This document shows, one piece after another, positions 1 to 64,000 of a DNA stretch of 64,000 bases. Source of the DNA: Nitrospira sp. (GTDB taxonomy: Bacteria > Nitrospirota > Nitrospiria > Nitrospirales > Nitrospiraceae); contig JAFEBI010000011.1 of the NCBI GenBank assembly GCA_018242725.1, forward strand, positions 186,001 through 250,000, in the 5' to 3' direction. The notes below the pieces were generated by a model that saw only the letters and a program-made list of their open reading frames with translations, did no database searches and had not been told where the DNA came from. Position 1 is the stretch's first letter; each line of letters begins with the position of its first letter. Both the position numbers and the translations under genes were made by a program.

Positions 1-403
1 AGGCGATGACTTGCCAAATTTGCTGTTCCGACAACAGCCCCTTCCAAGCCTTCATTTTTGTCTTCGGTACCCCTTCCGAGACACGCCAGAACCAATAGCT
101 GTCCGAGTACCGCGTCGTATTCTTCGGGTCTCGGAGGTCCCGTGCGCCCTTCTTGACCGGTTTGCCGTCCTTGCCGTGGCAGCTGGCGCAGTTGATGTCG
201 GTATTAAACTCGCCTCGATAAATCTTTCCACCCTCTTCGATGGCTTTCGGATCTGTCCAGCCACCGGCCGGCATGTGTTTGCCCGTATAGTCCGCTGGAA
301 CCGGGGCCAACGGTGCGAGATCTTCGGCGGCGGCTAGGCCTCCTGATAGAATCAGGGCGCACCCAATTGCGAACACTGAGACACTGATAATCCTTCTCGA
401 CAT
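1..403 (-). CDS. Secreted class I c-type cytochrome (C-terminus cut by window edge)
   Basis: The reading frame starts at an ATG at 403 behind a strong AGGAGG-type ribosome site and runs off the left edge without a stop. About 134 residues are visible. The N-terminus is a clear signal peptide ending in a GLAAAE-type cleavage region, so the protein is exported. A single CASCH haem-binding motif follows, and further on TKMKAWKG offers a methionine that could be the second axial ligand, as in class I cytochromes. It is probably a small periplasmic electron carrier. Its partner and redox role cannot be told from this piece. Haem attachment and export are family knowledge; the motif and leader are seen directly. 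Confidence 0.85.
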   Translation of the reverse strand, partial: MSRRIISVSVFAIGCALILSGGLAAAEDLAPLAPVPADYTGKHMPAGGWTDPKAIEEGGKIYRGEFNTDINCASCHGKDGKPVKKGARDLRDPKNTTRYSDSYWFWRVSEGVPKTKMKAWKGLLSEQQIWQVIA

Positions 404-693
404 TCGTACCTCCTCTTGAGTTATAAGATGACCTGCCTGTCTTCTGTGTCGACCTCAATCGATGTAATCAAGGTATTGATTCGTTCGGCATAAACTATAC
501 CACAGTTTTTTCTGAAAATTGTGAAAACGACTTACGCTGAGGGCGGCTCTGTGGTCGAATAATTGGGTATCACCCAATCGCAAGGAACAGCGTGTCGTAC
601 GCCTCACGGACTTCCGAACAATCTAAGAAACCATGATGTTATCACCTCGATGAGATGAGGAGAATCTGGCGCATGCTCTGAAGCCACAGCGTA
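404..693. other. Intergenic region between cytochrome c and transketolase
   Basis: About 290 bases between two leftward genes. It should hold the promoter of the cytochrome gene and the end of the transketolase transcript. No convincing promoter boxes or T-tailed hairpin were seen. Confidence 0.4.
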
Positions 694-2559
694 TCATTTG
701 ACGATGGCTTTCGCCGCTTCCACGATGGACCGTACGCCGATTCCGTAGTGGTCAATGAGCTCATCGGGTTTTCCACTGTGTGGGATGTCGCGAACGGCCA
801 GTTTATGCACGGACATCCCTTCGGTGCTCACGGCATCGAGAACGGCATCGCCCAAGCCTCCATGGGAATAGTGATCCTCTACCGTGAGAATCCGGCGCTG
901 GGTCGCTCGTCCGCACTCCAGCAAGGTTGTTCGGTCGATCGGAGCGATGCTATAGAGATCAATCACGCGAACGACAATACCAGCTGCCTTCAATTGGTCA
1001 TAGGCCTTCAAGGCTTCAAACAGCGTCACACCGGCAGCCACGATGGTTAGGACATCCGAGGCGCTCTGTCGGAGGACCTTGCTGCCACCGATCTGAAATT
1101 GCTCTTCTGGTCCATAAATGACTGGGTTCTTCGGGCGTCCGGCACGGACATAGACCATGCCATTATGGTGCGCAGCAGCTTCAATCAACCGATAGGCCGA
1201 GTTGCCGTCGGAAGGGTAGAGGACCGTCACGTTCGGTTGCGCCGCCATCATCGCGATGTCTTCCAATCCCATCTGAGATGGGCCGTCTTCGCCGATGCTG
1301 ACGCCGACGTGCGTGCCGACGAGCTTAATATTGGAGCCACTGACGGCTGCCATGCGGATGAAATCATAGGCGCGACTCAAGAAACAGGCAAAGGTCGCCG
1401 CAAAGGGAATCTTGCCGCAGGCTGCCAGACCCGCGGCGGCACCGACCATGTTTTGTTCCGCGATGAAATTCTCGAAGAACCGCCCAGGGAATTTCTTGCC
1501 GAATTTATCTGTATAGGTCGAGTTTTTGACGTCTGCGTCGAGTGCGACGACCGAGGAATTGATAGACCCTAAGGCTTCCAGTGCGACGCCGAAGGCTTCG
1601 CGTGTTGCGATGGAGTCGCCGATTTTGTACGGAGGCGCCGGCATCGTGCCGATTGCCGCCGAGGCGACCATGTGAGTGGGAGGCTTGGAGATCTGGAGGG
1701 CAGCGCCGTTTGGGCGCAATTGCTTCGTGAGCTCGTCGATCGCTTTCTGAGTCTCCTCACCTTTCTTCAACGGTTTCCCGTGCCAGTCTGCTTTATTCTC
1801 GATGAAGGAAATGCCCTTGCCTTTATATGTTTTGGCTAACAATACTGTCGGCTGGCCTTTCGTCTGAGCGGCCTCGGTGAAGGCCTTGAGAATGGCCGTA
1901 AGATCGTGGCCGTCGACAACGATGGCATGCCAGCCAAATCCGGCCCAGCGAGAACGATAGCCCTCCATGTCATGCTGCAGCATCGTGGGGTCGCTTTGCC
2001 CCAATCGATTGATATCGATGATGGCGCATAAATTATCCAGGTTGTATTGGCGACTGATTTCTGCGGCTTCCCAAACCGATCCCTCAACAGATTCTCCATC
2101 TCCCATGAGGACATAGATGCGGTGGTCGAGTGCATCGACAAATTTCGCGTTCACCGCAATGCCGACTCCGACGGAGAGTCCTTGCCCCAGCGAACCAGTG
2201 GCCATATCGACGAACGGCAATCGGGGAGTCGGATGTCCTTCGAGGTCAGACGTTAAGGTGCGTAATTTTAAAAGATCGCTGGTGGGAAAGAGCCCGGCTT
2301 CCGCCCATGCCGCGTAGAGCAGTGGAGCGGCATGGCCTTTGGATAGGATGAATCGGTCACTGTTGGGTGCCTTCGGATTGTGAGGATCATATCGCATGAC
2401 GGAAAAAAATAAGGCGGCGACGATATCCGCTGCTGAGGCACAACTCGAAGGATGCCCGCTTCCTGCTTCGCTCGTGGCTCGCACACTATCGATCCTGAGT
2501 TGGGTTGCTTTGTTTTGTAACGTAGTGAGGAGTTCTGGCGAAGCCACTGAACCGGCCAT
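694..2559 (-). CDS. tkt: Transketolase (single chain, 621 aa)
   Basis: Thiamine-diphosphate enzyme that moves two-carbon ketol units between sugar phosphates in the pentose phosphate pathway. The N-terminal domain carries SGHPSS near residue 35 and the GDGES...E thiamine-diphosphate site near residue 150. The middle domain carries FENFIAEQNM with the conserved catalytic glutamate, and a C-terminal transketolase domain follows. At 621 residues it is shorter than the ~660-residue E. coli type and resembles the short, animal-like class. The ATG at 2559 has a GAAAGGA site upstream. The gene stands alone on the minus strand and looks intact. Confidence 0.95.
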   Translation of the reverse strand: MAGSVASPELLTTLQNKATQLRIDSVRATSEAGSGHPSSCASAADIVAALFFSVMRYDPHNPKAPNSDRFILSKGHAAPLLYAAWAEAGLFPTSDLLKLRTLTSDLEGHPTPRLPFVDMATGSLGQGLSVGVGIAVNAKFVDALDHRIYVLMGDGESVEGSVWEAAEISRQYNLDNLCAIIDINRLGQSDPTMLQHDMEGYRSRWAGFGWHAIVVDGHDLTAILKAFTEAAQTKGQPTVLLAKTYKGKGISFIENKADWHGKPLKKGEETQKAIDELTKQLRPNGAALQISKPPTHMVASAAIGTMPAPPYKIGDSIATREAFGVALEALGSINSSVVALDADVKNSTYTDKFGKKFPGRFFENFIAEQNMVGAAAGLAACGKIPFAATFACFLSRAYDFIRMAAVSGSNIKLVGTHVGVSIGEDGPSQMGLEDIAMMAAQPNVTVLYPSDGNSAYRLIEAAAHHNGMVYVRAGRPKNPVIYGPEEQFQIGGSKVLRQSASDVLTIVAAGVTLFEALKAYDQLKAAGIVVRVIDLYSIAPIDRTTLLECGRATQRRILTVEDHYSHGGLGDAVLDAVSTEGMSVHKLAVRDIPHSGKPDELIDHYGIGVRSIVEAAKAIVK

Positions 2560-2707
2560 AGCGGAATCCTTTCAGATAGAGATAGACGTCAAACTTTGTA
2601 AACCGCAAAAAATTCTATGAGGGTAGCAAATCGCTTAGGGGAGGTCAATGAAGTGACATAGGGCTGTCTCTTGAAATGAAACTGCGAGCGGTGATCGTCC
2701 GCCATAA

Positions 2708-3556
2708 CTATGACGGAGGGGAAGTAGGATCATCGCGATCCCGAAAGAAGCGAAAGAGGAGGTACCCATTGATCAGGATTACGATGGACAAGATACCATA
2801 TGTGGTCACCGGTGAGGCGAGATTGAGTTCTCCCAAGACGCGGGAGAGACCGAATCCCACCACCAGGCCGTCGAACGCCATGCAAATACGTCGAAAAGTT
2901 TCCGGATCCATCAGGCGGATGATATAGCTTCCAAGCGGGATTCCGATGATGATGCTCGGAATAATATATGGAATAATTTCCATGCTGCCTGCGCTGTAGA
3001 AGCCGATAAATCCGTAGGCGATCGCGGTCAGTGACGATTCCGCTAAACGGATGATTCCCAGGGCGGCACGGAAGTCTTGTTTGGGATAGCCTTGATTGTT
3101 GAAGAGGAGTGCCAACGGTGGGCCTGAAATGGTCGTGACGGAATACAGGGTGCCTAGTCCAAGTCCAAATGGGACGGCGATGGCTTTTTCTGCACGGATG
3201 GGTTTCCGAATACCCGCAGCCTGAAGCAGAATCAAAGGCAACAGGAAAAAATAGGTGACGAACTTGATCCAAGCCGGTTGTACCAAAAAGAGGAGGTAGC
3301 TGCCGACACCGACTCCCACTGCGAGACCGCCCAGAATCGGAGCGACGCGCCAGAAGACGTTGGGAATACTCTTCCGGTTCACGAACAGCACATAGGCATT
3401 GATGACCAGCTCAACCAAAACAAGAGCGGGGTTGAGGATTCGATTGGTGTAAAACACCAGAGCAACAGGAACCGTAATGGAGGAGAAGCCATACCCGAGT
3501 GCGCCATTGACTGTGGCGGCGACAAACGTAATCAGAACCAGGACGACCGTATCCAT
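2708..3556 (-). CDS. TauE/SafE-family membrane exporter
   Basis: A 282-residue polytopic membrane protein, hydrophobic throughout with about eight predicted membrane segments. The start MDTVVLVLITFVAATVNGAL has the glycine-rich first helix typical of the TauE/SafE (former DUF81) family, whose members are linked to export of sulfite, sulfoacetate or other small organosulfur anions. The substrate is not shown by the sequence. It lies 6 bp downstream of the Rrf2-type regulator at 3563-3997 on the same strand, so the two are probably one transcript and the regulator may control the exporter. Confidence 0.85.
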   Translation of the reverse strand: MDTVVLVLITFVAATVNGALGYGFSSITVPVALVFYTNRILNPALVLVELVINAYVLFVNRKSIPNVFWRVAPILGGLAVGVGVGSYLLFLVQPAWIKFVTYFFLLPLILLQAAGIRKPIRAEKAIAVPFGLGLGTLYSVTTISGPPLALLFNNQGYPKQDFRAALGIIRLAESSLTAIAYGFIGFYSAGSMEIIPYIIPSIIIGIPLGSYIIRLMDPETFRRICMAFDGLVVGFGLSRVLGELNLASPVTTYGILSIVILINGYLLFRFFRDRDDPTSPPS

Positions 3557-3562
3557 AAATGG

Positions 3563-3997
3563 TTATCCTCTCCGGTCTCCTGCGGCAAAGTCGGCCAGCG
3601 AATAGTGATCGAGTATTCCGGCAATGGCATCACGAACGGTGCCCATGGCTTCCTGCACAGGACAGCGAGGTGCGTTCGCGTAGGGACACTCATTGCATGT
3701 CTGGTATGCCGTTTTACTGACACAACTGATCGGCGCGAGTGGGCCATCGAGGATTCGGATGACTTGACCCAGTGTGATGTCTTTGGGTTGCTTGATGAGC
3801 GTATACCCGCCCTTCATCCCTCGGCGACTTGAAATCAGTCCGGCGCGTTTGAGCATGAGAAGAATCTGTTCCAAGAATTCGATGGGAATGTGTTGACGAG
3901 CTGCAATTTCCTGGCGTTGGAGCGTGGTTTTCTCATGAGTTAACGCGAGCTCGATCAAGGCTCGAAGACCATATTCGCTTTTCTTGGAGAGCTTCAT
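3563..3997 (-). CDS. Rrf2-family transcriptional regulator with Fe-S-type cysteines
   Basis: A 144-residue Rrf2/IscR-family repressor. Residues 1-80 form the winged helix (MKLSKKSEYGLRALIELA start, then the conserved RRGMKGGY wing near 58-65). The C-terminal part carries Cys92, Cys101, Cys104 and Cys112, a spacing that suits an iron-sulfur cluster or redox sensing, as in other Rrf2 proteins. It is the first gene of a two-gene unit with the TauE-type exporter. It diverges from glyQ across a 217-bp gap that should hold both promoters. The signal sensed is unknown. Confidence 0.88.
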   Translation of the reverse strand: MKLSKKSEYGLRALIELALTHEKTTLQRQEIAARQHIPIEFLEQILLMLKRAGLISSRRGMKGGYTLIKQPKDITLGQVIRILDGPLAPISCVSKTAYQTCNECPYANAPRCPVQEAMGTVRDAIAGILDHYSLADFAAGDRRG

Positions 3998-4214
3998 ATG
4001 CGGTCTAAAATTAGGAGTAAGTTGGTCAACAATTTTTACAATAAGAGAAACCTCTTACTCCCGTCAATCTCAAACTTCTCAAGGGAACGGTGCGGGGTCT
4101 TTTTTGCTGATGGGCGAACGATTGCTTCAGGCGTCCGACTGTCGATCAGAAACGGCTTGTTCCTTGACAGGGGAAAAGCGTTCTTGCTAGCTTGACGTCC
4201 TGTCTCACAGGCAA

Positions 4215-5186
4215 GTGTCTGATCATCTCCCTGGCCAGGCTGTAGATTTAGTGACGTTCCAAGAACTGATCCTGACCCTCCATCGTTTCTGGGCCGATCA
4301 AGGTTGTGTCATTCACCAACCGTACGATATGGAGATGGGGGCCGGGACGTTTCATCCTGCCACCTTTCTTCGCTCATTGGGTCCGGAGCCGTGGCGTGCT
4401 GCCTATGCGCAGCCCTGTCGTCGTCCGACGGACGGTCGCTATGGGGAAAATCCCAATCGCATGCAGCACTATTATCAGTATCAGGTCGTCCTGAAACCGG
4501 CTCCCGATAATATCCAAGAGCTGTATCTGGAGAGTTTGGCCCAGCTGGGAATTAATCCGAAGCAACACGACATCCGCTTCATGCAGGATGATTGGGAATC
4601 GCCGACCTTAGGAGCGTGGGGCTTAGGGTGGGAAGTGCGTTTGGACGGGATGGAAATCACCCAATTCACCTACTTTCAGGAAATCGGAGGGATCGAGCTA
4701 AGCCCCATCACGGGAGAAATTACGTATGGGACCGAGCGGATCGCCATGTACTTGCAGCAAGTGAATAATGTGTTTGATCTGGCTTGGACGGACTCGATCA
4801 GGTATGGCGATATTCATCATGAAACCGAAGTGCAGGGATCGCGATACAACTTTGAACAAGGCAACGTGCCGATGCTGATGCAACTGTTTCAATCGTATGA
4901 AGCGGAGTGCAAGCGATTGTTGGCGCAGACCGAGCAACGGTTGACATTGCCCGCCTACGACTACTGCATCAAGTCGTCCCATGCCTTCAATCTCTTGGAC
5001 GCGCGTGGTGCCATCAGTGTGGCAGAACGAACCGGCTACATCGCCAGAGTACGGGCGCTGGCTAGGCAGTGCGCTGAACGCTATATCGAGGAACGCGCTG
5101 CGATGGGGCATCCGCTGTTGAACCGTGACGAAAAAACAGTCAAGTCCGGCAGGTCTCGCTCGAAGCCTGGAATAGGACGAATCTAA
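4215..5186 (+). CDS. glyQ: Glycyl-tRNA synthetase alpha subunit
   Basis: Catalytic subunit of the bacterial alpha2-beta2 glycyl-tRNA synthetase, which charges tRNA-Gly in the cytoplasm. The class II core is plain: [19 protein letters not shown] near the start, then [14 protein letters not shown] and the [10 protein letters not shown] and [20 protein letters not shown] blocks. It has 323 residues, slightly longer than usual because of a basic C-terminal tail. Start is a GTG at 4215. The beta subunit begins 7 bp after its stop, so the two are cotranscribed. Confidence 0.96.
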
Positions 5187-5193
5187 GTTCGTT

Positions 5194-7383
5194 ATGGCGA
5201 CACGACAAACCGCAGGAGCGCGAGACACAGGAGCGAAGAAAGGGAAGAGGACTCCCGCGCCTTCTTCCGCTGAGCTACTGGTGGAAATTGGGGTAGAAGA
5301 ACTGCCGTATCACTTCATCGCTCCCGCGCTCGTATCACTCAAGGAATCCGCTGAACGGCTGTTTTCCGATCAACGACTGACACTTCAGTCGGTCCATACC
5401 ATGGGCACGCCACGTCGTCTGACGATTGTGGTGAATGGCTTGGCCGCGAGGCAGGCGTCCATGACGAAAGAAGCGATGGGACCATCGAAAGCCGTTGCCT
5501 TCGATCAAACCGGCCAACCGACCAAGGCCGCTATTGGATTTGCTGCTGGTCAGGGTGTCGCGGTTCACGATTTACACGTTCGACAAACCCCCAAGGGCGA
5601 ATACCTGTTTGCGGTGAAACATGACGCAGGCCGTCCAACGGCTGCGGTGCTGGTCGATCTGCTTCCGCAGCTCGTGGCAGCCCTCTCGTTTCCCAAAGCG
5701 ATGAAGTGGAATGAGACTGGTGTGCGGTTTGCCCGTCCGGTACGGTGGGTGGTGGCAGTCTACGGGGGGGCGGTGTTGCCGATCAAGGCAGCCGGGATTA
5801 CCGCATCGAATCAGACAAAGGGGCATCGGGTTTTGGGTGGAGGCAAATGGGTGCCGGTTCGCGATGCCGCTTCCTATCTCAGTACCTTGGAGCGTCAGGG
5901 GGTCATTGTCGAGATCCAGCGCCGACGCCGATTGATCGAAGAGCAGATCGCTTCCATTTGTCACGAGGCCGGATTGCAGCTGAATCAAGACGAAGCCTTG
6001 CTCGACCAAGCGGTGTATTCGACCGAGCAACCGACCGCAATCATGGGGTCGTTCAAGGAGGCCTACTTGGATGTGCCGGAGGAGATCCTCATTACCTCCA
6101 TGAAAGAGCATCAGGGATTTTTCTCCCTGCGGCACAAGCAGACCGGCAAGCTGGCACCCCGTTTCGTCACCGTAGCGAATAATCGCGCCAAGGAAATGTC
6201 CCTGATCCGTGAAGGCAACGAGCGGGTGCTGGCTGCGCGATTGGCGGATGCCAAGTTCTTTTTTGACGAAGATCGGAAGGTCCGCCTCGCTGAGCGGACG
6301 AAAAAGTTGGGCGGGGTCACATTCCACCAGAAACTCGGCACGATGGCTCAGAAACAGGAACGAGTCAGAAAACTGGCTGGATTTATTGCCGAACAGGTCC
6401 AGTCCAGTCAAGCTGAGTTACGACAGATTGCGGAGCGCGCGGCCTCACTATCCAAAGCGGATCTCCTGACCGGCATTGTGGGGGAGTTTCCAGAGCTTCA
6501 GGGCATCATGGGAGGCGAATATGCCCGACATGACGGTGAATCAACGGCAGTCGCGCAGGCGATTCGGGAGCAGTATCTCCCGAAGGCCATTGAAGGGGGA
6601 TTGCCGGAAACCGAAGCAGGGCAGGTGCTCTCGCTCGCAGATCGACTGGATTCTATCGCGGCATTCTTTCATGTGGGGCTGGTTCCGACAGGGTCGGAAG
6701 ATCCGTTTGCGCTTCGACGGCATGCCACGGCGATTGTGCGCATCATCCTGGAGCAAACGCTGCGGCTGAATCTTGCCGAGCTCATTGATCGGGCGACAAA
6801 CCTGGTTGCGGGTGACGGCTTCAAAGGGGGGACGGATTCGCAGCAGGTGGGGCAGCGGCGCATCACGGACTTCCTTTTCGAACGGGTTCGACACTATGTT
6901 CGACTCGTGCATGGGTTACGCGACGATGTGATTGAGTCGGTGTTGAAACCGGCCCACGGCCCGATGATCGATCTCGTCGATCTTGTCCAGAAGATGAGGG
7001 CCCTCGAAGCCGTTACGACGAAACCAGACTTCGATCCCTTGATCGTCGGTTTCAAGCGGGCGCATCGGCTCGTCGAGAAAGAGCAGTGGACGAGAGAGCC
7101 GGTGGATGCCGCACGGTTTCAACATCCGGCTGAGTCTGCACTCCATCAGGCAGCGATGGGCGAGCACCGACAGATCGAGGCTTCCATTCAAGCCGGTGCG
7201 TACGATCAGGCGCTCGATGCGCTGGTCCGCCTCAAGCCGCTCGTCGACGATTTTTTTGCCGGGGTGATGGTCAATACCGATGATCAAGCAATTCGCAGCA
7301 ATCGGTTGTCGCTACTCAAAGAAGTCGATGACCTATTCGGGTCATTCGCAGACTTTTCCCAAATTATGGTACAAGGGCGGTAG
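5194..7383 (+). CDS. glyS: Glycyl-tRNA synthetase beta subunit
   Basis: Beta subunit of the heterotetrameric glycyl-tRNA synthetase, needed for tRNA recognition and full activity. The family signature LLVEIGVEELP appears near residue 28, after an unusual basic, low-complexity N-terminal extension of about 25 residues. Length is 729 residues, in the family range once the extension is removed. The C-terminal half has the HD-like segment and anticodon-binding region (ending in VMVNTDDQAIRSNRLSLL). It follows glyQ by 7 bp. Confidence 0.96.
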   Translation: MATRQTAGARDTGAKKGKRTPAPSSAELLVEIGVEELPYHFIAPALVSLKESAERLFSDQRLTLQSVHTMGTPRRLTIVVNGLAARQASMTKEAMGPSKAVAFDQTGQPTKAAIGFAAGQGVAVHDLHVRQTPKGEYLFAVKHDAGRPTAAVLVDLLPQLVAALSFPKAMKWNETGVRFARPVRWVVAVYGGAVLPIKAAGITASNQTKGHRVLGGGKWVPVRDAASYLSTLERQGVIVEIQRRRRLIEEQIASICHEAGLQLNQDEALLDQAVYSTEQPTAIMGSFKEAYLDVPEEILITSMKEHQGFFSLRHKQTGKLAPRFVTVANNRAKEMSLIREGNERVLAARLADAKFFFDEDRKVRLAERTKKLGGVTFHQKLGTMAQKQERVRKLAGFIAEQVQSSQAELRQIAERAASLSKADLLTGIVGEFPELQGIMGGEYARHDGESTAVAQAIREQYLPKAIEGGLPETEAGQVLSLADRLDSIAAFFHVGLVPTGSEDPFALRRHATAIVRIILEQTLRLNLAELIDRATNLVAGDGFKGGTDSQQVGQRRITDFLFERVRHYVRLVHGLRDDVIESVLKPAHGPMIDLVDLVQKMRALEAVTTKPDFDPLIVGFKRAHRLVEKEQWTREPVDAARFQHPAESALHQAAMGEHRQIEASIQAGAYDQALDALVRLKPLVDDFFAGVMVNTDDQAIRSNRLSLLKEVDDLFGSFADFSQIMVQGR

Positions 7384-7446
7384 GTAGGTCGAATCGGACG
7401 AAACACGGGCGGTCTTTACTGAGGGTCGCAGCCCACCGGAGTTGTG

Positions 7447-7938
7447 ATGGATCAGCCGATGACGGGTGAAGGCCGTCGGGCGGTCAAGATCCGACGATTT
7501 TCTGTAGTGGTCTCGCTAGCCCTGATCGTCGGCTGTAATGCTGTTCTTTTCGTCGGGTTCAGAATGAGCGGCATCAACTTGGATGACCTGGTTAAAACCC
7601 CCGATCTGTTCGACGCCAAACACGATGTATGTCTTCGGTTGTCATGGCAGTCATTGCCTGGGGCGAACGAACCGGTCAGACTCTGTTCGGAATGGCTGAA
7701 TCTGTCTGATCCGAGCGGCACACCTCACTCCCTCCAACCCGATACGAAACTCAAAAAAGGGCCTGACGGCCAGTACTATGTCGATCACGCGGTACAGGCC
7801 GACTATCGATTGTTGTTGCTGTTGTTGTTTGTCGCCGTCATTATCATAGGAGGCATCCGGGCAAAGTGGTTCTTGGTGAATCGGTATCGCATACGTCTGG
7901 AATCAACTGACGGTCATCGCGCGTCACCCGCTCGTTGA
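7447..7938 (+). CDS. Conserved membrane protein of unknown function
   Basis: About 163 residues with one hydrophobic segment near residues 18-40 and a second near 118-140. The ~75 residues between should face the periplasm and contain two cysteines that could form a disulfide. A GTG three bases earlier could also start it. It lies 63 bp after glyS and 176 bp before ppdK. No family was recognised and no function is proposed. Confidence 0.6.
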   Translation: MDQPMTGEGRRAVKIRRFSVVVSLALIVGCNAVLFVGFRMSGINLDDLVKTPDLFDAKHDVCLRLSWQSLPGANEPVRLCSEWLNLSDPSGTPHSLQPDTKLKKGPDGQYYVDHAVQADYRLLLLLLFVAVIIIGGIRAKWFLVNRYRIRLESTDGHRASPAR

Positions 7939-8114
7939 TCCGCACGGAGTAGAAGACTGTGGTGAACCTGGTGCGCCTTGAGACAATGGCCGAGGTTGTT
8001 GTTAACGCCAGATAACTTCAGGATGCTCAAACAGGCTGTCCAGCAAGACTGCTGAGAGATATGGGAACGCTGCTGGCGGACTTGTTCAGCCATCCTGTCA
8101 GAAGGAGAAATCAC

Positions 8115-10949
8115 GTGGCAAAAAAGTACGTCTACTATTTCGGAGACGGGAAAGCCGAGGGCACCTCCAACATGAAGGAGTTGCTCGGTGGAAAAGGTGC
8201 AGGGTTGGCCGAGATGACGAACCTCCGGATCTCGGTCCCACCGGGCTTTACGATTACGACGGAAGCTTGTATCGAATACTACAAGCAGGGAAAGAAATAT
8301 CCGACGGGGATGTGGGATGCGGCGTTGGTCGCGCTGAAGCGTGTCGAGCGGTCCATGGGCATGAAGTTCGGCGATCCCGAGAAGCCGTTGCTGGTGTCGG
8401 TCCGATCCGGTGCGCGTGCGTCAATGCCGGGCATGATGGACACGGTGCTCAACGTGGGGCTCACCTTAAAGACGGTCGAAGGGCTGGCGGCGAAGACGAA
8501 AAACGAGCGGTTCGCCCAGGACAGTTATCGTCGCTTCGTCACGATGTTCGGCAGCATCGTCATGGGAGTCCCTCGAGAACACTTCGAAGCGATTCTCAAC
8601 CATAAGAAAGAGGAAATGGGAGTCACGCACGAGACGCAATTGGACGCGAGGGCGTTGCGGGACCTCGTCGGACGATTCAAGTCATTGGTCAAGGAGGAAA
8701 CCGGGAAGGAGTTCCCGGACGATCCAAACGAGCAATTGAAAATGGCGATCAACGCGGTGTTCTCATCGTGGAACGGCGCACGGGCGATTACCTATCGGCG
8801 GTTGAACGGGATTCCCGACCATTGGGGGACGGCGGTCAATGTCGTGGCGATGGTATTCGGCAACATGGGCGACACGAGTGGAACCGGTGTGGCCTTTACT
8901 CGCGATCCGAATACCGGTGAACACACGTTCTTCGGGGAATGTCTGATGAATGCCCAGGGCGAAGATGTCGTTGCCGGTATCCGAACGCCGCTGCCGGTTA
9001 CCGCGTTGGCCACCAATGTCCCGGCTGCCTACAAGGAGCTCGAACACACCTATAAGAAACTGGAGAAACATTACCGAGATATGCTCGACCTGGAATTTAC
9101 CATCCAGGAAGGCAAACTCTACATGCTCCAAACGCGCGTCGGGAAGCGGACCGGCATCTCAGCTGTTCGGATCGCGGTCGAGATGGTGAGAGAAGGATTG
9201 ATCACGAAACGAGAAGCCGTGCAGCGTGTGGGTCCTGATCAATTGGCCCAATATCTCTACCCGATTTTTGACTCAAAGGTTGAGTCCAGTTCGACTCCAT
9301 TGGGTAAAGGATTGCCGGCTGGTCCCGGCGCCGCAGCAGGGAAGATTGCGATGACACCGGATCGTGCGGTTGAAATGAAAGCGGCCGGTCAGCGTGTGGT
9401 CTTGGTTCGAGACGAAACCAGCCCGGACGATATTCACGGTATGAACGCGGCCACCGGGTTCTTGACGGCGCGTGGCGGGATGACTTCGCACGCCGCTGTA
9501 GTGGCGCGGCAGATGGGCAAGGTCTGTGTGGCCGGGTGCGAAGCGGTTCAGGTGATTGATATTCAGTCGGTGCGGATCGGTTCGAAAGTGTTTCATGAGG
9601 GTGATTACATTTCCGTCAATGGCTCAACCGGGAATGTGTACGACGGCGATGTGCCGGTGGTGGAGTCGGAAATCATTCAAGTGGTGCAAGGAAAGCTGGA
9701 CGCCAAGAAGTCCGAAAAGTATCAGCTGTTCGCCACGTTGCTTTCCTGGGCCGATGCCGAACGTCGGTTGCGCGTCCGGGCCAACGCCGATGTGCCGGAT
9801 CAGGCGAAGATTGCGCGGGGGTTCGGGGCTGAGGGGATTGGATTGTGTCGGACCGAACACATGTTCTTCGCCGAAGATCGGATCTCGATCATGCAGAAGA
9901 TGATCTTGGCACGGACGAAGGAAGAGCGTGAGAAATTCCTCGATCAGCTGCTGCCGCTGCAGAAGCAGGATTTTATCGGTCTCTATCGTGAAATGGAAGG
10001 ATTCCCGGTTACGATCAGGCTGCTCGATCCACCGCTCCATGAATTCTTGCCGAAGCGAGAAGAACTGATGGTGGAGATCGCGCAGTTGGAATTGACGGCG
10101 AAGGACGGGGCGAAACTCGAGGAGAAACGACGCTTACTGGCCCGCGTCGAAGAGCTCCATGAGTTTAATCCGATGCTTGGCCTTCGAGGCTGTCGGCTCG
10201 GAATCACAATGCCGGAAATCACGCGCATGCAGGCTCGGGCGATCATGGAGGCTGCCTGTGAATTGGCGAGGGAAGGGAAGAAGATCGTACCGGAAATCAT
10301 GATCCCGCTCGTCGGCATGATCTCCGAAATGAAGTCGCAGAAGGATCTTGTGAAAGAAGTCGCCCAGGAGACGATGAAACGCTACGGGGTGAAATTGAAC
10401 TATCTGGTCGGGACCATGATCGAATTGCCTCGTGCGGCGGTGACAGCCGACCGGATCGCACAGGAAGCCGAGTTCTTCTCGTTTGGGACGAACGACTTGA
10501 CGCAGACGACGTTCGGTTTCTCGCGCGATGATGCCGCCAAGTTCATCGATTTTTATAAGACCGAAAAGATCATGGACACGGATCCGTTCGCCGTGCTTGA
10601 TCGTGAAGGGGTCGGGTCACTGATGAAGCAAGCGATTGCGGGCGGACGGAAGACGCGAGAGAATATTAAGTTGGGGATTTGCGGTGAACATGGCGGTGAT
10701 CCCAGTTCCGTCGAGTTCTGCCATCAATTGGGATTGGACTATGTCAGCTGTTCCCCATTTCGTGTGGCGATTGCCCGGTTGGCGGCAGCGCAGGCAGCGA
10801 TCGCCGAAGCATCCGCCAAGCCGACCACGTCCAAGAAAGCGACGGTCGCGCGTAGCAAGGCGGTGAAGTCCACCAGAGTCTCAACGTCGTCATCAAAGCG
10901 GGGCAAGCCGGCACCCAAAACCTCTGCAGGTAGCCGCAAGAAACGGTGA
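8115..10949 (+). CDS. ppdK: Pyruvate, phosphate dikinase with basic C-terminal tail
   Basis: Interconverts pyruvate, ATP and phosphate with phosphoenolpyruvate, AMP and pyrophosphate, linking pyruvate to gluconeogenesis. The N-terminal nucleotide-binding domain has KGAGLAEM. The swivelling phosphohistidine domain has GGMTSHAAVVARQMG (His near residue 458). The PEP-binding barrel ends in LGICGEHGGDP (catalytic Cys near 855). A GTG at 8115 is preferred because AGAAGGAGAA lies just upstream; an in-frame ATG at 8061 would add 18 unrelated residues. The last ~48 residues are an added lysine/serine-rich tail not typical of the family. It overlaps ribD by 3 bp. Confidence 0.95.
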   Translation: MAKKYVYYFGDGKAEGTSNMKELLGGKGAGLAEMTNLRISVPPGFTITTEACIEYYKQGKKYPTGMWDAALVALKRVERSMGMKFGDPEKPLLVSVRSGARASMPGMMDTVLNVGLTLKTVEGLAAKTKNERFAQDSYRRFVTMFGSIVMGVPREHFEAILNHKKEEMGVTHETQLDARALRDLVGRFKSLVKEETGKEFPDDPNEQLKMAINAVFSSWNGARAITYRRLNGIPDHWGTAVNVVAMVFGNMGDTSGTGVAFTRDPNTGEHTFFGECLMNAQGEDVVAGIRTPLPVTALATNVPAAYKELEHTYKKLEKHYRDMLDLEFTIQEGKLYMLQTRVGKRTGISAVRIAVEMVREGLITKREAVQRVGPDQLAQYLYPIFDSKVESSSTPLGKGLPAGPGAAAGKIAMTPDRAVEMKAAGQRVVLVRDETSPDDIHGMNAATGFLTARGGMTSHAAVVARQMGKVCVAGCEAVQVIDIQSVRIGSKVFHEGDYISVNGSTGNVYDGDVPVVESEIIQVVQGKLDAKKSEKYQLFATLLSWADAERRLRVRANADVPDQAKIARGFGAEGIGLCRTEHMFFAEDRISIMQKMILARTKEEREKFLDQLLPLQKQDFIGLYREMEGFPVTIRLLDPPLHEFLPKREELMVEIAQLELTAKDGAKLEEKRRLLARVEELHEFNPMLGLRGCRLGITMPEITRMQARAIMEAACELAREGKKIVPEIMIPLVGMISEMKSQKDLVKEVAQETMKRYGVKLNYLVGTMIELPRAAVTADRIAQEAEFFSFGTNDLTQTTFGFSRDDAAKFIDFYKTEKIMDTDPFAVLDREGVGSLMKQAIAGGRKTRENIKLGICGEHGGDPSSVEFCHQLGLDYVSCSPFRVAIARLAAAQAAIAEASAKPTTSKKATVARSKAVKSTRVSTSSSKRGKPAPKTSAGSRKKR

Positions 10950-12064
10950 CCGACCGTCCACGAGATCTCCACTATATGACCCTGGCCCTTCGCCTGGCGG
11001 CGAAGGGCCAGGGAACGACGAGCCCAAATCCGATGGTCGGTGCCGTCGTCGTCAAACAGGGCCGGATCGTCGGCCGGGGTTTTCATCTCCGACCCGGAAC
11101 TCCTCACGCAGAAGTACTCGCGTTGCAACGAGCCGGATCGCAGGCACGAGGCGCCACACTCTACGTGACACTCGAGCCCTGCTGCCACCTCAAGAAGCGA
11201 ACGCCACCTTGCGTGCCTGACATCCTGCGCTCCGGCGCGAGCCGTGTCGTAATGGCGATGCAGGACCCCAATCCATCAGTACGGGGGAAGGGAATTGCTG
11301 CCCTTCGAAGGGCCGGAATTTCGGTCACGGTTGGCGTGGCACGCTCCCAGGCTGAAGAGCTGAACAAGGCCTATTGCCATTGGATGAAGACCGGCCGTCC
11401 TCATGTGACGCTCAAAGCCGGTATGACGCTCGATGGACAGCTGGCGACAGCCACCGGTGAATCTCGGTGGATAACGGGAGAGTTGTCCAGGAAGGAGGTC
11501 CACCTGCTCCGCGGGAGCATGGATGCGGTACTCGTTGGGGTAGGAACAGTCTTGATGGATGATCCTGCGTTGACGGCGAGGACCGGAGCAGGGTTAGAAA
11601 AACTGACATCACGACAACCTTTTCGCATTGTCGTCGATAGTAAACTGCGAACTCCCTTGAAGGCACAGGTCCTGGCCTTACAGGACAAGGCTAGAACCAT
11701 GATTGCGACGACTGCCGCCGCCCCAGCGGCTCGACGGTCGGCTCTGCAAAAGAAAGGCGTCGAGGTGCTGACAGTGCCGGCGATTCACGGGCATGTCTCA
11801 TTGCCTGTGTTACTTAAGGAGCTCGGTCGGCGTGGGATCACGTCTCTCCTCGTGGAAGGAGGAGGTGAGGTGAATGCCGCGATGCTGGGAGCCAAGTTGG
11901 TTGATCATGTACGCCTCTACATAGCACCGTTGCTACTCGGTGGACAGGATGCTAAAGGAGTAATCGGGGGAGTGAGTCCAACAAGGTTGAAGAGAGCGAT
12001 CAAGCTGTGCCATGTGGCGACACGCCTCGTGGGGAATGATTTGATGGTAGAAGGGGATCTGTGA
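10946..12064 (+). CDS. ribD: Bifunctional riboflavin biosynthesis deaminase/reductase RibD
   Basis: Carries out the deaminase and reductase steps that follow GTP cyclohydrolase II in riboflavin synthesis. The N-terminal deaminase domain has the zinc site: HAE at residues 54-56, EPCC near 77-80 and TPPC ending at Cys89. The reductase domain starts near residue 150 (HVTLKAGMTLDGQLATATGE) and has the LLVEGGGEVN signature near 294. The GTG start overlaps the ppdK stop (GTGA), so translation is probably coupled. Length, 372 residues, is normal. Confidence 0.95.
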   Translation: MTDRPRDLHYMTLALRLAAKGQGTTSPNPMVGAVVVKQGRIVGRGFHLRPGTPHAEVLALQRAGSQARGATLYVTLEPCCHLKKRTPPCVPDILRSGASRVVMAMQDPNPSVRGKGIAALRRAGISVTVGVARSQAEELNKAYCHWMKTGRPHVTLKAGMTLDGQLATATGESRWITGELSRKEVHLLRGSMDAVLVGVGTVLMDDPALTARTGAGLEKLTSRQPFRIVVDSKLRTPLKAQVLALQDKARTMIATTAAAPAARRSALQKKGVEVLTVPAIHGHVSLPVLLKELGRRGITSLLVEGGGEVNAAMLGAKLVDHVRLYIAPLLLGGQDAKGVIGGVSPTRLKRAIKLCHVATRLVGNDLMVEGDL

Positions 12065-13350
12065 TTGTCTTCGTCCGAAGCCTTGTCCTGTTGGTATTTT
12101 TGGTTGGTGCGACTGCTCCCACGGATGCTGAGGAGACGAGACCGGCCGTTCCAGACCTCGCGTCCCGTGTCTTGCAGTATCTCGACGCTACTGATGGTGA
12201 TACAGCGGAACGGTTGCTGCTCGATATCCTCTCTGACGAGAACGCGTCCATCGACATCGTCTCTGAGTTGATAAGGGCCGGTCGAACCTACCTGAACCAG
12301 CCGGTCGGGGATCTTCCACATGAACAGATTGTGATTCGTGGGCAGACCTATCCATTAGCGCTGCACATTCCATCGACGTATCACGCGTCAAAGCCCTATA
12401 CCCTCGTCGTGTGTCTGCATGGATTCGGGTTTACCGGTGAAGAGTATTTGGAACGGTGGCGAAATCGATTGGGTGAGGACTATCTCTTGGCCTGTCCGAC
12501 CTATCCGTCCGGTGCCTGGTTTACGAGACGTGCGGAAGAATTAGTCCTAGCAACGATTCGGGATCTTCGCACACGCTATCATGTCGACCCCAACCGGATT
12601 TTTCTGACCGGTATGTCGAACGGTGGGATCGGAGCCTGGCTCATCGGCATGCATCATGCTCCACTATTTGCGGGGATCGCACCGATGGCGAGCGGACTGG
12701 ACAATGTGCTCATGCCGTTTTTGGAGAATCTTCGCCAGACACCCATCTATATGATTCACGGAGTGAAAGATCAGGTGATGCCGGTTGATCTGAGTCGTTC
12801 CATCGTCCGGGAGTTGGATAAGCTTGGATACCCATACGTGTATCGCGAACATGAGCGTGAACATCCGATGGCGGGGGGACATTATTTCCCCAAAGAAGAG
12901 GTGCCGGATCTTGTGGCCTGGTTCAATGGTCAACACCGTGAACCCTTGCCGACAAGGCTCACTGTTGTACGAGACGGGAGTCATTTCCAACCGTTCAACT
13001 GGGTGCGGCTGGATTCAACTGATCCCATTGCGACATTTTCAGATGATTTGGTAGACAAGCAAGACGAGCGCATCAAGCGTCGGGTTTATGCGAAGCTGGA
13101 TGCTTCCATCCAAGATGGGAATCGAATCGAGGTACAGACCCACCATGTTCGACGGTACAGTCTGTTTTTGAATGAGTCTCTCATTGATCCGGCCAAGCCG
13201 CTGACCGTGATCACGAACGGGCAAGTATCTTTTACAGGGGCCGTCACGCCATCGTTGGAAACCTTGCTGCGCCAAGCCAGACTCAGGCAGGATCCACAGC
13301 GGCTTTTCCCCATTCACCTTTCCATTTCCGTCCCAACACTGAATCCATGA
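12061..13350 (+). CDS. Secreted alpha/beta hydrolase (esterase/depolymerase-like)
   Basis: A 429-residue exported protein with a signal peptide ending near TDAEE. The hydrolase core holds VVCLHGFGFTGEEY (oxyanion region), the nucleophile elbow GMSNGG with Ser186, and MIHGVKDQVMP, which offers the acid. A histidine in the GGHYF region may complete the triad. This resembles LpqC-type polyhydroxybutyrate depolymerase and phospholipase/carboxylesterase families. An added C-terminal region of ~140 residues is unassigned. The start GTG overlaps the ribD stop. Substrate unknown; membership in a riboflavin operon is not explained. Confidence 0.8.
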   Translation: MIVFVRSLVLLVFLVGATAPTDAEETRPAVPDLASRVLQYLDATDGDTAERLLLDILSDENASIDIVSELIRAGRTYLNQPVGDLPHEQIVIRGQTYPLALHIPSTYHASKPYTLVVCLHGFGFTGEEYLERWRNRLGEDYLLACPTYPSGAWFTRRAEELVLATIRDLRTRYHVDPNRIFLTGMSNGGIGAWLIGMHHAPLFAGIAPMASGLDNVLMPFLENLRQTPIYMIHGVKDQVMPVDLSRSIVRELDKLGYPYVYREHEREHPMAGGHYFPKEEVPDLVAWFNGQHREPLPTRLTVVRDGSHFQPFNWVRLDSTDPIATFSDDLVDKQDERIKRRVYAKLDASIQDGNRIEVQTHHVRRYSLFLNESLIDPAKPLTVITNGQVSFTGAVTPSLETLLRQARLRQDPQRLFPIHLSISVPTLNP

Positions 13351-14162
13351 ACGTGGCAAGGGGTTTCACCGCGAAACAGGGTTCATACCGATGGGCGATG
13401 CTGTTAGGCATCACCCTCGTGCTCTTGGCCGGTACCGCGCAGGCAGAGAACTGCAGCCTCTCACCCATTCATGGAGACCTGACGTTCCCGGTCGAGCGAA
13501 TTCCTTCGAACTGGACATGTAAGCTTCAGACAATCATCAAGTCGCATACGACAGTCACCCGGGTCGGTCCCATCCGAGTGGCCATGTCAGAGCCACTCTA
13601 TCGATACCTGCTTGGCGAGCCACCGTTTGCCGCCACGTTGATTCGTCGCCTTGGCCTCGCTCCCTATCATTCCCAAGCCTGGGGGGAAAGGCGGTTTTGG
13701 GGCGACGACGGTGAGGGGACGAGGGGATTCGTGCAGCTGGTCTATGCGGATGAGGAGTCTCGGATTTACTTATTGGACGGCTCCCATGACAGTCGGTTGC
13801 TGCCGCATATTACAGGGAAGGCCGTCGTGTTTCTTCGGATGGCGGTCGTGCGAGATCAGCAGGGGAACGAAGACATGGACAGTACCATTGTGGCCTATAC
13901 CAAATTAGACAATCGCTTCTTCTCAGGACTGGTGTCTTTTCTGCATCCGTTGATTCGCGGCATGGTGACGAGCAAACTTCAGAAGGGAGTTGAGACTGTT
14001 CATCGATTAGGCTTGGTTATGCGACAGCAACCTTCCCGCGTGTTGCGAGAGGCGGAACAGCCCCCGCCGTTGCCTGAGCAGCATCTGTTGTATTTGAGAG
14101 CCGTGCTTGGTCCTTCACTCGGCTCCACAGAGGCGATCTCGCCTGCCAATACCATTCCATGA
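13347..14162 (+). CDS. Secreted protein of unknown function
   Basis: A 271-residue protein with a signal peptide (LLGITLVLLAGTAQAEN, cleavage after AQA). Two cysteines occur in the first 40 residues of the mature part. The rest is an even mix of strand and helix without a recognised motif. Its ATG overlaps the stop of the hydrolase before it and its stop overlaps the start of the MFS gene after it, so it belongs to this transcript. No function proposed. Confidence 0.75.
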   Translation: MNVARGFTAKQGSYRWAMLLGITLVLLAGTAQAENCSLSPIHGDLTFPVERIPSNWTCKLQTIIKSHTTVTRVGPIRVAMSEPLYRYLLGEPPFAATLIRRLGLAPYHSQAWGERRFWGDDGEGTRGFVQLVYADEESRIYLLDGSHDSRLLPHITGKAVVFLRMAVVRDQQGNEDMDSTIVAYTKLDNRFFSGLVSFLHPLIRGMVTSKLQKGVETVHRLGLVMRQQPSRVLREAEQPPPLPEQHLLYLRAVLGPSLGSTEAISPANTIP

Positions 14163-15343
14163 CGACCTCACGTAGTTTCATGCTGATCTGCACGGTCGGC
14201 ATCTTTTCTTTCATCAGCTACAACATGGTGCGAATGCCGGCACTTTCCTTGTTTGCCGAATCGCTCGGCGCGGGTCCTGAGCGGATCGGTCTGATCGTGT
14301 CCGTATCCACCCTCACGGGTGTGCTGCTGAAGCTGCCGTCCGGCGCCCTGTCTGATATCTATGGGCGACGTCTGTTGCTCAAGATTGGTGTGGTAGCCTT
14401 TGGGTTGCCGCCGTTTCTCTACCCCTTCATTACGGATCTGGATGCATTGACGGCGCTTCGGTTTCTGCACGGCCTTGCGACGGCCATCTTTGCGCCAAGC
14501 GCCCTGGCGACGGTGGCGGAGCTTTATCGTGAACGGCGTGGGGCCGCGCTTGGAACCTATACGGCCTGCACGCAGTCCGGTTCGCTCTTAGGTCCCTTTC
14601 TCGGAGGATATCTGATCCATGCGGCCGGGTTTTCAGCAGCGTTCATCATCTCCGGCATCTTCGGCTGTATCGGCATGCTGTTGTTCTATAGCTTGCATCT
14701 TGACGTTGCGGTGCCGCAACGGAAGGAACAGGGTCTGGCGGTGGTGCTGTCCGAAATGTGGAAGGGGTTTGCCGCAGTCGCGAAAAATCGCAAGGTATTG
14801 ATCACCAGTGTGACCGATGCCGCCAAGATGATCGCGAACGGCGCCTTGATGGCGTTTCTTCCGCTCTATGGCGTCGCGGCCGGTTTGAACCCGGGAGAAG
14901 TTGGTCTCTTGTTTACTGTGCAAGCCGGCACGTCATTTTTCTCAAAACCGATTATGGGGCGAGTGTCTGACCGGGTCGGCCGTCAGCCGCTCATTATTCT
15001 TGGGCTCTGTATTTGTGCGGGAACATTTATCTGTATTCCACATGTAACACTGTTTCCGGTTCTTCTCTTATTGTCTGCCGGCTTTGGTTTCGGCGAAGCA
15101 GTGGTTTCTTCGTCTTCATCAGCTCTTGTCGCAGACAGTTCGGAATTCAAGCGGCTCGGCGCCGGCATGGGCATGCAAGGGACCATCATGGACATCGGCC
15201 ATGCTTGCGGCCCGTTGCTGGCAGGTCTGCTGATTGCGAATCTCAGTTATCCCATGGCCTTCGCCATCATCGCCGGGATCCAATTGGTCGCAGCCGTCGC
15301 ATTTTGGGTGACGATCACTCGGATGGAGGCCGTACCATCGTGA
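14159..15343 (+). CDS. Major facilitator superfamily transporter
   Basis: A 394-residue, 12-helix MFS permease. The loop after the second helix reads GALSDIYGRR, matching the MFS A-motif, and the equivalent loop in the second half reads GRVSDRVGRQ. It probably exports or imports a small molecule by proton exchange; the substrate cannot be read from the sequence, although a place in a riboflavin operon makes a flavin-related or drug-like compound possible. It starts with ATGA overlapping the previous gene. Confidence 0.88.
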   Translation: MTTSRSFMLICTVGIFSFISYNMVRMPALSLFAESLGAGPERIGLIVSVSTLTGVLLKLPSGALSDIYGRRLLLKIGVVAFGLPPFLYPFITDLDALTALRFLHGLATAIFAPSALATVAELYRERRGAALGTYTACTQSGSLLGPFLGGYLIHAAGFSAAFIISGIFGCIGMLLFYSLHLDVAVPQRKEQGLAVVLSEMWKGFAAVAKNRKVLITSVTDAAKMIANGALMAFLPLYGVAAGLNPGEVGLLFTVQAGTSFFSKPIMGRVSDRVGRQPLIILGLCICAGTFICIPHVTLFPVLLLLSAGFGFGEAVVSSSSSALVADSSEFKRLGAGMGMQGTIMDIGHACGPLLAGLLIANLSYPMAFAIIAGIQLVAAVAFWVTITRMEAVPS

Positions 15344-15355
15344 GAGTGGCTGGGC

Positions 15356-15361
15356 TATAAT
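15356..15361 (+). promoter_or_regulatory. Possible -10 box before the microprotein-ribE pair
   Basis: A perfect TATAAT lies 10 bp before the ATG at 15371. No good -35 box was seen at the usual distance, so an internal promoter is only a suggestion. Confidence 0.25.
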
Positions 15362-15370
15362 GGAAAAACC

Positions 15371-15487
15371 ATGAAAGAAATCGCGACGGAGAATCTCGTG
15401 ATCGGTGGGTTAGCCGGTCTGGGCGTAGTAGTGCTGCTTGTGCTGTTCGTCTATGTGGTGAAACAGATCATCATGAGGAAAGACTGA
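15371..15487 (+). CDS. 38-residue single-span membrane microprotein
   Basis: A short frame beginning MKEIATENLVIGGLAGLG, then a hydrophobic run of ~20 residues, ending in a basic VKQIIMRKD tail. This gives one membrane helix with a positive inside end. Its TGA overlaps the ATG of ribE (TGATG), typical of coupled translation, and it sits 27 bp after the MFS gene. Support comes from the clean frame, membrane topology and the overlap. It could be a transporter accessory or simply a leader that couples ribE translation. Confidence 0.6.
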   Translation: MKEIATENLVIGGLAGLGVVVLLVLFVYVVKQIIMRKD

Positions 15488-16140
15488 TGTTTACCGGTAT
15501 TGTCGAAGAAATGGGCGGGATTACGGTCATGAATAAGTCGCTGGCCGGAGCCAAGCTGACGATTTTGGCTTCGACGGTGATGAGTGATCTGAAAATCGGC
15601 GACAGTGTGAGCGTGAATGGGATTTGCCTGACGGTCGTCTCGCGAAGCGAACGCGACTTTTCCGTAGAAGTCTCTCCTGAAACGCTTTCAGTCACGACCC
15701 TCGGTAGTTTTGCCGTGGGCATGCCGGTCAATCTTGAGCGGGCCATGAAGTTGAATGAGCGAATCGGAGGCCATCTTGTCGCGGGACATGTGGATGGAGT
15801 GGGTGTAATCCGCAGCCGGCAGCAAGATGCCAATACCATCGTGTTTACCATCGGAGCACCTCCGGAGATTTTGCGCTATTGTGTCGCAAAGGGTTCGGTT
15901 ACCGTCGATGGCATCAGCCTCACGATCAATGCCGTGAGCGAGCAAGGGTTCAGCGTCGCCATCATTCCGCACACAGCCAAGGTAACAATCCTGGGCCTCA
16001 AACAGGTGAATGACACCGTGAACCTGGAATCCGATCTTATCGGGAAGTATGTCGAGCGGCTACTCCAAGAACGCAGCCACCTTTCCAAATCGACCATCAG
16101 CATCGATACAGAGTATTTGCAGAAGCGGGGATTGATCTAA
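15487..16140 (+). CDS. ribE: Riboflavin synthase (alpha-type)
   Basis: Makes riboflavin from two molecules of 6,7-dimethyl-8-ribityllumazine, the last step of the pathway. The two tandem lumazine-binding barrels are visible: MFTGIVEEMG at the start of the first and GHLVAGHVDGVG at the start of the second, near residue 96. Length, 217 residues, is normal. Its start overlaps the stop of the 38-residue microprotein. The last ~130 bases of this gene occur again, diverged, at 16593-16752 beyond a HigBA module, so the intact 3' end may itself be a recombinant. Confidence 0.95.
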   Translation: MFTGIVEEMGGITVMNKSLAGAKLTILASTVMSDLKIGDSVSVNGICLTVVSRSERDFSVEVSPETLSVTTLGSFAVGMPVNLERAMKLNERIGGHLVAGHVDGVGVIRSRQQDANTIVFTIGAPPEILRYCVAKGSVTVDGISLTINAVSEQGFSVAIIPHTAKVTILGLKQVNDTVNLESDLIGKYVERLLQERSHLSKSTISIDTEYLQKRGLI

Positions 16141-16148
16141 TCGCTTCA

Positions 16149-16265
16149 AATGGCGGTGAAAATGGAAAGGAACAGTACAGCATTCGAATTAACGATCAGT
16201 GGAGGGTTTGTTTCGTATGGGTTCAGTGCAATACCCGTGATGTGGAGATTGTGAACTACCATTGA
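16149..16265 (+). pseudogene. higB: C-terminal fragment of HigB-type toxin
   Basis: 38 codons in frame to a TGA match the end of HigB/RelE-superfamily toxins: EQYSIRINDQWRVCF followed by DVEIVNYH. The N-terminal half is absent; the frame runs directly into the 3' end of ribE, eight bases away. It lies 8 bp before higA, the normal toxin-antitoxin order. The toxin is therefore a truncated relic, unlikely to be active. Confidence 0.8.
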
Positions 16266-16273
16266 GGTGCAAT

Positions 16274-16576
16274 ATGGCGCGCATACGTTTGCTGGAGCCG
16301 ATACATCCGGGTGAAATTGTGTTCGAGGAGTTTATGAAGCCGATGGACATCAGCATCAATCGGCTTGCTCGTGAGATTCATGTGTCGCCGGGCAGGATCG
16401 GCGCAATCGTCAATGGAAATCGTGCCATCACTGTTGATACCGCGTTTCGGCTCAGTCGGTATTTGGGAACGTCATCGGATCTCTGGATCGGACTTCAAGG
16501 AGAGTTTGATCTGCGAGTGGCCCAACGTACGATTGGGCCAGAAATTGAGAGGCATATCCAGCAGCATGTTGCATGA
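16274..16576 (+). CDS. higA: HigA-family antitoxin
   Basis: A 100-residue helix-turn-helix protein of the HigA addiction-module family: the RLLEPIHPGEIVFEEFMKPM start is diagnostic, followed by the DNA-binding helices up to YLGTSSDLWIGLQ. It normally neutralises HigB and represses the module. The ATG at 16274 is preferred (GAGGTGCAAT upstream) over one at 16262 inside the toxin remnant. Because the adjacent toxin is truncated, this is an orphan antitoxin. It ends 16 bp before the duplicated ribE fragment. Confidence 0.88.
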   Translation: MARIRLLEPIHPGEIVFEEFMKPMDISINRLAREIHVSPGRIGAIVNGNRAITVDTAFRLSRYLGTSSDLWIGLQGEFDLRVAQRTIGPEIERHIQQHVA

Positions 16577-16592
16577 GGGCACCTATCCACAA

Positions 16593-16752
16593 CTGACGAT
16601 GCTCGGTCTTATGTAGGTCAACGATACTGTCAATCTTGAATCTGACCTCATCGGAAAGTATGTCGAACAGATGCTTCAAGAGCGCGGCCAACTGCCCCAA
16701 GCCCACACCAGTTATTGATAAAGATTATCTGCAGAAGCGTGGACTGATCTGA
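16593..16752 (+). pseudogene. Diverged second copy of the ribE 3' end
   Basis: Translated in the right frame this stretch gives VNDTVNLESDLIGKYVE, identical to the corresponding part of RibE, and after a frameshift QKRGLI then stop, also as in RibE. An in-frame TAG sits where RibE has glutamine before VND. Homology begins about the TILGLK segment of RibE and ends at the stop codon. There are many silent third-position changes, so it is an old or foreign copy, not a fresh duplication. Higs BA lies exactly between the two copies. Confidence 0.85.
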
Positions 16753-16807
16753 TTTGTAGTGGGCTACTTTCAACTGCCGGTACTTGCATAGCTGAGGGGT
16801 AAAGCCT

Positions 16808-17515
16808 ATGGGAGTACGACGCACTAGCAGCGACTCGATGATTTCAGTAGTTGCGCCATACTTGCAGCAGCCAATTGCCGATTTTGTTACTGAACTGATA
16901 GTACGCGGATTTCAGCCAGGAGATCGGCTCAGCGCTAACTTCCATGAAAACGGCTACTCGGCGGCTGCAATCTTGCTACTCGCCGCAATGCTTGAATCGA
17001 TGCTTCAACGCGATCGTTACTTCTTGGGGCAGTCGAATCGTGGCTTAAGGGTGAGTGGAGACTCCTCAAAGTATCTGAAGGAGACGCTCCGATATAGGCG
17101 CCACTCCCACGTTCGCGAACTTTTTGATGTTCGAAATGCACTGGCACATAACCATATGTGGGAGGTCAAGTATACACTATCCAGTATCGGAAACCGGGTA
17201 CATAGACGGTCAACGCTCACGCCAGGATCTCATCGACTGCAGATTCAGCCGAATCAGAACGCAAGGATTCCTCGCACTCGCACCGTAAAGTTCAACTTGG
17301 TGCCGAGTCGTATCGATCGAACAGACTTAGTGAAGGCGTTGGATGTTTGCAATCATGCTTTCACACATCTGTATAGAAAGGAGCAGCGCCCAGTACAATT
17401 TCTTGCGAATAGGGTCGTGTGTGGAAAGCAGAGACTGCCATTCAAAGAGCTTGTCGAGGTATTGCGGAATGAGCTCAAGCAGGACGATAGCCACGAGAGC
17501 AGTAGTAGGAAATAG
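16808..17515 (+). CDS. Uncharacterised protein with HEPN-like motif
   Basis: A 235-residue soluble protein with no recognised full-length family. A helical N-terminal half contains AAAILLLAAMLESMLQRDR and then LFDVRNALAHNHMWE, with an R-x4-H motif (RNALAH) in a predicted helix. R-x4-6-H is the catalytic motif of HEPN-domain RNases and related nucleic-acid-associated proteins. The C-terminal half is basic. It follows the HigA/ribE-fragment patch, so it may be accessory cargo. The HEPN assignment rests on the motif and helical setting only. Confidence 0.55.
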   Translation: MGVRRTSSDSMISVVAPYLQQPIADFVTELIVRGFQPGDRLSANFHENGYSAAAILLLAAMLESMLQRDRYFLGQSNRGLRVSGDSSKYLKETLRYRRHSHVRELFDVRNALAHNHMWEVKYTLSSIGNRVHRRSTLTPGSHRLQIQPNQNARIPRTRTVKFNLVPSRIDRTDLVKALDVCNHAFTHLYRKEQRPVQFLANRVVCGKQRLPFKELVEVLRNELKQDDSHESSSRK

Positions 17516-17866
17516 GGGGCAGAGAGCTATCTCGTTGCAGGGGACAATCGGCGGGAAGGTCGGACGGTGATTAATTGGGGAAACACGAGCTAGAAGCTAT
17601 GGGGGTCGGATACTTTTGTGATAACTCCAAATATGATCCTATAAAGGTTTTGGTCAGTGAGCCTTGACGGAATCTGCAGATCGACCAAGAATAGCCCGCA
17701 GTTGGTCATGCGAGTGTGTTTATGCGGGAGAGGAGTAGAACGCAACGATAATCGATACCCATATCCTTAATTGTGGCCATAGTAGTACTCCGTTCATCTG
17801 GCCAGCATGCAGCGGACAGCGCAGTGCATTGCCGAGGATGCCGAACGTCAGCTCTTTCAATAGCCT
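17516..17866. other. Gene-poor spacer
   Basis: About 350 bases without a credible gene. The first part (17519-17594) is one copy of a dispersed repeat that recurs at 18921-18996. The rest holds short open frames only and no clear terminator. Confidence 0.5.
17519..17594 (+). repeat. Dispersed repeat, copy A
   Basis: Shares most positions with 18921-18996, including TTGCAGG, AAGGTCGGAC or AAAGTCGGAC, GTGAT and GGGAAACACG in the same order and spacing. It directly follows the HEPN-like gene. Function unknown. Confidence 0.5.
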
Positions 17867-17872
17867 GTGATG

Positions 17873-18304
17873 ATGACCTCAAATGGATGGTTCTTCTGGG
17901 CTGCGCTCTCAGCCTGCTTTGCGGCACTCACCGCGATCTTCGCAAAGATCGGCATTCAAGAGGTTGATTCTGACTTTGCCACCCTTATTCGTACAGTCAT
18001 TATCGTCTTCATCCTCGCGGCGTTCGTGTACTATACGGGCAAATGGAGTGATCCACGCAATCTTCCGCCACGAACTCTCCTGTTCCTTGGCTTATCAGCG
18101 CTGGCAACTGGTGCGTCTTGGGTTTGTTACTTCCGCGCGCTGCAGATGGGTGAGGTCGCCAAGGTCGCTCCCGTAGACAAGTTTAGTCTGGTCCTTGTCG
18201 CGCTGTTTGCCGTCTTCTTTCTCGGTGAACGTCTGTCCACAAGAGAATGGTTGGGTATCGGTCTGGTGGCCAGCGGTGCGCTTCTGTTGGCCTTCAAGCG
18301 GTAG
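17873..18304 (+). CDS. Half-size EamA-family (DMT) transporter
   Basis: About 143 residues with five hydrophobic helices making one EamA domain. Typical drug/metabolite transporters have two such domains in ~300 residues, whereas this single-domain class is thought to work as dimers. The pattern GLSALATGASWVCYFRALQMG and the ending VASGALLLAFKR are characteristic. Three ATGs in a row (17867, 17870, 17873) could start it. The frame looks intact. Confidence 0.8.
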   Translation: MTSNGWFFWAALSACFAALTAIFAKIGIQEVDSDFATLIRTVIIVFILAAFVYYTGKWSDPRNLPPRTLLFLGLSALATGASWVCYFRALQMGEVAKVAPVDKFSLVLVALFAVFFLGERLSTREWLGIGLVASGALLLAFKR

Positions 18305-18348
18305 CAGCTCTGGTAAGCTATGGGCTTCTAAATATACTGAAAGTATAG

Positions 18349-18406
18349 GGTCGGGAGTCTTTATGAAGCGCTTGAGAAGTAAGATGTCGATAATGGACTC
18401 CCGACC
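18349..18406. repeat. Perfect 11-bp inverted repeat (GTCGGGAGTC family), copy 1
   Basis: GGTCGGGAGTC at 18349-18359 pairs with GACTCCCGACC at 18396-18406 across a 36-base loop. A related copy lies at 20378-20434 and a one-sided GTCAGGAGTCTTTAT occurs near 43579. The shape recalls REP-type palindromes. It lies downstream of the zinc-ribbon gene and after the EamA gene, so it could also act in transcript ending, though there is no T-run. Confidence 0.6.
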
Positions 18407-18433
18407 AGGATTCCAATCCCACATTATCTCTAC

Positions 18434-18607
18434 TTAACCTGCCGCAACGGCCTGAGGCTCTCTTGTCGCCAAACTCTTTCGGCGATTGGTGACAATGGTG
18501 CGGTCGATCATCGCCCCGCAATTGATACATTTCCATGCGTAGAACACGATAAAGAAATCCGAGAACCGCTCCAGCATCATCATCCCATGACATTTCGGAC
18601 ATTCCAT
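18434..18607 (-). CDS. 57-residue zinc-ribbon protein, copy 1
   Basis: A small frame starting at the ATG at 18607 behind AGGAGGGATCG. It has CPKC at residues 3-6 and CINC at 27-30, the two knuckles of a zinc ribbon, with an aromatic core (FSDFFIVFYAWK) between and a basic stretch after. A paralog at 20462-20635 differs at only six positions (H7Q, V39A, R43Q, T48A, R49Q, A55T), and most DNA differences fit selection on protein, which supports coding. Role unknown, possibly nucleic-acid or protein binding. Confidence 0.8.
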   Translation of the reverse strand: MECPKCHGMMMLERFSDFFIVFYAWKCINCGAMIDRTIVTNRRKSLATREPQAVAAG

Positions 18608-19253
18608 CGATCCCTCCTAAGGTGGTTAGGCGCACAACTACTGCCGGACATAAGCCAGAGCAGCATCATAGTGATGTGGTGCGGTTTTTTGGAAAATTGG
18701 TAAATAGCTAGCTCAATATACGTTATAACGTTACAACCTATTGACGGTGGGGAAGAGTGAATGCGTTAAGGTTTTGGCCAAAGGCGATCGTGGGGGCATT
18801 CAGTTGAGGACGAATCGTGTCAGGGATAGGAGGGTGGGGTAGATCGTGGTGCGCTTTCTTTCGGTGGGTGCTGGTAATAGTGCGGTTGATCTTTGCACCG
18901 CAATGGAATGAAAAAGCTAAGGGCAGAACTGTTTCCTTGCAGGAGGTAACAAGCAGGAAAGTCGGACCGTGATAAACCAGGGAAACACGGAGATGATCAA
19001 AACGTTCACGTTAGGATGAGGAATAGTACTCTGACGCCCATTCTTTTCCTTACAGACTGTATAAGACGATGATCTGAGAGTGGTATGAGGGCAAAACTTG
19101 CCTTGCTCCAATGAGTATAGAGCAGGCAATCGTATATATCCTCCGATTTGGGCAGATGTGGGCAAGCTGCAGTAATGGGGCTATGCAGTCTGCTGAAACA
19201 TTGTTGGGGATCTCCATCGTGGCCAACTTACGCGTACAATCGGAGGTGTCATA
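18608..19253. other. Gene-free region, left repeat leader and acyltransferase upstream DNA
   Basis: About 645 bases. The first ~220 are the leader of zinc-ribbon copy 1 and recur, diverged, at 20636-20865 (shared blocks include GTGATGT.GTGCGGTTTT and GTTTTGGCCAA). Next comes copy B of the 17519 repeat at 18921-18996. The rest up to 19241 leads to the acyltransferase ribosome site. No gene was seen. Confidence 0.55.
18921..18996 (+). repeat. Dispersed repeat, copy B
   Basis: Counterpart of 17519-17594 in the same orientation; see that entry for the shared blocks. It lies between the left zinc-ribbon segment and the acyltransferase. Confidence 0.5.
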
Positions 19254-20276
19254 TTGTCTCTAATGTTTCCCAAAAATAATAACCTGGAATGGCTACGATT
19301 GATCTTCGCAATACAGGTCGTACTTGCGCATGCGGCAGATCATATGGAGCTCGCACTTCCCAAAGTCATAAGGCATTTTCCTGGTGTGCCGGCGTTTTTC
19401 TTCGTCAGTGGCTTTCTGATCTATGCGTCCTATCTGAACGCGCCCGGTCGTCGTTACTTGGAGAATCGTTTTCTTCGACTTTTTCCCGGCCTCATGTTTG
19501 TGACGATTGGAGGAGGGGTCGTCGTCCTGATTGCGCATGGCTGGACTGATCTACTCGATAACATCACCACGTATGCCATCTGGTTTCTTGCGCAAATCAC
19601 ACTAGGACAAGCCTACAGCCCTGGGCTTTTTCGTGATGTGGGGGTTGGAGTTATCAATGGCTCGCTTTGGACCATCACGACAGAGATTGTGTTCTACCTC
19701 TCCGTTCCTATCATTGTCTGGCTGGAGCAACGGTTCCGTTTCACCATCGTTGTTATTTTTGTCCTCTCATTTACGATTTACTCAATCGGACCGTTGGTTT
19801 TTTCTGCGACGATCTATAGAGATAAAACGTTTTATGATGTTCTTGCATTGACGCCGATAGCATGGGGCTGGATGTTCGCCACGGGCATTTTTGCCGTACA
19901 GCATTTTGCGCACCTACAGCGCTGGTTGCCTTATATGCCATGGGTAATAGTTCCCGTGGTTGCCATGATCTTTTTCGGACAGGGTGTTTTGTTTGGCTCT
20001 TCCGGCAATCGATTGGGGCTGATCTATTTCTCTTGCTACATTGGTATGGTGCTCTGGTTTGCATTCGTCGCACCTTTTGTTCGTGTGAATTTCGATCTCA
20101 GCTATGGAGCCTACGTTTGGCATATGCCGATCATTAACCTTCTTCTTGTGCTCGGCGTTCCAAGCGTGCTACTGGCTGTTGTGTTGACCTTCTTCTCTGC
20201 AACGCTGTCATGGTTCCTCGTGGAAAGGCCAGCCTTAAAACTGAAGCAACAGTCACTGAAAGCAATTCTGACATAA
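19254..20276 (+). CDS. Acyltransferase family 3 membrane protein (OafA-like)
   Basis: A 340-residue membrane protein with about ten helices. It opens with NNNLEWLRLIFAIQVVLAHA, the RxxA...H block in which the histidine is thought to be the acyl-transfer residue, and continues PAFFFVSGFLIYASY, a family hallmark. Such enzymes O-acetylate or succinylate surface sugars or lipids. A TTG at 19254 is chosen because GGAGGTG ends 5 bp upstream; an ATG at 19263 is the alternative. The gene sits alone between two copies of a ~0.5 kb segment, suggesting it was acquired. Confidence 0.85.
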   Translation: MSLMFPKNNNLEWLRLIFAIQVVLAHAADHMELALPKVIRHFPGVPAFFFVSGFLIYASYLNAPGRRYLENRFLRLFPGLMFVTIGGGVVVLIAHGWTDLLDNITTYAIWFLAQITLGQAYSPGLFRDVGVGVINGSLWTITTEIVFYLSVPIIVWLEQRFRFTIVVIFVLSFTIYSIGPLVFSATIYRDKTFYDVLALTPIAWGWMFATGIFAVQHFAHLQRWLPYMPWVIVPVVAMIFFGQGVLFGSSGNRLGLIYFSCYIGMVLWFAFVAPFVRVNFDLSYGAYVWHMPIINLLLVLGVPSVLLAVVLTFFSATLSWFLVERPALKLKQQSLKAILT

Positions 20277-20377
20277 GGTGACTTCAGAGGAATTCTCTTT
20301 TATAAAGCAAGAGCGGTCAGGTTTTGGTATCTTGACTTCCCCGTTGGGGGTCGATATGTTATGGTCTTTAAAAAAGG

Positions 20378-20434
20378 GGTCGGGAGTCTTTATACAAAGA
20401 TTGAGAAGCAAGATGTCGCTAACAGACTCCCAAC
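20378..20434. repeat. Imperfect inverted repeat (GTCGGGAGTC family), copy 2
   Basis: GGTCGGGAGTC at 20378-20388 faces GACTCCCAAC at 20425-20434, the same element as at 18349-18406 with a decayed right arm. The loop sequences of the two copies are also alike (GAGAAG.AAGATGTCG). Confidence 0.55.
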
Positions 20435-20461
20435 AAGATTCCAAATCCACATTGCCGCTGC

Positions 20462-20635
20462 TCAGCCTGCCGTAACAGCCTGAGGCTCTTGTGCTGCTAA
20501 ACTCTTTTGACGGTTGGTGGCAATGGTGCGGTCGATCATCGCCCCGCAATTGATGCATTTCCATGCGTAGAACACGATAAAGAAATCCGAGAACCGCTCC
20601 AGCATCATCATCCCCTGACATTTCGGACATTCCAT
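20462..20635 (-). CDS. 57-residue zinc-ribbon protein, copy 2
   Basis: Near-identical paralog of the 18434-18607 protein, with the same CPKC and CINC knuckles, same length and an AAGGAGGAATCG ribosome site before the ATG at 20635. Six residues differ between the copies, mostly in the C-terminal tail. It lies 185 bp after the acyltransferase on the opposite strand. Retained cysteines in both copies argue that both are functional. Confidence 0.8.
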   Translation of the reverse strand: MECPKCQGMMMLERFSDFFIVFYAWKCINCGAMIDRTIATNRQKSLAAQEPQAVTAG

Positions 20636-20968
20636 CGATTCCTCCTTGGGTGGTTAGGTTCGTAACTGTTGATAGATGCAGGCAAGAGCTGCGCCATGGT
20701 GATGTAGTGCGGTTTTCAATGATTTACTAAATACCTAGCTAAATATACGTCATATAGTTACAAAAGGTTGACGGTTGGATGAATTTATCCGTCAATGTTT
20801 TGGCCAAGCGTGATTGTGTGGGTATCAGTTAGGGAGTAATCGTTCCAGAGAATAGGAGAGCGGACTGGATTACGTCACGACAGACTGCAGCAGGAAGTCG
20901 TGTAGGGCGTTCTCTCTTCATTCAGCAAAGACCGTTGAATCTGTGCTGTCGGAAGAGGCTTGCTGTGT
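20636..20968. other. Right repeat leader and intergenic DNA
   Basis: About 330 bases. Positions 20636-20865 are the second copy of the zinc-ribbon leader found at 18608-18830. The remaining 100 bases lie beyond the acs-linked small gene. No gene or clear terminator was seen. Confidence 0.5.
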
Positions 20969-21193
20969 CTATGGCTGGTTCTGAGCGGACGATCGGTAGG
21001 TGTAGTAGAGAATGAGACCGGCTAGGATGGAGATAAGAATCCCAAACCCCATTTGGGCATCGAAACTCACGGGGCCAACATAAATCTTATACAGTTGCAA
21101 CAGCACAATCGGCAGACCCACGGCCAGGGCGAGCGCGATCATGTGCCGTCGCTGATAGATCGGCTCGCCGGGTTTTCGTCCACCTCGTCCCAC
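20969..21193 (-). CDS. Small two-helix membrane protein downstream of acs
   Basis: 74 residues: a polar N-terminus (MGRGGRKPGEPIYQRRH), a helix at ~18-36 and a second at ~47-66. It begins 5 bp after the acs stop on the same strand, so it is cotranscribed. It resembles the small membrane proteins often found beside acetyl-CoA synthetase or transporter genes, but no family was identified. A link to acetate uptake is conceivable but not shown. Confidence 0.65.
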   Translation of the reverse strand: MGRGGRKPGEPIYQRRHMIALALAVGLPIVLLQLYKIYVGPVSFDAQMGFGILISILAGLILYYTYRSSAQNQP

Positions 21194-21198
21194 GATCG

Positions 21199-23088
21199 TT
21201 ATTCCTCAATTGTTGAAATGTCTCCCGGATCCTGTCCGAGCTCTTTTGCTTTGAGCACCCGACGCATAATTTTCCCAGATCGCGTTTTCGGAAGTGATGA
21301 GACGATATCAATTTCAGACGGCACGCCGATCTTCCCTAATTCTTTCAGGACCTGATCTTTGATCGACTTGATCAAGGTGGGACTTTCCTGCTCTCCCTGT
21401 TTCAAGATAATAAAGGCCTTGATGGATTCACCGACGGTCTTATGAGGCTTTCCGATGACGGCAGCTTCCGCAACGGCGGGGTGACTGACCAAAGCGCTTT
21501 CCACTTCAGCCGTGCCGAGCCGGTTGCCGGCGACCTTGATCACATCATCAGCCCGCCCCATGAACCACATGTAGCCATCTACATCTTTATGGCAGACGTC
21601 GCCGGCCGTATAGCAATTGGGGATCGTATTCCAGTAGGTCTTATACCGATCGGGATCCTTGTAGATCGTGCGCATCATGGATGGCCACGGTTTCTTGATG
21701 ACAGCAAACCCACCAGAGTTGGCTGGGAGGCTGTTGCCTGCGCGATCCACGACATCGGCTTCAATACCAAGAAATGGGCGTGTGGCCGAGCCTGGCTTGA
21801 GAGGGACGGTGGGAAGCGGAGTAATCAGAATCGCCCCCGTTTCGGTTTGCCACCAAGTGTCCATGATTGGTTTGTCCCCGCCCGTCACGCGGTGGTACCA
21901 TTCCCATGCTTCTGGGTTGATGGGCTCACCGACGCTGCCAAGGATTCTGAGTGTTGAAAGGTCAGACTTCTTTGGCCAGTCTTCGCCGTAGCGCATCAGC
22001 AGGCGAATAGCAGTCGGAGTGGTATAGAAAATGGAGACGCCGTATCGTTCGATCAGATCCCACCAGCGCCCTGGAGTCGGATAGTCAGGTTTTCCTTCTG
22101 CTGTGAGGATTGTCGCGCCATTCAGAAGCGGTCCATAGACGATGTAGCTGTGGCCTGTGACCCAACCAGGATCGGCCACACAGAAATAGACGTCCTCATC
22201 TTTCAAGTCGAACACATATTTCGTCGTCAGATAGGTACCGACCATGTAGCCGCCATGGACATGGACGACGCCCTTGGGTTTGCCGGTTGTTCCGGACGTG
22301 TAGAGGATATAGAGTGGGGATTCTGCATCGAGTTGTTCCGCTTCACACACCGCACTTTCCTGCTTGACCCATTCGTTCCAGTCAATTTCCTTTGGAGCTG
22401 AAAGCGCTGTCCCAGGCACTTGACGCCGGACGACCACCACATGGCCGACGGTGGGACAGCTCCTGAGTGCCTCATCCACCACGGGCTTTAGGTTGATGAC
22501 TTTGCCACGATCAAAGCCGACATCGGCGGTGATCACGACCTTTGTCTCAGCATCGTTCACGCGACTCGCGAGGGCCGGTGCGCTGAATCCTGAGTAGACC
22601 ACGCTGTGGATCGCACCGATCCTCGCGCAAGCCAGCATGGCAATGATTTGTTCTGGAATTTTCGGAAGATAAATGGTGACGCGGTCACCTTTCCGAACTC
22701 CGAGCTTCTTCAGGGCGTTGGCGCAGCGATTGACCTGTCGGTAGAGTTCGCCGTACGTGAAGATGCGTTCCTGGTCGTTTTCACCGACCCAGATCAGTGC
22801 GACTTTATTCTTCCGCCAGGTGTTGACGTGACGGTCCAGGCAGTTGTAGGCAATATTGCATCGCGCATCGACGAACCATTTCGCCCATGGATATTCCCAC
22901 TCCAAGACCTTGCTCCAAGGCGCAAACCACTCGAGTTCCTTGGCTGCATTACTCCAGAACGTCTCCGGATCCGCGATGGATTTCTTGTACTCGGTTTCGT
23001 ACTCTTTGATGTAGGCTGCGGCGATCGTCTTCGCAGTCGGCCGATAGGTCCGACTTTCCTTTAAGAGGGTCTCGATCTGTTCACTCAT
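21199..23088 (-). CDS. acs: Acetyl-CoA synthetase
   Basis: AMP-forming ligase that makes acetyl-CoA from acetate, ATP and CoA. It has the adenylate-forming signature [19 protein letters not shown], the WWQTETGA block and, near the C-terminus, [11 protein letters not shown] with the catalytic lysine that is a known acetylation control site in the family. The ATG at 23088 (MSEQIETLL) is preferred: GAAGGAGA lies upstream and 629 residues is slightly under the usual ~650. A longer frame from 23163 would overlap the divergent neighbour region. Confidence 0.95.
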
Positions 23089-23284
23089 GGCAGGCTTGTC
23101 TCCTTCTTCAAGGCAGTCCAGGGCAGCGGGGGGCATTATGGAGAAAGTCATGGAGACCTGCAAGCATGCAGGGTGTGAGCGATCCTCTCGCGATGGGCGA
23201 GCGCTTCAATTCAGTTTCTTGACACCGGCCATAGCTAGAGATAGGCTCACAACCCCGACGAGGAACGCGCTACAGAGGCTGAGG

Positions 23285-24160
23285 ATGATATCTGCTCGGT
23301 TGATGCTTGGGAAACCCGTTACGCTGGCAGCTGCTCTGATGGCCTTGCTGTCGCTGCATGTTTTGCCTGATGCAAACGCGCAATTGGGAAGGCCTGAGGG
23401 GCTCTATTACAAGTCTTGGGCGATTGTGATCGGCATTGAACAGTATGTCTTGGCGCCGTCGATTCCGGGAGCCATCAACGACGCGAAAAAGATGGCGGAG
23501 GCCTTTCGGCATCTCGGATTTGATGAAGTGATCGAACTTTACGACAAGGATGCCAGTTCCAGACGTCTGCAGCAGCTGCTGAACGACATGCTGCCGAGGA
23601 AAGTTGGGCGTATGGACCGCCTTGTGTTTGTGTACGTGGGGCACGCCGGGGTGATGCAAGATTCCGGCGGACAAGATCGAGGATATCTGGTTCCATTTGA
23701 TGCGCCGGTCAATAGCACAGCAAAAGCCATCACGGTCGAACAGTTGAAGGAATTTGCACGGCGGTCGGCGTCGAAACATACCCTCCTCATTCTGGATGCG
23801 CCGGTGTTTGGATGGGAGACGACCGAATCTCCTGGGCTTTCATTGGAAGGGCGGACGGCGCCGGAGTCGGATACAGACCGGCGGGCAGTGCAAGTCGTGA
23901 CGGCCGCAAGTCGGGGAGAGACTGTCGGTCGTTCAGACCAGGGCAGTCGTTTTGTCGAGGCTTTCCTCGGAGGACTGTCTGGTGCGGCGGATCTGGATGA
24001 AAACGGTTGGCTGACGGCCTCCGAACTGGGGAACTATCTTGTGCGACAGGTCGAGGTGGTGTCGGGCGGGGTACAGCACCCATCGAGTCTTCGCATCGAT
24101 GGTGATGGCGATATGGTGCTGATCGAAGGCAAGGCCTCCAGGGGGCCAGCTGTGAAATGA
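23285..24160 (+). CDS. Secreted caspase-like (C14) protein lacking the catalytic cysteine
   Basis: 291 residues with a signal peptide ending DANAQ. A caspase p20-type fold is visible: WAIVIGIEQY, GAINDAKKMAEAFRHLGF, then YVGHAG with the catalytic His at residue 120. Where active members have D-A-C-x-S-G, this one reads DAPVFG, with Pro173 in the cysteine position, so it should be a pseudo-enzyme. Residues 236-247 form a perfect EF-hand loop (DLDENGWLTASE), suggesting calcium binding. The start at 23285 is chosen because it gives the leader; the frame is open further upstream. It precedes the lipoprotein operon. Confidence 0.82.
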   Translation: MISARLMLGKPVTLAAALMALLSLHVLPDANAQLGRPEGLYYKSWAIVIGIEQYVLAPSIPGAINDAKKMAEAFRHLGFDEVIELYDKDASSRRLQQLLNDMLPRKVGRMDRLVFVYVGHAGVMQDSGGQDRGYLVPFDAPVNSTAKAITVEQLKEFARRSASKHTLLILDAPVFGWETTESPGLSLEGRTAPESDTDRRAVQVVTAASRGETVGRSDQGSRFVEAFLGGLSGAADLDENGWLTASELGNYLVRQVEVVSGGVQHPSSLRIDGDGDMVLIEGKASRGPAVK

Positions 24161-24317
24161 TTCTTCTTGGTCAGCTGAGCTCCTGCATGTAGAAACATGC
24201 CGTCAGTGTGATGCAGTCGGTATGAAGTCATGTTAGGGTGAGTTGCACCTCAATTGTCGCAGACAGTACCGGTCTATATCTGCCTCCTGGTCAGGAGAGG
24301 AGGCCGCAGCCAGTTGA

Positions 24318-24488
24318 CTACTCCTGCTCTCCACCCTTGAGGTATCCCAGGCCGATCTTGATCGCTCGGCGGGTGATCTCTGCCCAACGAGCTTGAGGAT
24401 ATGCGGCGAGCACAGCAGCCGCTTTGGGGTCCTGGATGTCAAGCGTGAGAATTCTGATGATGCCATCGTCGATCTGAATGTCTGCCAC
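24318..24488 (-). CDS. Small conserved-looking protein (56 aa)
   Basis: A GTG at 24488 follows AAGGAGGCGCT and opens a 56-residue frame beginning VADIQIDDGIIRILTLDIQD and ending in a helical, basic RRAIKIGLGYLKGGEQE. The ribosome site and balanced composition support coding. It lies on the opposite strand between the caspase-like gene and the LPP20 operon. No family recognised. Confidence 0.55.
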   Translation of the reverse strand: MADIQIDDGIIRILTLDIQDPKAAAVLAAYPQARWAEITRRAIKIGLGYLKGGEQE

Positions 24489-24634
24489 AGCGCCTCCTTG
24501 GTACCGTTAAGAAGTTTGAACGAAGTGTGCCTTGCGTTGACTGACAAAACAACGCATGTTAGCATGATTCCATCATTTTTTCTCGGGATGTTCTACGTAC
24601 GGCGTATCTACCTATTTTCTTTAAGGAGGGTTGT

Positions 24635-25201
24635 ATGATCAGGTCACAAGCGACGTACTCAAGACTGGCCGGCCTCGGTCTTGCTGTCCTTTTCATCATG
24701 GGACTTGCCGCTTGTGGGGGACCGCCCAAATGGGTCCAGAAGGGGTCGGGTGTCTTCAATGAGAAAGACAGCAAGGCCTTCTATGGGGTGGGGGCGGTAT
24801 CCGGAGTGCGGAATGCTCCGCTTGCCTGGGAGACGGCGGAGAATCGTGGACGGGCCGAGATCGCCAAGACATTTGAAACCTATACAGGCTATCTGATGCG
24901 GGACTATGCCGCATCAACCACGGCGGGAGATTTTACGCGGAATACGGAAGAGCAGAATGTCGAGCGAGCCCAAAAAACGATCACCACCGCGACGCTCAGC
25001 GGTGTTCGAAAGATCGATCAGTATGTGGATCCGAAGACCAACACGTACTATGTGCTGACCAAGCTAAGTTTGGAAGATATGAAGAATAATTTGGAACAAG
25101 CGAGGGAGCTCAACTCTCAGGTTCGGGATTTCGTTCGGAAAAACGCCGATCGTTTGTTCGAGCGGTTGGAGCAGGAAGAGGATAAGCGAGGCGTTCGCTA
25201 A
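24635..25201 (+). CDS. LPP20-family lipoprotein
   Basis: 188 residues with a lipoprotein signal; lipobox LAAC with Cys27, followed by GGPPKW. The body has FYGVGAVSGVRN and the helical NRGRAEIAKTF segment typical of LPP20-family outer-membrane lipoproteins. The ATG at 24635 is preceded by AAGGAGGGTTGT. It opens a four-gene lipoprotein run with an LpoB-like protein, a COG3014-like TPR lipoprotein and a second LPP20-like protein, which points to a cell-envelope assembly or peptidoglycan role. Confidence 0.85.
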   Translation: MIRSQATYSRLAGLGLAVLFIMGLAACGGPPKWVQKGSGVFNEKDSKAFYGVGAVSGVRNAPLAWETAENRGRAEIAKTFETYTGYLMRDYAASTTAGDFTRNTEEQNVERAQKTITTATLSGVRKIDQYVDPKTNTYYVLTKLSLEDMKNNLEQARELNSQVRDFVRKNADRLFERLEQEEDKRGVR

Positions 25202-25245
25202 CGTCGCGGATACGAATGCTGTTCTTACTAAGGAGGAGACTCGTG

Positions 25246-25854
25246 ATGCGGAGGTCTCGCGCGGCTGTTCTCGTTATGCTGGGTGGTACTCTGATACTGT
25301 CAGGATGCGGTCATGAGACCAAAGTGACTCGTGTCGACGCCGGGGTCGTCACTGATCTGAGCGGGAGATGGAACGATACGGACTCTCGAATGGTCGCCGA
25401 GGCGATGGTGAAAGATGCGCTCGAATATCCTTGGCTTGGGAATTTTGAGAAATCCAATCAGCGTCAGCCCGTCGTCGTCGTGGGTACGGTCTTGAACAGC
25501 AGCCATGAGCATATCAGTGTGCAGACCTTTATCACGGATCTTGAGCGAGAACTCACCAATTCTCAAAAAGTCACCTTTGTCGCCGGCAAGGGCGAGCGCG
25601 ATGAGGTACGGACCGAACGAAAAGAACAGGCGATCTATGCGCGTGAAGAGACGCAGAAGGCTCCTGGAAAAGAAACCGGGGCCGATTTCATGATGAAGGG
25701 GACGATTGCCACCATTCTTGACGAAGCAGACGGGGCGAAGGCCGTGTTTTACCAGGTGGACCTTCAGATGATCGACCTGGAAAGCAATGCGAAGGTGTGG
25801 TACGGACAAAAGAAGATCAAGAAGGTGGTTGAAAAGAAACGGACGGTCTTTTAA
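25246..25854 (+). CDS. lpoB: LpoB-like penicillin-binding-protein activator lipoprotein
   Basis: 202 residues with lipobox LSGC (Cys21). The body carries TDLSGRWNDTDSRMVAEAM and later GADFMMKGTIATI and KVWYGQKKIKK, as in LpoB, the outer-membrane lipoprotein that reaches through the wall to stimulate PBP1b. The ATG at 25246 (GGAGGAG upstream) is preferred over an earlier start at 25216. The 15-44 bp gap to the gene before suggests one transcript. The PBP partner is not in this window. Confidence 0.85.
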   Translation: MRRSRAAVLVMLGGTLILSGCGHETKVTRVDAGVVTDLSGRWNDTDSRMVAEAMVKDALEYPWLGNFEKSNQRQPVVVVGTVLNSSHEHISVQTFITDLERELTNSQKVTFVAGKGERDEVRTERKEQAIYAREETQKAPGKETGADFMMKGTIATILDEADGAKAVFYQVDLQMIDLESNAKVWYGQKKIKKVVEKKRTVF

Positions 25855-25869
25855 GCCTCGCGGAATTCG

Positions 25870-27363
25870 TTGAAACCATTCCTCTCACGCTTTGCCCACG
25901 GGGGATCTGTGCGGTGGAGCGGTATCGTTCCTATCTCGGTAATCCTGGCCGGTTGTCTCGTATTCCTCTCGACGGGATGCGGTCCTTCCGTCAATCGCTA
26001 TCTGCTGATCGAACAGAGCCTGCTCGCCGGTAATCCACAACAAGCTGCGACGATCGTAGAGCAGATGAAGGAGGACTATGGGGCAAAGGGGCGATTGCTC
26101 TATGGGATGGACCGTGGGTTGGTCCTGCAGGTGGCGGGGCAATATCAGCAAAGCAGTGCTGCGTTGGAGCAAGCCGAAGAAGATGTCGAGCGGCTCTACA
26201 CGAGAAGCATCCGCACGGAGACCGCTGCTTTTTTGACCAATGACAATATGTTGCCCTACGAAGGGGATGCCTATGAGCACGTGATGATCAACGTGGTCAA
26301 GGCGCTGAACTATGCGGTGCAAGGCCAAATTCAGGAGGCTCTGGTCGAGGTCAGACGGATCGATCATCGGCTGAACGTGTTGGGCGACAGAGTCAAGGAT
26401 CTGGACAAATACAGAAATGACGGGTTTGCAAGGTATCTGAGCGGCATCTTGTATGAAGCTGCAGGAGACCTGAATAACGCGTTTATCGCCTATCGAAACG
26501 CGTATGAGGCCTATCAGGCCATGAAAGGATGGTCGAGGATGTCGTTTCCTCCCTCCTTACAGGCCGATCTCTTACGAACTGCCGAAGCGCTCGGCCTGAA
26601 CACAGAGTTTGAGAGCTATCGGCAAGCCTTTCCGAATGTGACGTGGTTGCCTATATCGTCCTCATCGGGAAAAGCCCTCGCCCACGTGGTCATGATCAGC
26701 TATAATGGCCGCGCTCCACGAAAGGAAGACATGTTATTAGATATACCGATCAGTCTTGATGCGGCACAGTTAGTTTTGCTAAATAGAGGAGTTTTTCGAG
26801 GGCCGTATCAGAGGGATCGAGTAGCGGACAGTCTGTTGTACGGGCTGAATGGGCGGGTGGTTCGTGTGGCGCTTCCGCGGTTGGTGCCGCAAAAGACGCG
26901 TGTCGCGTTCGAAGATCTGACGTTGACTGATTCGGCGGGTCGTTCGTTCTCGGTTCGATCGGAACGGGCGCAGAACGTGACGGCTCTTGCGGAGAAGGGG
27001 CTCTCGGAACGGATGCCGGCGATGGCCACGAAAGCCGTTGCGCGAGCCGCCACGAAATTTGCGATGGCCGAGGGCGTAAGTTTTGGAGCGCGGCGTGCTG
27101 TCGGCAAGGATGCCGCGCCCTGGGTCGGCTTGCTGGTGGAGTTATTTGCCAAGGGAATCGCGGTGGCCTCCGAAGAAGCCGACAAGCGAAGTTGGCAGAC
27201 CTTACCGGACGAGGTCCACATTGCGCGGGCCTGGGTGCCGGAAGGTCAGTATCAGGTCTCCATTCGTCCATCAGGGCAAGAGATGTCGATGATGAAGGAC
27301 GGACGATCTGTTTCGCTGTCTGCTGGTCAGACGCTCTTCATTCTCCAGCGGGTGATGCAGTGA
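25870..27363 (+). CDS. COG3014-like lipoprotein with TPR-type helices
   Basis: 497 residues, starting at TTG, with a lipoprotein leader ending STGC (Cys37). Residues ~45-220 are helical repeats of TPR type, including the LRYLSGILYEAAGDLNNAF-like stretch near 190. The C-terminal part is rich in beta strands and an alanine-rich region (~370-400), ending in a domain with EVHIARAWVPEGQYQVSI. Such proteins are commonly found beside LpoB- and LPP20-type genes. Its stop overlaps the next gene (GTGA). Confidence 0.75.
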   Translation: MKPFLSRFAHGGSVRWSGIVPISVILAGCLVFLSTGCGPSVNRYLLIEQSLLAGNPQQAATIVEQMKEDYGAKGRLLYGMDRGLVLQVAGQYQQSSAALEQAEEDVERLYTRSIRTETAAFLTNDNMLPYEGDAYEHVMINVVKALNYAVQGQIQEALVEVRRIDHRLNVLGDRVKDLDKYRNDGFARYLSGILYEAAGDLNNAFIAYRNAYEAYQAMKGWSRMSFPPSLQADLLRTAEALGLNTEFESYRQAFPNVTWLPISSSSGKALAHVVMISYNGRAPRKEDMLLDIPISLDAAQLVLLNRGVFRGPYQRDRVADSLLYGLNGRVVRVALPRLVPQKTRVAFEDLTLTDSAGRSFSVRSERAQNVTALAEKGLSERMPAMATKAVARAATKFAMAEGVSFGARRAVGKDAAPWVGLLVELFAKGIAVASEEADKRSWQTLPDEVHIARAWVPEGQYQVSIRPSGQEMSMMKDGRSVSLSAGQTLFILQRVMQ

Positions 27364-28496
27364 GGCGCAGTTGCGGATATGCGTTGAGGCAGCGGACTGT
27401 AGGGGTTGTTTGTCTCTTCTGCGTGATCGGAACGAGTGGGTGTGCCTGGTTGGGTGGAAAGGACAAGCCTGAATGGGTCGATGGCCGGGCATCGAGCTAC
27501 CCAACGTCTCAGTATTTGACCGGGGTTGGTCAAGGGGAGAATCGAAGCACGGCTGAGAATCAAGCCTATGCCGCTGTCGCGCGTATCTTTAAGGCGGAAG
27601 TGGCAGCCCAGGCTAAGGACTGGGAGGCCTACCTCGTTACTGAACATGCTGAGGTTGCGAGTGCTGAGCGACGGCTGACGATCGACCATGTGACAAAGGT
27701 CTCGACCGACAAGGTGCTTGAAAATGTGAGTATCGCCGATGCGTGGCACGATGCACAGACGGGAGTGCATTACGCATTGGCTGTCGTGAACCGCTCCCAG
27801 GCCGAGGCCTCGGTGACGGACAAAGTGCTGAGATTAGATCGCGAGGTCGACGCAGATGTGCTGGAGACTCGGCAGACGACTGATAAACTGGCGAAGGTCC
27901 GCGCGCTCAGGCGGGCCGGTCGGAATCTGGTGCTGCGGGAAGCCTACAATACCGATTTGCGGGTAATCCGCTCCAGCGGACAGGGTATTCCTTCTGCGTA
28001 TCGAGTCGGAGCGCTCTCCGGCGAGCTTGCGCAGTTCCTCTCGTCGAATTTGGGGGTGGCACTACAGATAGCAGGAGACCAGGCGGAACCGATACAACGG
28101 GCACTTGCCCAAGGGCTGGTTCGTGAAGGGTTTCATGTCACGGTTGATTCAGAGGCGGGCGATGCGGAGTCCTCAGAGTTACTGGTTCGAGGCATGACTC
28201 GTTTTATGCCGATAGAGGTGCAGGATCCGAACTTCAAGTATGTCCGATGGTGCAGCGATTTGGAGATTGTAGAGCGTGCCACGCAGCGGGTTGTCGGGGC
28301 CGTCGCACGAGGAGGAAAGGAAGGACATCTGACCGAGCGCGAAGCGACGGCGAAGGTTCTTCGAGTGATCCAGCAAGAGTTTTCATCGGATGTGGCACAG
28401 GCGATCGCAGCACATATTTTCGGTGAGGGCACATTGCCGGCTACGGCGGCGATGCCCGCCGGTTGTCCACGGGAAGCGTCTGCAGGGAAGCGGTAA
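27360..28496 (+). CDS. LPP20-like lipoprotein, second copy type
   Basis: 378 residues from a GTG that overlaps the stop of the preceding gene. The lipobox is GTSGC (Cys28) and KPEWVDGR then YLTGVGQGENR shows the LPP20-type start seen also in the gene at 24635. A longer second half includes LVRGMTRFMPIEVQDPNF and a C-terminal cysteine. An upstream ATG in this frame would remove the leader, so the GTG is favoured. Likely an outer-membrane lipoprotein acting with the three before it. Confidence 0.78.
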   Translation: MRRSCGYALRQRTVGVVCLFCVIGTSGCAWLGGKDKPEWVDGRASSYPTSQYLTGVGQGENRSTAENQAYAAVARIFKAEVAAQAKDWEAYLVTEHAEVASAERRLTIDHVTKVSTDKVLENVSIADAWHDAQTGVHYALAVVNRSQAEASVTDKVLRLDREVDADVLETRQTTDKLAKVRALRRAGRNLVLREAYNTDLRVIRSSGQGIPSAYRVGALSGELAQFLSSNLGVALQIAGDQAEPIQRALAQGLVREGFHVTVDSEAGDAESSELLVRGMTRFMPIEVQDPNFKYVRWCSDLEIVERATQRVVGAVARGGKEGHLTEREATAKVLRVIQQEFSSDVAQAIAAHIFGEGTLPATAAMPAGCPREASAGKR

Positions 28497-28526
28497 ACCA
28501 ATACTCATGATGAGGAGGCGTGAATC

Positions 28527-28796
28527 GTGAAGAAAACAGACGAACTATCCGTCAGTCGGGCTCCGCGTAGCAGAGGGCGTGGGTTGACCAAGTCCGGGCA
28601 AAAAGTATCAAGCCGCCTGGCCAAACGGCGATTGAATGAGCGGCTGAAGGAGGACACGGTGTCCTTCAACAAGGGGAATCTTGCCGATACCTTGCGAAAA
28701 GAAGGATATGAGGAAGCTCCGCTCGACGAACTCCAAGATCGACTGTCCAAGCTTCAAGGGCCGCTTGCCGACATCATTCTAAAAGGGAGGGGGTAA
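28527..28796 (+). CDS. Small basic protein, possible antitoxin partner
   Basis: 89 residues, starting at GTG behind GAGGAGGCG. The first half is strongly basic (SRGRGLTKSGQKVSSRLAKR), the second is helical and mixed-charge. No antitoxin fold was recognised. It ends 4 bp before a PIN-domain gene, the usual layout of a toxin-antitoxin pair with antitoxin first, so the assignment is by position only. Confidence 0.55.
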   Translation: MKKTDELSVSRAPRSRGRGLTKSGQKVSSRLAKRRLNERLKEDTVSFNKGNLADTLRKEGYEEAPLDELQDRLSKLQGPLADIILKGRG

Positions 28797-28800
28797 CCGA

Positions 28801-29244
28801 ATGCCGTACTACTACTACGACTCGACCGCGCTGGTGAAACGCTACAGCATGGAGCGGGGGACCCGCATCGTCAATAAGTTGATGGTGAAGCGTGGCAGAG
28901 TCGCCATCGTCCCGACATGGACCGTGACGGATTTCTATTCCATCCTCTGCGCCCGTGCTCACGAAGGGCAGATCACACGGGATGATTGTTACTCTGTGCT
29001 GTACAAGTTTGAAATTGAATCCAAGCAAGGGCTGTATCAGTTCATCGCGCCTCAGATGGAGACCTACTTAACCACGAAGGAGTTGGTCTTGGAGTATCCC
29101 TTTCTTCGCTCGGCGCAAGTGATGCATCTGGCCTTGGCGTTGGAGCTGAAGCCGTTACGGTTGACGGTCGTCAGCACGGATACGCAATTGTTGGCGGCGT
29201 CGAAGTCCGCCGGGCTGCACATCATTAATCCGGCTGAAGATTAG
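28801..29244 (+). CDS. PIN-domain protein (VapC-like)
   Basis: 147 residues with a PIN-type nuclease fold: YYYDSTALVKRY places Asp7 at the first acidic site, TVTDFYSIL gives an Asp at the second site and VSTDTQLLAASKSAGL supplies a final Asp, ending IINP as in VapC. The third site, usually D in a LDALHLA-type segment, reads AQVMHLALAL, so one metal ligand is missing. It may have reduced activity. It is paired with the small basic gene upstream. Confidence 0.75.
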   Translation: MPYYYYDSTALVKRYSMERGTRIVNKLMVKRGRVAIVPTWTVTDFYSILCARAHEGQITRDDCYSVLYKFEIESKQGLYQFIAPQMETYLTTKELVLEYPFLRSAQVMHLALALELKPLRLTVVSTDTQLLAASKSAGLHIINPAED

Positions 29245-29293
29245 CAGGGGAGGAACGTTGTCGTCCTGTGAACGGTAGCTCGCATTATGCGGG

Positions 29294-30169
29294 TTAGGTC
29301 ACTCTGATATTGACAGTCCGTTCACGGGATGCTTCGCGAGTGGTCTGACGAAGGAGTTCGAGGACAATCTGGTTCCAGCCAGCAGGACCAATGCCTGAGG
29401 CTCGGATGAGGTTTGGCAGATTGATGTCTGGATCATACGAGCCATCAGGCCGTTGCACCAACACTGGATGATCAACCGTCAGGAGGAGTGGAAGGTCGTT
29501 CAAGCTATCGCCGATGCCGATCGTCTCGATCTCTTCGGGTGGGTCCTGTCCCTGCCCCTGTCGTCTATAGCAGCGGAGCAGGATTTCTGCTGCTCGTCCT
29601 TTATCGTTATTACCGGTCAGGTGAAAGAATCGTCCCCCCCTGGTCCAGTTCAGACCTCGTGTGACGATTTGCCGACAAATTTCCTCAATTAACTTGGGCG
29701 GACCGTTGACGAGGAAGGGTTCATCAAACTCACGAAGTTTGGCCCGCAGCGCATCCTCTCGCGTCAGCCCTGTCGTCGCCATAATCTCGTCGATCGAAAG
29801 GTCGCCGAATCCTCGTAGTGGGGTCCCTACGGCCTCCTCGATTTGCCGGAGTACATCGCGGAGGAGCGCATAGGGGGTGCCGAGCTCAATGACATGATAG
29901 GAGGCCCGACGGCGTGACCGCTCAGGCTGGAAGCCAAAGGTTTCAAGCGGGACATACACCGCTGCGCCGTTCTCGACGATGAACGGATGCTGATGGTCAA
30001 GGCGTTCCCGCAATGGCTCGATTTCAGCACGAGTCTTTCCGGAGACGAGGATGATGGGAATGTGCTCGGCACGAAGGGCGTTCAATGCCGGTCGCGCTTC
30101 GTCGAAGGAATAGGTTTCACTGTCCAAAAGACAGCCGTCCAAATCTGTCAGTAAGAGGTAGCGTGGCAT
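29294..30169 (-). CDS. HAD-family sugar-phosphoglycerate phosphatase (MpgP/GpgP-like)
   Basis: 291 residues of the HAD superfamily. Motif I is LLLTDLDGCLLD near the start, motif II is ILVSGKTRAE, and IGIGDSLNDLPLL near 235 is motif IV, as in mannosyl-3-phosphoglycerate phosphatase. It likely removes phosphate from glucosyl- or mannosyl-phosphoglycerate to give the compatible solute. The ATG at 30169 starts the HAD fold; a longer frame lacks homology. It is last in an operon with a GT81-like synthase, a second glycosyltransferase and a channel-like protein. Confidence 0.82.
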   Translation of the reverse strand: MPRYLLLTDLDGCLLDSETYSFDEARPALNALRAEHIPIILVSGKTRAEIEPLRERLDHQHPFIVENGAAVYVPLETFGFQPERSRRRASYHVIELGTPYALLRDVLRQIEEAVGTPLRGFGDLSIDEIMATTGLTREDALRAKLREFDEPFLVNGPPKLIEEICRQIVTRGLNWTRGGRFFHLTGNNDKGRAAEILLRCYRRQGQGQDPPEEIETIGIGDSLNDLPLLLTVDHPVLVQRPDGSYDPDINLPNLIRASGIGPAGWNQIVLELLRQTTREASRERTVNIRVT

Positions 30170-30174
30170 GGTTG

Positions 30175-30882
30175 TTATAGGTGTCGTAAGTCCTCGTTGA
30201 CCTGTGAACGAGATTGGCCGATCAGCCGTCGCTCCAAGAAATCCTTTGCAAGATCCTTTCCACCCAACCCTAGGGCCAGCGCTGCGGCCAGGACCAGACC
30301 TCCCCAGGTAATTCCGAATCCAACCACCACGATATGCTGGGCGATTCCAAGCTGTTCGAGCGCCATGGCGACTGTCAGAAGCTGAATGCCCCAACGTGTA
30401 CCGGCGGCAATCCAGCGAGCCGGAGGTAGTCCCGCATTGACGGCGGCGATCAGGACGGCTTGGGAAACGAAATTCGAGACGAGATAGCCGATGATGCCGA
30501 TGACGGCGGCTGTGACCATGTGGGGAATATAGGACAACAGCGAATGGGCGGCTTCATTGATTGGGGCCACGTTGAGCGCACCCAGCGAGGCGGTGGTGGA
30601 GAACATGACGATGAGCCAGTAGGTGACTCGGCCGATGATATAAGAAGGGTCAGTCTTGATGCCTCCCCTGAGGAGGGCGGCGGCGATCCCAATCCGATCA
30701 CACAATCGGTCCAAGCCGATCATCCGAAGCAGGCGTTCCGTAAAATGCCCGGCTCCCCAAGCCACGACCAGACCGACCAGCAGGAGGATCATCATGGCGA
30801 GGACTTTAGGCAGGATGGCGAGGACGGGTTCACCGAGCGCGGTCACGGGTCCGAGTAACGTCTGTTCCCAGGTTGATGTCAT
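30175..30882 (-). CDS. Mechanosensitive-channel-like membrane protein (TM-helix repeat)
   Basis: 235 residues with five to six hydrophobic helices, resembling the transmembrane-helix repeat part of small-conductance mechanosensitive channels, without the large cytoplasmic MscS beta domain. The ATG at 30882 follows AAAGGAGCCAGCC and overlaps the stop of the gene before it. Its place between solute synthesis genes suggests a role in osmotic adaptation, for example membrane tension response or solute release, which is inference. Confidence 0.75.
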   Translation of the reverse strand: MTSTWEQTLLGPVTALGEPVLAILPKVLAMMILLLVGLVVAWGAGHFTERLLRMIGLDRLCDRIGIAAALLRGGIKTDPSYIIGRVTYWLIVMFSTTASLGALNVAPINEAAHSLLSYIPHMVTAAVIGIIGYLVSNFVSQAVLIAAVNAGLPPARWIAAGTRWGIQLLTVAMALEQLGIAQHIVVVGFGITWGGLVLAAALALGLGGKDLAKDFLERRLIGQSRSQVNEDLRHL

Positions 30883-32207
30883 GGCTGGCTCCTTTCAGAC
30901 CTCGCGGGGGTGGTGCTGACGACATCCCGCGCATCATGGGACTGAGGCCAACGAGTCACAAGATACTCTTTCTCTTTTTCAAACGTTCGGCAGAGTGTTT
31001 CGATCAGGTGTTCGGCTTCCGCTGTCGTTAGTCCCTGACTATCCAGTACGAATGAGGCGGTCTTCCCTAAATAGAGCGGGGTCAAGGCCTTGAGGAGATG
31101 CTCTTGCGGCAGCACATTGCGATGGTGTGCCAGGGCGGCGTCATAAATGATCCGCGCCCACAAGGAATCGGGGATACGGAAGTCTCGCGCGGGAACCTCT
31201 CGAAGACGGGAGAGCTGTTCAAGTACCTCCTCAGAGAGTATTCGCACCCAAATGTCATGCAGATCGGTCAGGCCGAGATGAAATAAATCTACCATCCGTT
31301 CGACGTTGACGTTCACCGGTTCGACGCCCACCTCATATTGGAAGCCGAAGAGCGGTACCTTTCGTGATTCGGTCACAGACAGCCAGGCGGGGGCATGTGC
31401 TTCCATCAGGGCGAACAAGGCTCCCACCACCTGTCGCAACATGGAGGAGAGGTCGGCGGCCGGGTCCTTCGGATCGTGAATCTTGGCGCCGAGAAAACTC
31501 TGGCAGACCTTGGCGCCGTTCGTGATCGCTTCCGTTGTCATCCAAATGTCGATGCCAAACCGCGCGACATCGGACTCCCACACGTGCTTTTCGAGATAGT
31601 GTTGAGCAAGTTCTCCGGTGAATCCAAAATCTCCTCCGATCGGCTGACGAACTTCTTGGCCGTAGAGGGCGCGAGTCAACGGATAGGCGATGCTGTTCGT
31701 GATGGTCCCGTCGTATTTGTGACGCCGATAATAGGGCGCCACGTAATCGTATCCTTCCTTGATGATGGGACGAAGGAGTAGCTCCATCCATTCTGGCGTG
31801 ATGCTCCGTACATCCGAATCGACCACGGCGCAGGCTTTCACCTTGAGTCGTCGGGCGATCTCAAAAATGGTGCGGAACGCGCTACCCTTGCCGGGTATTC
31901 CATGATACGGGGTCACAATCCGGTGCAGGGTGCTTTGCCGATCGCTGATGAAGAGCGGTTCGAGATCAACCATGGTATGGGCCACAATGGCCGGTGTTTC
32001 ATCGGTGGAGCCTCCGTCTGAGTTGACCAGGACGGCGCGAGACCCATGGAAATATTTGGCCAGACCAGCGCCGACGGCACGAACGACATGGCCGATCGTT
32101 TTCGCATTGTTGAAGCTGGGAATGCCGACCAGAATGTCGGCATGGTGGACCGCCTCCAGCAGATCTTCCGTTTCAGCAGTGAGTGGAATCAGGCCGTTAT
32201 TCATCAT
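30879..32207 (-). CDS. Family 2 glycosyltransferase
   Basis: 442 residues. The N-terminal GT-A domain begins ILVGIPSFNNAKTIGHVV, with LVNSDGGSTDETP and AVVDSDVRS giving the nucleotide-sugar and metal-binding acidic residues. A longer C-terminal helical part follows. It overlaps both its upstream GT81-like neighbour and the downstream channel gene by 4 bp, so it is part of one translation-coupled operon. It may extend or modify the glucosylglycerate product; acceptor unknown. Confidence 0.8.
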   Translation of the reverse strand: MMNNGLIPLTAETEDLLEAVHHADILVGIPSFNNAKTIGHVVRAVGAGLAKYFHGSRAVLVNSDGGSTDETPAIVAHTMVDLEPLFISDRQSTLHRIVTPYHGIPGKGSAFRTIFEIARRLKVKACAVVDSDVRSITPEWMELLLRPIIKEGYDYVAPYYRRHKYDGTITNSIAYPLTRALYGQEVRQPIGGDFGFTGELAQHYLEKHVWESDVARFGIDIWMTTEAITNGAKVCQSFLGAKIHDPKDPAADLSSMLRQVVGALFALMEAHAPAWLSVTESRKVPLFGFQYEVGVEPVNVNVERMVDLFHLGLTDLHDIWVRILSEEVLEQLSRLREVPARDFRIPDSLWARIIYDAALAHHRNVLPQEHLLKALTPLYLGKTASFVLDSQGLTTAEAEHLIETLCRTFEKEKEYLVTRWPQSHDARDVVSTTPARSERSQP

Positions 32208-33448
32208 GAAACCGGTTGTCGTGTTTCCGCTGCGGGATCCCAGGCATGGTCTTGCTCGACGGCATCCATGAGCCGATGGAAAATATCGGGGACGGCGTGG
32301 GTCACGCGGCTCCAGTTCGAGATCATGGGGACCCCGAGGGGGTCTCCAAGAAAGCTATCGGTTGCAAGCGTCATTCCGCGCAGAAACACCTCGACCGCGC
32401 GTCGTTCTTCGTGGCGGTCAAAGCGCAGGCTGTTGATCGCCGCGTCATTTTCATAGCGACTGATGGCTTCCTGCGCGGCCTGCAGGTACGTCGCGCGCAA
32501 GGTCTTGAGCGTGCTTTCTGAGAGGACTAACCCTTCGCTTGCCAGATTGCGGAACAGCGACTTGGTGATATCCACACACATTTTTAACAAACCGGCGTCA
32601 GGGTTGTGCGTCGACAGCGTCTGATGTTTGTGCTCATAGGCATCGGCGATATCGGCTTGGCAGATCCGACGAAGCGCGCAATTCCGGTACACCTCGGCCA
32701 ACATGCCGACCTCAAGCCCCCAATCGCCAGGAATACGATTGATCCAGGCCAGATCCCGCACCATCGCAAACTCACCGGCCAGCGGGTATCGGAAACTGTC
32801 CAGAAACGAGAGGAGGGAATGCGGTCCGACCAGCATTTGCAGACTGCGGATGAGCGGCGTCATGAAGAGACGCGTCACACGCCCATGCATGCGGTCCGTC
32901 ACACGGCTGTAGTAGCCTTTACAAAATTCATAGGCAAGATTCGGATTGGCGATGGGATAGCAGAGGCGAGCCAGATACTGGCGATCGTAACTCACGATGT
33001 CGCAGTCGTGGAGCGCGATGACCTGGCTTTGGCCTCGGGCCAGGACATAGCCGTAGGCCGTCCAACACCCGCGCCCCTTGCCCTGGTGACCGATATCGAT
33101 CTCATGCGAGACCAGTACATTCAGGATAGCTTGGATGCGAGCGCCGTCGTTCCAGATGACGCGAACTCGTTGGGGAAGTTGGGAAAAGAATTGTTTGGCC
33201 AGCCTGAATTCCAAAGCGGAAGCCTGATCCAACGAGATGACAATTTCATTGATATAGCGAACGTCGCTCAAGATGTCGACGATGCGTTTGAGGGCCGGTC
33301 GTTCAAGTTCGGCATAGAGCGATGGGAGAACCAGCGCGATTGGGGTCGTTTTTGCATACCGCTCCAGTTCCTGCTCAAGTTGCTCGGTGTTGGGTTGGCC
33401 GAGCCGGTGCAGGACGGTGACGACGCCATTTTGATAGAAATCCGACAA
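32204..33448 (-). CDS. gpgS: Glucosyl-3-phosphoglycerate synthase-like glycosyltransferase (GT81)
   Basis: 414 residues, first gene of the operon, starting at TTG after GAGAGGATACC. Features of GpgS/GT81 enzymes are seen: DFYQNGVVTVLHRLG at the start, GKGRGCWTAYGYVLA in the sugar-nucleotide site, and ALHDCDIVSYDRQYLARL with the metal-binding DCD. It would join glucose (or mannose) from an NDP-sugar to 3-phosphoglycerate; the phosphatase at 29294 would finish the solute. Sugar choice cannot be read directly. Confidence 0.78.
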   Translation of the reverse strand: MSDFYQNGVVTVLHRLGQPNTEQLEQELERYAKTTPIALVLPSLYAELERPALKRIVDILSDVRYINEIVISLDQASALEFRLAKQFFSQLPQRVRVIWNDGARIQAILNVLVSHEIDIGHQGKGRGCWTAYGYVLARGQSQVIALHDCDIVSYDRQYLARLCYPIANPNLAYEFCKGYYSRVTDRMHGRVTRLFMTPLIRSLQMLVGPHSLLSFLDSFRYPLAGEFAMVRDLAWINRIPGDWGLEVGMLAEVYRNCALRRICQADIADAYEHKHQTLSTHNPDAGLLKMCVDITKSLFRNLASEGLVLSESTLKTLRATYLQAAQEAISRYENDAAINSLRFDRHEERRAVEVFLRGMTLATDSFLGDPLGVPMISNWSRVTHAVPDIFHRLMDAVEQDHAWDPAAETRQPVS

Positions 33449-33698
33449 GGTATCCTCTCGTCTACGTGCTGATTATTACTGAAAGCTGATCCAGCGTAAA
33501 GACGGTGAGTCAAGGGCATGTACATTCTGCCTAGCCGCATCGTCATAAAGCAAATGAGCAAAGGTGCAGGGGACGTGCCACTACTGATTTTGGGGGAAGA
33601 ATGAGCCTGTGGGGACTTTCTGGAGAAATTGTGGGGTGATTCTCTCAACAAGTGAGTAGAGGTGTGTAGGAGAAAGCAGACAGACTGGATGGTTTCTC
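33449..33698. other. Intergenic region, probable osmolyte operon promoter
   Basis: 250 bases between leftward genes. It should carry the promoter of the GT81-led operon. No clear promoter boxes or terminator for the upstream decarboxylase gene were made out. Confidence 0.35.
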
Positions 33699-35360
33699 CT
33701 ATGGCTTATCGGTTGACAGCTTCTTTCCTAGACGCCTAGCCAGGCGGACCATACCGGGGGAGCGGTCATTGGGGCTAAGCAGCACGTTAAGCACATGCAG
33801 GTGATCGTGGTCGGCAAACGCAGCGGAGAGGTATTGCTGGAATTCCCGTTGGGTACTCACGCGCACACCTTTCCCGCCTCCAACCAGATCACAGATTTTG
33901 TCGTAGTGCCATTCATGCACATCGTTAAAGGGACCTTCCAAAATTTCCCGTTCCGTCGAATAGCCACGGTTATTCAAAAGGATCACAATAGGGGTTTGCC
34001 CATACCGGACACAGCTGGCCAGTTCCGTTCCGGTCATCTGAAAGGCACCATCTCCCACTAATACGATCGGACGCAGACTGGGGTCGGCGAACGAGGCGCC
34101 CAATGCCGCCGGGACGGCGAACCCCATCGACGTATAGTAGGCTGGTGATAGAAACTCGAACCGATGGCGAACATGCAGGTCAGCCGCAGCAAAGAGCGAT
34201 TCCCCCACGTCCGCGATCACGACGGTCTTCTCGGTGAGCACCGTATCCAGATGCCGGAAGAGCCCTTCCAACGTGACCGGGGCGTCCAGGTCCGGAGCCG
34301 CCGGTGCAGAAACAGTTCTGGCCGGCAGTGTTCGTTGGGAGTGTGAAAAGGAGGGGAGTGGCGATCGCACCAGCCCTTGAACGAAATCCTGAAACTTGAT
34401 GGAGTCATACCGGTGATGTTTGATAGCGACTCGATCGGCAGTGGCATGGATGGTCCGGCCTTCGGATAACAATGGCGATGTCGCATCCAGATCTTCTACA
34501 TCGGAGAGGATGGATCCCAGGATCAGCAGACAGTCAGAATCGTTAATGAACTGCTGGACGTCTTCCCGAGCAATGAGCCCGCCATACACGCCGACATAGA
34601 GCGGATGGTCTTCGCGAATGATTGATTTTCCGAGCAGCGTTGAGGCTATAGGAATGTTCAGTTGCTCGACGAGCCGAATGAGGTCATCCTGAAGTCCGAA
34701 CCGACCGACCTCTGCCCCCACGAGCATGGCTGGGCGCTTGGCCGACGCCAGCATGATCCGGACTTCGCTGAGCGCTTCTTCCAACGCGGCGGGGTCACTT
34801 GGTGTATCCTCAATGCACATCGGTCTTATGCCGCCGGTGAGCGGACAGTGGACCATGTCTCTGGGAATCTCGATATAGATGGGGCGGCGGTAGCGTAGGA
34901 GGGCGGCGAAGGCTCGGTCCATTTCTCGCTCGGCGGTCAAGGGATCATCCAGGGTGATTGCGGCAACAGTCATCCGTTCAAAGACCTCTCGTTGCGTTCC
35001 GAAGTCGCGGACCATATGATGCAGGTAGGGTGTACGGGTGCGTTCGGACAGACCGGGTGAGCCGGTCAGGAGCACCACCGGCGACCGTTCCGCATAGGCG
35101 CAGGCAATGGCATTGACGGTATTGAGGCCGCCGACGCAATAGGTGACACAGACGGCTCCGATCCCGTTGATGCGGGCGTAGGCGTCCGCCGCAAAGCCGG
35201 CGCAGTCTTCCCGCGTGGTGCCGACGTGTGCGATGGGCGAGGCTTCGATCAGTTGATAGAGCGAGAGTACATAGTCGCCGGGAATGCCGAAGATGTGGCG
35301 GACACCGAGACGATGCAAGCGATCTAAGACGGCTGATCCAATGGTTGGTTTGTGATCCAT
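33699..35360 (-). CDS. Thiamine-diphosphate alpha-keto acid decarboxylase (pyruvate/indolepyruvate type)
   Basis: 553 residues with the pyruvate-decarboxylase domain order. HIFGIPGDYVLSLYQLIE and TREDCAGFAADAYAR give the conserved Glu that activates thiamine diphosphate; PYLHHMVRDF supplies the paired histidines typical of pyruvate and indolepyruvate decarboxylases; VGDGAFQMTGTELASC with NN downstream is the cofactor site. It would split a 2-oxo acid into an aldehyde and CO2. The actual substrate is open. It stands alone, divergent from the methyltransferase gene. Confidence 0.85.
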   Translation of the reverse strand: MDHKPTIGSAVLDRLHRLGVRHIFGIPGDYVLSLYQLIEASPIAHVGTTREDCAGFAADAYARINGIGAVCVTYCVGGLNTVNAIACAYAERSPVVLLTGSPGLSERTRTPYLHHMVRDFGTQREVFERMTVAAITLDDPLTAEREMDRAFAALLRYRRPIYIEIPRDMVHCPLTGGIRPMCIEDTPSDPAALEEALSEVRIMLASAKRPAMLVGAEVGRFGLQDDLIRLVEQLNIPIASTLLGKSIIREDHPLYVGVYGGLIAREDVQQFINDSDCLLILGSILSDVEDLDATSPLLSEGRTIHATADRVAIKHHRYDSIKFQDFVQGLVRSPLPSFSHSQRTLPARTVSAPAAPDLDAPVTLEGLFRHLDTVLTEKTVVIADVGESLFAAADLHVRHRFEFLSPAYYTSMGFAVPAALGASFADPSLRPIVLVGDGAFQMTGTELASCVRYGQTPIVILLNNRGYSTEREILEGPFNDVHEWHYDKICDLVGGGKGVRVSTQREFQQYLSAAFADHDHLHVLNVLLSPNDRSPGMVRLARRLGKKLSTDKP

Positions 35361-35502
35361 GAAGTCGCTTTCTGTGAAGAGTGAAACGAGCTAGTTCCAA
35401 GAAAACATACTGATGTCGGTTCGTCAAGGACTACCAGACGACCAGCGATGTATTGTGGTCAGCCTGTGACCACCCATGTCCAGCTTAGAGGTAACCATTG
35501 TT

Positions 35503-36690
35503 ATGAGAACTGATATGACGCCGACCGCTCACGTTCGTCTCACGCCTGCACGCGGTTCAGAGAGTCGGCATCTGTGGCTCTATGCCGGGCATGTCGGATC
35601 GCTCGTCGGTGAGGCAACCGCCGGGGATCTCGTGGATGTGCTGACCGCCGATGGGAAATTCTATGGACGTGGCCTCTATAATCCTGCTTCGAAAATCCGT
35701 GTTCGGCTTCTGACGTTTGAGGACGAGCCGATCGATGACAAGTTCTGGCAGGTGAGAATCCGGCAGGCCATCCATCTCCGGCAGCGAGTCGTCACGCAGT
35801 CCAATGCCTATCGGCTTATTTATGCGGAAGGCGACAGACTGCCGGGGTTGATCGTGGATCGGTATGATCAGCTGCTGGTGATGCAGTGTCTCTCGTTTGG
35901 GATGGATAGCCGTAAGGAACTCATAGCGGACGTGCTGATGAAGGAATTGGGTCTGACACGAGTCTATCTGCGGAACGAGGCCAAGAGTCGCCAACTGGAA
36001 GGCTTGCCGCTCGAACGGAGGTTTCTCTCGGGTAGCGGCCCGACGCAAGTCGAGATTCAGGAGGGGGGTGCGAAGTTTCTCGCCGATGTGGAGAAGGGGC
36101 AGAAGACCGGCTGGTTTTGCGATCAGCGGGAGAATCGGTTGGCGGCGGCAAAGCTCGCAGCAGGAGCTGAGGTATTGGAGGTCTTCTGTCATACCGGCGC
36201 ATTTGGCATTCATGCCGCGCTCGCCGGAGCCGTGTCAGTGGAAGGCCTTGATGTCAGTCAAGATACACTGGCCATGGCCCGAACACATGCCGCAATGAAC
36301 AAGGTGGAGGATCGCTGCGCCTATCGCCACGCCGATGCGTTCGAGGAGATGCGCAAGCTGGTGAAAGCAGGGCGGCGTTACGATGTGGTGATGCTTGATC
36401 CCCCGGCGTTTGCTCGTAGTCAACAGGCTCTGGCCGGCGCCTTGACGGGGTACAAGGATGTCAATCTACTGGGATTGAAATTGCTCAAGCCTGAAGGGTT
36501 TCTCGTTACCAGTTCCTGTTCCCATCCAGTCTCTGAGGAAGATCTCTGGAAAAGCATTCGTCTTGCGACACGCGATGCCAAGCGCGAAATCCGTCTGATC
36601 GAACAACGAGGCCACAGTGCCGATCATCCCATCCTCGCCAGCATGCCTGAAACGAGGTATTTGAAATGCTTCATCGTGCAGGTGCTGTAG
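35503..36690 (+). CDS. rlmI: RlmI-like class I rRNA (cytosine-C5) methyltransferase
   Basis: 395 residues: an N-terminal PUA-type RNA-binding domain (HVRLTPARGSESRHLWLYAG), an RNA-binding link, then a Rossmann methyltransferase with VLEVFCHTGAFGIHAAL and MLDPPAFARS (motif IV) and the catalytic VTSSCSHPV. Matches RlmI/RlmK-type large-subunit rRNA methyltransferases. A start at 35503 is preferred as GAGGT lies upstream; an ATG at 35476 is possible. The 3' 140 bases are present again at 38755-38895 beyond a metallopeptidase gene. Confidence 0.88.
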   Translation: MRTDMTPTAHVRLTPARGSESRHLWLYAGHVGSLVGEATAGDLVDVLTADGKFYGRGLYNPASKIRVRLLTFEDEPIDDKFWQVRIRQAIHLRQRVVTQSNAYRLIYAEGDRLPGLIVDRYDQLLVMQCLSFGMDSRKELIADVLMKELGLTRVYLRNEAKSRQLEGLPLERRFLSGSGPTQVEIQEGGAKFLADVEKGQKTGWFCDQRENRLAAAKLAAGAEVLEVFCHTGAFGIHAALAGAVSVEGLDVSQDTLAMARTHAAMNKVEDRCAYRHADAFEEMRKLVKAGRRYDVVMLDPPAFARSQQALAGALTGYKDVNLLGLKLLKPEGFLVTSSCSHPVSEEDLWKSIRLATRDAKREIRLIEQRGHSADHPILASMPETRYLKCFIVQVL

Positions 36691-36859
36691 CTGTACGGTT
36701 TTCCCTTGGATGTTTTTCTTGTAGATCTCCAGGGTCTCCGCAACGCGTTGCATTCCGTAATTGGAGGGTGTAAGTCTTTGCCGTTAGCTACGCTGCGGTC
36801 GATGGTAGGTATGTTTGCATATCGTACTATGGCCAACTTCAGATAAGGAGTTTGGGCAT

Positions 36860-38620
36860 ATGAAACAGGCTGCGCGTTCACGACTCTCTAACCTGCTTTA
36901 TCTTTCCTTGGCGTTCTTTCTGGTGATCGGGGAGGTGATGCCTACTCAGGCTTCTGAGGCGGGCGATCTTGCTTCGCCGGGGAAACAAGGCGACGTCCAT
37001 CATCCGATACAACCGGCTGGAAAAGCGGATCCGAGCCTTCTTCCGCTCTGGGCAGTGCTTGAAGGGAAGGCGAAGGGAAAAATCACTGGATTCTGGAGAC
37101 CAGGGCCTGGTTCGCCTCACACGGTGTATGGGGTGCTTTCTGAAACTGCGAGACCATCCGAATCATCGGCGCGACGATTCCTGTCTGAACATGCCCAACT
37201 TTTCAAGCTTGATCCGACGCTCAACGACCTGTCTGTGACCAGACAGACTGAGAGCCTCATTGGGACCCAATTTGTCTTTGAGCAACGGCATCACGGCATT
37301 TCGGTCTATGACGGGCAGATCAAGGTATTATTCGACGGGCAAGGTCGAATCCGAGCGGTGAACAATTCGTACGTTCCCCTGACCGGTATTGTTGATCCGA
37401 CCCCATTGGTGAGTAGTGGTCAAGCAGTAGAGGCAGGGCGCATTCATCTTGAGAGGAATCAGACCCAGGGTCTTCTCGATGAAGAGGTCCCAGCTCCGAT
37501 TGCCAATCTGGTTGTCTATGCAGAGGATGGCACACCCACGCTAGCCTGGGAAGTGATCCATCACACATGGGGACCCACCTGGCAAGTATTCATTGACGGC
37601 AAGACGGGTCACGTACTGAAGCCTGCGCAAGATCTGAACCGTTATGCCACGCCGATCCGAGGGCTGGGACAGGTATTCGTGACGAATGCCATTGTGGCCA
37701 CCGGAGACCCGTCATTGCGAGACAACAAGGACGCTGCTTCGGCTGTCCCATCGTCGGCCTATAAAACGGTCGTCTTGGAACGATTGTTAGGAACCGGCTA
37801 TCTTGAGGGAGCGTATGCTTCCAGCAGTGCCTCAAAGAAGCGCGTCTACAGCCCGACCCATCAATTCCTCTTCGATAGGAGCTCCAATGGGTTCAGCGAA
37901 ACGATGGGGTACTATTTTCTGGATTTTGCGCAACAGCGCATTCAAGCTTTAGGGTTTACCGACGCCAAGTCGATCAATGCTCGGCAGCAAGCGTTTAGTA
38001 TTGATCGCTCGCCCAAAGACAACTCCTTCTATTCACCTTCCTCCAGGGACATAACGTTCGGGACCGGGGGTGTTGATGACGCCGAAGACGCTGAGATGAT
38101 CTGGCACGAGTACGGTCATTCGATCCAAGACTATCTAGTTGATGGGTTTGGGACGACGGCTGAATCTGGAGCTATGGGCGAAGGCTTTGGGGACTATTGG
38201 TCTGGGACGTTAGGAGAGCAGTACAACACGATCTCGCTGAATGGCGTCCCTGAGAAGGTCTGTCTGGCGGAGTGGGATTCGACGACCTATCGGACCGGCA
38301 CGCCCACCTGTCTGCGGCGCTTGGACGGGACGAAACATTATCCTGAAGACATGGTGGGGGAGGTGCATGACGATGGTGAAATGTGGTCGTCGGTGCTGTG
38401 GCTGATTCGGGCAGCGCTTGGCGCAGACAGGGCCGACCGCGTCATTCTGCAACACCACATTCTGCTCCCCAAAGATGCCACGTTTAACATGGCGGGACAT
38501 GCGCTGATTGAGACCGCATGTTCCTTGAAATATCCGGTCTCAGCCATGGCGAGTATTCTCCGTGCAAGAGGATTTGAAACGAACGGCACTCCGTTCCCTG
38601 ACGCGTGTCAGGTCCCATGA
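36860..38620 (+). CDS. Secreted zinc metallopeptidase (M36/fungalysin-like)
   Basis: 586 residues with a signal peptide ending near TQASEA. An FTP-type propeptide region (~90-260) ends before the catalytic domain. The zinc site is HEYGH at residues 416-420 with the third ligand Glu441 in GAMGEGFGDYWSG, the fungalysin arrangement. The ATG at 36860 follows AAGGAGTTTGGGC. It lies alone between the RlmI-like gene and a copy of that gene's 3' end, so it may be inserted cargo. Extracellular protein degradation is the family role. Confidence 0.87.
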   Translation: MKQAARSRLSNLLYLSLAFFLVIGEVMPTQASEAGDLASPGKQGDVHHPIQPAGKADPSLLPLWAVLEGKAKGKITGFWRPGPGSPHTVYGVLSETARPSESSARRFLSEHAQLFKLDPTLNDLSVTRQTESLIGTQFVFEQRHHGISVYDGQIKVLFDGQGRIRAVNNSYVPLTGIVDPTPLVSSGQAVEAGRIHLERNQTQGLLDEEVPAPIANLVVYAEDGTPTLAWEVIHHTWGPTWQVFIDGKTGHVLKPAQDLNRYATPIRGLGQVFVTNAIVATGDPSLRDNKDAASAVPSSAYKTVVLERLLGTGYLEGAYASSSASKKRVYSPTHQFLFDRSSNGFSETMGYYFLDFAQQRIQALGFTDAKSINARQQAFSIDRSPKDNSFYSPSSRDITFGTGGVDDAEDAEMIWHEYGHSIQDYLVDGFGTTAESGAMGEGFGDYWSGTLGEQYNTISLNGVPEKVCLAEWDSTTYRTGTPTCLRRLDGTKHYPEDMVGEVHDDGEMWSSVLWLIRAALGADRADRVILQHHILLPKDATFNMAGHALIETACSLKYPVSAMASILRARGFETNGTPFPDACQVP

Positions 38621-38754
38621 GAGTAGGTTTGGTGAGGGGAGAGCAAAGGGCACAAGGCTGAACGGATCGTCGGGCTATGTTCTCGTGTGCGCCGGTCTTA
38701 TCTGCAAAGTTATGGTTTGCTGACATGGTTCCATTCCTTAGAGTCGGTCACTTG

Positions 38755-38895
38755 AACAGCATTCGCCTCGCCGCCCGCGACGCCAAGCGAGTCATCCGCC
38801 TGATTGAACAGCGAGGCCACAGCGCCGACCATCCCATCCTCGCCAGCATGCCTGAAGCGCGGTATTTGAAATGCTTCATCGTGCAGGTGCTGTAA
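38755..38895 (+). pseudogene. Second copy of the RlmI-like gene 3' end
   Basis: Encodes SIRLAARDAKRVIRLIEQRG and runs in frame to YLKCFIVQVL and stop, the same C-terminus as the intact gene at 35503-36690. By eye there are about 17 mismatches in ~138 bases, clustered toward the 5' side; the last ~40 bases are nearly identical. No start or methyltransferase domain is present, so it is a gene remnant. It sits 134 bp after the metallopeptidase stop. Confidence 0.85.
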
Positions 38896-39018
38896 CGGCT
38901 TTGAGGCAACATCTTTCTTCGGTTAGCCTTGACTCTGCATGTGAATGGTACGGGCGTATTTGCTATCACAGGGGGCTCGTGGTGATTGTTGAGAAGGTTT
39001 CATTCAAGGGAGGTCCTC

Positions 39019-39459
39019 ATGGAGAAAGACTCGATACGCAGCAAGATCAAGGCGGCTCGGCTCAAGAAGAAACTCAAGATCGCCGATGTCGCGAAAGCCA
39101 TCGGCAAGAATCCCACATTCGTAGCGGCGGCGTTGAATGGCAATCATCGGTTCACCCAGGTCGAAGCGGTGAAGGTCGGTAAGCTTCTGGGGTTGGACCA
39201 TGAGCTTGTCCAGTCCTTGAGCCGCTTTCCGGTACGCGCAGATCTACCGAACATGACGGACCCGTTTAAGTACCGGTTGCTCGAAATCATCGGTGTCTAT
39301 GGAGATTCATTGCGTGAGATGGCAAACGAAACATTCGGCGACGGCATCATGAGTGCGATCGATTTCACGATGGATATGGAAAAGGTCACCGGCAGCCAAG
39401 GAGAAACTCGCTGCAAAATCACGCTGAACGGGAAATGGTTGGAGTATAAGTCGTTCTGA
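39019..39459 (+). CDS. cynS: Cyanase (cyanate hydratase)
   Basis: 146 residues. Converts cyanate and bicarbonate to ammonia and CO2. The C-terminal catalytic domain is unmistakable: DPFKYRLLEIIGVYG with Arg86 and Glu89, and FGDGIMSAIDFTMDMEKV with Ser112, matching the three catalytic residues of the E. coli enzyme. The helical N-terminal domain is also typical. The ATG at 39019 follows GGGAGGTCCTC. Known nitrite oxidisers of this group carry cyanases that can feed ammonia to partner nitrifiers. An IS30-type element begins 15 bp after the stop. Confidence 0.95.
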   Translation: MEKDSIRSKIKAARLKKKLKIADVAKAIGKNPTFVAAALNGNHRFTQVEAVKVGKLLGLDHELVQSLSRFPVRADLPNMTDPFKYRLLEIIGVYGDSLREMANETFGDGIMSAIDFTMDMEKVTGSQGETRCKITLNGKWLEYKSF

Positions 39460-39473
39460 GGAGAATTTTATCG

Positions 39474-40530
39474 ATCGCAGATTCAACTTCCCAGTGCATA
39501 ACCTCAGCGCCGTTTCGCCAGCGCATGAAAGACCTCGTTGGGCGTTTGAAAGCCAAGCGATTTACGGGGCCTGCGATTGAGTAGGCGCTCTACCTTGGCC
39601 ACCGTTGCGTGATGGATTGTAGAGAAATCCGTGCCTTTAGGAAAGAAGTCCCGGATCAGTCCATTCGTGTTCTCATTCACCCCGCGTTCCCATGCATGAT
39701 AGGGCGTGGCAAAGAAAACCTGGGCGTGGAGGCACTGCGCGGTGTGCCGGTGTCATAGGTGATGGTGTGGACATGCTGGCGTAACGGTTTCAGACGAGCC
39801 ACGGTGGCACAGTGTGTTGCCTGCGCCGTGGGCTGAGACAGTTTCGAAATAATCGTGAACAGGCTTTTGCGTTCGACATGCGTCAGGAGCCTGCCGTGAT
39901 GGCGGGTGCCCACCAGGGTGTCCCCTTCCCAATCGCCCAGTCGTGACTTGGCTACCACGATCGCAGGCCGCTCCGCGATGTCAACTCGATGCGGAATCAC
40001 CCCGCGTCCGGCGTGCTGCGCCCCGCGCTGGTTGTATCGCTTACCCCGTCGACGCAAGAAGCGCCAGAGATCACCACCCCTGCGCTTGTTCGCCCAAATC
40101 ATCTGATAGATCCATTCAGGGCTGAGCGAGAGGCCACGTTCCTTCCACAACCAGAAGCTGAGCTGCTCGGGACTCCACCGTTCTGCCCGGAGCTTGCGGA
40201 TCAGTGCATGGCGAACACCGCTGGTCAGTTTGCGAGGTTGGTGCCGGACTTGTTGCTGGCGAGCCTGGGCCAAACACTGTGCTTGCTGAAACCGGTAGCC
40301 TCGTTGTCCGGTATTCCGAGCCAGTTCTCGACTGACCGTCCCCTGACTGAACCCCAGGGCCTGGCTGATCTCGGCCTGGGTCTTCCCCACCTTGTGCAAG
40401 GCATAGAGCTGACAGCGATCTTCGTACGTGATCCGACGATATGTCCTCATGGAGCCCCTCTTGGTGTGCCAAGAGGTTACTCCATCACGCCGTCGGTGAA
40501 ATTATGCACTGGCTACTTGAATCCGCAGAT
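39474..40530 (-). mobile_element. IS30-family insertion sequence with frameshifted transposase
   Basis: Imperfect terminal inverted repeats bound the element: ATCGCAGATTCAACTTCCC at the left (39474 on) and, read on the other strand, ATCTGCGGATTCAAGTAGCC from 40530, both leading to CAGTGCATAA. Inside is one IS30-type transposase frame on the minus strand. It inserted just after cynS. Because the transposase is disrupted, the copy is probably inactive. The short target duplication was not resolved. Confidence 0.82.
39504..40450 (-). pseudogene. IS30-family transposase, frameshifted
   Basis: Starts at 40450 with RRITYEDRCQLYALHKVGKT, an HTH of the IS30 type, and has the first DDE block DWEGDTLVG. 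The second Asp (TITYD) is followed by a break: the continuation, PYHAWERGVNENTNGLIRDF with the catalytic Glu, and the end SLGFQTPNEVFHALAKRR are in another frame. A short deletion around 39735-39760 explains this. Product would lack the third catalytic residue. Confidence 0.85.
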
Positions 40531-40671
40531 GGATAGAGCGTGTCATCAGGTTGGATTGCTCGACGCACCGCCGCTGTCGTGCGGGCGCTCCCGTGGAGTA
40601 CTTGTCCCATAACGCATCCTTCCATTGATGGCTGAAGAGTACACCATCAAATGCTGAGACTAAACAACCTA

Positions 40672-41417
40672 GGGACTGTTAACACTATTGATCACGGTTA
40701 TGCGATACGGCGTACATGGAACTGACCGAGGCTCAGTATCGTCACATCAAGCCATGCTTGCTGACGCCACGCGGCAACGTCACTCTGGACAATCTGCAGA
40801 TGCTCAACGCTATGTTGTACGTGGCTGAGCAGGGCTGTCAATGGCGGGGGCTGCCCAGGCGATTTGGCAACTGGCACACCATCTATACGCGCATGAATCG
40901 GTGGGCCAAGAGCGGGGTATTGGATCGCGTCTTTGCCCAGTTGCAACAGGCACAGATCATCCGGATCAAGATCGAAACCGTGGCCTTAGACAGCACCCTC
41001 GTTAAGGTGCATCCCGATGGGACCGGGGCGTTAAAAAAAACGGCCCGCAAGCCATCGGACGATCCCGCGGCGGATGGACCACCAAAATTCATCTGGTTGC
41101 CGCGACTGCTCGAACGGTTCTGACGTTTACGCTGTCGCCAGGCCAGGCCCCCGATGTCCCTGAAGGGCGCAAGTTTCCCCACCGCTTCGGGAAACAGCCG
41201 TGCCCCATCCCCTAATTAATGGATCGGGCGTATGAAGGCGATGAGACACGGCAACTTGTTGTGGAGTTAGGGTATGTGCCGGTGGTGCCTCCCAAGGGCA
41301 ATCGTCGGATACCATGGGACTATGATCACACGCTGTATACGCGCCGCAATGAGATTGAACGGCTGTTCCGCAAGCTGAAGGGATTTCGACGCATCTTCTC
41401 TCGCGTTGACAAGCTCG
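40672..41417 (+). mobile_element. Truncated IS5-family insertion sequence
   Basis: The left end is near GGGACTGTTAACAC at 40672, typical for this group. The right part is missing: homology to the IS5-type transposase stops at ...FSRVDKLD and the next base begins a copy of an unrelated secreted-protein gene (41418-41525). No right inverted repeat was found. The element is a deletion derivative. Confidence 0.75.
40716..41417 (+). pseudogene. IS5-family transposase with slippage site, premature stop and lost C-terminus
   Basis: The first frame (40716-41123) begins MELTEAQYRHIKPCLLTP and holds the first Asp (VALDST). At 41030 a run TTAAAAAAAAC permits a -1 shift, as in IS5-group elements that use programmed frameshifting; the shifted frame reads KKNGPQAIGRSRGGWTTKIH and goes on to MDRAYEGDETR and NEIERLFRKLKGFRR with the remaining DDE residues. 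A TAA at 41213 interrupts it just before MDRAYEG, and the C-terminus is cut at 41417. Confidence 0.82.
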
Positions 41418-41525
41418 ACCGGAAGCATCGTTCCCCCTGGCACAACGGGAAGCGCGGTCTGTTTTGAATGAGACGGTGAGCACTACCCACCAAGCGTCGC
41501 TGCGGTATCGCGCGTGGGCGGGGTA
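41418..41525 (-). pseudogene. Fragment of a secreted-protein family (copy 1 of 3)
   Basis: About 108 bases align base by base with the 3' part of the gene at 43728-44390 (shared blocks CGGTGAGCAC, CAACGGG, GTCGCTG, GCGCG). Only this piece is left, joined directly to the truncated IS5 element, so the element or a deletion removed the rest. Confidence 0.6.
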
Positions 41526-41707
41526 GTTACGTCAAAATCGACCAATGATAAAAAAACTTCCGACTCCTCTGATTCAACTTCTCGGATTACGGAGATGACA
41601 TGCTGACGACACGGCGCACCGCCGTGTCGTCAGCAATCTGCCAGGCGCTACGTTAGGAATGGCCTACACTGGCCAACCAGCCAGAGCCATTTCTATCTTG
41701 CCCTTAA

Positions 41708-42127
41708 TCATTTTCCTACTTTCAAGAGCCATCCGTCCCCGCGTTCACAGAGATTCGGGCCTTTCGCCGTAATGGCAATTCTGATGAAGGTGCCGCTGGC
41801 CGAGGCGGGGATCTTGCCGCTGACTAAAAACCCATCGAAGTGAGGCGTCACGGTGACGGGGACGCTTTCGTCCTTGATCATCACTGTAATGGTTTTGGGA
41901 AACGTCGCCTTGGATGCCACAAACGAAAATGCCGATTGCGGCGCGACTTCTGTATTGTTGTCTGCTTGGGAGTATGGCTTCGGCATGAATGTGGAAAACG
42001 ATACGACGCCGCAACCACCCGAGCTGCTGGAGCCGGAAGGGGGTGAATCATAGCCGGCCCCGACCTCGCCGATGTTGCCGAAGGCACTCAGTACCATAAC
42101 GATCGCTAGGGCATGTCGAATATTCAC
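41708..42127 (-). CDS. Small secreted Ig-like protein, paralog A
   Basis: 139 residues from a GTG at 42127 (GAGGTGTCATC upstream), with a signal peptide ending near GEVGAGYD. The mature part is rich in beta strands: FSFVASKATFPKTITVMIKD, VPVTVTPHFDGFLVSGK, IPASASGTFIRIAI, then LCERGDGWLLKVGK. It matches 52274-52687 over its whole length, including two cysteines that could form a disulfide. Likely periplasmic with an Ig-like fold; function unknown. Confidence 0.75.
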   Translation of the reverse strand: MNIRHALAIVMVLSAFGNIGEVGAGYDSPPSGSSSSGGCGVVSFSTFMPKPYSQADNNTEVAPQSAFSFVASKATFPKTITVMIKDESVPVTVTPHFDGFLVSGKIPASASGTFIRIAITAKGPNLCERGDGWLLKVGK

Positions 42128-42415
42128 GATGACACCTCGCTGTTCATTGTTGATAGTAGCCGGGATGGCGGAGCTCAATGAGTATGACCTATTGTGTAAT
42201 CCCTGAGGGACAGAAAGCAAACCTCTGATGATTCGCAAGGACCAAGGTGAGCGGCGTGTTAGTTGTGGAGACCCTGAACTTTGCCGACATGAGCATCGCG
42301 AATCTGGCTGACTGTTTCTTTCGAGCGAATCCCCGACGGTGGCGAATCCACTGGCGGATCAAACCGTGCCGGAGGATGTGACGTGTAGCTTCGGACGGAT
42401 AAAAGGTATCGAGAG
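42128..42415. other. Intergenic region without clear features
   Basis: About 290 bases between two leftward coding pieces. Only short open frames were seen. It should carry the promoter of paralog A. Confidence 0.35.
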
Positions 42416-42736
42416 TTATTTATCGAACACGCCGCTCAAGCCGTCGGTGCACCATTGCAGTTCAGTCTTCCACACCAAGTAGTCCTGCTTCGTGCAGCCC
42501 TCGACTGGAGGCATCGTGCCGCCTGGCACAACGGGAAAGGCTGATTGTTTTGCGTTTGTCGGCGAGCATGAACCACCTACCATTGCGGGTGTATAACGCG
42601 CGGAGCGGCAGGCCAAGCGCGTCACATCGTAGAGTATCGCGCCGTGATCGAGCTCCCAGCGTCGGTCGCCATGGCCGTCGGCGGGATGAATCGTCAGCAT
42701 TGCCATCACCTTTGTGGCATGCACGGCTTGAGTCAT
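42416..42736 (-). pseudogene. N-terminally truncated secreted protein (copy 2 of 3)
   Basis: 106 codons that match the C-terminal half of the 43728-44390 protein: LTIHPADGHGDRRWELDHGA, then YDVTRLACRSARYTPA and PPVEGCTKQDY. The signal peptide and first ~110 residues are missing and nothing upstream replaces them, so it is probably not exported. It preserves the C-terminus VWKTELQWCTDG that copy 3 loses to a frameshift. Confidence 0.7.
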
Positions 42737-42883
42737 GACAGTGATTTCCAGCCATTAGGGCGACACTCGGTATACTCGGATCGTATATTGCGTATACCTC
42801 GCGTCTTCTATCAGTCTCACGCTTGGACTGTGCCCAGTCTCTTGCTGTGCCAGCGATTTACTGACGCTCGTCTTTCCCAGCTA

Positions 42884-43366
42884 TTACCAGATTGGGGCCG
42901 GCACGCGATGAAATTCAGCCACGACAGGAAAGACGAGCGCGGCAAAATCCCAGTAGCGCATGCGGATGGCCGCTGAGTGCGTGCCGCCTTCAAAACAGAT
43001 CTGCTCATCGCTCGTAAGGGATCGATCGACGTAGACCGGTAGTCCGTAGAGTGTCCCAAGCGGCGACATGGCACCCACTTCGCAGTCTGGGAAGAGCCTT
43101 GAGATTTCCTCTTCGGTGGCAAGCCGGATACGACGGGTCCCAAAGACTGTGCGTAGTCGATGGAGGTCGATGTTCCAGCTTGCGGGAAGAACCGCCATGA
43201 TGAAGCGTTTGTTCGCTTTCACGATCACGACTTTCGCCATCTTCTTCTGTGGTACCTGGAGGGCACGAGCCACGTCTGCTGCGTGAAACATCTGTGAATG
43301 AGGTAGGACATCGTAGTGTACATGTTCCCGATCGAGACGAGTTTTGAGTGTCTGAGGGATAGACAT
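42884..43366 (-). CDS. YbaK/EbsC-family aminoacyl-tRNA deacylase, paralog 1
   Basis: 160 residues of the YbaK/ProX editing family, which hydrolyse mischarged aminoacyl-tRNA. Features: AKVVIVKANKRFIMAVLPA with the conserved lysine, and CEVGAMSPLGTLYGLPVYVD with the GxxxPxG-type loop. The ATG at 43366 follows ACAGGAGGTCTTGTC. A 160-residue paralog lies at 48435-48917 with the same gene start region and a shared inverted repeat ~105 bp upstream. The amino acid and tRNA handled are unknown. Confidence 0.87.
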   Translation of the reverse strand: MSIPQTLKTRLDREHVHYDVLPHSQMFHAADVARALQVPQKKMAKVVIVKANKRFIMAVLPASWNIDLHRLRTVFGTRRIRLATEEEISRLFPDCEVGAMSPLGTLYGLPVYVDRSLTSDEQICFEGGTHSAAIRMRYWDFAALVFPVVAEFHRVPAPIW

Positions 43367-43469
43367 GACAAGACCTCCTGTGCTGGATGAACTTCGGAGG
43401 AAGATCATGGGTGGGTGAATAGAACAGTCGACCGGATAGACGCGTGTTGTGGACAGTCCGAAAGGTGTT

Positions 43470-43496
43470 CATGCCTACGACTCCGCGTAGATCATG
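43470..43496. promoter_or_regulatory. Conserved inverted repeat upstream of YbaK paralog 1
   Basis: CATG, then CTACG (43475-43479), six bases, CGTAG (43486-43490), then CATG. The same nested arrangement lies at the same distance (~104-105 bp) before the second YbaK paralog, with a different loop. Preserved arms with a changed loop suggest a protein-binding site or an RNA hairpin in the leader. Confidence 0.55.
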
Positions 43497-43727
43497 CGAT
43501 CCAGTGACTCGCAAATTATAATCTTCTTAATGAGGGCTTATGCAAGACTTTTTGTTGCCAATCCATGCACGGAAAGGTGTCAGGAGTCTTTATGGAGAGT
43601 CGTCTTGCAGCGACGTGGGTTTACATACCATTCCCGTGCCATTCGTAATTCATCGCTGAGAGTGAGGAGATGCATCGTGAGTTTTGTGTCGAGGTCGTCA
43701 CGCAAGTTGTCGGGGCGCCACAGCGGT

Positions 43728-44390
43728 TCAGTTTTCCACACCCACACCGATCACGATGAGCACTGCGTAGTCTTGCTTCATGCAGCCTTCAACCGGAGGC
43801 ATTGCTCCGCCTGATGCAACGGGGAAGGCCGACTGCTTTGCGCTAGCCGGTGAGCACGAACCACCCCCTGTCGCTGGCGTATAGCGCGCGGAACGGCAGG
43901 CCAGGTGCGTCACATCGTAAAGTGTCGCGCCGTGATCGAGCTCCCAGCGTCGGTCGCCATGACCATCGGTTGGATGAATCGTCAGCACGGTCGTCACCTT
44001 GCGAGCTCCCGTGACCAGGTATTTGCCGGAAGGGAGAGGAACGGTTGGTTGCTCCATAATCAAGCCGTGCTCCTCCAGCCACCAGTCTCTCTCGTCAAAC
44101 TTCCAACGCGCCGGGGCAAGGCCGCCAGCCTCTTTCAATGAGTGATAGCGGCTTAGCTTTACGCCTCGAGGCCCTGGGTCCAGTGGCCACAGACCCCACA
44201 ACTGTGCGTTACTCCCCGAAGTCGCACCAGCATCGCCCAATGCGGCGATGTACTGTGTCGGGATGCGCTTGAACTTCGTCTGGTTTCCATCTGCAGCGTG
44301 CACTGCTGGCACCACGACCACGATCGTCAGCAGTAACGCCATTACCAAACATGCGCGGCGGATTCTGATTGTGCTGAGGATTGACATCAT
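43728..44390 (-). CDS. Secreted protein of unknown function (copy 3 of 3, C-terminus frameshifted)
   Basis: 220 residues with a signal peptide (LTIVVVVPAVHAAD). The mature part has KFKRIPTQYIAALGDAGA, LWGLWPLDPGPRG, RWELDHGATLYDVT and several cysteines near the C-terminus. Compared with copy 2, about 22 extra bases after GCMKQDY shift the frame and end the protein early at 43728; the original frame continues open to a TGA at 43580-43582. This copy is otherwise full length. Function unknown. Confidence 0.7.
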   Translation of the reverse strand: MMSILSTIRIRRACLVMALLLTIVVVVPAVHAADGNQTKFKRIPTQYIAALGDAGATSGSNAQLWGLWPLDPGPRGVKLSRYHSLKEAGGLAPARWKFDERDWWLEEHGLIMEQPTVPLPSGKYLVTGARKVTTVLTIHPTDGHGDRRWELDHGATLYDVTHLACRSARYTPATGGGSCSPASAKQSAFPVASGGAMPPVEGCMKQDYAVLIVIGVGVEN

Positions 44391-44696
44391 TGTGCGACGT
44401 TCCTTTCAGGACGGTCCAGCAACAGCCCGATCACTGCTATCTTTTATCAGGGCAGCTGTCTCGATATCCAGAATGAGATTACTTTTGTGATCTGGACTGA
44501 TACTTCCGCAAGGACTTTGTGGAAAGCATGTAAGCAATGTTGTGTCATGGTAGAGGGAATGGGTTCAGCCTCGTCTTCTCCTCATAGGGCTCACAGTTCT
44601 TTCCATTCTTGACAGTTTGCCAAAATGCTATGGTAAGGTGAGTGACTTCGTACAGTCATTTCCGGTCACGCAGGCCTAACTTATAGGAGGGAAACG
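44391..44696. other. Divergent intergenic region before smbP
   Basis: About 305 bases between the leftward secreted protein and rightward smbP. A TTGACA occurs at 44609-44614; possible -10 sequences 14-17 bases downstream (TATGGT or TGGTAA) are poor, so a promoter there is tentative. AGGAGGGAAACG just before 44697 is the smbP ribosome site. Confidence 0.4.
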
Positions 44697-45041
44697 ATGG
44701 TGATCAGCAAAATCTCTCGTGGTGTTCTTATTGTGGGTGCGCTAGGGATGTTGGTGAGTGTTCCAGTGCTCAACGCGCAGCCATCCCCAGCCGGGAACGT
44801 GTTAGATTCCATTGCGCATGCGAAGGAGGCGGTGGAGCATGGCAAACAGGGTCACGCTGATGCCGTAGTGGCCCATGCGGAAAAATCACGGAATCATGCC
44901 GAGCGGGGAGGGAAAAATCCCCATTTGGGCGAAGGGATCAAGCACCTGACTGAAGCCATCGAGCACGGAAAGGCGGGCCACGCCGACGTCGCCACGCAAC
45001 ATGCCGAAGCAGCTCTGACACATTTGAACGAGGCGAAGTAA
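44697..45041 (+). CDS. smbP: SmbP-like small metal-binding protein
   Basis: 114 residues with a signal peptide ending VLNAQP. The mature protein is a helical, histidine-rich repeat: AHAKEAVEHGKQGHADAVV, then HLTEAIEHGKAGHADVAT and HAEAALTHL, matching the heptad-like repeats of SmbP, a periplasmic copper-binding protein first described in Nitrosomonas. Probable role is binding of copper or other divalent metals in the periplasm. It has its own ribosome site and a terminator after it, so it is a single-gene unit. Confidence 0.88.
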   Translation: MVISKISRGVLIVGALGMLVSVPVLNAQPSPAGNVLDSIAHAKEAVEHGKQGHADAVVAHAEKSRNHAERGGKNPHLGEGIKHLTEAIEHGKAGHADVATQHAEAALTHLNEAK

Positions 45042-45335
45042 GCGTCCACAACGCCGGTCATGGTGAGTTGGGATGAACGGGCAGGGGAGCAGTCCTCTGC
45101 CCGTTTCTGTTTGAGGAGGATTGTGGCGCAGGCGCGATGAGGTGGATTCCAGCTCGGTTATTGTTGGGAGGAATCATTCAGCAACGCATTGTCGTTGGGG
45201 GAACAGGCATGATTAGGGTGGTGGATGGTGAAGCTGAGCGGTGTTTCCTTACAGGAGAGGGTGGGCGTACCATTTTTCAGGGTTCTGCGATAGGGTTTCG
45301 ATCACGCACCTCATCTTTAACAAAAGGAACCGAAC
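45042..45335. other. Spacer between smbP and lipase
   Basis: About 290 bases. It contains the smbP terminator (45076-45110) and then DNA with only a weak short frame. A stretch near 45243 (TGTTTCCTTACAGGAG) faintly resembles part of the repeat at 18921. Nothing else seen. Confidence 0.4.
45076..45110 (+). terminator. Rho-independent terminator after smbP
   Basis: AACGGGCAG (from 45076) pairs with CTGCCCGTT, with further pairs inside, and is followed by TTTCTGTTT. It begins 35 bp after the smbP stop. Confidence 0.8.
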
Positions 45336-46217
45336 ATGAGGCAGATTGAAAAACGAGGCCGAACCTTCGACGCCTTATTCAATCCAAAACACTACGCGCC
45401 GTTTTCTGGTATTGGTGATGCTGACAAGTTTCAAGCGGTGTGGCGAAACCATTCCGATTATGTCTTTGCGAACATGGCGCATGCCGCATATGTCGATGAT
45501 GATTGTAATCAGGTACTGTTCGCAAAATTAGGGGTGGGAGTTAAGTCCTACGCAAGTAGGCCAAATTCTTTCGGCATCATCAGAGGCCGACAGGCGATAT
45601 TGGTGCATTGGGACAGGGTTGCGGTCTTGTCATTTCGTGGCACAGAAGGGACGGAACAGCTCGCCATTCGAACTCCGGAATTTTTACAGAAGGTTGCAGA
45701 AGTTGTCGGCTTCGAATTGCCAGAGCAACTGAACACGTTTTTGGCGACGGACATTCTTGATGATCTGACTTTCCTCAAAATCCCGTACAATGGCGCCGAG
45801 GTTCACGGAGGCTTTCTTGCCGCGACGACGGAGTTGTGGCCTAAGATTGAAGCCGATCTGAAGTCATCGCCAATCGCAGATTGTGCGGAATTCTATGTCA
45901 CTGGGCATAGCCTGGGGGCGGCCATGGCTCTTATTGCTGGGATGACCCACCAATTTAACCGTATTGTGACCTTTGGGGAGCCGCGTGTGGGAAGAAATCT
46001 CGACAAGAACGGCCTCGCCGCCTCAACCCCCCACATTCGCTATGTCAATGGCCGTGATCCTGTGACGTCAATTGTACCGACCGTGCCTCCGTTCTCCTTT
46101 GAACATCATGGTGAAGAGCGGTGCATTTCAGATTCGAAGAATACTGACGACAATCGGCTCTTTGATCATTCGATCATTAACTATGCGCAGATTCTCGGGG
46201 ATGGAGTGATAGGGTAG
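45336..46217 (+). CDS. Class 3 lipase-fold hydrolase
   Basis: 293 residues, no signal peptide. AVLSFRGTEGTEQ (oxyanion strand), then YVTGHSLGAAMALIAG with the nucleophile Ser192, YVNGRDPVTSIVP with the acid Asp and DHSIINYAQ with the likely His make a complete class 3 triacylglycerol-lipase triad. AAAGGAACCGAAC precedes the ATG. Substrate unknown; cytoplasmic location is implied by the missing leader unless a non-classical route is used. Confidence 0.88.
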   Translation: MRQIEKRGRTFDALFNPKHYAPFSGIGDADKFQAVWRNHSDYVFANMAHAAYVDDDCNQVLFAKLGVGVKSYASRPNSFGIIRGRQAILVHWDRVAVLSFRGTEGTEQLAIRTPEFLQKVAEVVGFELPEQLNTFLATDILDDLTFLKIPYNGAEVHGGFLAATTELWPKIEADLKSSPIADCAEFYVTGHSLGAAMALIAGMTHQFNRIVTFGEPRVGRNLDKNGLAASTPHIRYVNGRDPVTSIVPTVPPFSFEHHGEERCISDSKNTDDNRLFDHSIINYAQILGDGVIG

Positions 46218-46393
46218 AGGCGACTGGAACGCCTGAAACGGGCGAGACTCTCTTCCTGTTGCAATGTCTTCACGATAGATTCATATATGGATTTGGAGCA
46301 AGGTTGCGGGACCACGCATTTCTTTGCAACCGGGGAGCAGGTCTCCCTGGGATGAATGCGAATAGTTCAGAGCTGGGTGGAGGAGAACAAACT

Positions 46394-47002
46394 ATGCGAG
46401 TGATTGTGGTCGGAGGAGTCGGCACGATTGGATCAGCCGTGGTGGTCGCGTTGTCGGTTCGGCATGAGGTGGTCGTCGTTGGACGGAAATCAGGAACTGT
46501 GCATGTGGATCTAGCCTCGCCCGATTCGATCCGCGCGATGTTTCAGTCGGTGGGAAAAATTGATGCCGTGGTCAGCGCGGCAGGGCAGGCGAAGTTCGGA
46601 AGTCTCGATGAGCTGATCGATGCGGACTATCTGTTTAGTTTCTCAAACAAGCTGATGGGGCAAGCCAATCTCGTGCGGATTGGCCAGCAGTTCATCGCCG
46701 ACCGCGGATCATTTACGCTCACGAGCGGTGTGTTGAGTCAGGAGCCGATCAAGGGGAGTGCTTCCATCAGCATGGTGAATGCTGGCCTGGAAGGTTTTGT
46801 CCGGGCGGCCGCGCTGGAATTATCGCGTGGGATGCGAGTCAATGTCGTGAGTCCACCTTGGGTGACGGAAACGCTTGTTTCGCGAAAAATGGATCCATCG
46901 CAGGGCATGCCCGCTGCGCGTGTGGCGCAAGCCTACCTCGCAAGCGTCGAAGGCTCAATGACAGGACAGACGCTTGATCCGCGAAGCCTCCCAAATACAT
47001 AA
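46394..47002 (+). CDS. Atypical short-chain dehydrogenase/reductase
   Basis: 202 residues. The Rossmann start MRVIVVGGVGTIGSAVVVAL has a G-x5-G-style dinucleotide loop, and VVSAAGQAKFG matches the NNAG region. The active-site tyrosine and lysine (YxxxK) are missing: the segment reads ASISMVNAGLEGF. Other SDRs with this exact change exist, so it may bind a cofactor without classic catalysis. The ATG at 46394 follows GGAGGAGAAC; an earlier start at 46259 is rejected. Confidence 0.82.
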   Translation: MRVIVVGGVGTIGSAVVVALSVRHEVVVVGRKSGTVHVDLASPDSIRAMFQSVGKIDAVVSAAGQAKFGSLDELIDADYLFSFSNKLMGQANLVRIGQQFIADRGSFTLTSGVLSQEPIKGSASISMVNAGLEGFVRAAALELSRGMRVNVVSPPWVTETLVSRKMDPSQGMPAARVAQAYLASVEGSMTGQTLDPRSLPNT

Positions 47003-47033
47003 ATTCCATCAGTAAACAGTGGGTGAGGAGTGC

Positions 47034-47261
47034 ATGGTTGACCGTTCAAACGCTGGAGGTCCCAATCTGTTTTCAGCCGAATCCCGTCGGGCGTTTTATG
47101 AAGCCCATCCATCCATAGCGCTGTTCATGCTCCTAGTCGTGTTGGCTGCGCCGTTTGCGGGACTCTATGTAGCGGGGCTGCTAGGCGTGGTGGTCGGTGT
47201 GTTGGTTTCTGCTGCAGCCTATGTCCTGACACCTTGTCTCTGGAAGTGGATCGGCGGCTGA
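47034..47261 (+). CDS. Small membrane protein
   Basis: 75 residues from the ATG at 47034 (GTGAGGAGTGC upstream). A polar first third is followed by two close hydrophobic segments (ALFMLLVVLAAPFAGLYVAG and a second to ~65). It follows the SDR by 31 bp and may share its transcript. Function unknown. Confidence 0.65.
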   Translation: MVDRSNAGGPNLFSAESRRAFYEAHPSIALFMLLVVLAAPFAGLYVAGLLGVVVGVLVSAAAYVLTPCLWKWIGG

Positions 47262-47279
47262 CTCATCGAGTCAGCCGCC
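47253..47279. terminator. Bidirectional terminator hairpin
   Basis: A perfect 12-bp stem, GGCGGCTGACTC (47253-47264) with GAGTCAGCCGCC (47268-47279) and a 3-base loop, lies at the junction of two convergent genes and includes the stop codon of the small membrane protein. There is only a weak T-run. Confidence 0.7.
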
Positions 47280-47291
47280 GTCTTGAGTTGA

Positions 47292-48323
47292 TCAGTGTTG
47301 CTGGATGGCTGATAAGAGCCACTGACCATCACGCACACGCATGAAGGTCCAGACTTCGATGGATTCAGTGACAGTGTCTTCGCTTCCCTCAACCAGATAG
47401 CCAGGCTCTCCACGTGGGATCGTCGTAGAGACGGTATAGTCACGGGCATTCCAGCGGAGGTCCACTGTCGCATAGTCGGTCGTGTCCTCCGACCAGGCCT
47501 CTCGCACATCGCCCTTGAGCAATACCACATCTTCCACATGATTCCGGACTCCTCGGCTGTGGTCCTCGGCCAACGCCGTGCTGAAATAGCTCAGCATTTC
47601 GGGTGTCAGATGCGATCGTAGGGCGGGCACATCTTGCGCGCTCCAGGCTGTTTGGATGTCGTTGAGCAATTGCTGAAAGGTGGATTTATCTTCTGCGGTC
47701 ACACTGTAAGCCTTCATGTCTTGCACATCCGTCGTGCTATTAGCCGAGACGTCGAGAAGGCTCCCGCGAGTTGCCGTGCTACGTGAGAGTCCTGTAAAGA
47801 CAGGCTCTGGTGTCTGCTTGGATCTTCTGAAGAAATAAAATGCGCCCGCTCCGAGAGCCATCAGGAGGAGGATGAACCCAAAGGAGTTGCCTGATGTCGA
47901 TGTTGGTGCTGAGCCGGATCCCGACTCTGTGTCCGTTGTTTTGGCGCTGCTTTCTGTTGCACCGAAGAGCATATGGCCGAGCCATGTTCCGGCCAGCCCA
48001 CCGGCGATCCCGGCAAGCAAGGGATTGCGCTGAAACCAGGAAGGGGATGTGGCCGGGGTAGGCTGAGTCATTGGGTTATTCGCCGCTTGATGCGGTGGTG
48101 GTGTCGTCGAAGGTCTGGGGGCGGTGGATTGCTCGATGGGCTTGGCGCCGTTCTCCTGATAGGTCCGTGATCCACGGCTACCAAAACCCATTGATGAGTT
48201 TCCGCCACGTGCCCCGCTCGAAAAGCCTCCACCTCCCCCTCGCGCCTTGGCGAATGAGAGGGTCGGTAGACCAATAAGTGAGGCGACGATGCAGACGGCT
48301 ATAAACTTTGAACTGGTTTGCAT
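47292..48323 (-). CDS. Tim44-like domain membrane protein
   Basis: 343 residues. A signal sequence or first helix (~5-24), then a glycine-rich stretch (RGGGGGFSSGARGG), a proline-rich linker, a helix near 105-120 with GGLAGTWLGHMLFG, and another at ~148-165. The C-terminal ~150 residues form a Tim44/NTF2-like domain, including FQQLLNDIQTAWSAQD and a final VRDGQWLLSAIQQ. The ATG at 48323 follows GAAAGGACATCT. Such bacterial proteins are membrane-bound with unknown function. Confidence 0.82.
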   Translation of the reverse strand: MQTSSKFIAVCIVASLIGLPTLSFAKARGGGGGFSSGARGGNSSMGFGSRGSRTYQENGAKPIEQSTAPRPSTTPPPHQAANNPMTQPTPATSPSWFQRNPLLAGIAGGLAGTWLGHMLFGATESSAKTTDTESGSGSAPTSTSGNSFGFILLLMALGAGAFYFFRRSKQTPEPVFTGLSRSTATRGSLLDVSANSTTDVQDMKAYSVTAEDKSTFQQLLNDIQTAWSAQDVPALRSHLTPEMLSYFSTALAEDHSRGVRNHVEDVVLLKGDVREAWSEDTTDYATVDLRWNARDYTVSTTIPRGEPGYLVEGSEDTVTESIEVWTFMRVRDGQWLLSAIQQH

Positions 48324-48434
48324 AGATGTCCTTTCGCAAGAGGGTGGCATGTTCTGACAGGCCGAACCCTATCCTAGCAGTTTTAGGAGAAGAAAACCGG
48401 ATATTTGAGCTGTGACTCGACGGGATCCTGAATT

Positions 48435-48917
48435 TCAACAGGTTGCTGTCGGCGGCTGGTTGAACTCGGCGATTGTTGGAAACACGAGTGCCGCAAAATC
48501 CCAATAGCGCATCCGAATCGCTTCTGAATGAGTCCCTGCCTCGAAAAGGATCTCCTCGTCCCTGATGAGCGACCGGTCGACATAGACAGGAAGGCCGTAG
48601 AGGGTGCCGAGCGGCGGCATTGCCCCGACTTCGCAGTCAGGGAAGAGCTGTGCCAGTTCCTCCTCGGTTGCAAGGCGGACGCGGTGGGTTCCGAAAATCC
48701 CTCGCAGGCGTTGGAAATCGATCTTTGTCGTGGCCGGCAAGACCATGGTGACGAATCGCTCCTGTACTTTCACGATGACCACCTTGGCCATGGATTGTTC
48801 AGGAAGATGGAGTGTCTCAGCGACCGCGCGAGCACGATCTGTTTGGGAGTGGGCCAAGATGTCGTAGTGGATATGTTCGCGATCAAGGCGCGACTTCAAA
48901 GTGCGTGGAATGGGCAT
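48435..48917 (-). CDS. YbaK/EbsC-family aminoacyl-tRNA deacylase, paralog 2
   Basis: 160 residues, the same length as paralog 1 (42884-43366) and alike across the whole protein: RLDREHIHYDILAHSQ, AKVVIVKVQERFVTMVLPA, CEVGAMPPLGTLYGLPVYVD, IRMRYWDFAALVFP. ATG follows ACAGGAGGTAGAGCC. The two genes have drifted apart but keep all conserved blocks, so both are likely active, perhaps on different mischarged tRNAs or inducible in different ways. Confidence 0.88.
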   Translation of the reverse strand: MPIPRTLKSRLDREHIHYDILAHSQTDRARAVAETLHLPEQSMAKVVIVKVQERFVTMVLPATTKIDFQRLRGIFGTHRVRLATEEELAQLFPDCEVGAMPPLGTLYGLPVYVDRSLIRDEEILFEAGTHSEAIRMRYWDFAALVFPTIAEFNQPPTATC

Positions 48918-49021
48918 GGCTCTACCTCCTGTGGTGGCCGATCTCCAGATGGAAATCGCTGGTGGGTAATACGGACGAGGAAACTACAGGAAGATAACGA
49001 ACTGATCGTTGAGATCTTCTT

Positions 49022-49048
49022 CATGACTACGGCCCCACGTAGCTCATG
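49022..49048. promoter_or_regulatory. Conserved inverted repeat upstream of YbaK paralog 2
   Basis: CATG (49022-49025), CTACG (49027-49031), loop GCCCCA, CGTAG (49038-49042), CATG (49045-49048). Arms match those at 43470-43496 while the loop differs; both lie ~105 bp before their gene. Confidence 0.55.
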
Positions 49049-49185
49049 ACGACCGGCAGATATAAGTCGAGTATAGTCCTTTTAGCGGTTTTAGCAAATC
49101 TTCTGCAGGCCGATTGAGCCACCCTTCTCCCAGCGTGTGGTCACTCGGAGTGAAAGGAGGTTCTGTCTGGTGGCCTGCTACGAGT

Positions 49186-50586
49186 TTACTGAGAGAGGGG
49201 ATGGTGCAGCCGGTTGAGCCCGTCCAGGGCTGCGGTACGATAGCACTCGGCCATGGTGGGGTAATTGAAGACGTTATGGATGAAGTACTCGACCGTTCCT
49301 TCGTAGGTGAGGACCGATTGACCGATGTGAATTAACTCCGTCGCTCCGGCTCCGATGATGTGAACGCCCAGCAACGCGTGCGTTTTGCGGTGAAAGATCA
49401 CCTTTAAGAGACCGTGGAGATCGCCGCTGATATGGCCGCGCGCCATTTCTCGGAAAAAGGCTCTGCCGGTAGCGTATGGAACATTGGCGGTGGCGAGCTC
49501 CTCCTCATTCAAGCCCACCATCGAGACCTCAGGAATGCTGTAGATCCCATACGGAATCACTTTGGTTTTGTGTGTGTCAGGGAGCTGAAACGCATGGCAG
49601 GTTGCGCGTCGTCCCTGTTCCATTGCGGTGGCGGCAAGCGCGGGAAACCCAATCACATCACCCACGGCATAGATGTGGGGGATGGCTGTTTGGTAGTGGG
49701 CATTGACGGACAATAGTCCTTGCTGGTCTGTAGTGAGGCCGATTGTTCCAAGATTCAGCGCTTCGATGTTGCCGATTCGTCCCATCGTATAGAGCAACAT
49801 ATCAGCGGTGACGGTCTCTCCACTTTGAAGGTGAACTGTCGGGCGACCGCTGTGGTTGACGGATATATTCAGATATTCCTGCCCGAGTCGCATCGTGACC
49901 CCGTTGTACTGCATCTGATCCTCAAGAGCCTGCGCGATTTCCAGGTCCAAGAACCGCAACATCTGCGTCCGCCGATCGATCATGGTGACGTTGATTCCGA
50001 ACGCAGCCAACATTGAGGCGTATTCGGCTCCGATGACGCCCCCTCCGATCACGATAATGCTGGTCGGGTTCATGGTCGTGCGGAGGAAGGAATCAGAGTC
50101 GCAAATGATCAGATCGTCAAACGGAACTTCCAAAGGACGGCGTGGTCGTGAGCCTGTGGCCAGTACAATGGTAGTGGCCTGGACCTGCTCAATAGACCCA
50201 TCCGATCGCGTCACGTTCAGGGTATGTGGGTCGAGAAAAGCAGCTGTACCTGGAATGATGTTGATATGGTTGCGTTGTAATTGATGAGTGATCACACCGA
50301 CTTCGGTCGCGATGACCTGATCCTTGCGGGTCATCAAGTCGGGGAGGGTCAGTTGTCTGGTGAGTGCTGCGCCCAACTGGGCCAGCCCTCGCCGATGTAA
50401 GCCATGTATGTACTCAACGGTATCTTTGAAAGTTTTGCTGGGCAACGTGCCGGTATTGAGCGAGGCGCCGCCAAGTTGCCGGGCCTTCTCAATGATGGCC
50501 ACGCGCTTGGACAGTTTCGCCGATTGGACCGCTGCTTTCTGACCGGCTGGTCCACTCCCGACGACCACCATGTCATAGAAATGCAT
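49186..50586 (-). CDS. sthA: Soluble pyridine nucleotide transhydrogenase
   Basis: 466 residues from the ATG at 50586, exactly the length of E. coli SthA. FAD-binding start MVVVGSGPAGQKAA, then GGASLNTGTLPSK, where the redox-active cysteine pair of lipoamide dehydrogenase relatives is absent, as expected for SthA. An NAD(P)-binding IIVIGGGVIGAEYASMLA near 175 and IYAVGDVIGFPALA near 300 complete the fold. It transfers hydride between NADPH and NAD. A longer frame from 50655 has no homology. It is a single-gene unit. Confidence 0.92.
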   Translation of the reverse strand: MHFYDMVVVGSGPAGQKAAVQSAKLSKRVAIIEKARQLGGASLNTGTLPSKTFKDTVEYIHGLHRRGLAQLGAALTRQLTLPDLMTRKDQVIATEVGVITHQLQRNHINIIPGTAAFLDPHTLNVTRSDGSIEQVQATTIVLATGSRPRRPLEVPFDDLIICDSDSFLRTTMNPTSIIVIGGGVIGAEYASMLAAFGINVTMIDRRTQMLRFLDLEIAQALEDQMQYNGVTMRLGQEYLNISVNHSGRPTVHLQSGETVTADMLLYTMGRIGNIEALNLGTIGLTTDQQGLLSVNAHYQTAIPHIYAVGDVIGFPALAATAMEQGRRATCHAFQLPDTHKTKVIPYGIYSIPEVSMVGLNEEELATANVPYATGRAFFREMARGHISGDLHGLLKVIFHRKTHALLGVHIIGAGATELIHIGQSVLTYEGTVEYFIHNVFNYPTMAECYRTAALDGLNRLHHPLSQ

Positions 50587-50855
50587 AGAGAGGGACCTGT
50601 ATTGGTTCTGCGAGTGTGGTGTAGGTACGATATCGTGGACGCTTGTTTCCGCCAAGAAAATAGAAGATGTATGGATCCGGTCTCTGAACGATCATTTCAC
50701 AAAGTTGACCCCAAGGGCGGACCTCATTTCCTGTTTCTGATTTGCACCAGTTGTTGTGAACCTCTTACAATGAGCCTCAAACGTCGGCTACTCATTTAAA
50801 GTCCGGGTCTCTACGGAATATATCGTTCATGTCTGCCATTCGACAGGAGGAGAGC

Positions 50856-51422
50856 ATGGAAGCGGATGCGGTCAAACAACTTGGGCCATTGGCGGTCTTA
50901 GCGGGTGTCTGGGAGGGAGACAAGGGTGCTGATGAAGCGCCATCAGATGATCGCGGGACGGAGCAGAATAAGTTTCGCGAGAGGGTCACATTCGTCTCGA
51001 TTGGTGCGGTGCGCAATCATGAACAGGTGTTGTACGGTTTACGCTACGCGAGGATTGTGCATCGCCTCGGAGAGGCTGATCCGTTTCATGAGGAGGTCGG
51101 GTACTGGTTGTGGGATCCTGGTGAACGGCAGGTGCTGCGCTGTTTCATTGTGCCACGTGGTGTGTCCGTCATGGCTGGCGGCACGGTGGAGCCGACAGCC
51201 ACATCCTTTACACTTGTGGCGGAAGGCGGATCGGAGACCTATGGGATCTGTTCGAATCGGTTTCTCAATAGGGAGTTCAAGACGGTACGCTATGAACTGA
51301 CGGTGACGATTCTTGATCGGAATCGATTTCACTATAAGGAGGATACACAACTCCGTATGCCGGCTCGTCCGGATCTCTTCCACCACACGGATGAGAATAC
51401 GCTCATGCGTGTTTCGGCATAG
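50856..51422 (+). CDS. Nitrobindin-like haem-binding beta-barrel protein
   Basis: 188 residues of the FABP-like/THAP4-type family. The N-terminal LGPLAVLAGVWEGDKG is the family hallmark, and the barrel ends near LTVTILDRNRFHYKEDTQL. Relatives bind ferric haem and react with NO or peroxynitrite. The sequence includes histidines that could be the proximal ligand (HHTDEN region), but I cannot place it with certainty. AGGAGGAGAGC precedes the ATG at 50856. A role against nitrosative stress would fit a nitrogen-cycling host. Confidence 0.78.
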   Translation: MEADAVKQLGPLAVLAGVWEGDKGADEAPSDDRGTEQNKFRERVTFVSIGAVRNHEQVLYGLRYARIVHRLGEADPFHEEVGYWLWDPGERQVLRCFIVPRGVSVMAGGTVEPTATSFTLVAEGGSETYGICSNRFLNREFKTVRYELTVTILDRNRFHYKEDTQLRMPARPDLFHHTDENTLMRVSA

Positions 51423-51521
51423 CGTATTCACCAAGGTATGCATAGTACCTCAATCTATAGTGTTGCAGTGTGACTTGCAGACCTCTTGAATCGAGGTCTG
51501 GCAGATTGTATGGTGAGGTAT

Positions 51522-51974
51522 ATGTTGTTGGCTCGTGTGAGTAGAGGGTCTTCCGGAGTGGGCATCATGATCGTGTTGAGTCTGTGGGGGACACTCTCCT
51601 ATGCAGACACCACGAAAGACGGATCTCTCCCGATAGGACCAGCCTACTCTGGTCTAGCGGGACCCTCTGCTCTTGCAAAGGCAGGAGAAGTCGAATTGAG
51701 CCAGGCACCATCCGTTTCGCCGGTAGGGGAGAGCGGCATGGCCTTGCGGACGACCCCATCCCTCTCGACACAGATTTCGGTGAGTGGCCTGACGCTGGTT
51801 CCCTATGTCGCGGCAGGGTTTGGCGGTGGCTATGTCACGGAGCGTGATCGCGTGCTCCACACCGTCCCGTCGGCCTCATCACTGTCCAGCTCGGCTACTA
51901 CGGGGTTGAGAAGCCTATTGGGACCGCACCTCGTCCCAAACGAAGTTCACCTCGGCATTCGTGTTCCATTTTGA
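51522..51974 (+). CDS. Secreted protein of unknown function
   Basis: About 150 residues. GGTGAGG precedes the ATG at 51522. A signal peptide (GIMIVLSLWGTLSYADTT) leads to a low-complexity Ser/Ala/Gly mature part with LTLVPYVAAGFGGGYVTERD, possibly beta strands of an outer-membrane or surface protein. The frame could start earlier (51486, 51510). No family recognised. Confidence 0.55.
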   Translation: MLLARVSRGSSGVGIMIVLSLWGTLSYADTTKDGSLPIGPAYSGLAGPSALAKAGEVELSQAPSVSPVGESGMALRTTPSLSTQISVSGLTLVPYVAAGFGGGYVTERDRVLHTVPSASSLSSSATTGLRSLLGPHLVPNEVHLGIRVPF

Positions 51975-52044
51975 TCCAGCCTCGAACCAGCGGCTCTCTG
52001 CCGGAAGTCGTGTTGATCTGACTCATGCGGAAGGCAGATGTTCT

Positions 52045-52194
52045 ATGAAACAGGGGTACCGTCTCGTACTGGTCGATAAAGATGGTGTGCTTGTCAGTGA
52101 GTTTCAATTGACGGAGAGCGCCCTCAGTCAGCCGGAGGCCTTTGTGGAGAAGTTGCGGGAGGCGATTGAGTCCGTCGAAGAGGAGGAACTGTAA
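52045..52194 (+). CDS. Small acidic protein (49 aa)
   Basis: A frame from the ATG at 52045 reads MKQGYRLVLVDKDGVLVSEF, two beta strands, then a helix ending IESVEEEEL. Compact and acidic. Support is moderate: clean composition and a position between a secreted protein gene and a terminator, but no strong ribosome site. Function unknown. Confidence 0.5.
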   Translation: MKQGYRLVLVDKDGVLVSEFQLTESALSQPEAFVEKLREAIESVEEEEL

Positions 52195-52226
52195 GGTTGT
52201 GTTTGACTCGGGAGACCCTGAGTGAT

Positions 52227-52251
52227 GTGGGCAGGACAACCGCCTGCCCAC
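52227..52251. terminator. Bidirectional terminator hairpin
   Basis: GTGGGCAGG and CCTGCCCAC form a perfect 9-bp stem around a 7-base loop between two convergent genes. On the plus strand a CCTTTCCCC stretch follows in place of a T-run. Confidence 0.6.
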
Positions 52252-52273
52252 CCTTTCCCCCAGTGAAGTCAGA

Positions 52274-52687
52274 TTACTTTCCAACCTTTAAGAGCCACCC
52301 GTCCGCGCGCTGACAGAGGGTAAGCCCTTCAGCATAAATATCGATCCGGACATAGGATCCCGTTGCGCTGGCAGGCAGTTTGCCTTTGACCAGGTATCCA
52401 TTCCCTTGCGGAGTGATTGTAACCGGGACCTTCTCATCCTTGACGGTAACCTTCAGGCTGTCGATACGGGTTGCCTTGGATGCTAGGAAAGAGAAGTCTG
52501 ACTTCGGTGCCGCCTCGTTGCCCTTCTCATAGGAGTATGGGGCGGGTGTAAAGGCGGAAAAAATCACGTCCGCACAGGAGCCTTCTGCGGTGCCGATATT
52601 CGGACTGGCATCGTACGCGAAGCCCTGGCTCCCGATACCACTGAGACTTACGACCAACACGAGCTGTACAAGATTACGCAGACTCAC
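52274..52687 (-). CDS. Small secreted Ig-like protein, paralog B
   Basis: 137 residues with a signal peptide ending SQGFAYD. Paralog of 41708-42127: FSFLASKATRIDSLKVTVKD, VPVTITPQGNGYLVKGK, LPASATGSYVRIDIYA, then LCQRADGWLLKVGK, with the same cysteine positions. Probably a periplasmic Ig-like domain. The gene starts ATG at 52687. Two copies 10 kb apart flank a stretch rich in other duplications. Confidence 0.8.
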   Translation of the reverse strand: MSLRNLVQLVLVVSLSGIGSQGFAYDASPNIGTAEGSCADVIFSAFTPAPYSYEKGNEAAPKSDFSFLASKATRIDSLKVTVKDEKVPVTITPQGNGYLVKGKLPASATGSYVRIDIYAEGLTLCQRADGWLLKVGK

Positions 52688-52827
52688 GGTTATGCCTCTC
52701 TACAGTAATGTGGATGGTTAGGCCAATAGTGATAGAGTCCCGGTATTTTCCACGTCTGAAGGAGAAAAAACAACCCCCTCCCCTTGTATTTGTATCAGGA
52801 TCGGCTGTTGATTGAAGATGTCTTGAC

Positions 52828-54825
52828 CTATCGGTCTTCAAAGAAGCTGCCTGGCCCGGAGGAGCGAGACGTACCGTTTACGGGGGTGGTCGATGAGGAT
52901 GATGACAAAGGAGTGTACTGGTCTTTGCCGCTGAGGTCGATGAATCCAGCAAGACTTCGTTCCGTGACTTCGCCGAAACCGGACTGGATGGTATAGCGAT
53001 CATTGCCTCCTTCGTCCACAAATACTGCCCAGCCGCTGTGATCGGCTTTCCCAAGACCGGTTGTACGATCGAAGGTATAGACGTCATGACTGGTTCCCGC
53101 ATCGATGGTCAAGCTGACACCATGGTCCCAGGCCACTCCCGCATTGTAATAGGGCCCTGAGGAGCCATATCGATCATCCCCGTGCTGATCGATGAACAGT
53201 GCCACGCCATGATGGGCAGAGGCACCATGGCTGTAGCGGGCGCCCTGATATTCGTCCTCGCCATTGAGGTCGAGTACGATTCCTGCCCCAAAAAAATACC
53301 CCATTCCCTGCGAGAAGTTTGCGCTGTGATATCGGTCACGCCCGTGTAGATCCACGAACAGACCCATGCCACCGGCCAAGCTTTGGGCGGCCCATTGAGG
53401 GTGTGCGGTCAGGATGCGTGAGCCGGCACCTGTACCAAGGCCGAAGCAGTCGTATTGAAAATCCGGATCGCCTGGTTTCGCTTCTGGAGCTTCATGGGTG
53501 TTGTAAGCGCTGGGAATGGACTCACCGCATTGATACTGATCATCCCCCTCGGTATCAACGAGAGCACCGATCCCAAGAGGTCCTCCAAACCCGAGAGCAA
53601 ACCCATGGCTGCTATAGCGATCGTTGCCCGCCGTATCGATCAAGAGCCCCAACCCTCCGATCGCCGCGCCCTGCGTCAATCGGTTGCCGTGGTACTGGTC
53701 ATTTCCTTGGATATCGACCAGGATGCCCAGCCCCCCAAAGCCCGCTCCACCGGATCCTGGAGAAAGTTCATAGCTGTCGTTCCCGGATCGGTCGAATAGA
53801 AGCCCAACGCCGAGTCGGCCAGTGGCTATTCCCAACGGAGATCCGGTGTACCGATCATTGCCGGCAAGATCGATGACCACGGCATTTCCATAGTGGACGT
53901 TGTACGATGCGCCGATGACGCCGCGATACGAATCGTCCCCACCAAGATCAAGAATGAGGGCAACGGGTCCCTCCAATTTATAGCTGTTTGGACCTGGGCC
54001 TCCAATGACGATGAGCCCTTCGGCCGCATGCTCAATCAATCTGACTTCGCCGGTGATGCCAAGGGGAATCTGTGCTGGAGAGACGGGCTCCGGGAATGCT
54101 GCGGTCAGCTCTTCGAGCCATTGTGTATTGGTCAACTGTGCTAGGACTTGGCCTGCAGCAAGGAGGTGCTCGGACTTCACTCGCTCTGTCAAGAGCTTTG
54201 CAAATCTAGCGTTTGCGAGGACTTGAGGCATGGTGACGTCAGAGAGTACAGAGATTTGCGGCGTATAGGATTCTGCCAGTGCTCGTCCGTGCTCAAAGAG
54301 GAAAGCACGTTCCTGCTCGGAGAGATCTGCCAGTGCAAATTCTCGATGGCGTGCGGCTTGGTGAAAGGTTTCCAGGATGAATTCCATTGTGTCACGGTGA
54401 TGTGAGCCGGTTGGAATGGGTAGCGGTGTCACAGATACAGAGGGCTGATTCATGCCGGTCGCGAGTTTATCGAGGAGGGCTGGAAGCTGAAGCGGACTGG
54501 CTGCGGCGAGTTCTGCGGCAAAAAGTCCATGGCGTTCCAGATTCCTCATCCCTTCCCAGGGGTTTTTCAACGTGTCCATGACCGCCTGCTGTTTGTACTT
54601 GGCTGATCGTGCGTCCACCGTTTGATGGGAGGCGGTAATGGTATTGTGAGCTTCACGAGATGTGGAGTGGATGAGATCTTGGACAACCGGACCAACTCGA
54701 TCAATCACCAGCTTTCTCATGGCGGGTGAGGGGGCGGACAGGGAAACGAGAGAGGAAGAGAGGTGATTGCTACTGCAACCGACCATCAAGAGCAGCAGAA
54801 TCAGTATGAAAAGTCCACGCATCAA
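52828..54825 (-). CDS. Lipoprotein with 12 beta-solenoid repeats
   Basis: 665 residues. The leader ends MVGCSSN (lipid-modified Cys17). Residues ~20-280 are mostly helical. From ~285 on there are about 12 repeats of ~26 residues with the core [V/I]D-x2-G-[ND]-D-x-Y followed by a glycine-rich turn, for example VIDLAGNDRYTGSPLG and VDIQGNDQYHGNR. One repeat carries a long insert near 470-510. This pattern fits a right-handed beta-solenoid with an Asp/Tyr ladder, perhaps metal- or sugar-binding on the cell surface. A Ser/Thr-rich tail ends it. No known function. Confidence 0.75.
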   Translation of the reverse strand: MMRGLFILILLLLMVGCSSNHLSSSLVSLSAPSPAMRKLVIDRVGPVVQDLIHSTSREAHNTITASHQTVDARSAKYKQQAVMDTLKNPWEGMRNLERHGLFAAELAAASPLQLPALLDKLATGMNQPSVSVTPLPIPTGSHHRDTMEFILETFHQAARHREFALADLSEQERAFLFEHGRALAESYTPQISVLSDVTMPQVLANARFAKLLTERVKSEHLLAAGQVLAQLTNTQWLEELTAAFPEPVSPAQIPLGITGEVRLIEHAAEGLIVIGGPGPNSYKLEGPVALILDLGGDDSYRGVIGASYNVHYGNAVVIDLAGNDRYTGSPLGIATGRLGVGLLFDRSGNDSYELSPGSGGAGFGGLGILVDIQGNDQYHGNRLTQGAAIGGLGLLIDTAGNDRYSSHGFALGFGGPLGIGALVDTEGDDQYQCGESIPSAYNTHEAPEAKPGDPDFQYDCFGLGTGAGSRILTAHPQWAAQSLAGGMGLFVDLHGRDRYHSANFSQGMGYFFGAGIVLDLNGEDEYQGARYSHGASAHHGVALFIDQHGDDRYGSSGPYYNAGVAWDHGVSLTIDAGTSHDVYTFDRTTGLGKADHSGWAVFVDEGGNDRYTIQSGFGEVTERSLAGFIDLSGKDQYTPLSSSSSTTPVNGTSRSSGPGSFFEDR

Positions 54826-55029
54826 ATCCTCAATGCCGGATCATGTCTAAGTTTAGCAATACTGTCATGGCTGGAGTGTATCAATAGGGACTGCGTAGGA
54901 ACAGTTTGTTTCACGAATATGGATATGGAGGCTGGTTCGACTATTGGATTTCTCTCACAGGTCTGAGAGTCACTGAAGCCTTGGGGTCTGAGTAGAGTGG
55001 GGATGGCTTGATCTCTCCGACCAATCAGC

Positions 55030-55494
55030 TTAGTCGCTCGGTGGTTCGAAGTGGCCCGATGGGCGCTGTTGCCAAGGGACAGTTGCGTGACGGGATTGTT
55101 TGACCAAACTCCGCAGGCTCATTTCGGCGGCTCTCAAGAGTTTCGGGTCGCCGGCTTGCATGAGAGTCGTCAAGAGAACGAATAGTGATCGATCCGCACG
55201 AGAGCCAGCCAAGATTCGATCGGTTACTGGGTCAAGCTGAACTGTATCCGGTTCTTCACCTTCATCTGAGCTATCTCTAAACAGGTATTCAAAGGATCCA
55301 GGGTGATCAAACAACCATGAGGGCGGGACTCGGAACGCACGAGCGAGTGCCTCTATGGTACCGGTCGTAGGGTCTGTTTGGTTCGCCTCGATCTGTTTGA
55401 GCAAGTCGTGGGGAAGACCAGCGGCACTTGATAACGACTCAATCGATTGCTTTCGTACAAGTCTCCACCCTTGAATGCATGCTCCGATCAACAT
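55030..55494 (-). CDS. XRE-family transcriptional regulator
   Basis: 154 residues. An N-terminal helix-turn-helix (GWRLVRKQSIESLSSAAGLP, then TIEALARAFRVPPSWLF) of the Cro/CI type, followed by an acidic linker and a helical C-terminal part of unknown role. The ATG at 55494 starts the HTH; the frame is open upstream. It diverges from the gene at 55659. Confidence 0.75.
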   Translation of the reverse strand: MLIGACIQGWRLVRKQSIESLSSAAGLPHDLLKQIEANQTDPTTGTIEALARAFRVPPSWLFDHPGSFEYLFRDSSDEGEEPDTVQLDPVTDRILAGSRADRSLFVLLTTLMQAGDPKLLRAAEMSLRSLVKQSRHATVPWQQRPSGHFEPPSD

Positions 55495-55658
55495 GGGTAG
55501 ATGATACACGACGAGCAAAATTGCTTCAAGAAACAGGGTGGCTATTTGATTAGTATACATTTTAAATCAATGTGTTATGGGGCATTCCAGATTGCGTGTC
55601 AGTTCGGTTATAATGCGAACGTTCGTTGAGAAGGATGTGTGTAAGGAGGTAGATACCT

Positions 55659-56000
55659 ATGTTAGGAACGGATATTCGTGGCATTATGGCTGAAGAAGAA
55701 GAAGTGCAACGTCGTCAGGAGGCGCTGAAATCGCTGATGACGATGAGGGCTAAGCAGCTTCGAGAATCGTTAGACGATCGAATCAAGCGGGCCAGAAACA
55801 GTGGAGATTGGACCCAGCTGTCTAAGGCAGAATGTGCCAGTCTGCACAAACAAGAAAAGGCCCACTTGAAATCTCAGCTGGAACAACTCCAGTTTGAGCA
55901 AACCAGGACTCGGGGCAAACTGACGGCCTTAAAGCGAGCGAAGGCTCGCGCTCAGCGTATTCGCGCGGCGGAAGCAGCCTCCGAACGAAGGCGCCGGTGA
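55659..56000 (+). CDS. Coiled-coil protein of unknown function
   Basis: 113 residues, strongly helical and charged, with AEEEEVQRRQEALKSLMTMR then repeated Lys/Arg/Gln/Glu heptads and a very basic end (ASERRRR). AAGGAGGTAGATACCT precedes the ATG. It lies 53 bp before the TrmH-type methyltransferase, so the two may be cotranscribed. RNA or protein binding is possible from the basic tail. Confidence 0.65.
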   Translation: MLGTDIRGIMAEEEEVQRRQEALKSLMTMRAKQLRESLDDRIKRARNSGDWTQLSKAECASLHKQEKAHLKSQLEQLQFEQTRTRGKLTALKRAKARAQRIRAAEAASERRRR

Positions 56001-56053
56001 GCGCCGGTTCTGTCGTTCTTCCATTTTCTCCAGGAAAGCCGTTGGGAGAGTAG

Positions 56054-56899
56054 GTGGGGACAGGGTTGCATCTCCAGACCCTGACTCGTGCGCAGAGCTC
56101 TCTTATTCGACAACTGCTTCGCCAGAAGACAGCGAGATCAAGTGAGAGAGCCTTTGTTGTCGAAGGGGTTCCTCACTGTCTGGATCTTATCTCACAACAT
56201 CCGCAGGCGATACGGAGCCTTCTCGTCTCGCCTGGCTATCTACGCGTTGAAACTGAGGCTGCTCGTGCCATACGATCCAGACTTCAGATTCGGCAGTTAC
56301 TTTGCTCGGATCTTGTTTTCAAGCAAGTAACCGACGTGGAGACTCCTCAAGGGATTTTGGCCGTCGTTCAACAACCGCAGTGGGATGAAGAACATATACT
56401 TAGACGATCGAGAGTCTTGGGGATTTATGGAGATCGGTTACGCGATCCGGCGAACGTCGGAGCGATCATTCGGACCGCAGCCGCGCTGAATTTGTCCGGC
56501 GTCTGGTTGACCAGCGACTCCGCCGATCATTTCAGCCCCAAGGTTGTCCGAACTACGGCTGGTACGCTCCTGAATATACCTGTCTTTCGGACACCAGATT
56601 TCCAACCGGTGGCGTTGTCTGGATGTGAAATCTACTCGGCGGTCGTGTCGGCTTCTGATAGAGTCCCCATTAGAGATATTCGGACCATACCCAGGCGCCT
56701 CATGATTGCTGTCGGTAATGAAGGTGCGGGGCTGTCATTGGACATCATGAAGGCGTCCCAGGTCAGGTTTTTTATTCCATTGTCCAAGGGAGTCGAGTCA
56801 TTGAACGTGGCGGCAACCGTGGCGATCTCCGCTTTCTACTTCAGTGGATTGCCGACTGACTCCGGTGTACACCGAGAGAAGTCGCCACCGTCGGCGTAG
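56054..56899 (+). CDS. TrmH/SpoU-family RNA methyltransferase
   Basis: 281 residues. An N-terminal RNA-binding substrate domain is followed by a SPOUT knot: IYGDRLRDPANVGAIIRTAA (motif 1), LMIAVGNEGAGL (motif 2) and IPLSKGVESLNVAATVAI (motif 3), all conserved, as in 2'-O-ribose methyltransferases of rRNA or tRNA. Starts with GTG after TTGGGAGAG. It ends 53 bp before the TolC-like gene. Which RNA it modifies is not known. Confidence 0.9.
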   Translation: MGTGLHLQTLTRAQSSLIRQLLRQKTARSSERAFVVEGVPHCLDLISQHPQAIRSLLVSPGYLRVETEAARAIRSRLQIRQLLCSDLVFKQVTDVETPQGILAVVQQPQWDEEHILRRSRVLGIYGDRLRDPANVGAIIRTAAALNLSGVWLTSDSADHFSPKVVRTTAGTLLNIPVFRTPDFQPVALSGCEIYSAVVSASDRVPIRDIRTIPRRLMIAVGNEGAGLSLDIMKASQVRFFIPLSKGVESLNVAATVAISAFYFSGLPTDSGVHREKSPPSA

Positions 56900-56951
56900 A
56901 CATTTGAAAGTCAGATACATTCAGCATAGGATGCTTGAGAAGGGGCGGGGG

Positions 56952-58235
56952 ATGCTGAGACAAGGAATGAGAATGGCAAGAGGGTTTGCCCTAGTGATTC
57001 TTTGTGCGATGAATGTTGGATTGACCGCGACTTTGGTGTCTGCTGAATCCGGGAACCAGGTCTATGGTCTTGATATGATCGTCGATCTGGCCTTGGCAAA
57101 GAATCCGGTGATTTCGTTCGCGGAAGGCACGATTGAGCAGCAAAAAGGCCAGCAGACAGCTGCCGGCGCCTATCCCAATCCGACCGTGTCCAGCAATAGC
57201 GGTCGTGGGAGGCTTAGAGACACGACCGTGGGCCCCCCGGAGAATATTCAGTCGCTCACTGAATATAGCGTGACGGTCGGGCAGCCGGTCGAATGGCCTG
57301 CCCTCCGTTCGGCACGGCAACGAGTGGCCGATCTTGGATTGGCGACGGCCAACGTTGGCATGCTGGAGACCCGCTTGAACCTGACTTCACAGGTGAAGGT
57401 GGCATTCTACGATTTGCTCCTGGCTCAACAGCATGCTGATCTGGCGAGGCAAAATCTCGATACCGTCGAAGGTGTGACCCGGATCGTGAAGGCACGAGTC
57501 AAATCTGGTGAAGCTCCTCAATTTGAATCCATCAAGGCAGAAGTGGAAGTCCTGAAGGCAGGGCAGCAACTCGCCCGTGCGGAAAATCTCGTTCGAATTA
57601 ATCGTGTCGCCGTCGATACGTTGACCGGCGGTGCGCTTGGGCCGTCTTACATGGTTCAGGGTGAATTCAGGATGCTTCCCAGAGACTTGCAGATTGAAGG
57701 GCTGATGGCTCGGATGATGGATCAGCACCCAACCATCCAGCGGTTGCTGAAGTCCGTGGAACAATCGGACTGGAAGATTGAATTCGAACGACAGGCTCGT
57801 GTGCCGACGGTCACGGTCAATGGCAGCTACTGGCGAGAGATAGGGCGGGAAGCGTTTCAAGGAGGACTCTCGATTCCGATGCCGCTCTGGTATCGGCGTC
57901 AGGGAGAGATTGCCTCGTCGTTAGGGGCGAAACGACGAGACGAGGCCGAGCTGCTTCGGACGCGCAATGAACTGGGGCGTGCTGTCTATCAGCATTATCA
58001 AGATGTTCGTACAACCGCCGAGTTGATTGATGTGTTTGACAAGGGGTTACTGAGGCAAGCGCAGGAAGCGTTGAGGCTTGCGCAATTTAGTTTTCAGCAG
58101 GGGGCCTCGAGTCTGTTGGAAGTATTGGATGCCCAGCGTGTGCAGCGACAGATCTTGCTGGACTATGCTCTGGCTCGGCATGATCTTTCCGTTTCGTTGG
58201 CCAGGCTAGAGCAAGTCGTAGGGGGAATGTTGTGA
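56952..58235 (+). CDS. czcC: TolC-family outer-membrane efflux protein (CzcC-like)
   Basis: 427 residues with a signal peptide ending LVSAES. Long amphipathic helices and the two-fold OEP repeat are visible (LDMIVDLALAKNPVISFAEG, then later QHYQDVRTTAELIDVF and SLLEVLDAQR). Forms the outer-membrane channel of an RND pump. The ATG at 56952 is preferred; others at 56931 and 56967 are possible. Its stop overlaps the GTG of the adaptor gene. Confidence 0.88.
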   Translation: MLRQGMRMARGFALVILCAMNVGLTATLVSAESGNQVYGLDMIVDLALAKNPVISFAEGTIEQQKGQQTAAGAYPNPTVSSNSGRGRLRDTTVGPPENIQSLTEYSVTVGQPVEWPALRSARQRVADLGLATANVGMLETRLNLTSQVKVAFYDLLLAQQHADLARQNLDTVEGVTRIVKARVKSGEAPQFESIKAEVEVLKAGQQLARAENLVRINRVAVDTLTGGALGPSYMVQGEFRMLPRDLQIEGLMARMMDQHPTIQRLLKSVEQSDWKIEFERQARVPTVTVNGSYWREIGREAFQGGLSIPMPLWYRRQGEIASSLGAKRRDEAELLRTRNELGRAVYQHYQDVRTTAELIDVFDKGLLRQAQEALRLAQFSFQQGASSLLEVLDAQRVQRQILLDYALARHDLSVSLARLEQVVGGML

Positions 58236-59446
58236 TCGATCGGTTATATTCCTTCCGACATTCGTCATTTCCCATGAGGCGGGGAATGTATGGTCTCCTG
58301 TTCAGCATCATGCTGCTGGATGCAGGCTGCGATGGGACACCCAGCGATGTGGTGGCCAGTAAGACGCCTGCCGCAGTTTCCACACCCGGACGCATCACGT
58401 TGTCAGCGGAAGAATCGTCACGGGTTGGGCTGATGGTTCAGCCGGTCGCTCGAAGTGATTTCCGCACGCACCGAGACTTTCCCGCGATCGTGCAACCAAA
58501 TCAGCGGAACATGGCAGAGATCACGACGTTGGTTCGCGGGCGAGTCGTCGAAGTATACGCGGATCTCGGTCAAGAGGTGAAGGCGAACGCACCGTTGGCC
58601 ATTTTGTACAGCAGCGAGTTGGGACTGGCGCAGTCTGCGTATCTCAAGGCCAAGGCCAAGCTCCATGTTGCAGAGCAAGCCTTCAATCGTGCGCAATTTC
58701 TCCTGCAAGAGCAGGTAATCGGCGAGGCTGAGTTGCAGCGGCGTCAGGCGGAATTATTGAGCGCTCAAGCCGAGGGCAATGAATCGCATGATCGGCTGAA
58801 ACTGCTCGGTATGAATGACGAAGAATTTCGTCGCCTCGAACGGAGCCGGCAGATACGGTCGGTGGTGCCGATCGTGGCGCCCTTCGGAGGACGGATCATA
58901 GGAAGGAAACTGACTCGCGGAGAAGTCGTGGAGACCACCGAGAATTTGTTCGTGATCGCCGACCTTTCGGAGGTGTGGGTGCTCGCGAACATACCGGAAA
59001 AGGACATTCCATTCGTCCACTCCGTTCATGCATCCGGCGGTACTCAGGTAGACGTACGGATCAACGCCTATCCGAAAGAAGTGTTCAAGGGGACGATCAC
59101 GTATGTCGGTGATGTGTTGGATCCGATCACACGGACCATGCAGCTACGGATCGAACTACCGAATCAGGATGGGCGACTGAAGCCGGAGATGTTTTCCACC
59201 ATTCGCCTCTTTTCCGAGTCACAACCGGATCGCTTGGCGGTGCCGGAGGCGGCATTGCAACGAGATCAGGGGCGAACCTTTGTGTTTGTGCAACACGGCG
59301 CGAATGAGTATGAAATGCGTGAAGTGCACATCGGTGACTCGAACGGCACGCTGACGTCCATCCTAAGCGGACTGAACGAAGGCGAGCCGGTGGTGACGCA
59401 CGGCGCCTTTGTCTTGAAGTCCGAGTTGTTGAAGAAACCCGTCTGA
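58232..59446 (+). CDS. czcB: RND periplasmic adaptor lipoprotein (CzcB-like)
   Basis: 404 residues from a GTG overlapping the previous stop. A probable lipoprotein leader ends LLDAGC (Cys33; an Asp at -3 is unusual). The hairpin and lipoyl domains appear as VRGRVVEVYADLGQEVKANA and VPIVAPFGGRIIGRKLTRGE, then a beta-barrel with VTYVGDVLDPITRTMQLRIE-type segment. It bridges the inner-membrane pump and TolC channel. Lacks histidine-rich metal-binding extras seen in some CzcB proteins. Confidence 0.88.
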   Translation: MIDRLYSFRHSSFPMRRGMYGLLFSIMLLDAGCDGTPSDVVASKTPAAVSTPGRITLSAEESSRVGLMVQPVARSDFRTHRDFPAIVQPNQRNMAEITTLVRGRVVEVYADLGQEVKANAPLAILYSSELGLAQSAYLKAKAKLHVAEQAFNRAQFLLQEQVIGEAELQRRQAELLSAQAEGNESHDRLKLLGMNDEEFRRLERSRQIRSVVPIVAPFGGRIIGRKLTRGEVVETTENLFVIADLSEVWVLANIPEKDIPFVHSVHASGGTQVDVRINAYPKEVFKGTITYVGDVLDPITRTMQLRIELPNQDGRLKPEMFSTIRLFSESQPDRLAVPEAALQRDQGRTFVFVQHGANEYEMREVHIGDSNGTLTSILSGLNEGEPVVTHGAFVLKSELLKKPV

Positions 59447-62400
59447 TGGTCTCCCGTCTCCTTGACATCTCTTTACGGCAGCGGATGTTAGTCATCATCT
59501 GCGCTCTCATGATGGGGGCCGGAGGGATTTATGTCTTCCGGACGATTCCGATTGATGCCTTTCCGGACGTGACCAGTGTATTGGTCCAGGTGGTGACCAA
59601 GGCCCCCGGCCTCTCTCCGGCCGAGGTGGAACGGTTGGTGACCTATCCCATTGAACTCCAGCTCACGGGTGTTCCCGCTCTGACGGAAATGCGTTCCCTC
59701 ACGAAAGTCGGGCTGTCACTCATTACGATCGTGTTCAACGATTCCATGGATATCAACTTGGCACGGCAATTGGTATTGGAGCGATTGCTTGAAGTGGAGG
59801 AACAACTTCCCCTCGGTGCTGAACCCATGCTCGTGCCGAACAGCACCGGCCTGGGCGAGGTGTTTCAGTATTACTTGCAAACGACTCAGGGTGTCGCAAC
59901 CGATGCTGAAGCGGAACATCAGAACTTAATCGCGCAGCGCACGATCCAAGACTGGGTCATTCGTCCCATTCTGAAAAGCACGCCGGAGGTGATCGACGTC
60001 AATTCCATGGGCGGGTACGTCAAACAGTATCAAGTGTTGGTTGAGCCAGGTCTTTTGCGTAAATACAGCTTGACACTTAGAGACGTCTTTGATGCCGTGT
60101 CGAAGAACAACGCGAACGCCGGCGGTAATATTCTCGAGAAACATGCGGAAAAATATATCGTGCGAGGAACTGGGCTGATTCATTCACTTGAGGACATCGA
60201 GCGTATCGTGGTGCGGGAAACCGGAGGGACGCCGGTCTACGTTTCCGATGTGGCGCAAGTGGTGATTAACCATGCGGTGCGACACGGTGCGACGGTGTTG
60301 AATGGGGATCGTGAGGTGGTGAGTGGCATCGTGCTGATGTTGCGAGGAGGAAATGCACGGGATGTCGTCCAAGGCTTGAAGGCGCGCGTGGAAGAGATTC
60401 ATGCCAAAGGTCTGTTGCCGGATGGATTGCGGATTGTTCCGTTCTATGATCGTATTGAACTGATTACTGAAGCCTTGAACACCGTCTATAAATCATTGGC
60501 GGAAGGGGTTGTGCTGGTCGTTGTCGTCTTATTCCTCTTTCTTGGCAATATCCGCAGTGCGCTCATCGTTGTGGGGACGCTCGTCTTGGCACCGCTGGCC
60601 ACATTTATCGTCATGGGACAGATCGGGCTGACCGCCAACCTGATGTCACTGGGAGGACTTGCGATCGCGATTGGAATGATTGTGGATGGTTCGGTCGTCG
60701 TCGTCGAAAATGTCTATCGCCATCTTTCGCACCATTCCGCCGCCACGATGCCGCGGTTGCAGCTCGTCACCAATGCCGTGAAAGAAGTCGGGCAACCGGT
60801 TGTGTTCGGAATTCTTATAATTATACTGGTGTTCTTTCCGCTCTTGTCGCTCCAAGGCATGGAAGGCAAGATGTTCAAGCCGTTGGCCTATACGATCATG
60901 ATCGCGCTGCTGGGGTCACTGCTCCTCTCGCTCACGCTGTCGCCGGTTCTCTGTTCGCTCGCCCTGCGGCAAGGCAGTGAAGAGGATCCGTGGATCGTGA
61001 GAATGGCGAAGGCGATCTATGCGCCTGCTCTCTATTGGGCTCTCGGACATCGAATAACGGTTTTGACAATAGCCATCGGGTCGCTCATTGGGGCCTTGTC
61101 GTTAATGCCGTTTTTAGGGACTGAATTCATTCCAATTCTGAACGAGGGGTCGGTGGCGCCACAGACGATTCGGCTTCCCAGTGTGTCGCTGCCCGCCTCC
61201 ATCGAGATTGAGAAGCGGATGCAGCAGGCAATCATGGAGTTCCCGGAAGTGGAGATGGTCGTCTCCAAGATCGGCCGAACGGAGTTGGGCAATGATCCGC
61301 AAGAACCAAATGAAAGCGATCCCGTTGTTCGACTCAAGCCGTTGGATCAATGGACGACGGCGAGGACGATGCCGGAGCTCATGCAGAAGTTCCGTGAACG
61401 GTTGACGTCGGTCTCCGGCGCGACATTTCTTATCAGCCAACCCATTCAGCAACGGGTCGACGAATTGATTTCCGGTGTACGTACGGAAGCCACGGTGAAA
61501 CTGTTCGGCGACGATCTGGAGACCCTTCGGAACAAAGCTCAAGAGATTGCCGAGGTGCTCGAAGCAGTCCGTGGTGTTCGGGATATCAAGGTAGAACAAC
61601 TATTCGGACAACCCTATCTCACGATCGATATCGACCGCAGCAAGATCGCCCGCCATGGAATCAATGTTGCCGATGTTCGGGAAATCATCTCGACGGCCAT
61701 CGGGGGGGAAGTTGCAACACGCGTCTATGAAGGCCAACAACGGTTTGATCTCGTCGTGCGGTTTCCGAAACCGTACAGAGATAGCGTTGAAACGATCAGT
61801 AATATTAGAGTCAGCGATCAGGCCGGCGCCCTGATTCCTTTGGCGGATCTCGGTACCGTCCAGTTGGAAGAGGGCCCGGGACGTATCAGCCGTGATCAGT
61901 TGCAACGGTATGTCTCGATCGGATTCAACACCCTTGGACGGGATATCGGGAGCCTTGTGGCTGAGGCGCAACAGAAGATTGATGAGCGTGTGGCGCTGCC
62001 GACCGGGTATCGAGTGACGTGGGGCGGATCATTTGAAAATATGGAGCGGGCGATGGCGAAGCTACAAGTCATCGTGCCGATTACCATCGGACTGATTTTC
62101 TTCCTCTTGTATTCCACCTTCAACTCTCTCCGGCAAGCGACGCTGATCATCTTGAACCTGCCGTTTGCGTTGATCGGGGGAGTGGTGGCGTTGTGGCTGA
62201 CGAAAGAGTATCTCAGTGTGCCGGCCTCTATCGGATTCATCAACCTGTTCGGTGTGGCCGTGCTGAATGGCATCGTGCTGGTCTCGTATATGAATAAGCT
62301 GCGGGAAGACGGACACAGCTTAGATGAGGCGGTTACCTCAGGGGCGTTGCTCAGATTGCGTCCAGTCCTAATGACGGCCTTGGTTGCGCTGTTAGGGCTT

Positions 62401-62589
62401 GTTCCGCTCGCGTTTGCTCAAGGGATTGGGTCGGAGGTTCAGCGCCCGCTGGCCATTGTCGTCATCGGTGGATTGGTTAGTTCGACACTACTGACCCTGA
62501 TCATGCTGCCCGTCCTCTATCAATGGCTGGAAGGTCGCGCACAGGATCCAAGGCAGGCGGGAGGTCCACCGACGGGATCGGCCGGTTGA
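59446..62589 (+). CDS. czcA: Heavy-metal RND efflux pump (CzcA/CusA family)
   Basis: 1047 residues, proton-driven inner-membrane exporter of metal ions. Two halves each have six helices and a large periplasmic loop. The helix-4 proton-relay block reads GGLAIAIGMIVDGSVVVVEN: the usual first Asp of CzcA (D-F-G) is Ala-Ile-Gly here, with DGS and the Glu kept, so the metal may differ from the Zn/Co/Cd of classic CzcA. ATG overlaps the last base of the adaptor stop. Which ion is exported cannot be decided. Confidence 0.9.
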   Translation: MVSRLLDISLRQRMLVIICALMMGAGGIYVFRTIPIDAFPDVTSVLVQVVTKAPGLSPAEVERLVTYPIELQLTGVPALTEMRSLTKVGLSLITIVFNDSMDINLARQLVLERLLEVEEQLPLGAEPMLVPNSTGLGEVFQYYLQTTQGVATDAEAEHQNLIAQRTIQDWVIRPILKSTPEVIDVNSMGGYVKQYQVLVEPGLLRKYSLTLRDVFDAVSKNNANAGGNILEKHAEKYIVRGTGLIHSLEDIERIVVRETGGTPVYVSDVAQVVINHAVRHGATVLNGDREVVSGIVLMLRGGNARDVVQGLKARVEEIHAKGLLPDGLRIVPFYDRIELITEALNTVYKSLAEGVVLVVVVLFLFLGNIRSALIVVGTLVLAPLATFIVMGQIGLTANLMSLGGLAIAIGMIVDGSVVVVENVYRHLSHHSAATMPRLQLVTNAVKEVGQPVVFGILIIILVFFPLLSLQGMEGKMFKPLAYTIMIALLGSLLLSLTLSPVLCSLALRQGSEEDPWIVRMAKAIYAPALYWALGHRITVLTIAIGSLIGALSLMPFLGTEFIPILNEGSVAPQTIRLPSVSLPASIEIEKRMQQAIMEFPEVEMVVSKIGRTELGNDPQEPNESDPVVRLKPLDQWTTARTMPELMQKFRERLTSVSGATFLISQPIQQRVDELISGVRTEATVKLFGDDLETLRNKAQEIAEVLEAVRGVRDIKVEQLFGQPYLTIDIDRSKIARHGINVADVREIISTAIGGEVATRVYEGQQRFDLVVRFPKPYRDSVETISNIRVSDQAGALIPLADLGTVQLEEGPGRISRDQLQRYVSIGFNTLGRDIGSLVAEAQQKIDERVALPTGYRVTWGGSFENMERAMAKLQVIVPITIGLIFFLLYSTFNSLRQATLIILNLPFALIGGVVALWLTKEYLSVPASIGFINLFGVAVLNGIVLVSYMNKLREDGHSLDEAVTSGALLRLRPVLMTALVALLGLVPLAFAQGIGSEVQRPLAIVVIGGLVSSTLLTLIMLPVLYQWLEGRAQDPRQAGGPPTGSAG

Positions 62590-62707
62590 ACTATCCCATA
62601 CCGTTGGTGACCGGCATCATAAAAACGGCGGACCACGGTTCACGCACCGCCCAGGCGAGATCCCATCGACATGATGGATAACTGATCCGGAAAAGGTTGG
62701 TCTTGAT

Positions 62708-62976
62708 ATGTGGAGGAAGCCCATTGAAATGGTTGCTGCAGCAGGAGCCATCATCGTGAGCAGTCAGCTCGCGATGGCAACGCCGAAGGAGACGGATACC
62801 TGTTGCTAGGGCCTAACCCGGCCAATCTGAAGAGACTCGCCACTCAAAACAGGTCTGATGCGTTGTTGCTCCTGACAATCCATGAAGGCAAGCCCAATAT
62901 GCCGTCATGAAAGGGGCGCTTGTCCGAAGATGAGAGTCGAGCGGTCCTGGCTTACATTCGGGCGATGAAAAAATAA
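62708..62976 (+). pseudogene. Broken cytochrome c gene
   Basis: Begins ATG with MWRKPIEMVAAAGAIIVSSQ, a signal peptide ending LAMA. The frame then hits a stop where a CxxCH site would be expected; in a shifted frame comes GPNPANLKRLATQ and then PNMPS, a stop where Trp is usual, KGRLSEDESRAVLAYIRAMK and a final stop, the familiar end of class I cytochromes. The haem motif is lost. So at least one frameshift and one nonsense change inactivate it. It follows the efflux operon by 118 bp. Confidence 0.75.
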
Positions 62977-63131
62977 TCCTCTAAACAGTTTCCTCAGAGC
63001 GCGCTTGAGGTCTTTCAAACACTTCAGATTATGCGAAGTGGTGAAGGTGCCACAGGCTTCCCACAAGTCTCGCCATCATACTGATGATGATCTTTCGATA
63101 TCAGCAGAATTCTGATGGGATAGGCGAAATG

Positions 63132-63177
63132 TGGTGCCGAGGGACAGAATCGAACTGTCGACACCAGCCTTTTCAGG
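63132..63177 (-). tRNA. 3' half of a tRNA-Phe(GAA) gene, probable attachment-site remnant
   Basis: On the minus strand it reads CCTGAAAAGGCTG (anticodon loop with GAA), GTGTC variable loop, GACAG TTCGATT CTGTC (T arm) and CCTCGGC ACCA (3' acceptor arm with encoded CCA). The D arm, 5' acceptor strand and 5' part of the anticodon stem are missing, replaced by unrelated sequence. It cannot be a working tRNA. Such 3' tRNA halves are left where an integrase-bearing element inserted into a tRNA gene. Confidence 0.85.
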
Positions 63178-63272
63178 ACAAGAAGAAAGGGAACAAGATC
63201 AAATAGATAAGCTTAAAACGCAGTGCAAAGAGTGACATTTCATGTCATGACAAATCAATGAGTTACAGGAGT

Positions 63273-63292
63273 AGGTGCCACTGGTGGCACCT
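63273..63292. repeat. Short perfect palindrome
   Basis: AGGTGCCAC, TG, GTGGCACCT: 9-bp arms with a two-base centre, 95 bp right of the tRNA-Phe fragment. No T-run follows. Confidence 0.6.
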
Positions 63293-63510
63293 GGATTTTG
63301 CGAGTTCTCAGGCCTAAAAAAGTATAGACCCACAACCCGTCCCCTTCCTCTTCAAGTTCCAATGGCACGGGATCTCCATCAAAGAGGTCTGCTCTGCATG
63401 CTTGACCACTCCGACTTTAGGAATTGCCCCTGAAGGCCTCTCCGAGAGGAGATTCTTGCAGTCAAACTTCTGAGGCACCGCGTCCCGAGACGCCGTGCTG
63501 TCTGGAGTCC

Positions 63511-63687
63511 GGCACCGTCGTGTCGCGCAATGCGACTCGACCGTGCCAAGAGAACAGTCGTCGCCATTGAGGGGTGTGGTCACGCCCGTGGCAACCGCGC
63601 CACCGAGGAACGTGTCACGGGTGCAGTCGGGCGTGACCACAGACTCGGAGATTCTGTTGCGCCCCGATGTGGGTGAGGGGCGCAACA
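63511..63687. repeat. Cluster of three inverted repeats
   Basis: First, GGCACCGTCGTGTCGC (63511-63526) faces GCGACTCGACCGTGCC (63532-63547), an imperfect long hairpin. Second, GTGGTCACGCCCG (63576-63588) faces CGGGCGTGACCAC (63628-63640), perfect 13 bp. Third, TGTTGCGCCCC (63655-63665) faces GGGGCGCAACA (63677-63687), perfect 11 bp. Three strong hairpins within 180 bp, next to an integration scar, suggest recombination or replication sites, or a structured RNA. Confidence 0.65.
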
Positions 63688-64000
63688 CGATGTTGAGAAG
63701 AGGTTGTTGTGCGATTCCGGTGTCCGAGTCCGCTCATGGTCGGCTCAGCTTTTCGAGGGTGATCGAAGAGCAGAGTGAAGGGCAGCATCACTGGGGCGAG
63801 GAACAGAGCGTGCCACGTCAGAAAGTTGGCTGTGCTGTATGCTCACGGCGACATCCTGGTGAGAAGTGGTGAATGGCCAGTTCACGTCCCTTTTATCTTT
63901 TCGGTAAATGAGTTCGCACATCGACCTTTGCGCACCGGATGGGATACATGGCAAAATTGAAAAGACGATGCGTGGCAAGAAATAGGTACACCCCAGACTG

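Follow-up and report, generated by a model that had tools for sequence, protein, structure and literature searches.

A cargo hotspot at the 3′ end of rlmI in one Nitrospira lineage, with probable gene exchange by homologous recombination

In one lineage of Nitrospira, the 3′ end of rlmI, which encodes an RlmI-like 23S rRNA methyltransferase, is a hotspot for cargo genes. The evidence comprises duplicated copies of the gene end (tails), blocks of cargo plus tail that are shared between genomes, a reciprocal chimera at a second host gene (ribE) and a breakdown of clade structure over the final 140 nt of the intact rlmI. We consider it probable (roughly 0.7) that homologous recombination drives the exchange at this site, with cassettes that carry the end of the host gene as a homology arm. 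Cargo is apparently swapped between species by this route without a dedicated recombinase.

The window analysed here is a 64,000-nt stretch of a Nitrospira sp. contig (JAFEBI010000011.1, positions 186,001–250,000), in which rlmI occupies 35476–36690 of the plus strand and is recognizable by its PUA_3 and Methyltrans_SAM domains (Pfam). A repeat search of the window returned six families of direct repeats of at least 40 nt. One of these pairs 36543–36689 with 38748–38894 over 147 nt at 87% identity, which agrees with the preliminary description of a gene end of ~140 bases recurring at ~88%. By repeat search and alignment, the intact 3′ end (36543–36690, plus strand) is the reference copy; the displaced copy (38748–38895, plus strand) has no 5′ part, nhmmer with a full-gene profile having found nothing upstream of it, and is not a gene. 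In a whole-genome search the segment matched at two sites only (E values of 5e-72 and 4e-46), which excludes chance. Identity is 80.9% in the preceding part and 94.7% over the last 57 aligned nucleotides, and the reported gradient towards the stop codon therefore holds. The two ends have five rare states in common, at −79, −46, −33, −28 and −9, and none of the five rare states located further left than −79; the shared states point to exchange close to the stop codon.

Between the two ends lies the gene (36860–38620, plus strand; Pfam Peptidase_M36) for a secreted M36, fungalysin-like metallopeptidase of 586 amino acids, with an FTP propeptide motif and HEYGH as the active-site motif; searches by sequence found no relative in the PDB. 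The order is that first proposed for the region: host gene, cargo and second 3′ end. The displaced end runs straight into a segment (38896–39459, plus strand) that consists of the native rlmI–cynS spacer and the cyanase gene cynS (39019–39459; Cyanate_lyase), and this segment is 87.5% identical over 577 nt to the direct rlmI–cynS junction of locus L088. The tail continues into the native spacer, and the cargo therefore separates rlmI from its own former end, now displaced. In relatives, cynS is the first cargo after rlmI: the order is rlmI–cynS–tail in L088 and L093, and the two genes directly adjoin in G001, G010, G016 and G024. Just past cynS, at 39500–41500, the window contains an IS30-like transposase and a broken IS5-like transposase; relatives with rlmI–cynS carry an rlmI tail where the window has these transposases.

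The peptidase also sits between two rlmI tails in G023, and in G004 it adjoins F120, a downstream neighbour gene of the rlmI locus. Its divergence from its relatives equals or exceeds that of rlmI, and its likeness between species is no greater than that of rlmI. Given this divergence, similar to that of the host genes, and its presence beside F120, the peptidase seems to be long established in the neighbourhood and not newly acquired. In the window, it may be an old resident that moved within the neighbourhood and not a recent import.

For about 90 distinct Nitrospira genomes, we examined rlmI contigs with up to 15 kb of downstream sequence. Searching them with a profile built on the rlmI 3′ end detected extra copies in only 11 distinct genomes, all from one lineage in which RlmI is ~79% or more identical to that of the window. 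These genomes have one to three tails each, every tail being the last ~40–330 nt of rlmI, and the cargo ahead of the tails varies (M36 peptidase, cynS, RelBE and a PIN toxin); different cargo between the same repeated ends, which the preliminary description had suggested seeking in other strains, is thus present. Throughout this hot lineage, the genes after rlmI differ in almost every genome. Many genomes have novel cargo after rlmI without a tail, and further defence-like genes occupy the site without a tail copy. In deeper lineages, by contrast, a constant set of three neighbours (families F9, F8 and F10) comes after rlmI in most cases, with no tail. Some of the genes found after rlmI could be named using Pfam and PADLOC. 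They include a TIR protein, a DndB/DpdB-like protein, DUF5131, an HNH nuclease, an FRG-domain protein (PDC-S15), an nSTAND3 protein (PDC-S73), a C5 methylase with an NgoMIV restriction enzyme, a PIN toxin, a cyanase, and trypsin-like and M36 peptidases.

The right end of the tail is at the stop codon in nearly all copies, and left ends vary, the longest lying ~330 nt before the stop. On a tree of the rlmI body, from which the last 330 nt were left out, tails are patchy, occurring in 11 of 36 scored genomes and requiring at least 8 changes. This distribution bears on the idea that a complete second rlmI was inherited and decayed in place until only its 3′ end was left. Such decay could account for the longer copies (to about −330), some of which have internal deletions (L088, L093, G001), but it does not fit the patchiness of the copies or their anchoring at the stop codon. 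Moreover, a full-length rlmI profile (nhmmer at maximum sensitivity) found nothing upstream of gene position 852 of 1,182 in any of the 11 loci, so a complete second gene was either never there or left no trace. On this search we rejected a decayed second gene, which we regard as highly improbable. The preliminary description had held that its reading would fail if such a gene were found, or if the second end occurred without any cargo across the genus. We found no tail without cargo in the 11 tail-bearing genomes, in which the shortest gap between rlmI and a tail is ~345 nt.

Cargo and tail also travel together. The relBE genes and their tail form one contiguous homologous block in G004 and G018, directly after rlmI in the former and third in an array in the latter. 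This block is 84.0% identical over 749 nt between the two genomes, compared with 78.5% for the upstream gene; between G018 and L093, the block is 89.5% identical, against 83.6%. A PIN toxin with its tail is common to G010 and G018. In G023, the last tail copy is followed by sequence that in G029 directly adjoins the intact rlmI, which places the cargo of G023 between the gene and its old end. At rlmI itself we saw no donor–recipient pair; the clean chimera is at ribE.

The shared blocks are relevant to another explanation, in which a local tandem duplication reaching from within rlmI into the downstream DNA was later entered by cargo between its two ends, with no transfer of cassettes. A possible precedent is found in the single-contig genome G024 (C1:263189–268434; L225 and L226), in which the 3′ part of a gene and the next gene form a perfect 2,623-bp head-to-tail duplication; this could be a first step towards the tail layout or an assembly error. 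Transformation can produce such duplications through short repeats (PMC3784515), and the first tail may have originated in this way. As a full account, tandem duplication is nevertheless unlikely. It leaves unexplained the cargo–tail blocks shared across clades at different array positions, the foreign 3′ ends in the intact gene and the blurring of clades over its last 140 nt, and cargo-free intermediates of duplication were absent across the loci examined.

Entry of cargo by a crossover inside the tail would require the intact gene to acquire foreign 3′ ends. There are no clade-diagnostic sites in the last ~140 nt of rlmI, and we turned this absence into a test of divergence by comparing two clades, of 21 and 9 genomes, from the hot lineage along the intact gene. 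Net divergence between the clades is 0.014 in the last 140 nt, compared with 0.087 over the rest, and values as low were found in none of 170 other 140-nt windows and in none of 5,000 codon resamples. The step occurs at about −140, where many tail copies start. Purifying selection is not the cause, because it would also lower diversity within clades, which is unchanged (0.136 and 0.163 in the last 140 nt, against 0.147 and 0.150 in the rest). In an upstream control gene net divergence is low as well (0.022–0.071), without a step. The effect holds in tail-free genomes too, which suggests that exchanges of the gene end outnumber the tails that persist. The collapse of clade divergence, confined to the last 140 nt, reveals excess recombination in the flanking core gene, a signal that does not tell cassette insertion apart from other recombination at the flank of a hotspot.

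The same layout had been reported at ribE and higBA, and this parallel was confirmed. The riboflavin synthase gene ribE (15487–16140, plus strand; Lum_binding) lies ~20 kb upstream of rlmI, both in the window and in relatives. It is followed on the same strand by a gene for a HigA-type antitoxin (16262–16576; HTH_3) and a displaced ribE 3′ end (16593–16753; nhmmer 137 bits, gene positions 496–654); in the repeat, 16004–16141 recurs at 16615–16753 with 74% identity. The window's higB, as we read the sequence, is apparently reduced to a C-terminal remnant. C-terminal fragments of ribE are present downstream of the gene in about 14 of 51 genomes, and the HigA-type antitoxin with the last ~163 nt of ribE recurs as one cassette with one junction in 8 genomes from two lineages.

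Using diagnostic sites defined with close panels of genomes, we found that ribE of G019 is a reciprocal chimera, in which the intact gene has a foreign 3′ end and the displaced copy has the native one. The intact gene is native at 8 of 8 scored sites in 489–567 and foreign at all 10 sites in 592–645, where it also has an additional codon that is characteristic of the other lineage. In the displaced copy, 492–502 is foreign and 13 of 13 sites in 537–645 are native. The switch points consequently differ (567–592 in the gene and 502–537 in the copy), and other copies switch elsewhere. Two crossovers of a two-armed donor fragment fit these differing points better than one site-specific event.

Site-specific integration would offer a different route, in which a tyrosine or serine recombinase acting in trans places integrase-less, cis-mobilizable cargo at an attachment core close to the stop codon, as at ssrA. 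Nearly all copies stop exactly at the stop codon, and the tandem stacking resembles the accretion of integrase-less elements (PMC3146451). Integron-type integrase genes also occur directly after ribE in G023 (L234; C197:5155–6098) and, in G018, immediately past the ribE tail (L232; C2:248337–249269); with two genomes only, these are too few to explain the pattern. Phage_integrase domains (PF00589) are present in 14 of 14 genomes searched but absent within ~15 kb of rlmI in all 14, and on this basis we rejected a tyrosine integrase at the site. Nor was IntI found near rlmI. The repeats reach ~330 nt rather than 15–30 nt, and exchange points differ between the gene and the copy in G019 and between genomes. 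Instead of a fixed crossover position in a short core, switch points vary and copies span ~40–330 nt. A left boundary near −118 had appeared precise enough to be site-specific; we rejected it because L088 and L093 show that such edges can come from internal deletion in longer copies. An attC-like fold of the tail was likewise rejected, as the single-stranded DNA folds no better than shuffled sequence (z of +0.96 and +1.53). We therefore judge site-specific integration improbable, slightly more so than tandem duplication. The preliminary description had attributed the identity gradient to recombination or to an attachment core at the gene end. Recombination is favoured; the attachment core is not supported, given the scattered crossovers inside the tail, the variable left ends, the unremarkable fold and, in 14 genomes, the lack of an integrase within ~15 kb.

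Under homologous recombination, a cassette in the donor would consist of cargo with the intact rlmI end on its left and a displaced copy on its right, each of which could pair with the single rlmI end of the recipient. One or more crossovers inside the rlmI end would insert the cargo. The recipient gene would gain the donor 3′ end and stay intact, and its own 3′ end, together with the native downstream DNA, would be left as the second copy. Almost no two strains have the same DNA to the right of rlmI, which suggests that cargo enters by way of the left-anchor copy that it brings along as a homology arm. Linear donor DNA could enter by a double crossover, or a circle could integrate; we infer that the donor may be linear and that selection may keep the tail. 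Repeated events would add tails and build arrays, and crossovers between tails could delete cargo. ComEC and DprA, present in 6 of 6 genomes, would permit DNA uptake, and from this gene content we infer that natural transformation may be the route. Recombination of this kind would account for the observations with machinery that is already known.

Several known systems resemble parts of this arrangement. Integron gene cassettes are small, rich in toxin–antitoxin genes and shuffled in arrays. The rlmI site is similar in these respects, but it has no attC-like fold and no nearby IntI; long homology to the host gene replaces attC. Integrase-free hotspots, described in 2017, have variable cargo beside a conserved core gene and excess recombination in the flanking gene, and are enriched in transformable species (PMC5635113). 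The rlmI site is like these hotspots in its variable cargo beside a core gene, its recombination in the flanking gene and the lack of a detected integrase, and high gene turnover beside the conserved gene is found across the lineage. In those hotspots the double crossover falls in two different flanking core genes (PMC5635113), whereas at rlmI a single gene end can supply both arms, which yields displaced partial copies and arrays.

In the orphan toxin/immunity arrays of cdiA and rhs, modules recombine into the 3′ region and push the old end downstream, and iteration generates arrays (PMC4927057). Displaced host-gene 3′ ends with modules are likewise found at rlmI. In CDI/Rhs systems each displaced end codes for another version of the toxin domain of that protein; by contrast, the rlmI product is essentially unchanged, the cargo is unrelated to rlmI, and the hosts are rlmI and ribE rather than large polymorphic toxins with exchanged C termini. 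The ssrA islands of Dehalococcoides are tandem modules bounded by a gene 3′ end and direct repeats, some of them without an integrase, and are inserted site-specifically by a serine recombinase at a fixed point with a 20-bp repeat (PMC3146451). The rlmI site differs in its long repeats and variable crossovers, and no recombinase was found in the element or in related elements at the same site (PF00589, 14 genomes).

Other repeats were observed in the window and elsewhere. A repeat of ~485 nt (80% identity) at 18348–18836 and 20377–20858 flanks an acyltransferase gene, and each copy includes a 57-amino-acid, zinc-ribbon-like open reading frame and a GGGTCGGGAGTC motif. A 234-nt repeat (82%) at 42479–42712 and 43767–44000 falls in two minus-strand open reading frames of one family, one of them shortened, with a third related piece at 41414–41517. 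Outside the window, on contig C2 of G000 (18280–18820 and 22727–23270; L149 and L150), the end of a DUF6908 gene and its downstream DNA are repeated at 79% identity around a 1,059-amino-acid open reading frame that is SIR2-like by eye; this may be a further hotspot, the third, like those at rlmI and ribE.

We tentatively suggest a broader generalization, somewhat less likely than not to hold as a whole, in which selfish or defensive cassettes dispense with a recombinase and keep a housekeeping-gene 3′ end (that of rlmI, ribE and probably others) as their homology arm. RecA-mediated insertion anywhere in the genus would repair the gene that is entered, and selection on spread would maintain the arm.

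For many integrase-free turnover hotspots, it is unclear how cargo enters when homology is missing on one flank. The anatomy of the rlmI site supplies an answer: the duplicated end of the host gene is the missing arm, and the intact gene logs each event as a foreign 3′ end. The entry of cargo by homologous recombination thereby becomes readable and testable from sequence, and it accounts for part of the shuffling of toxin–antitoxin, defence and cyanate genes in nitrifying Nitrospira.
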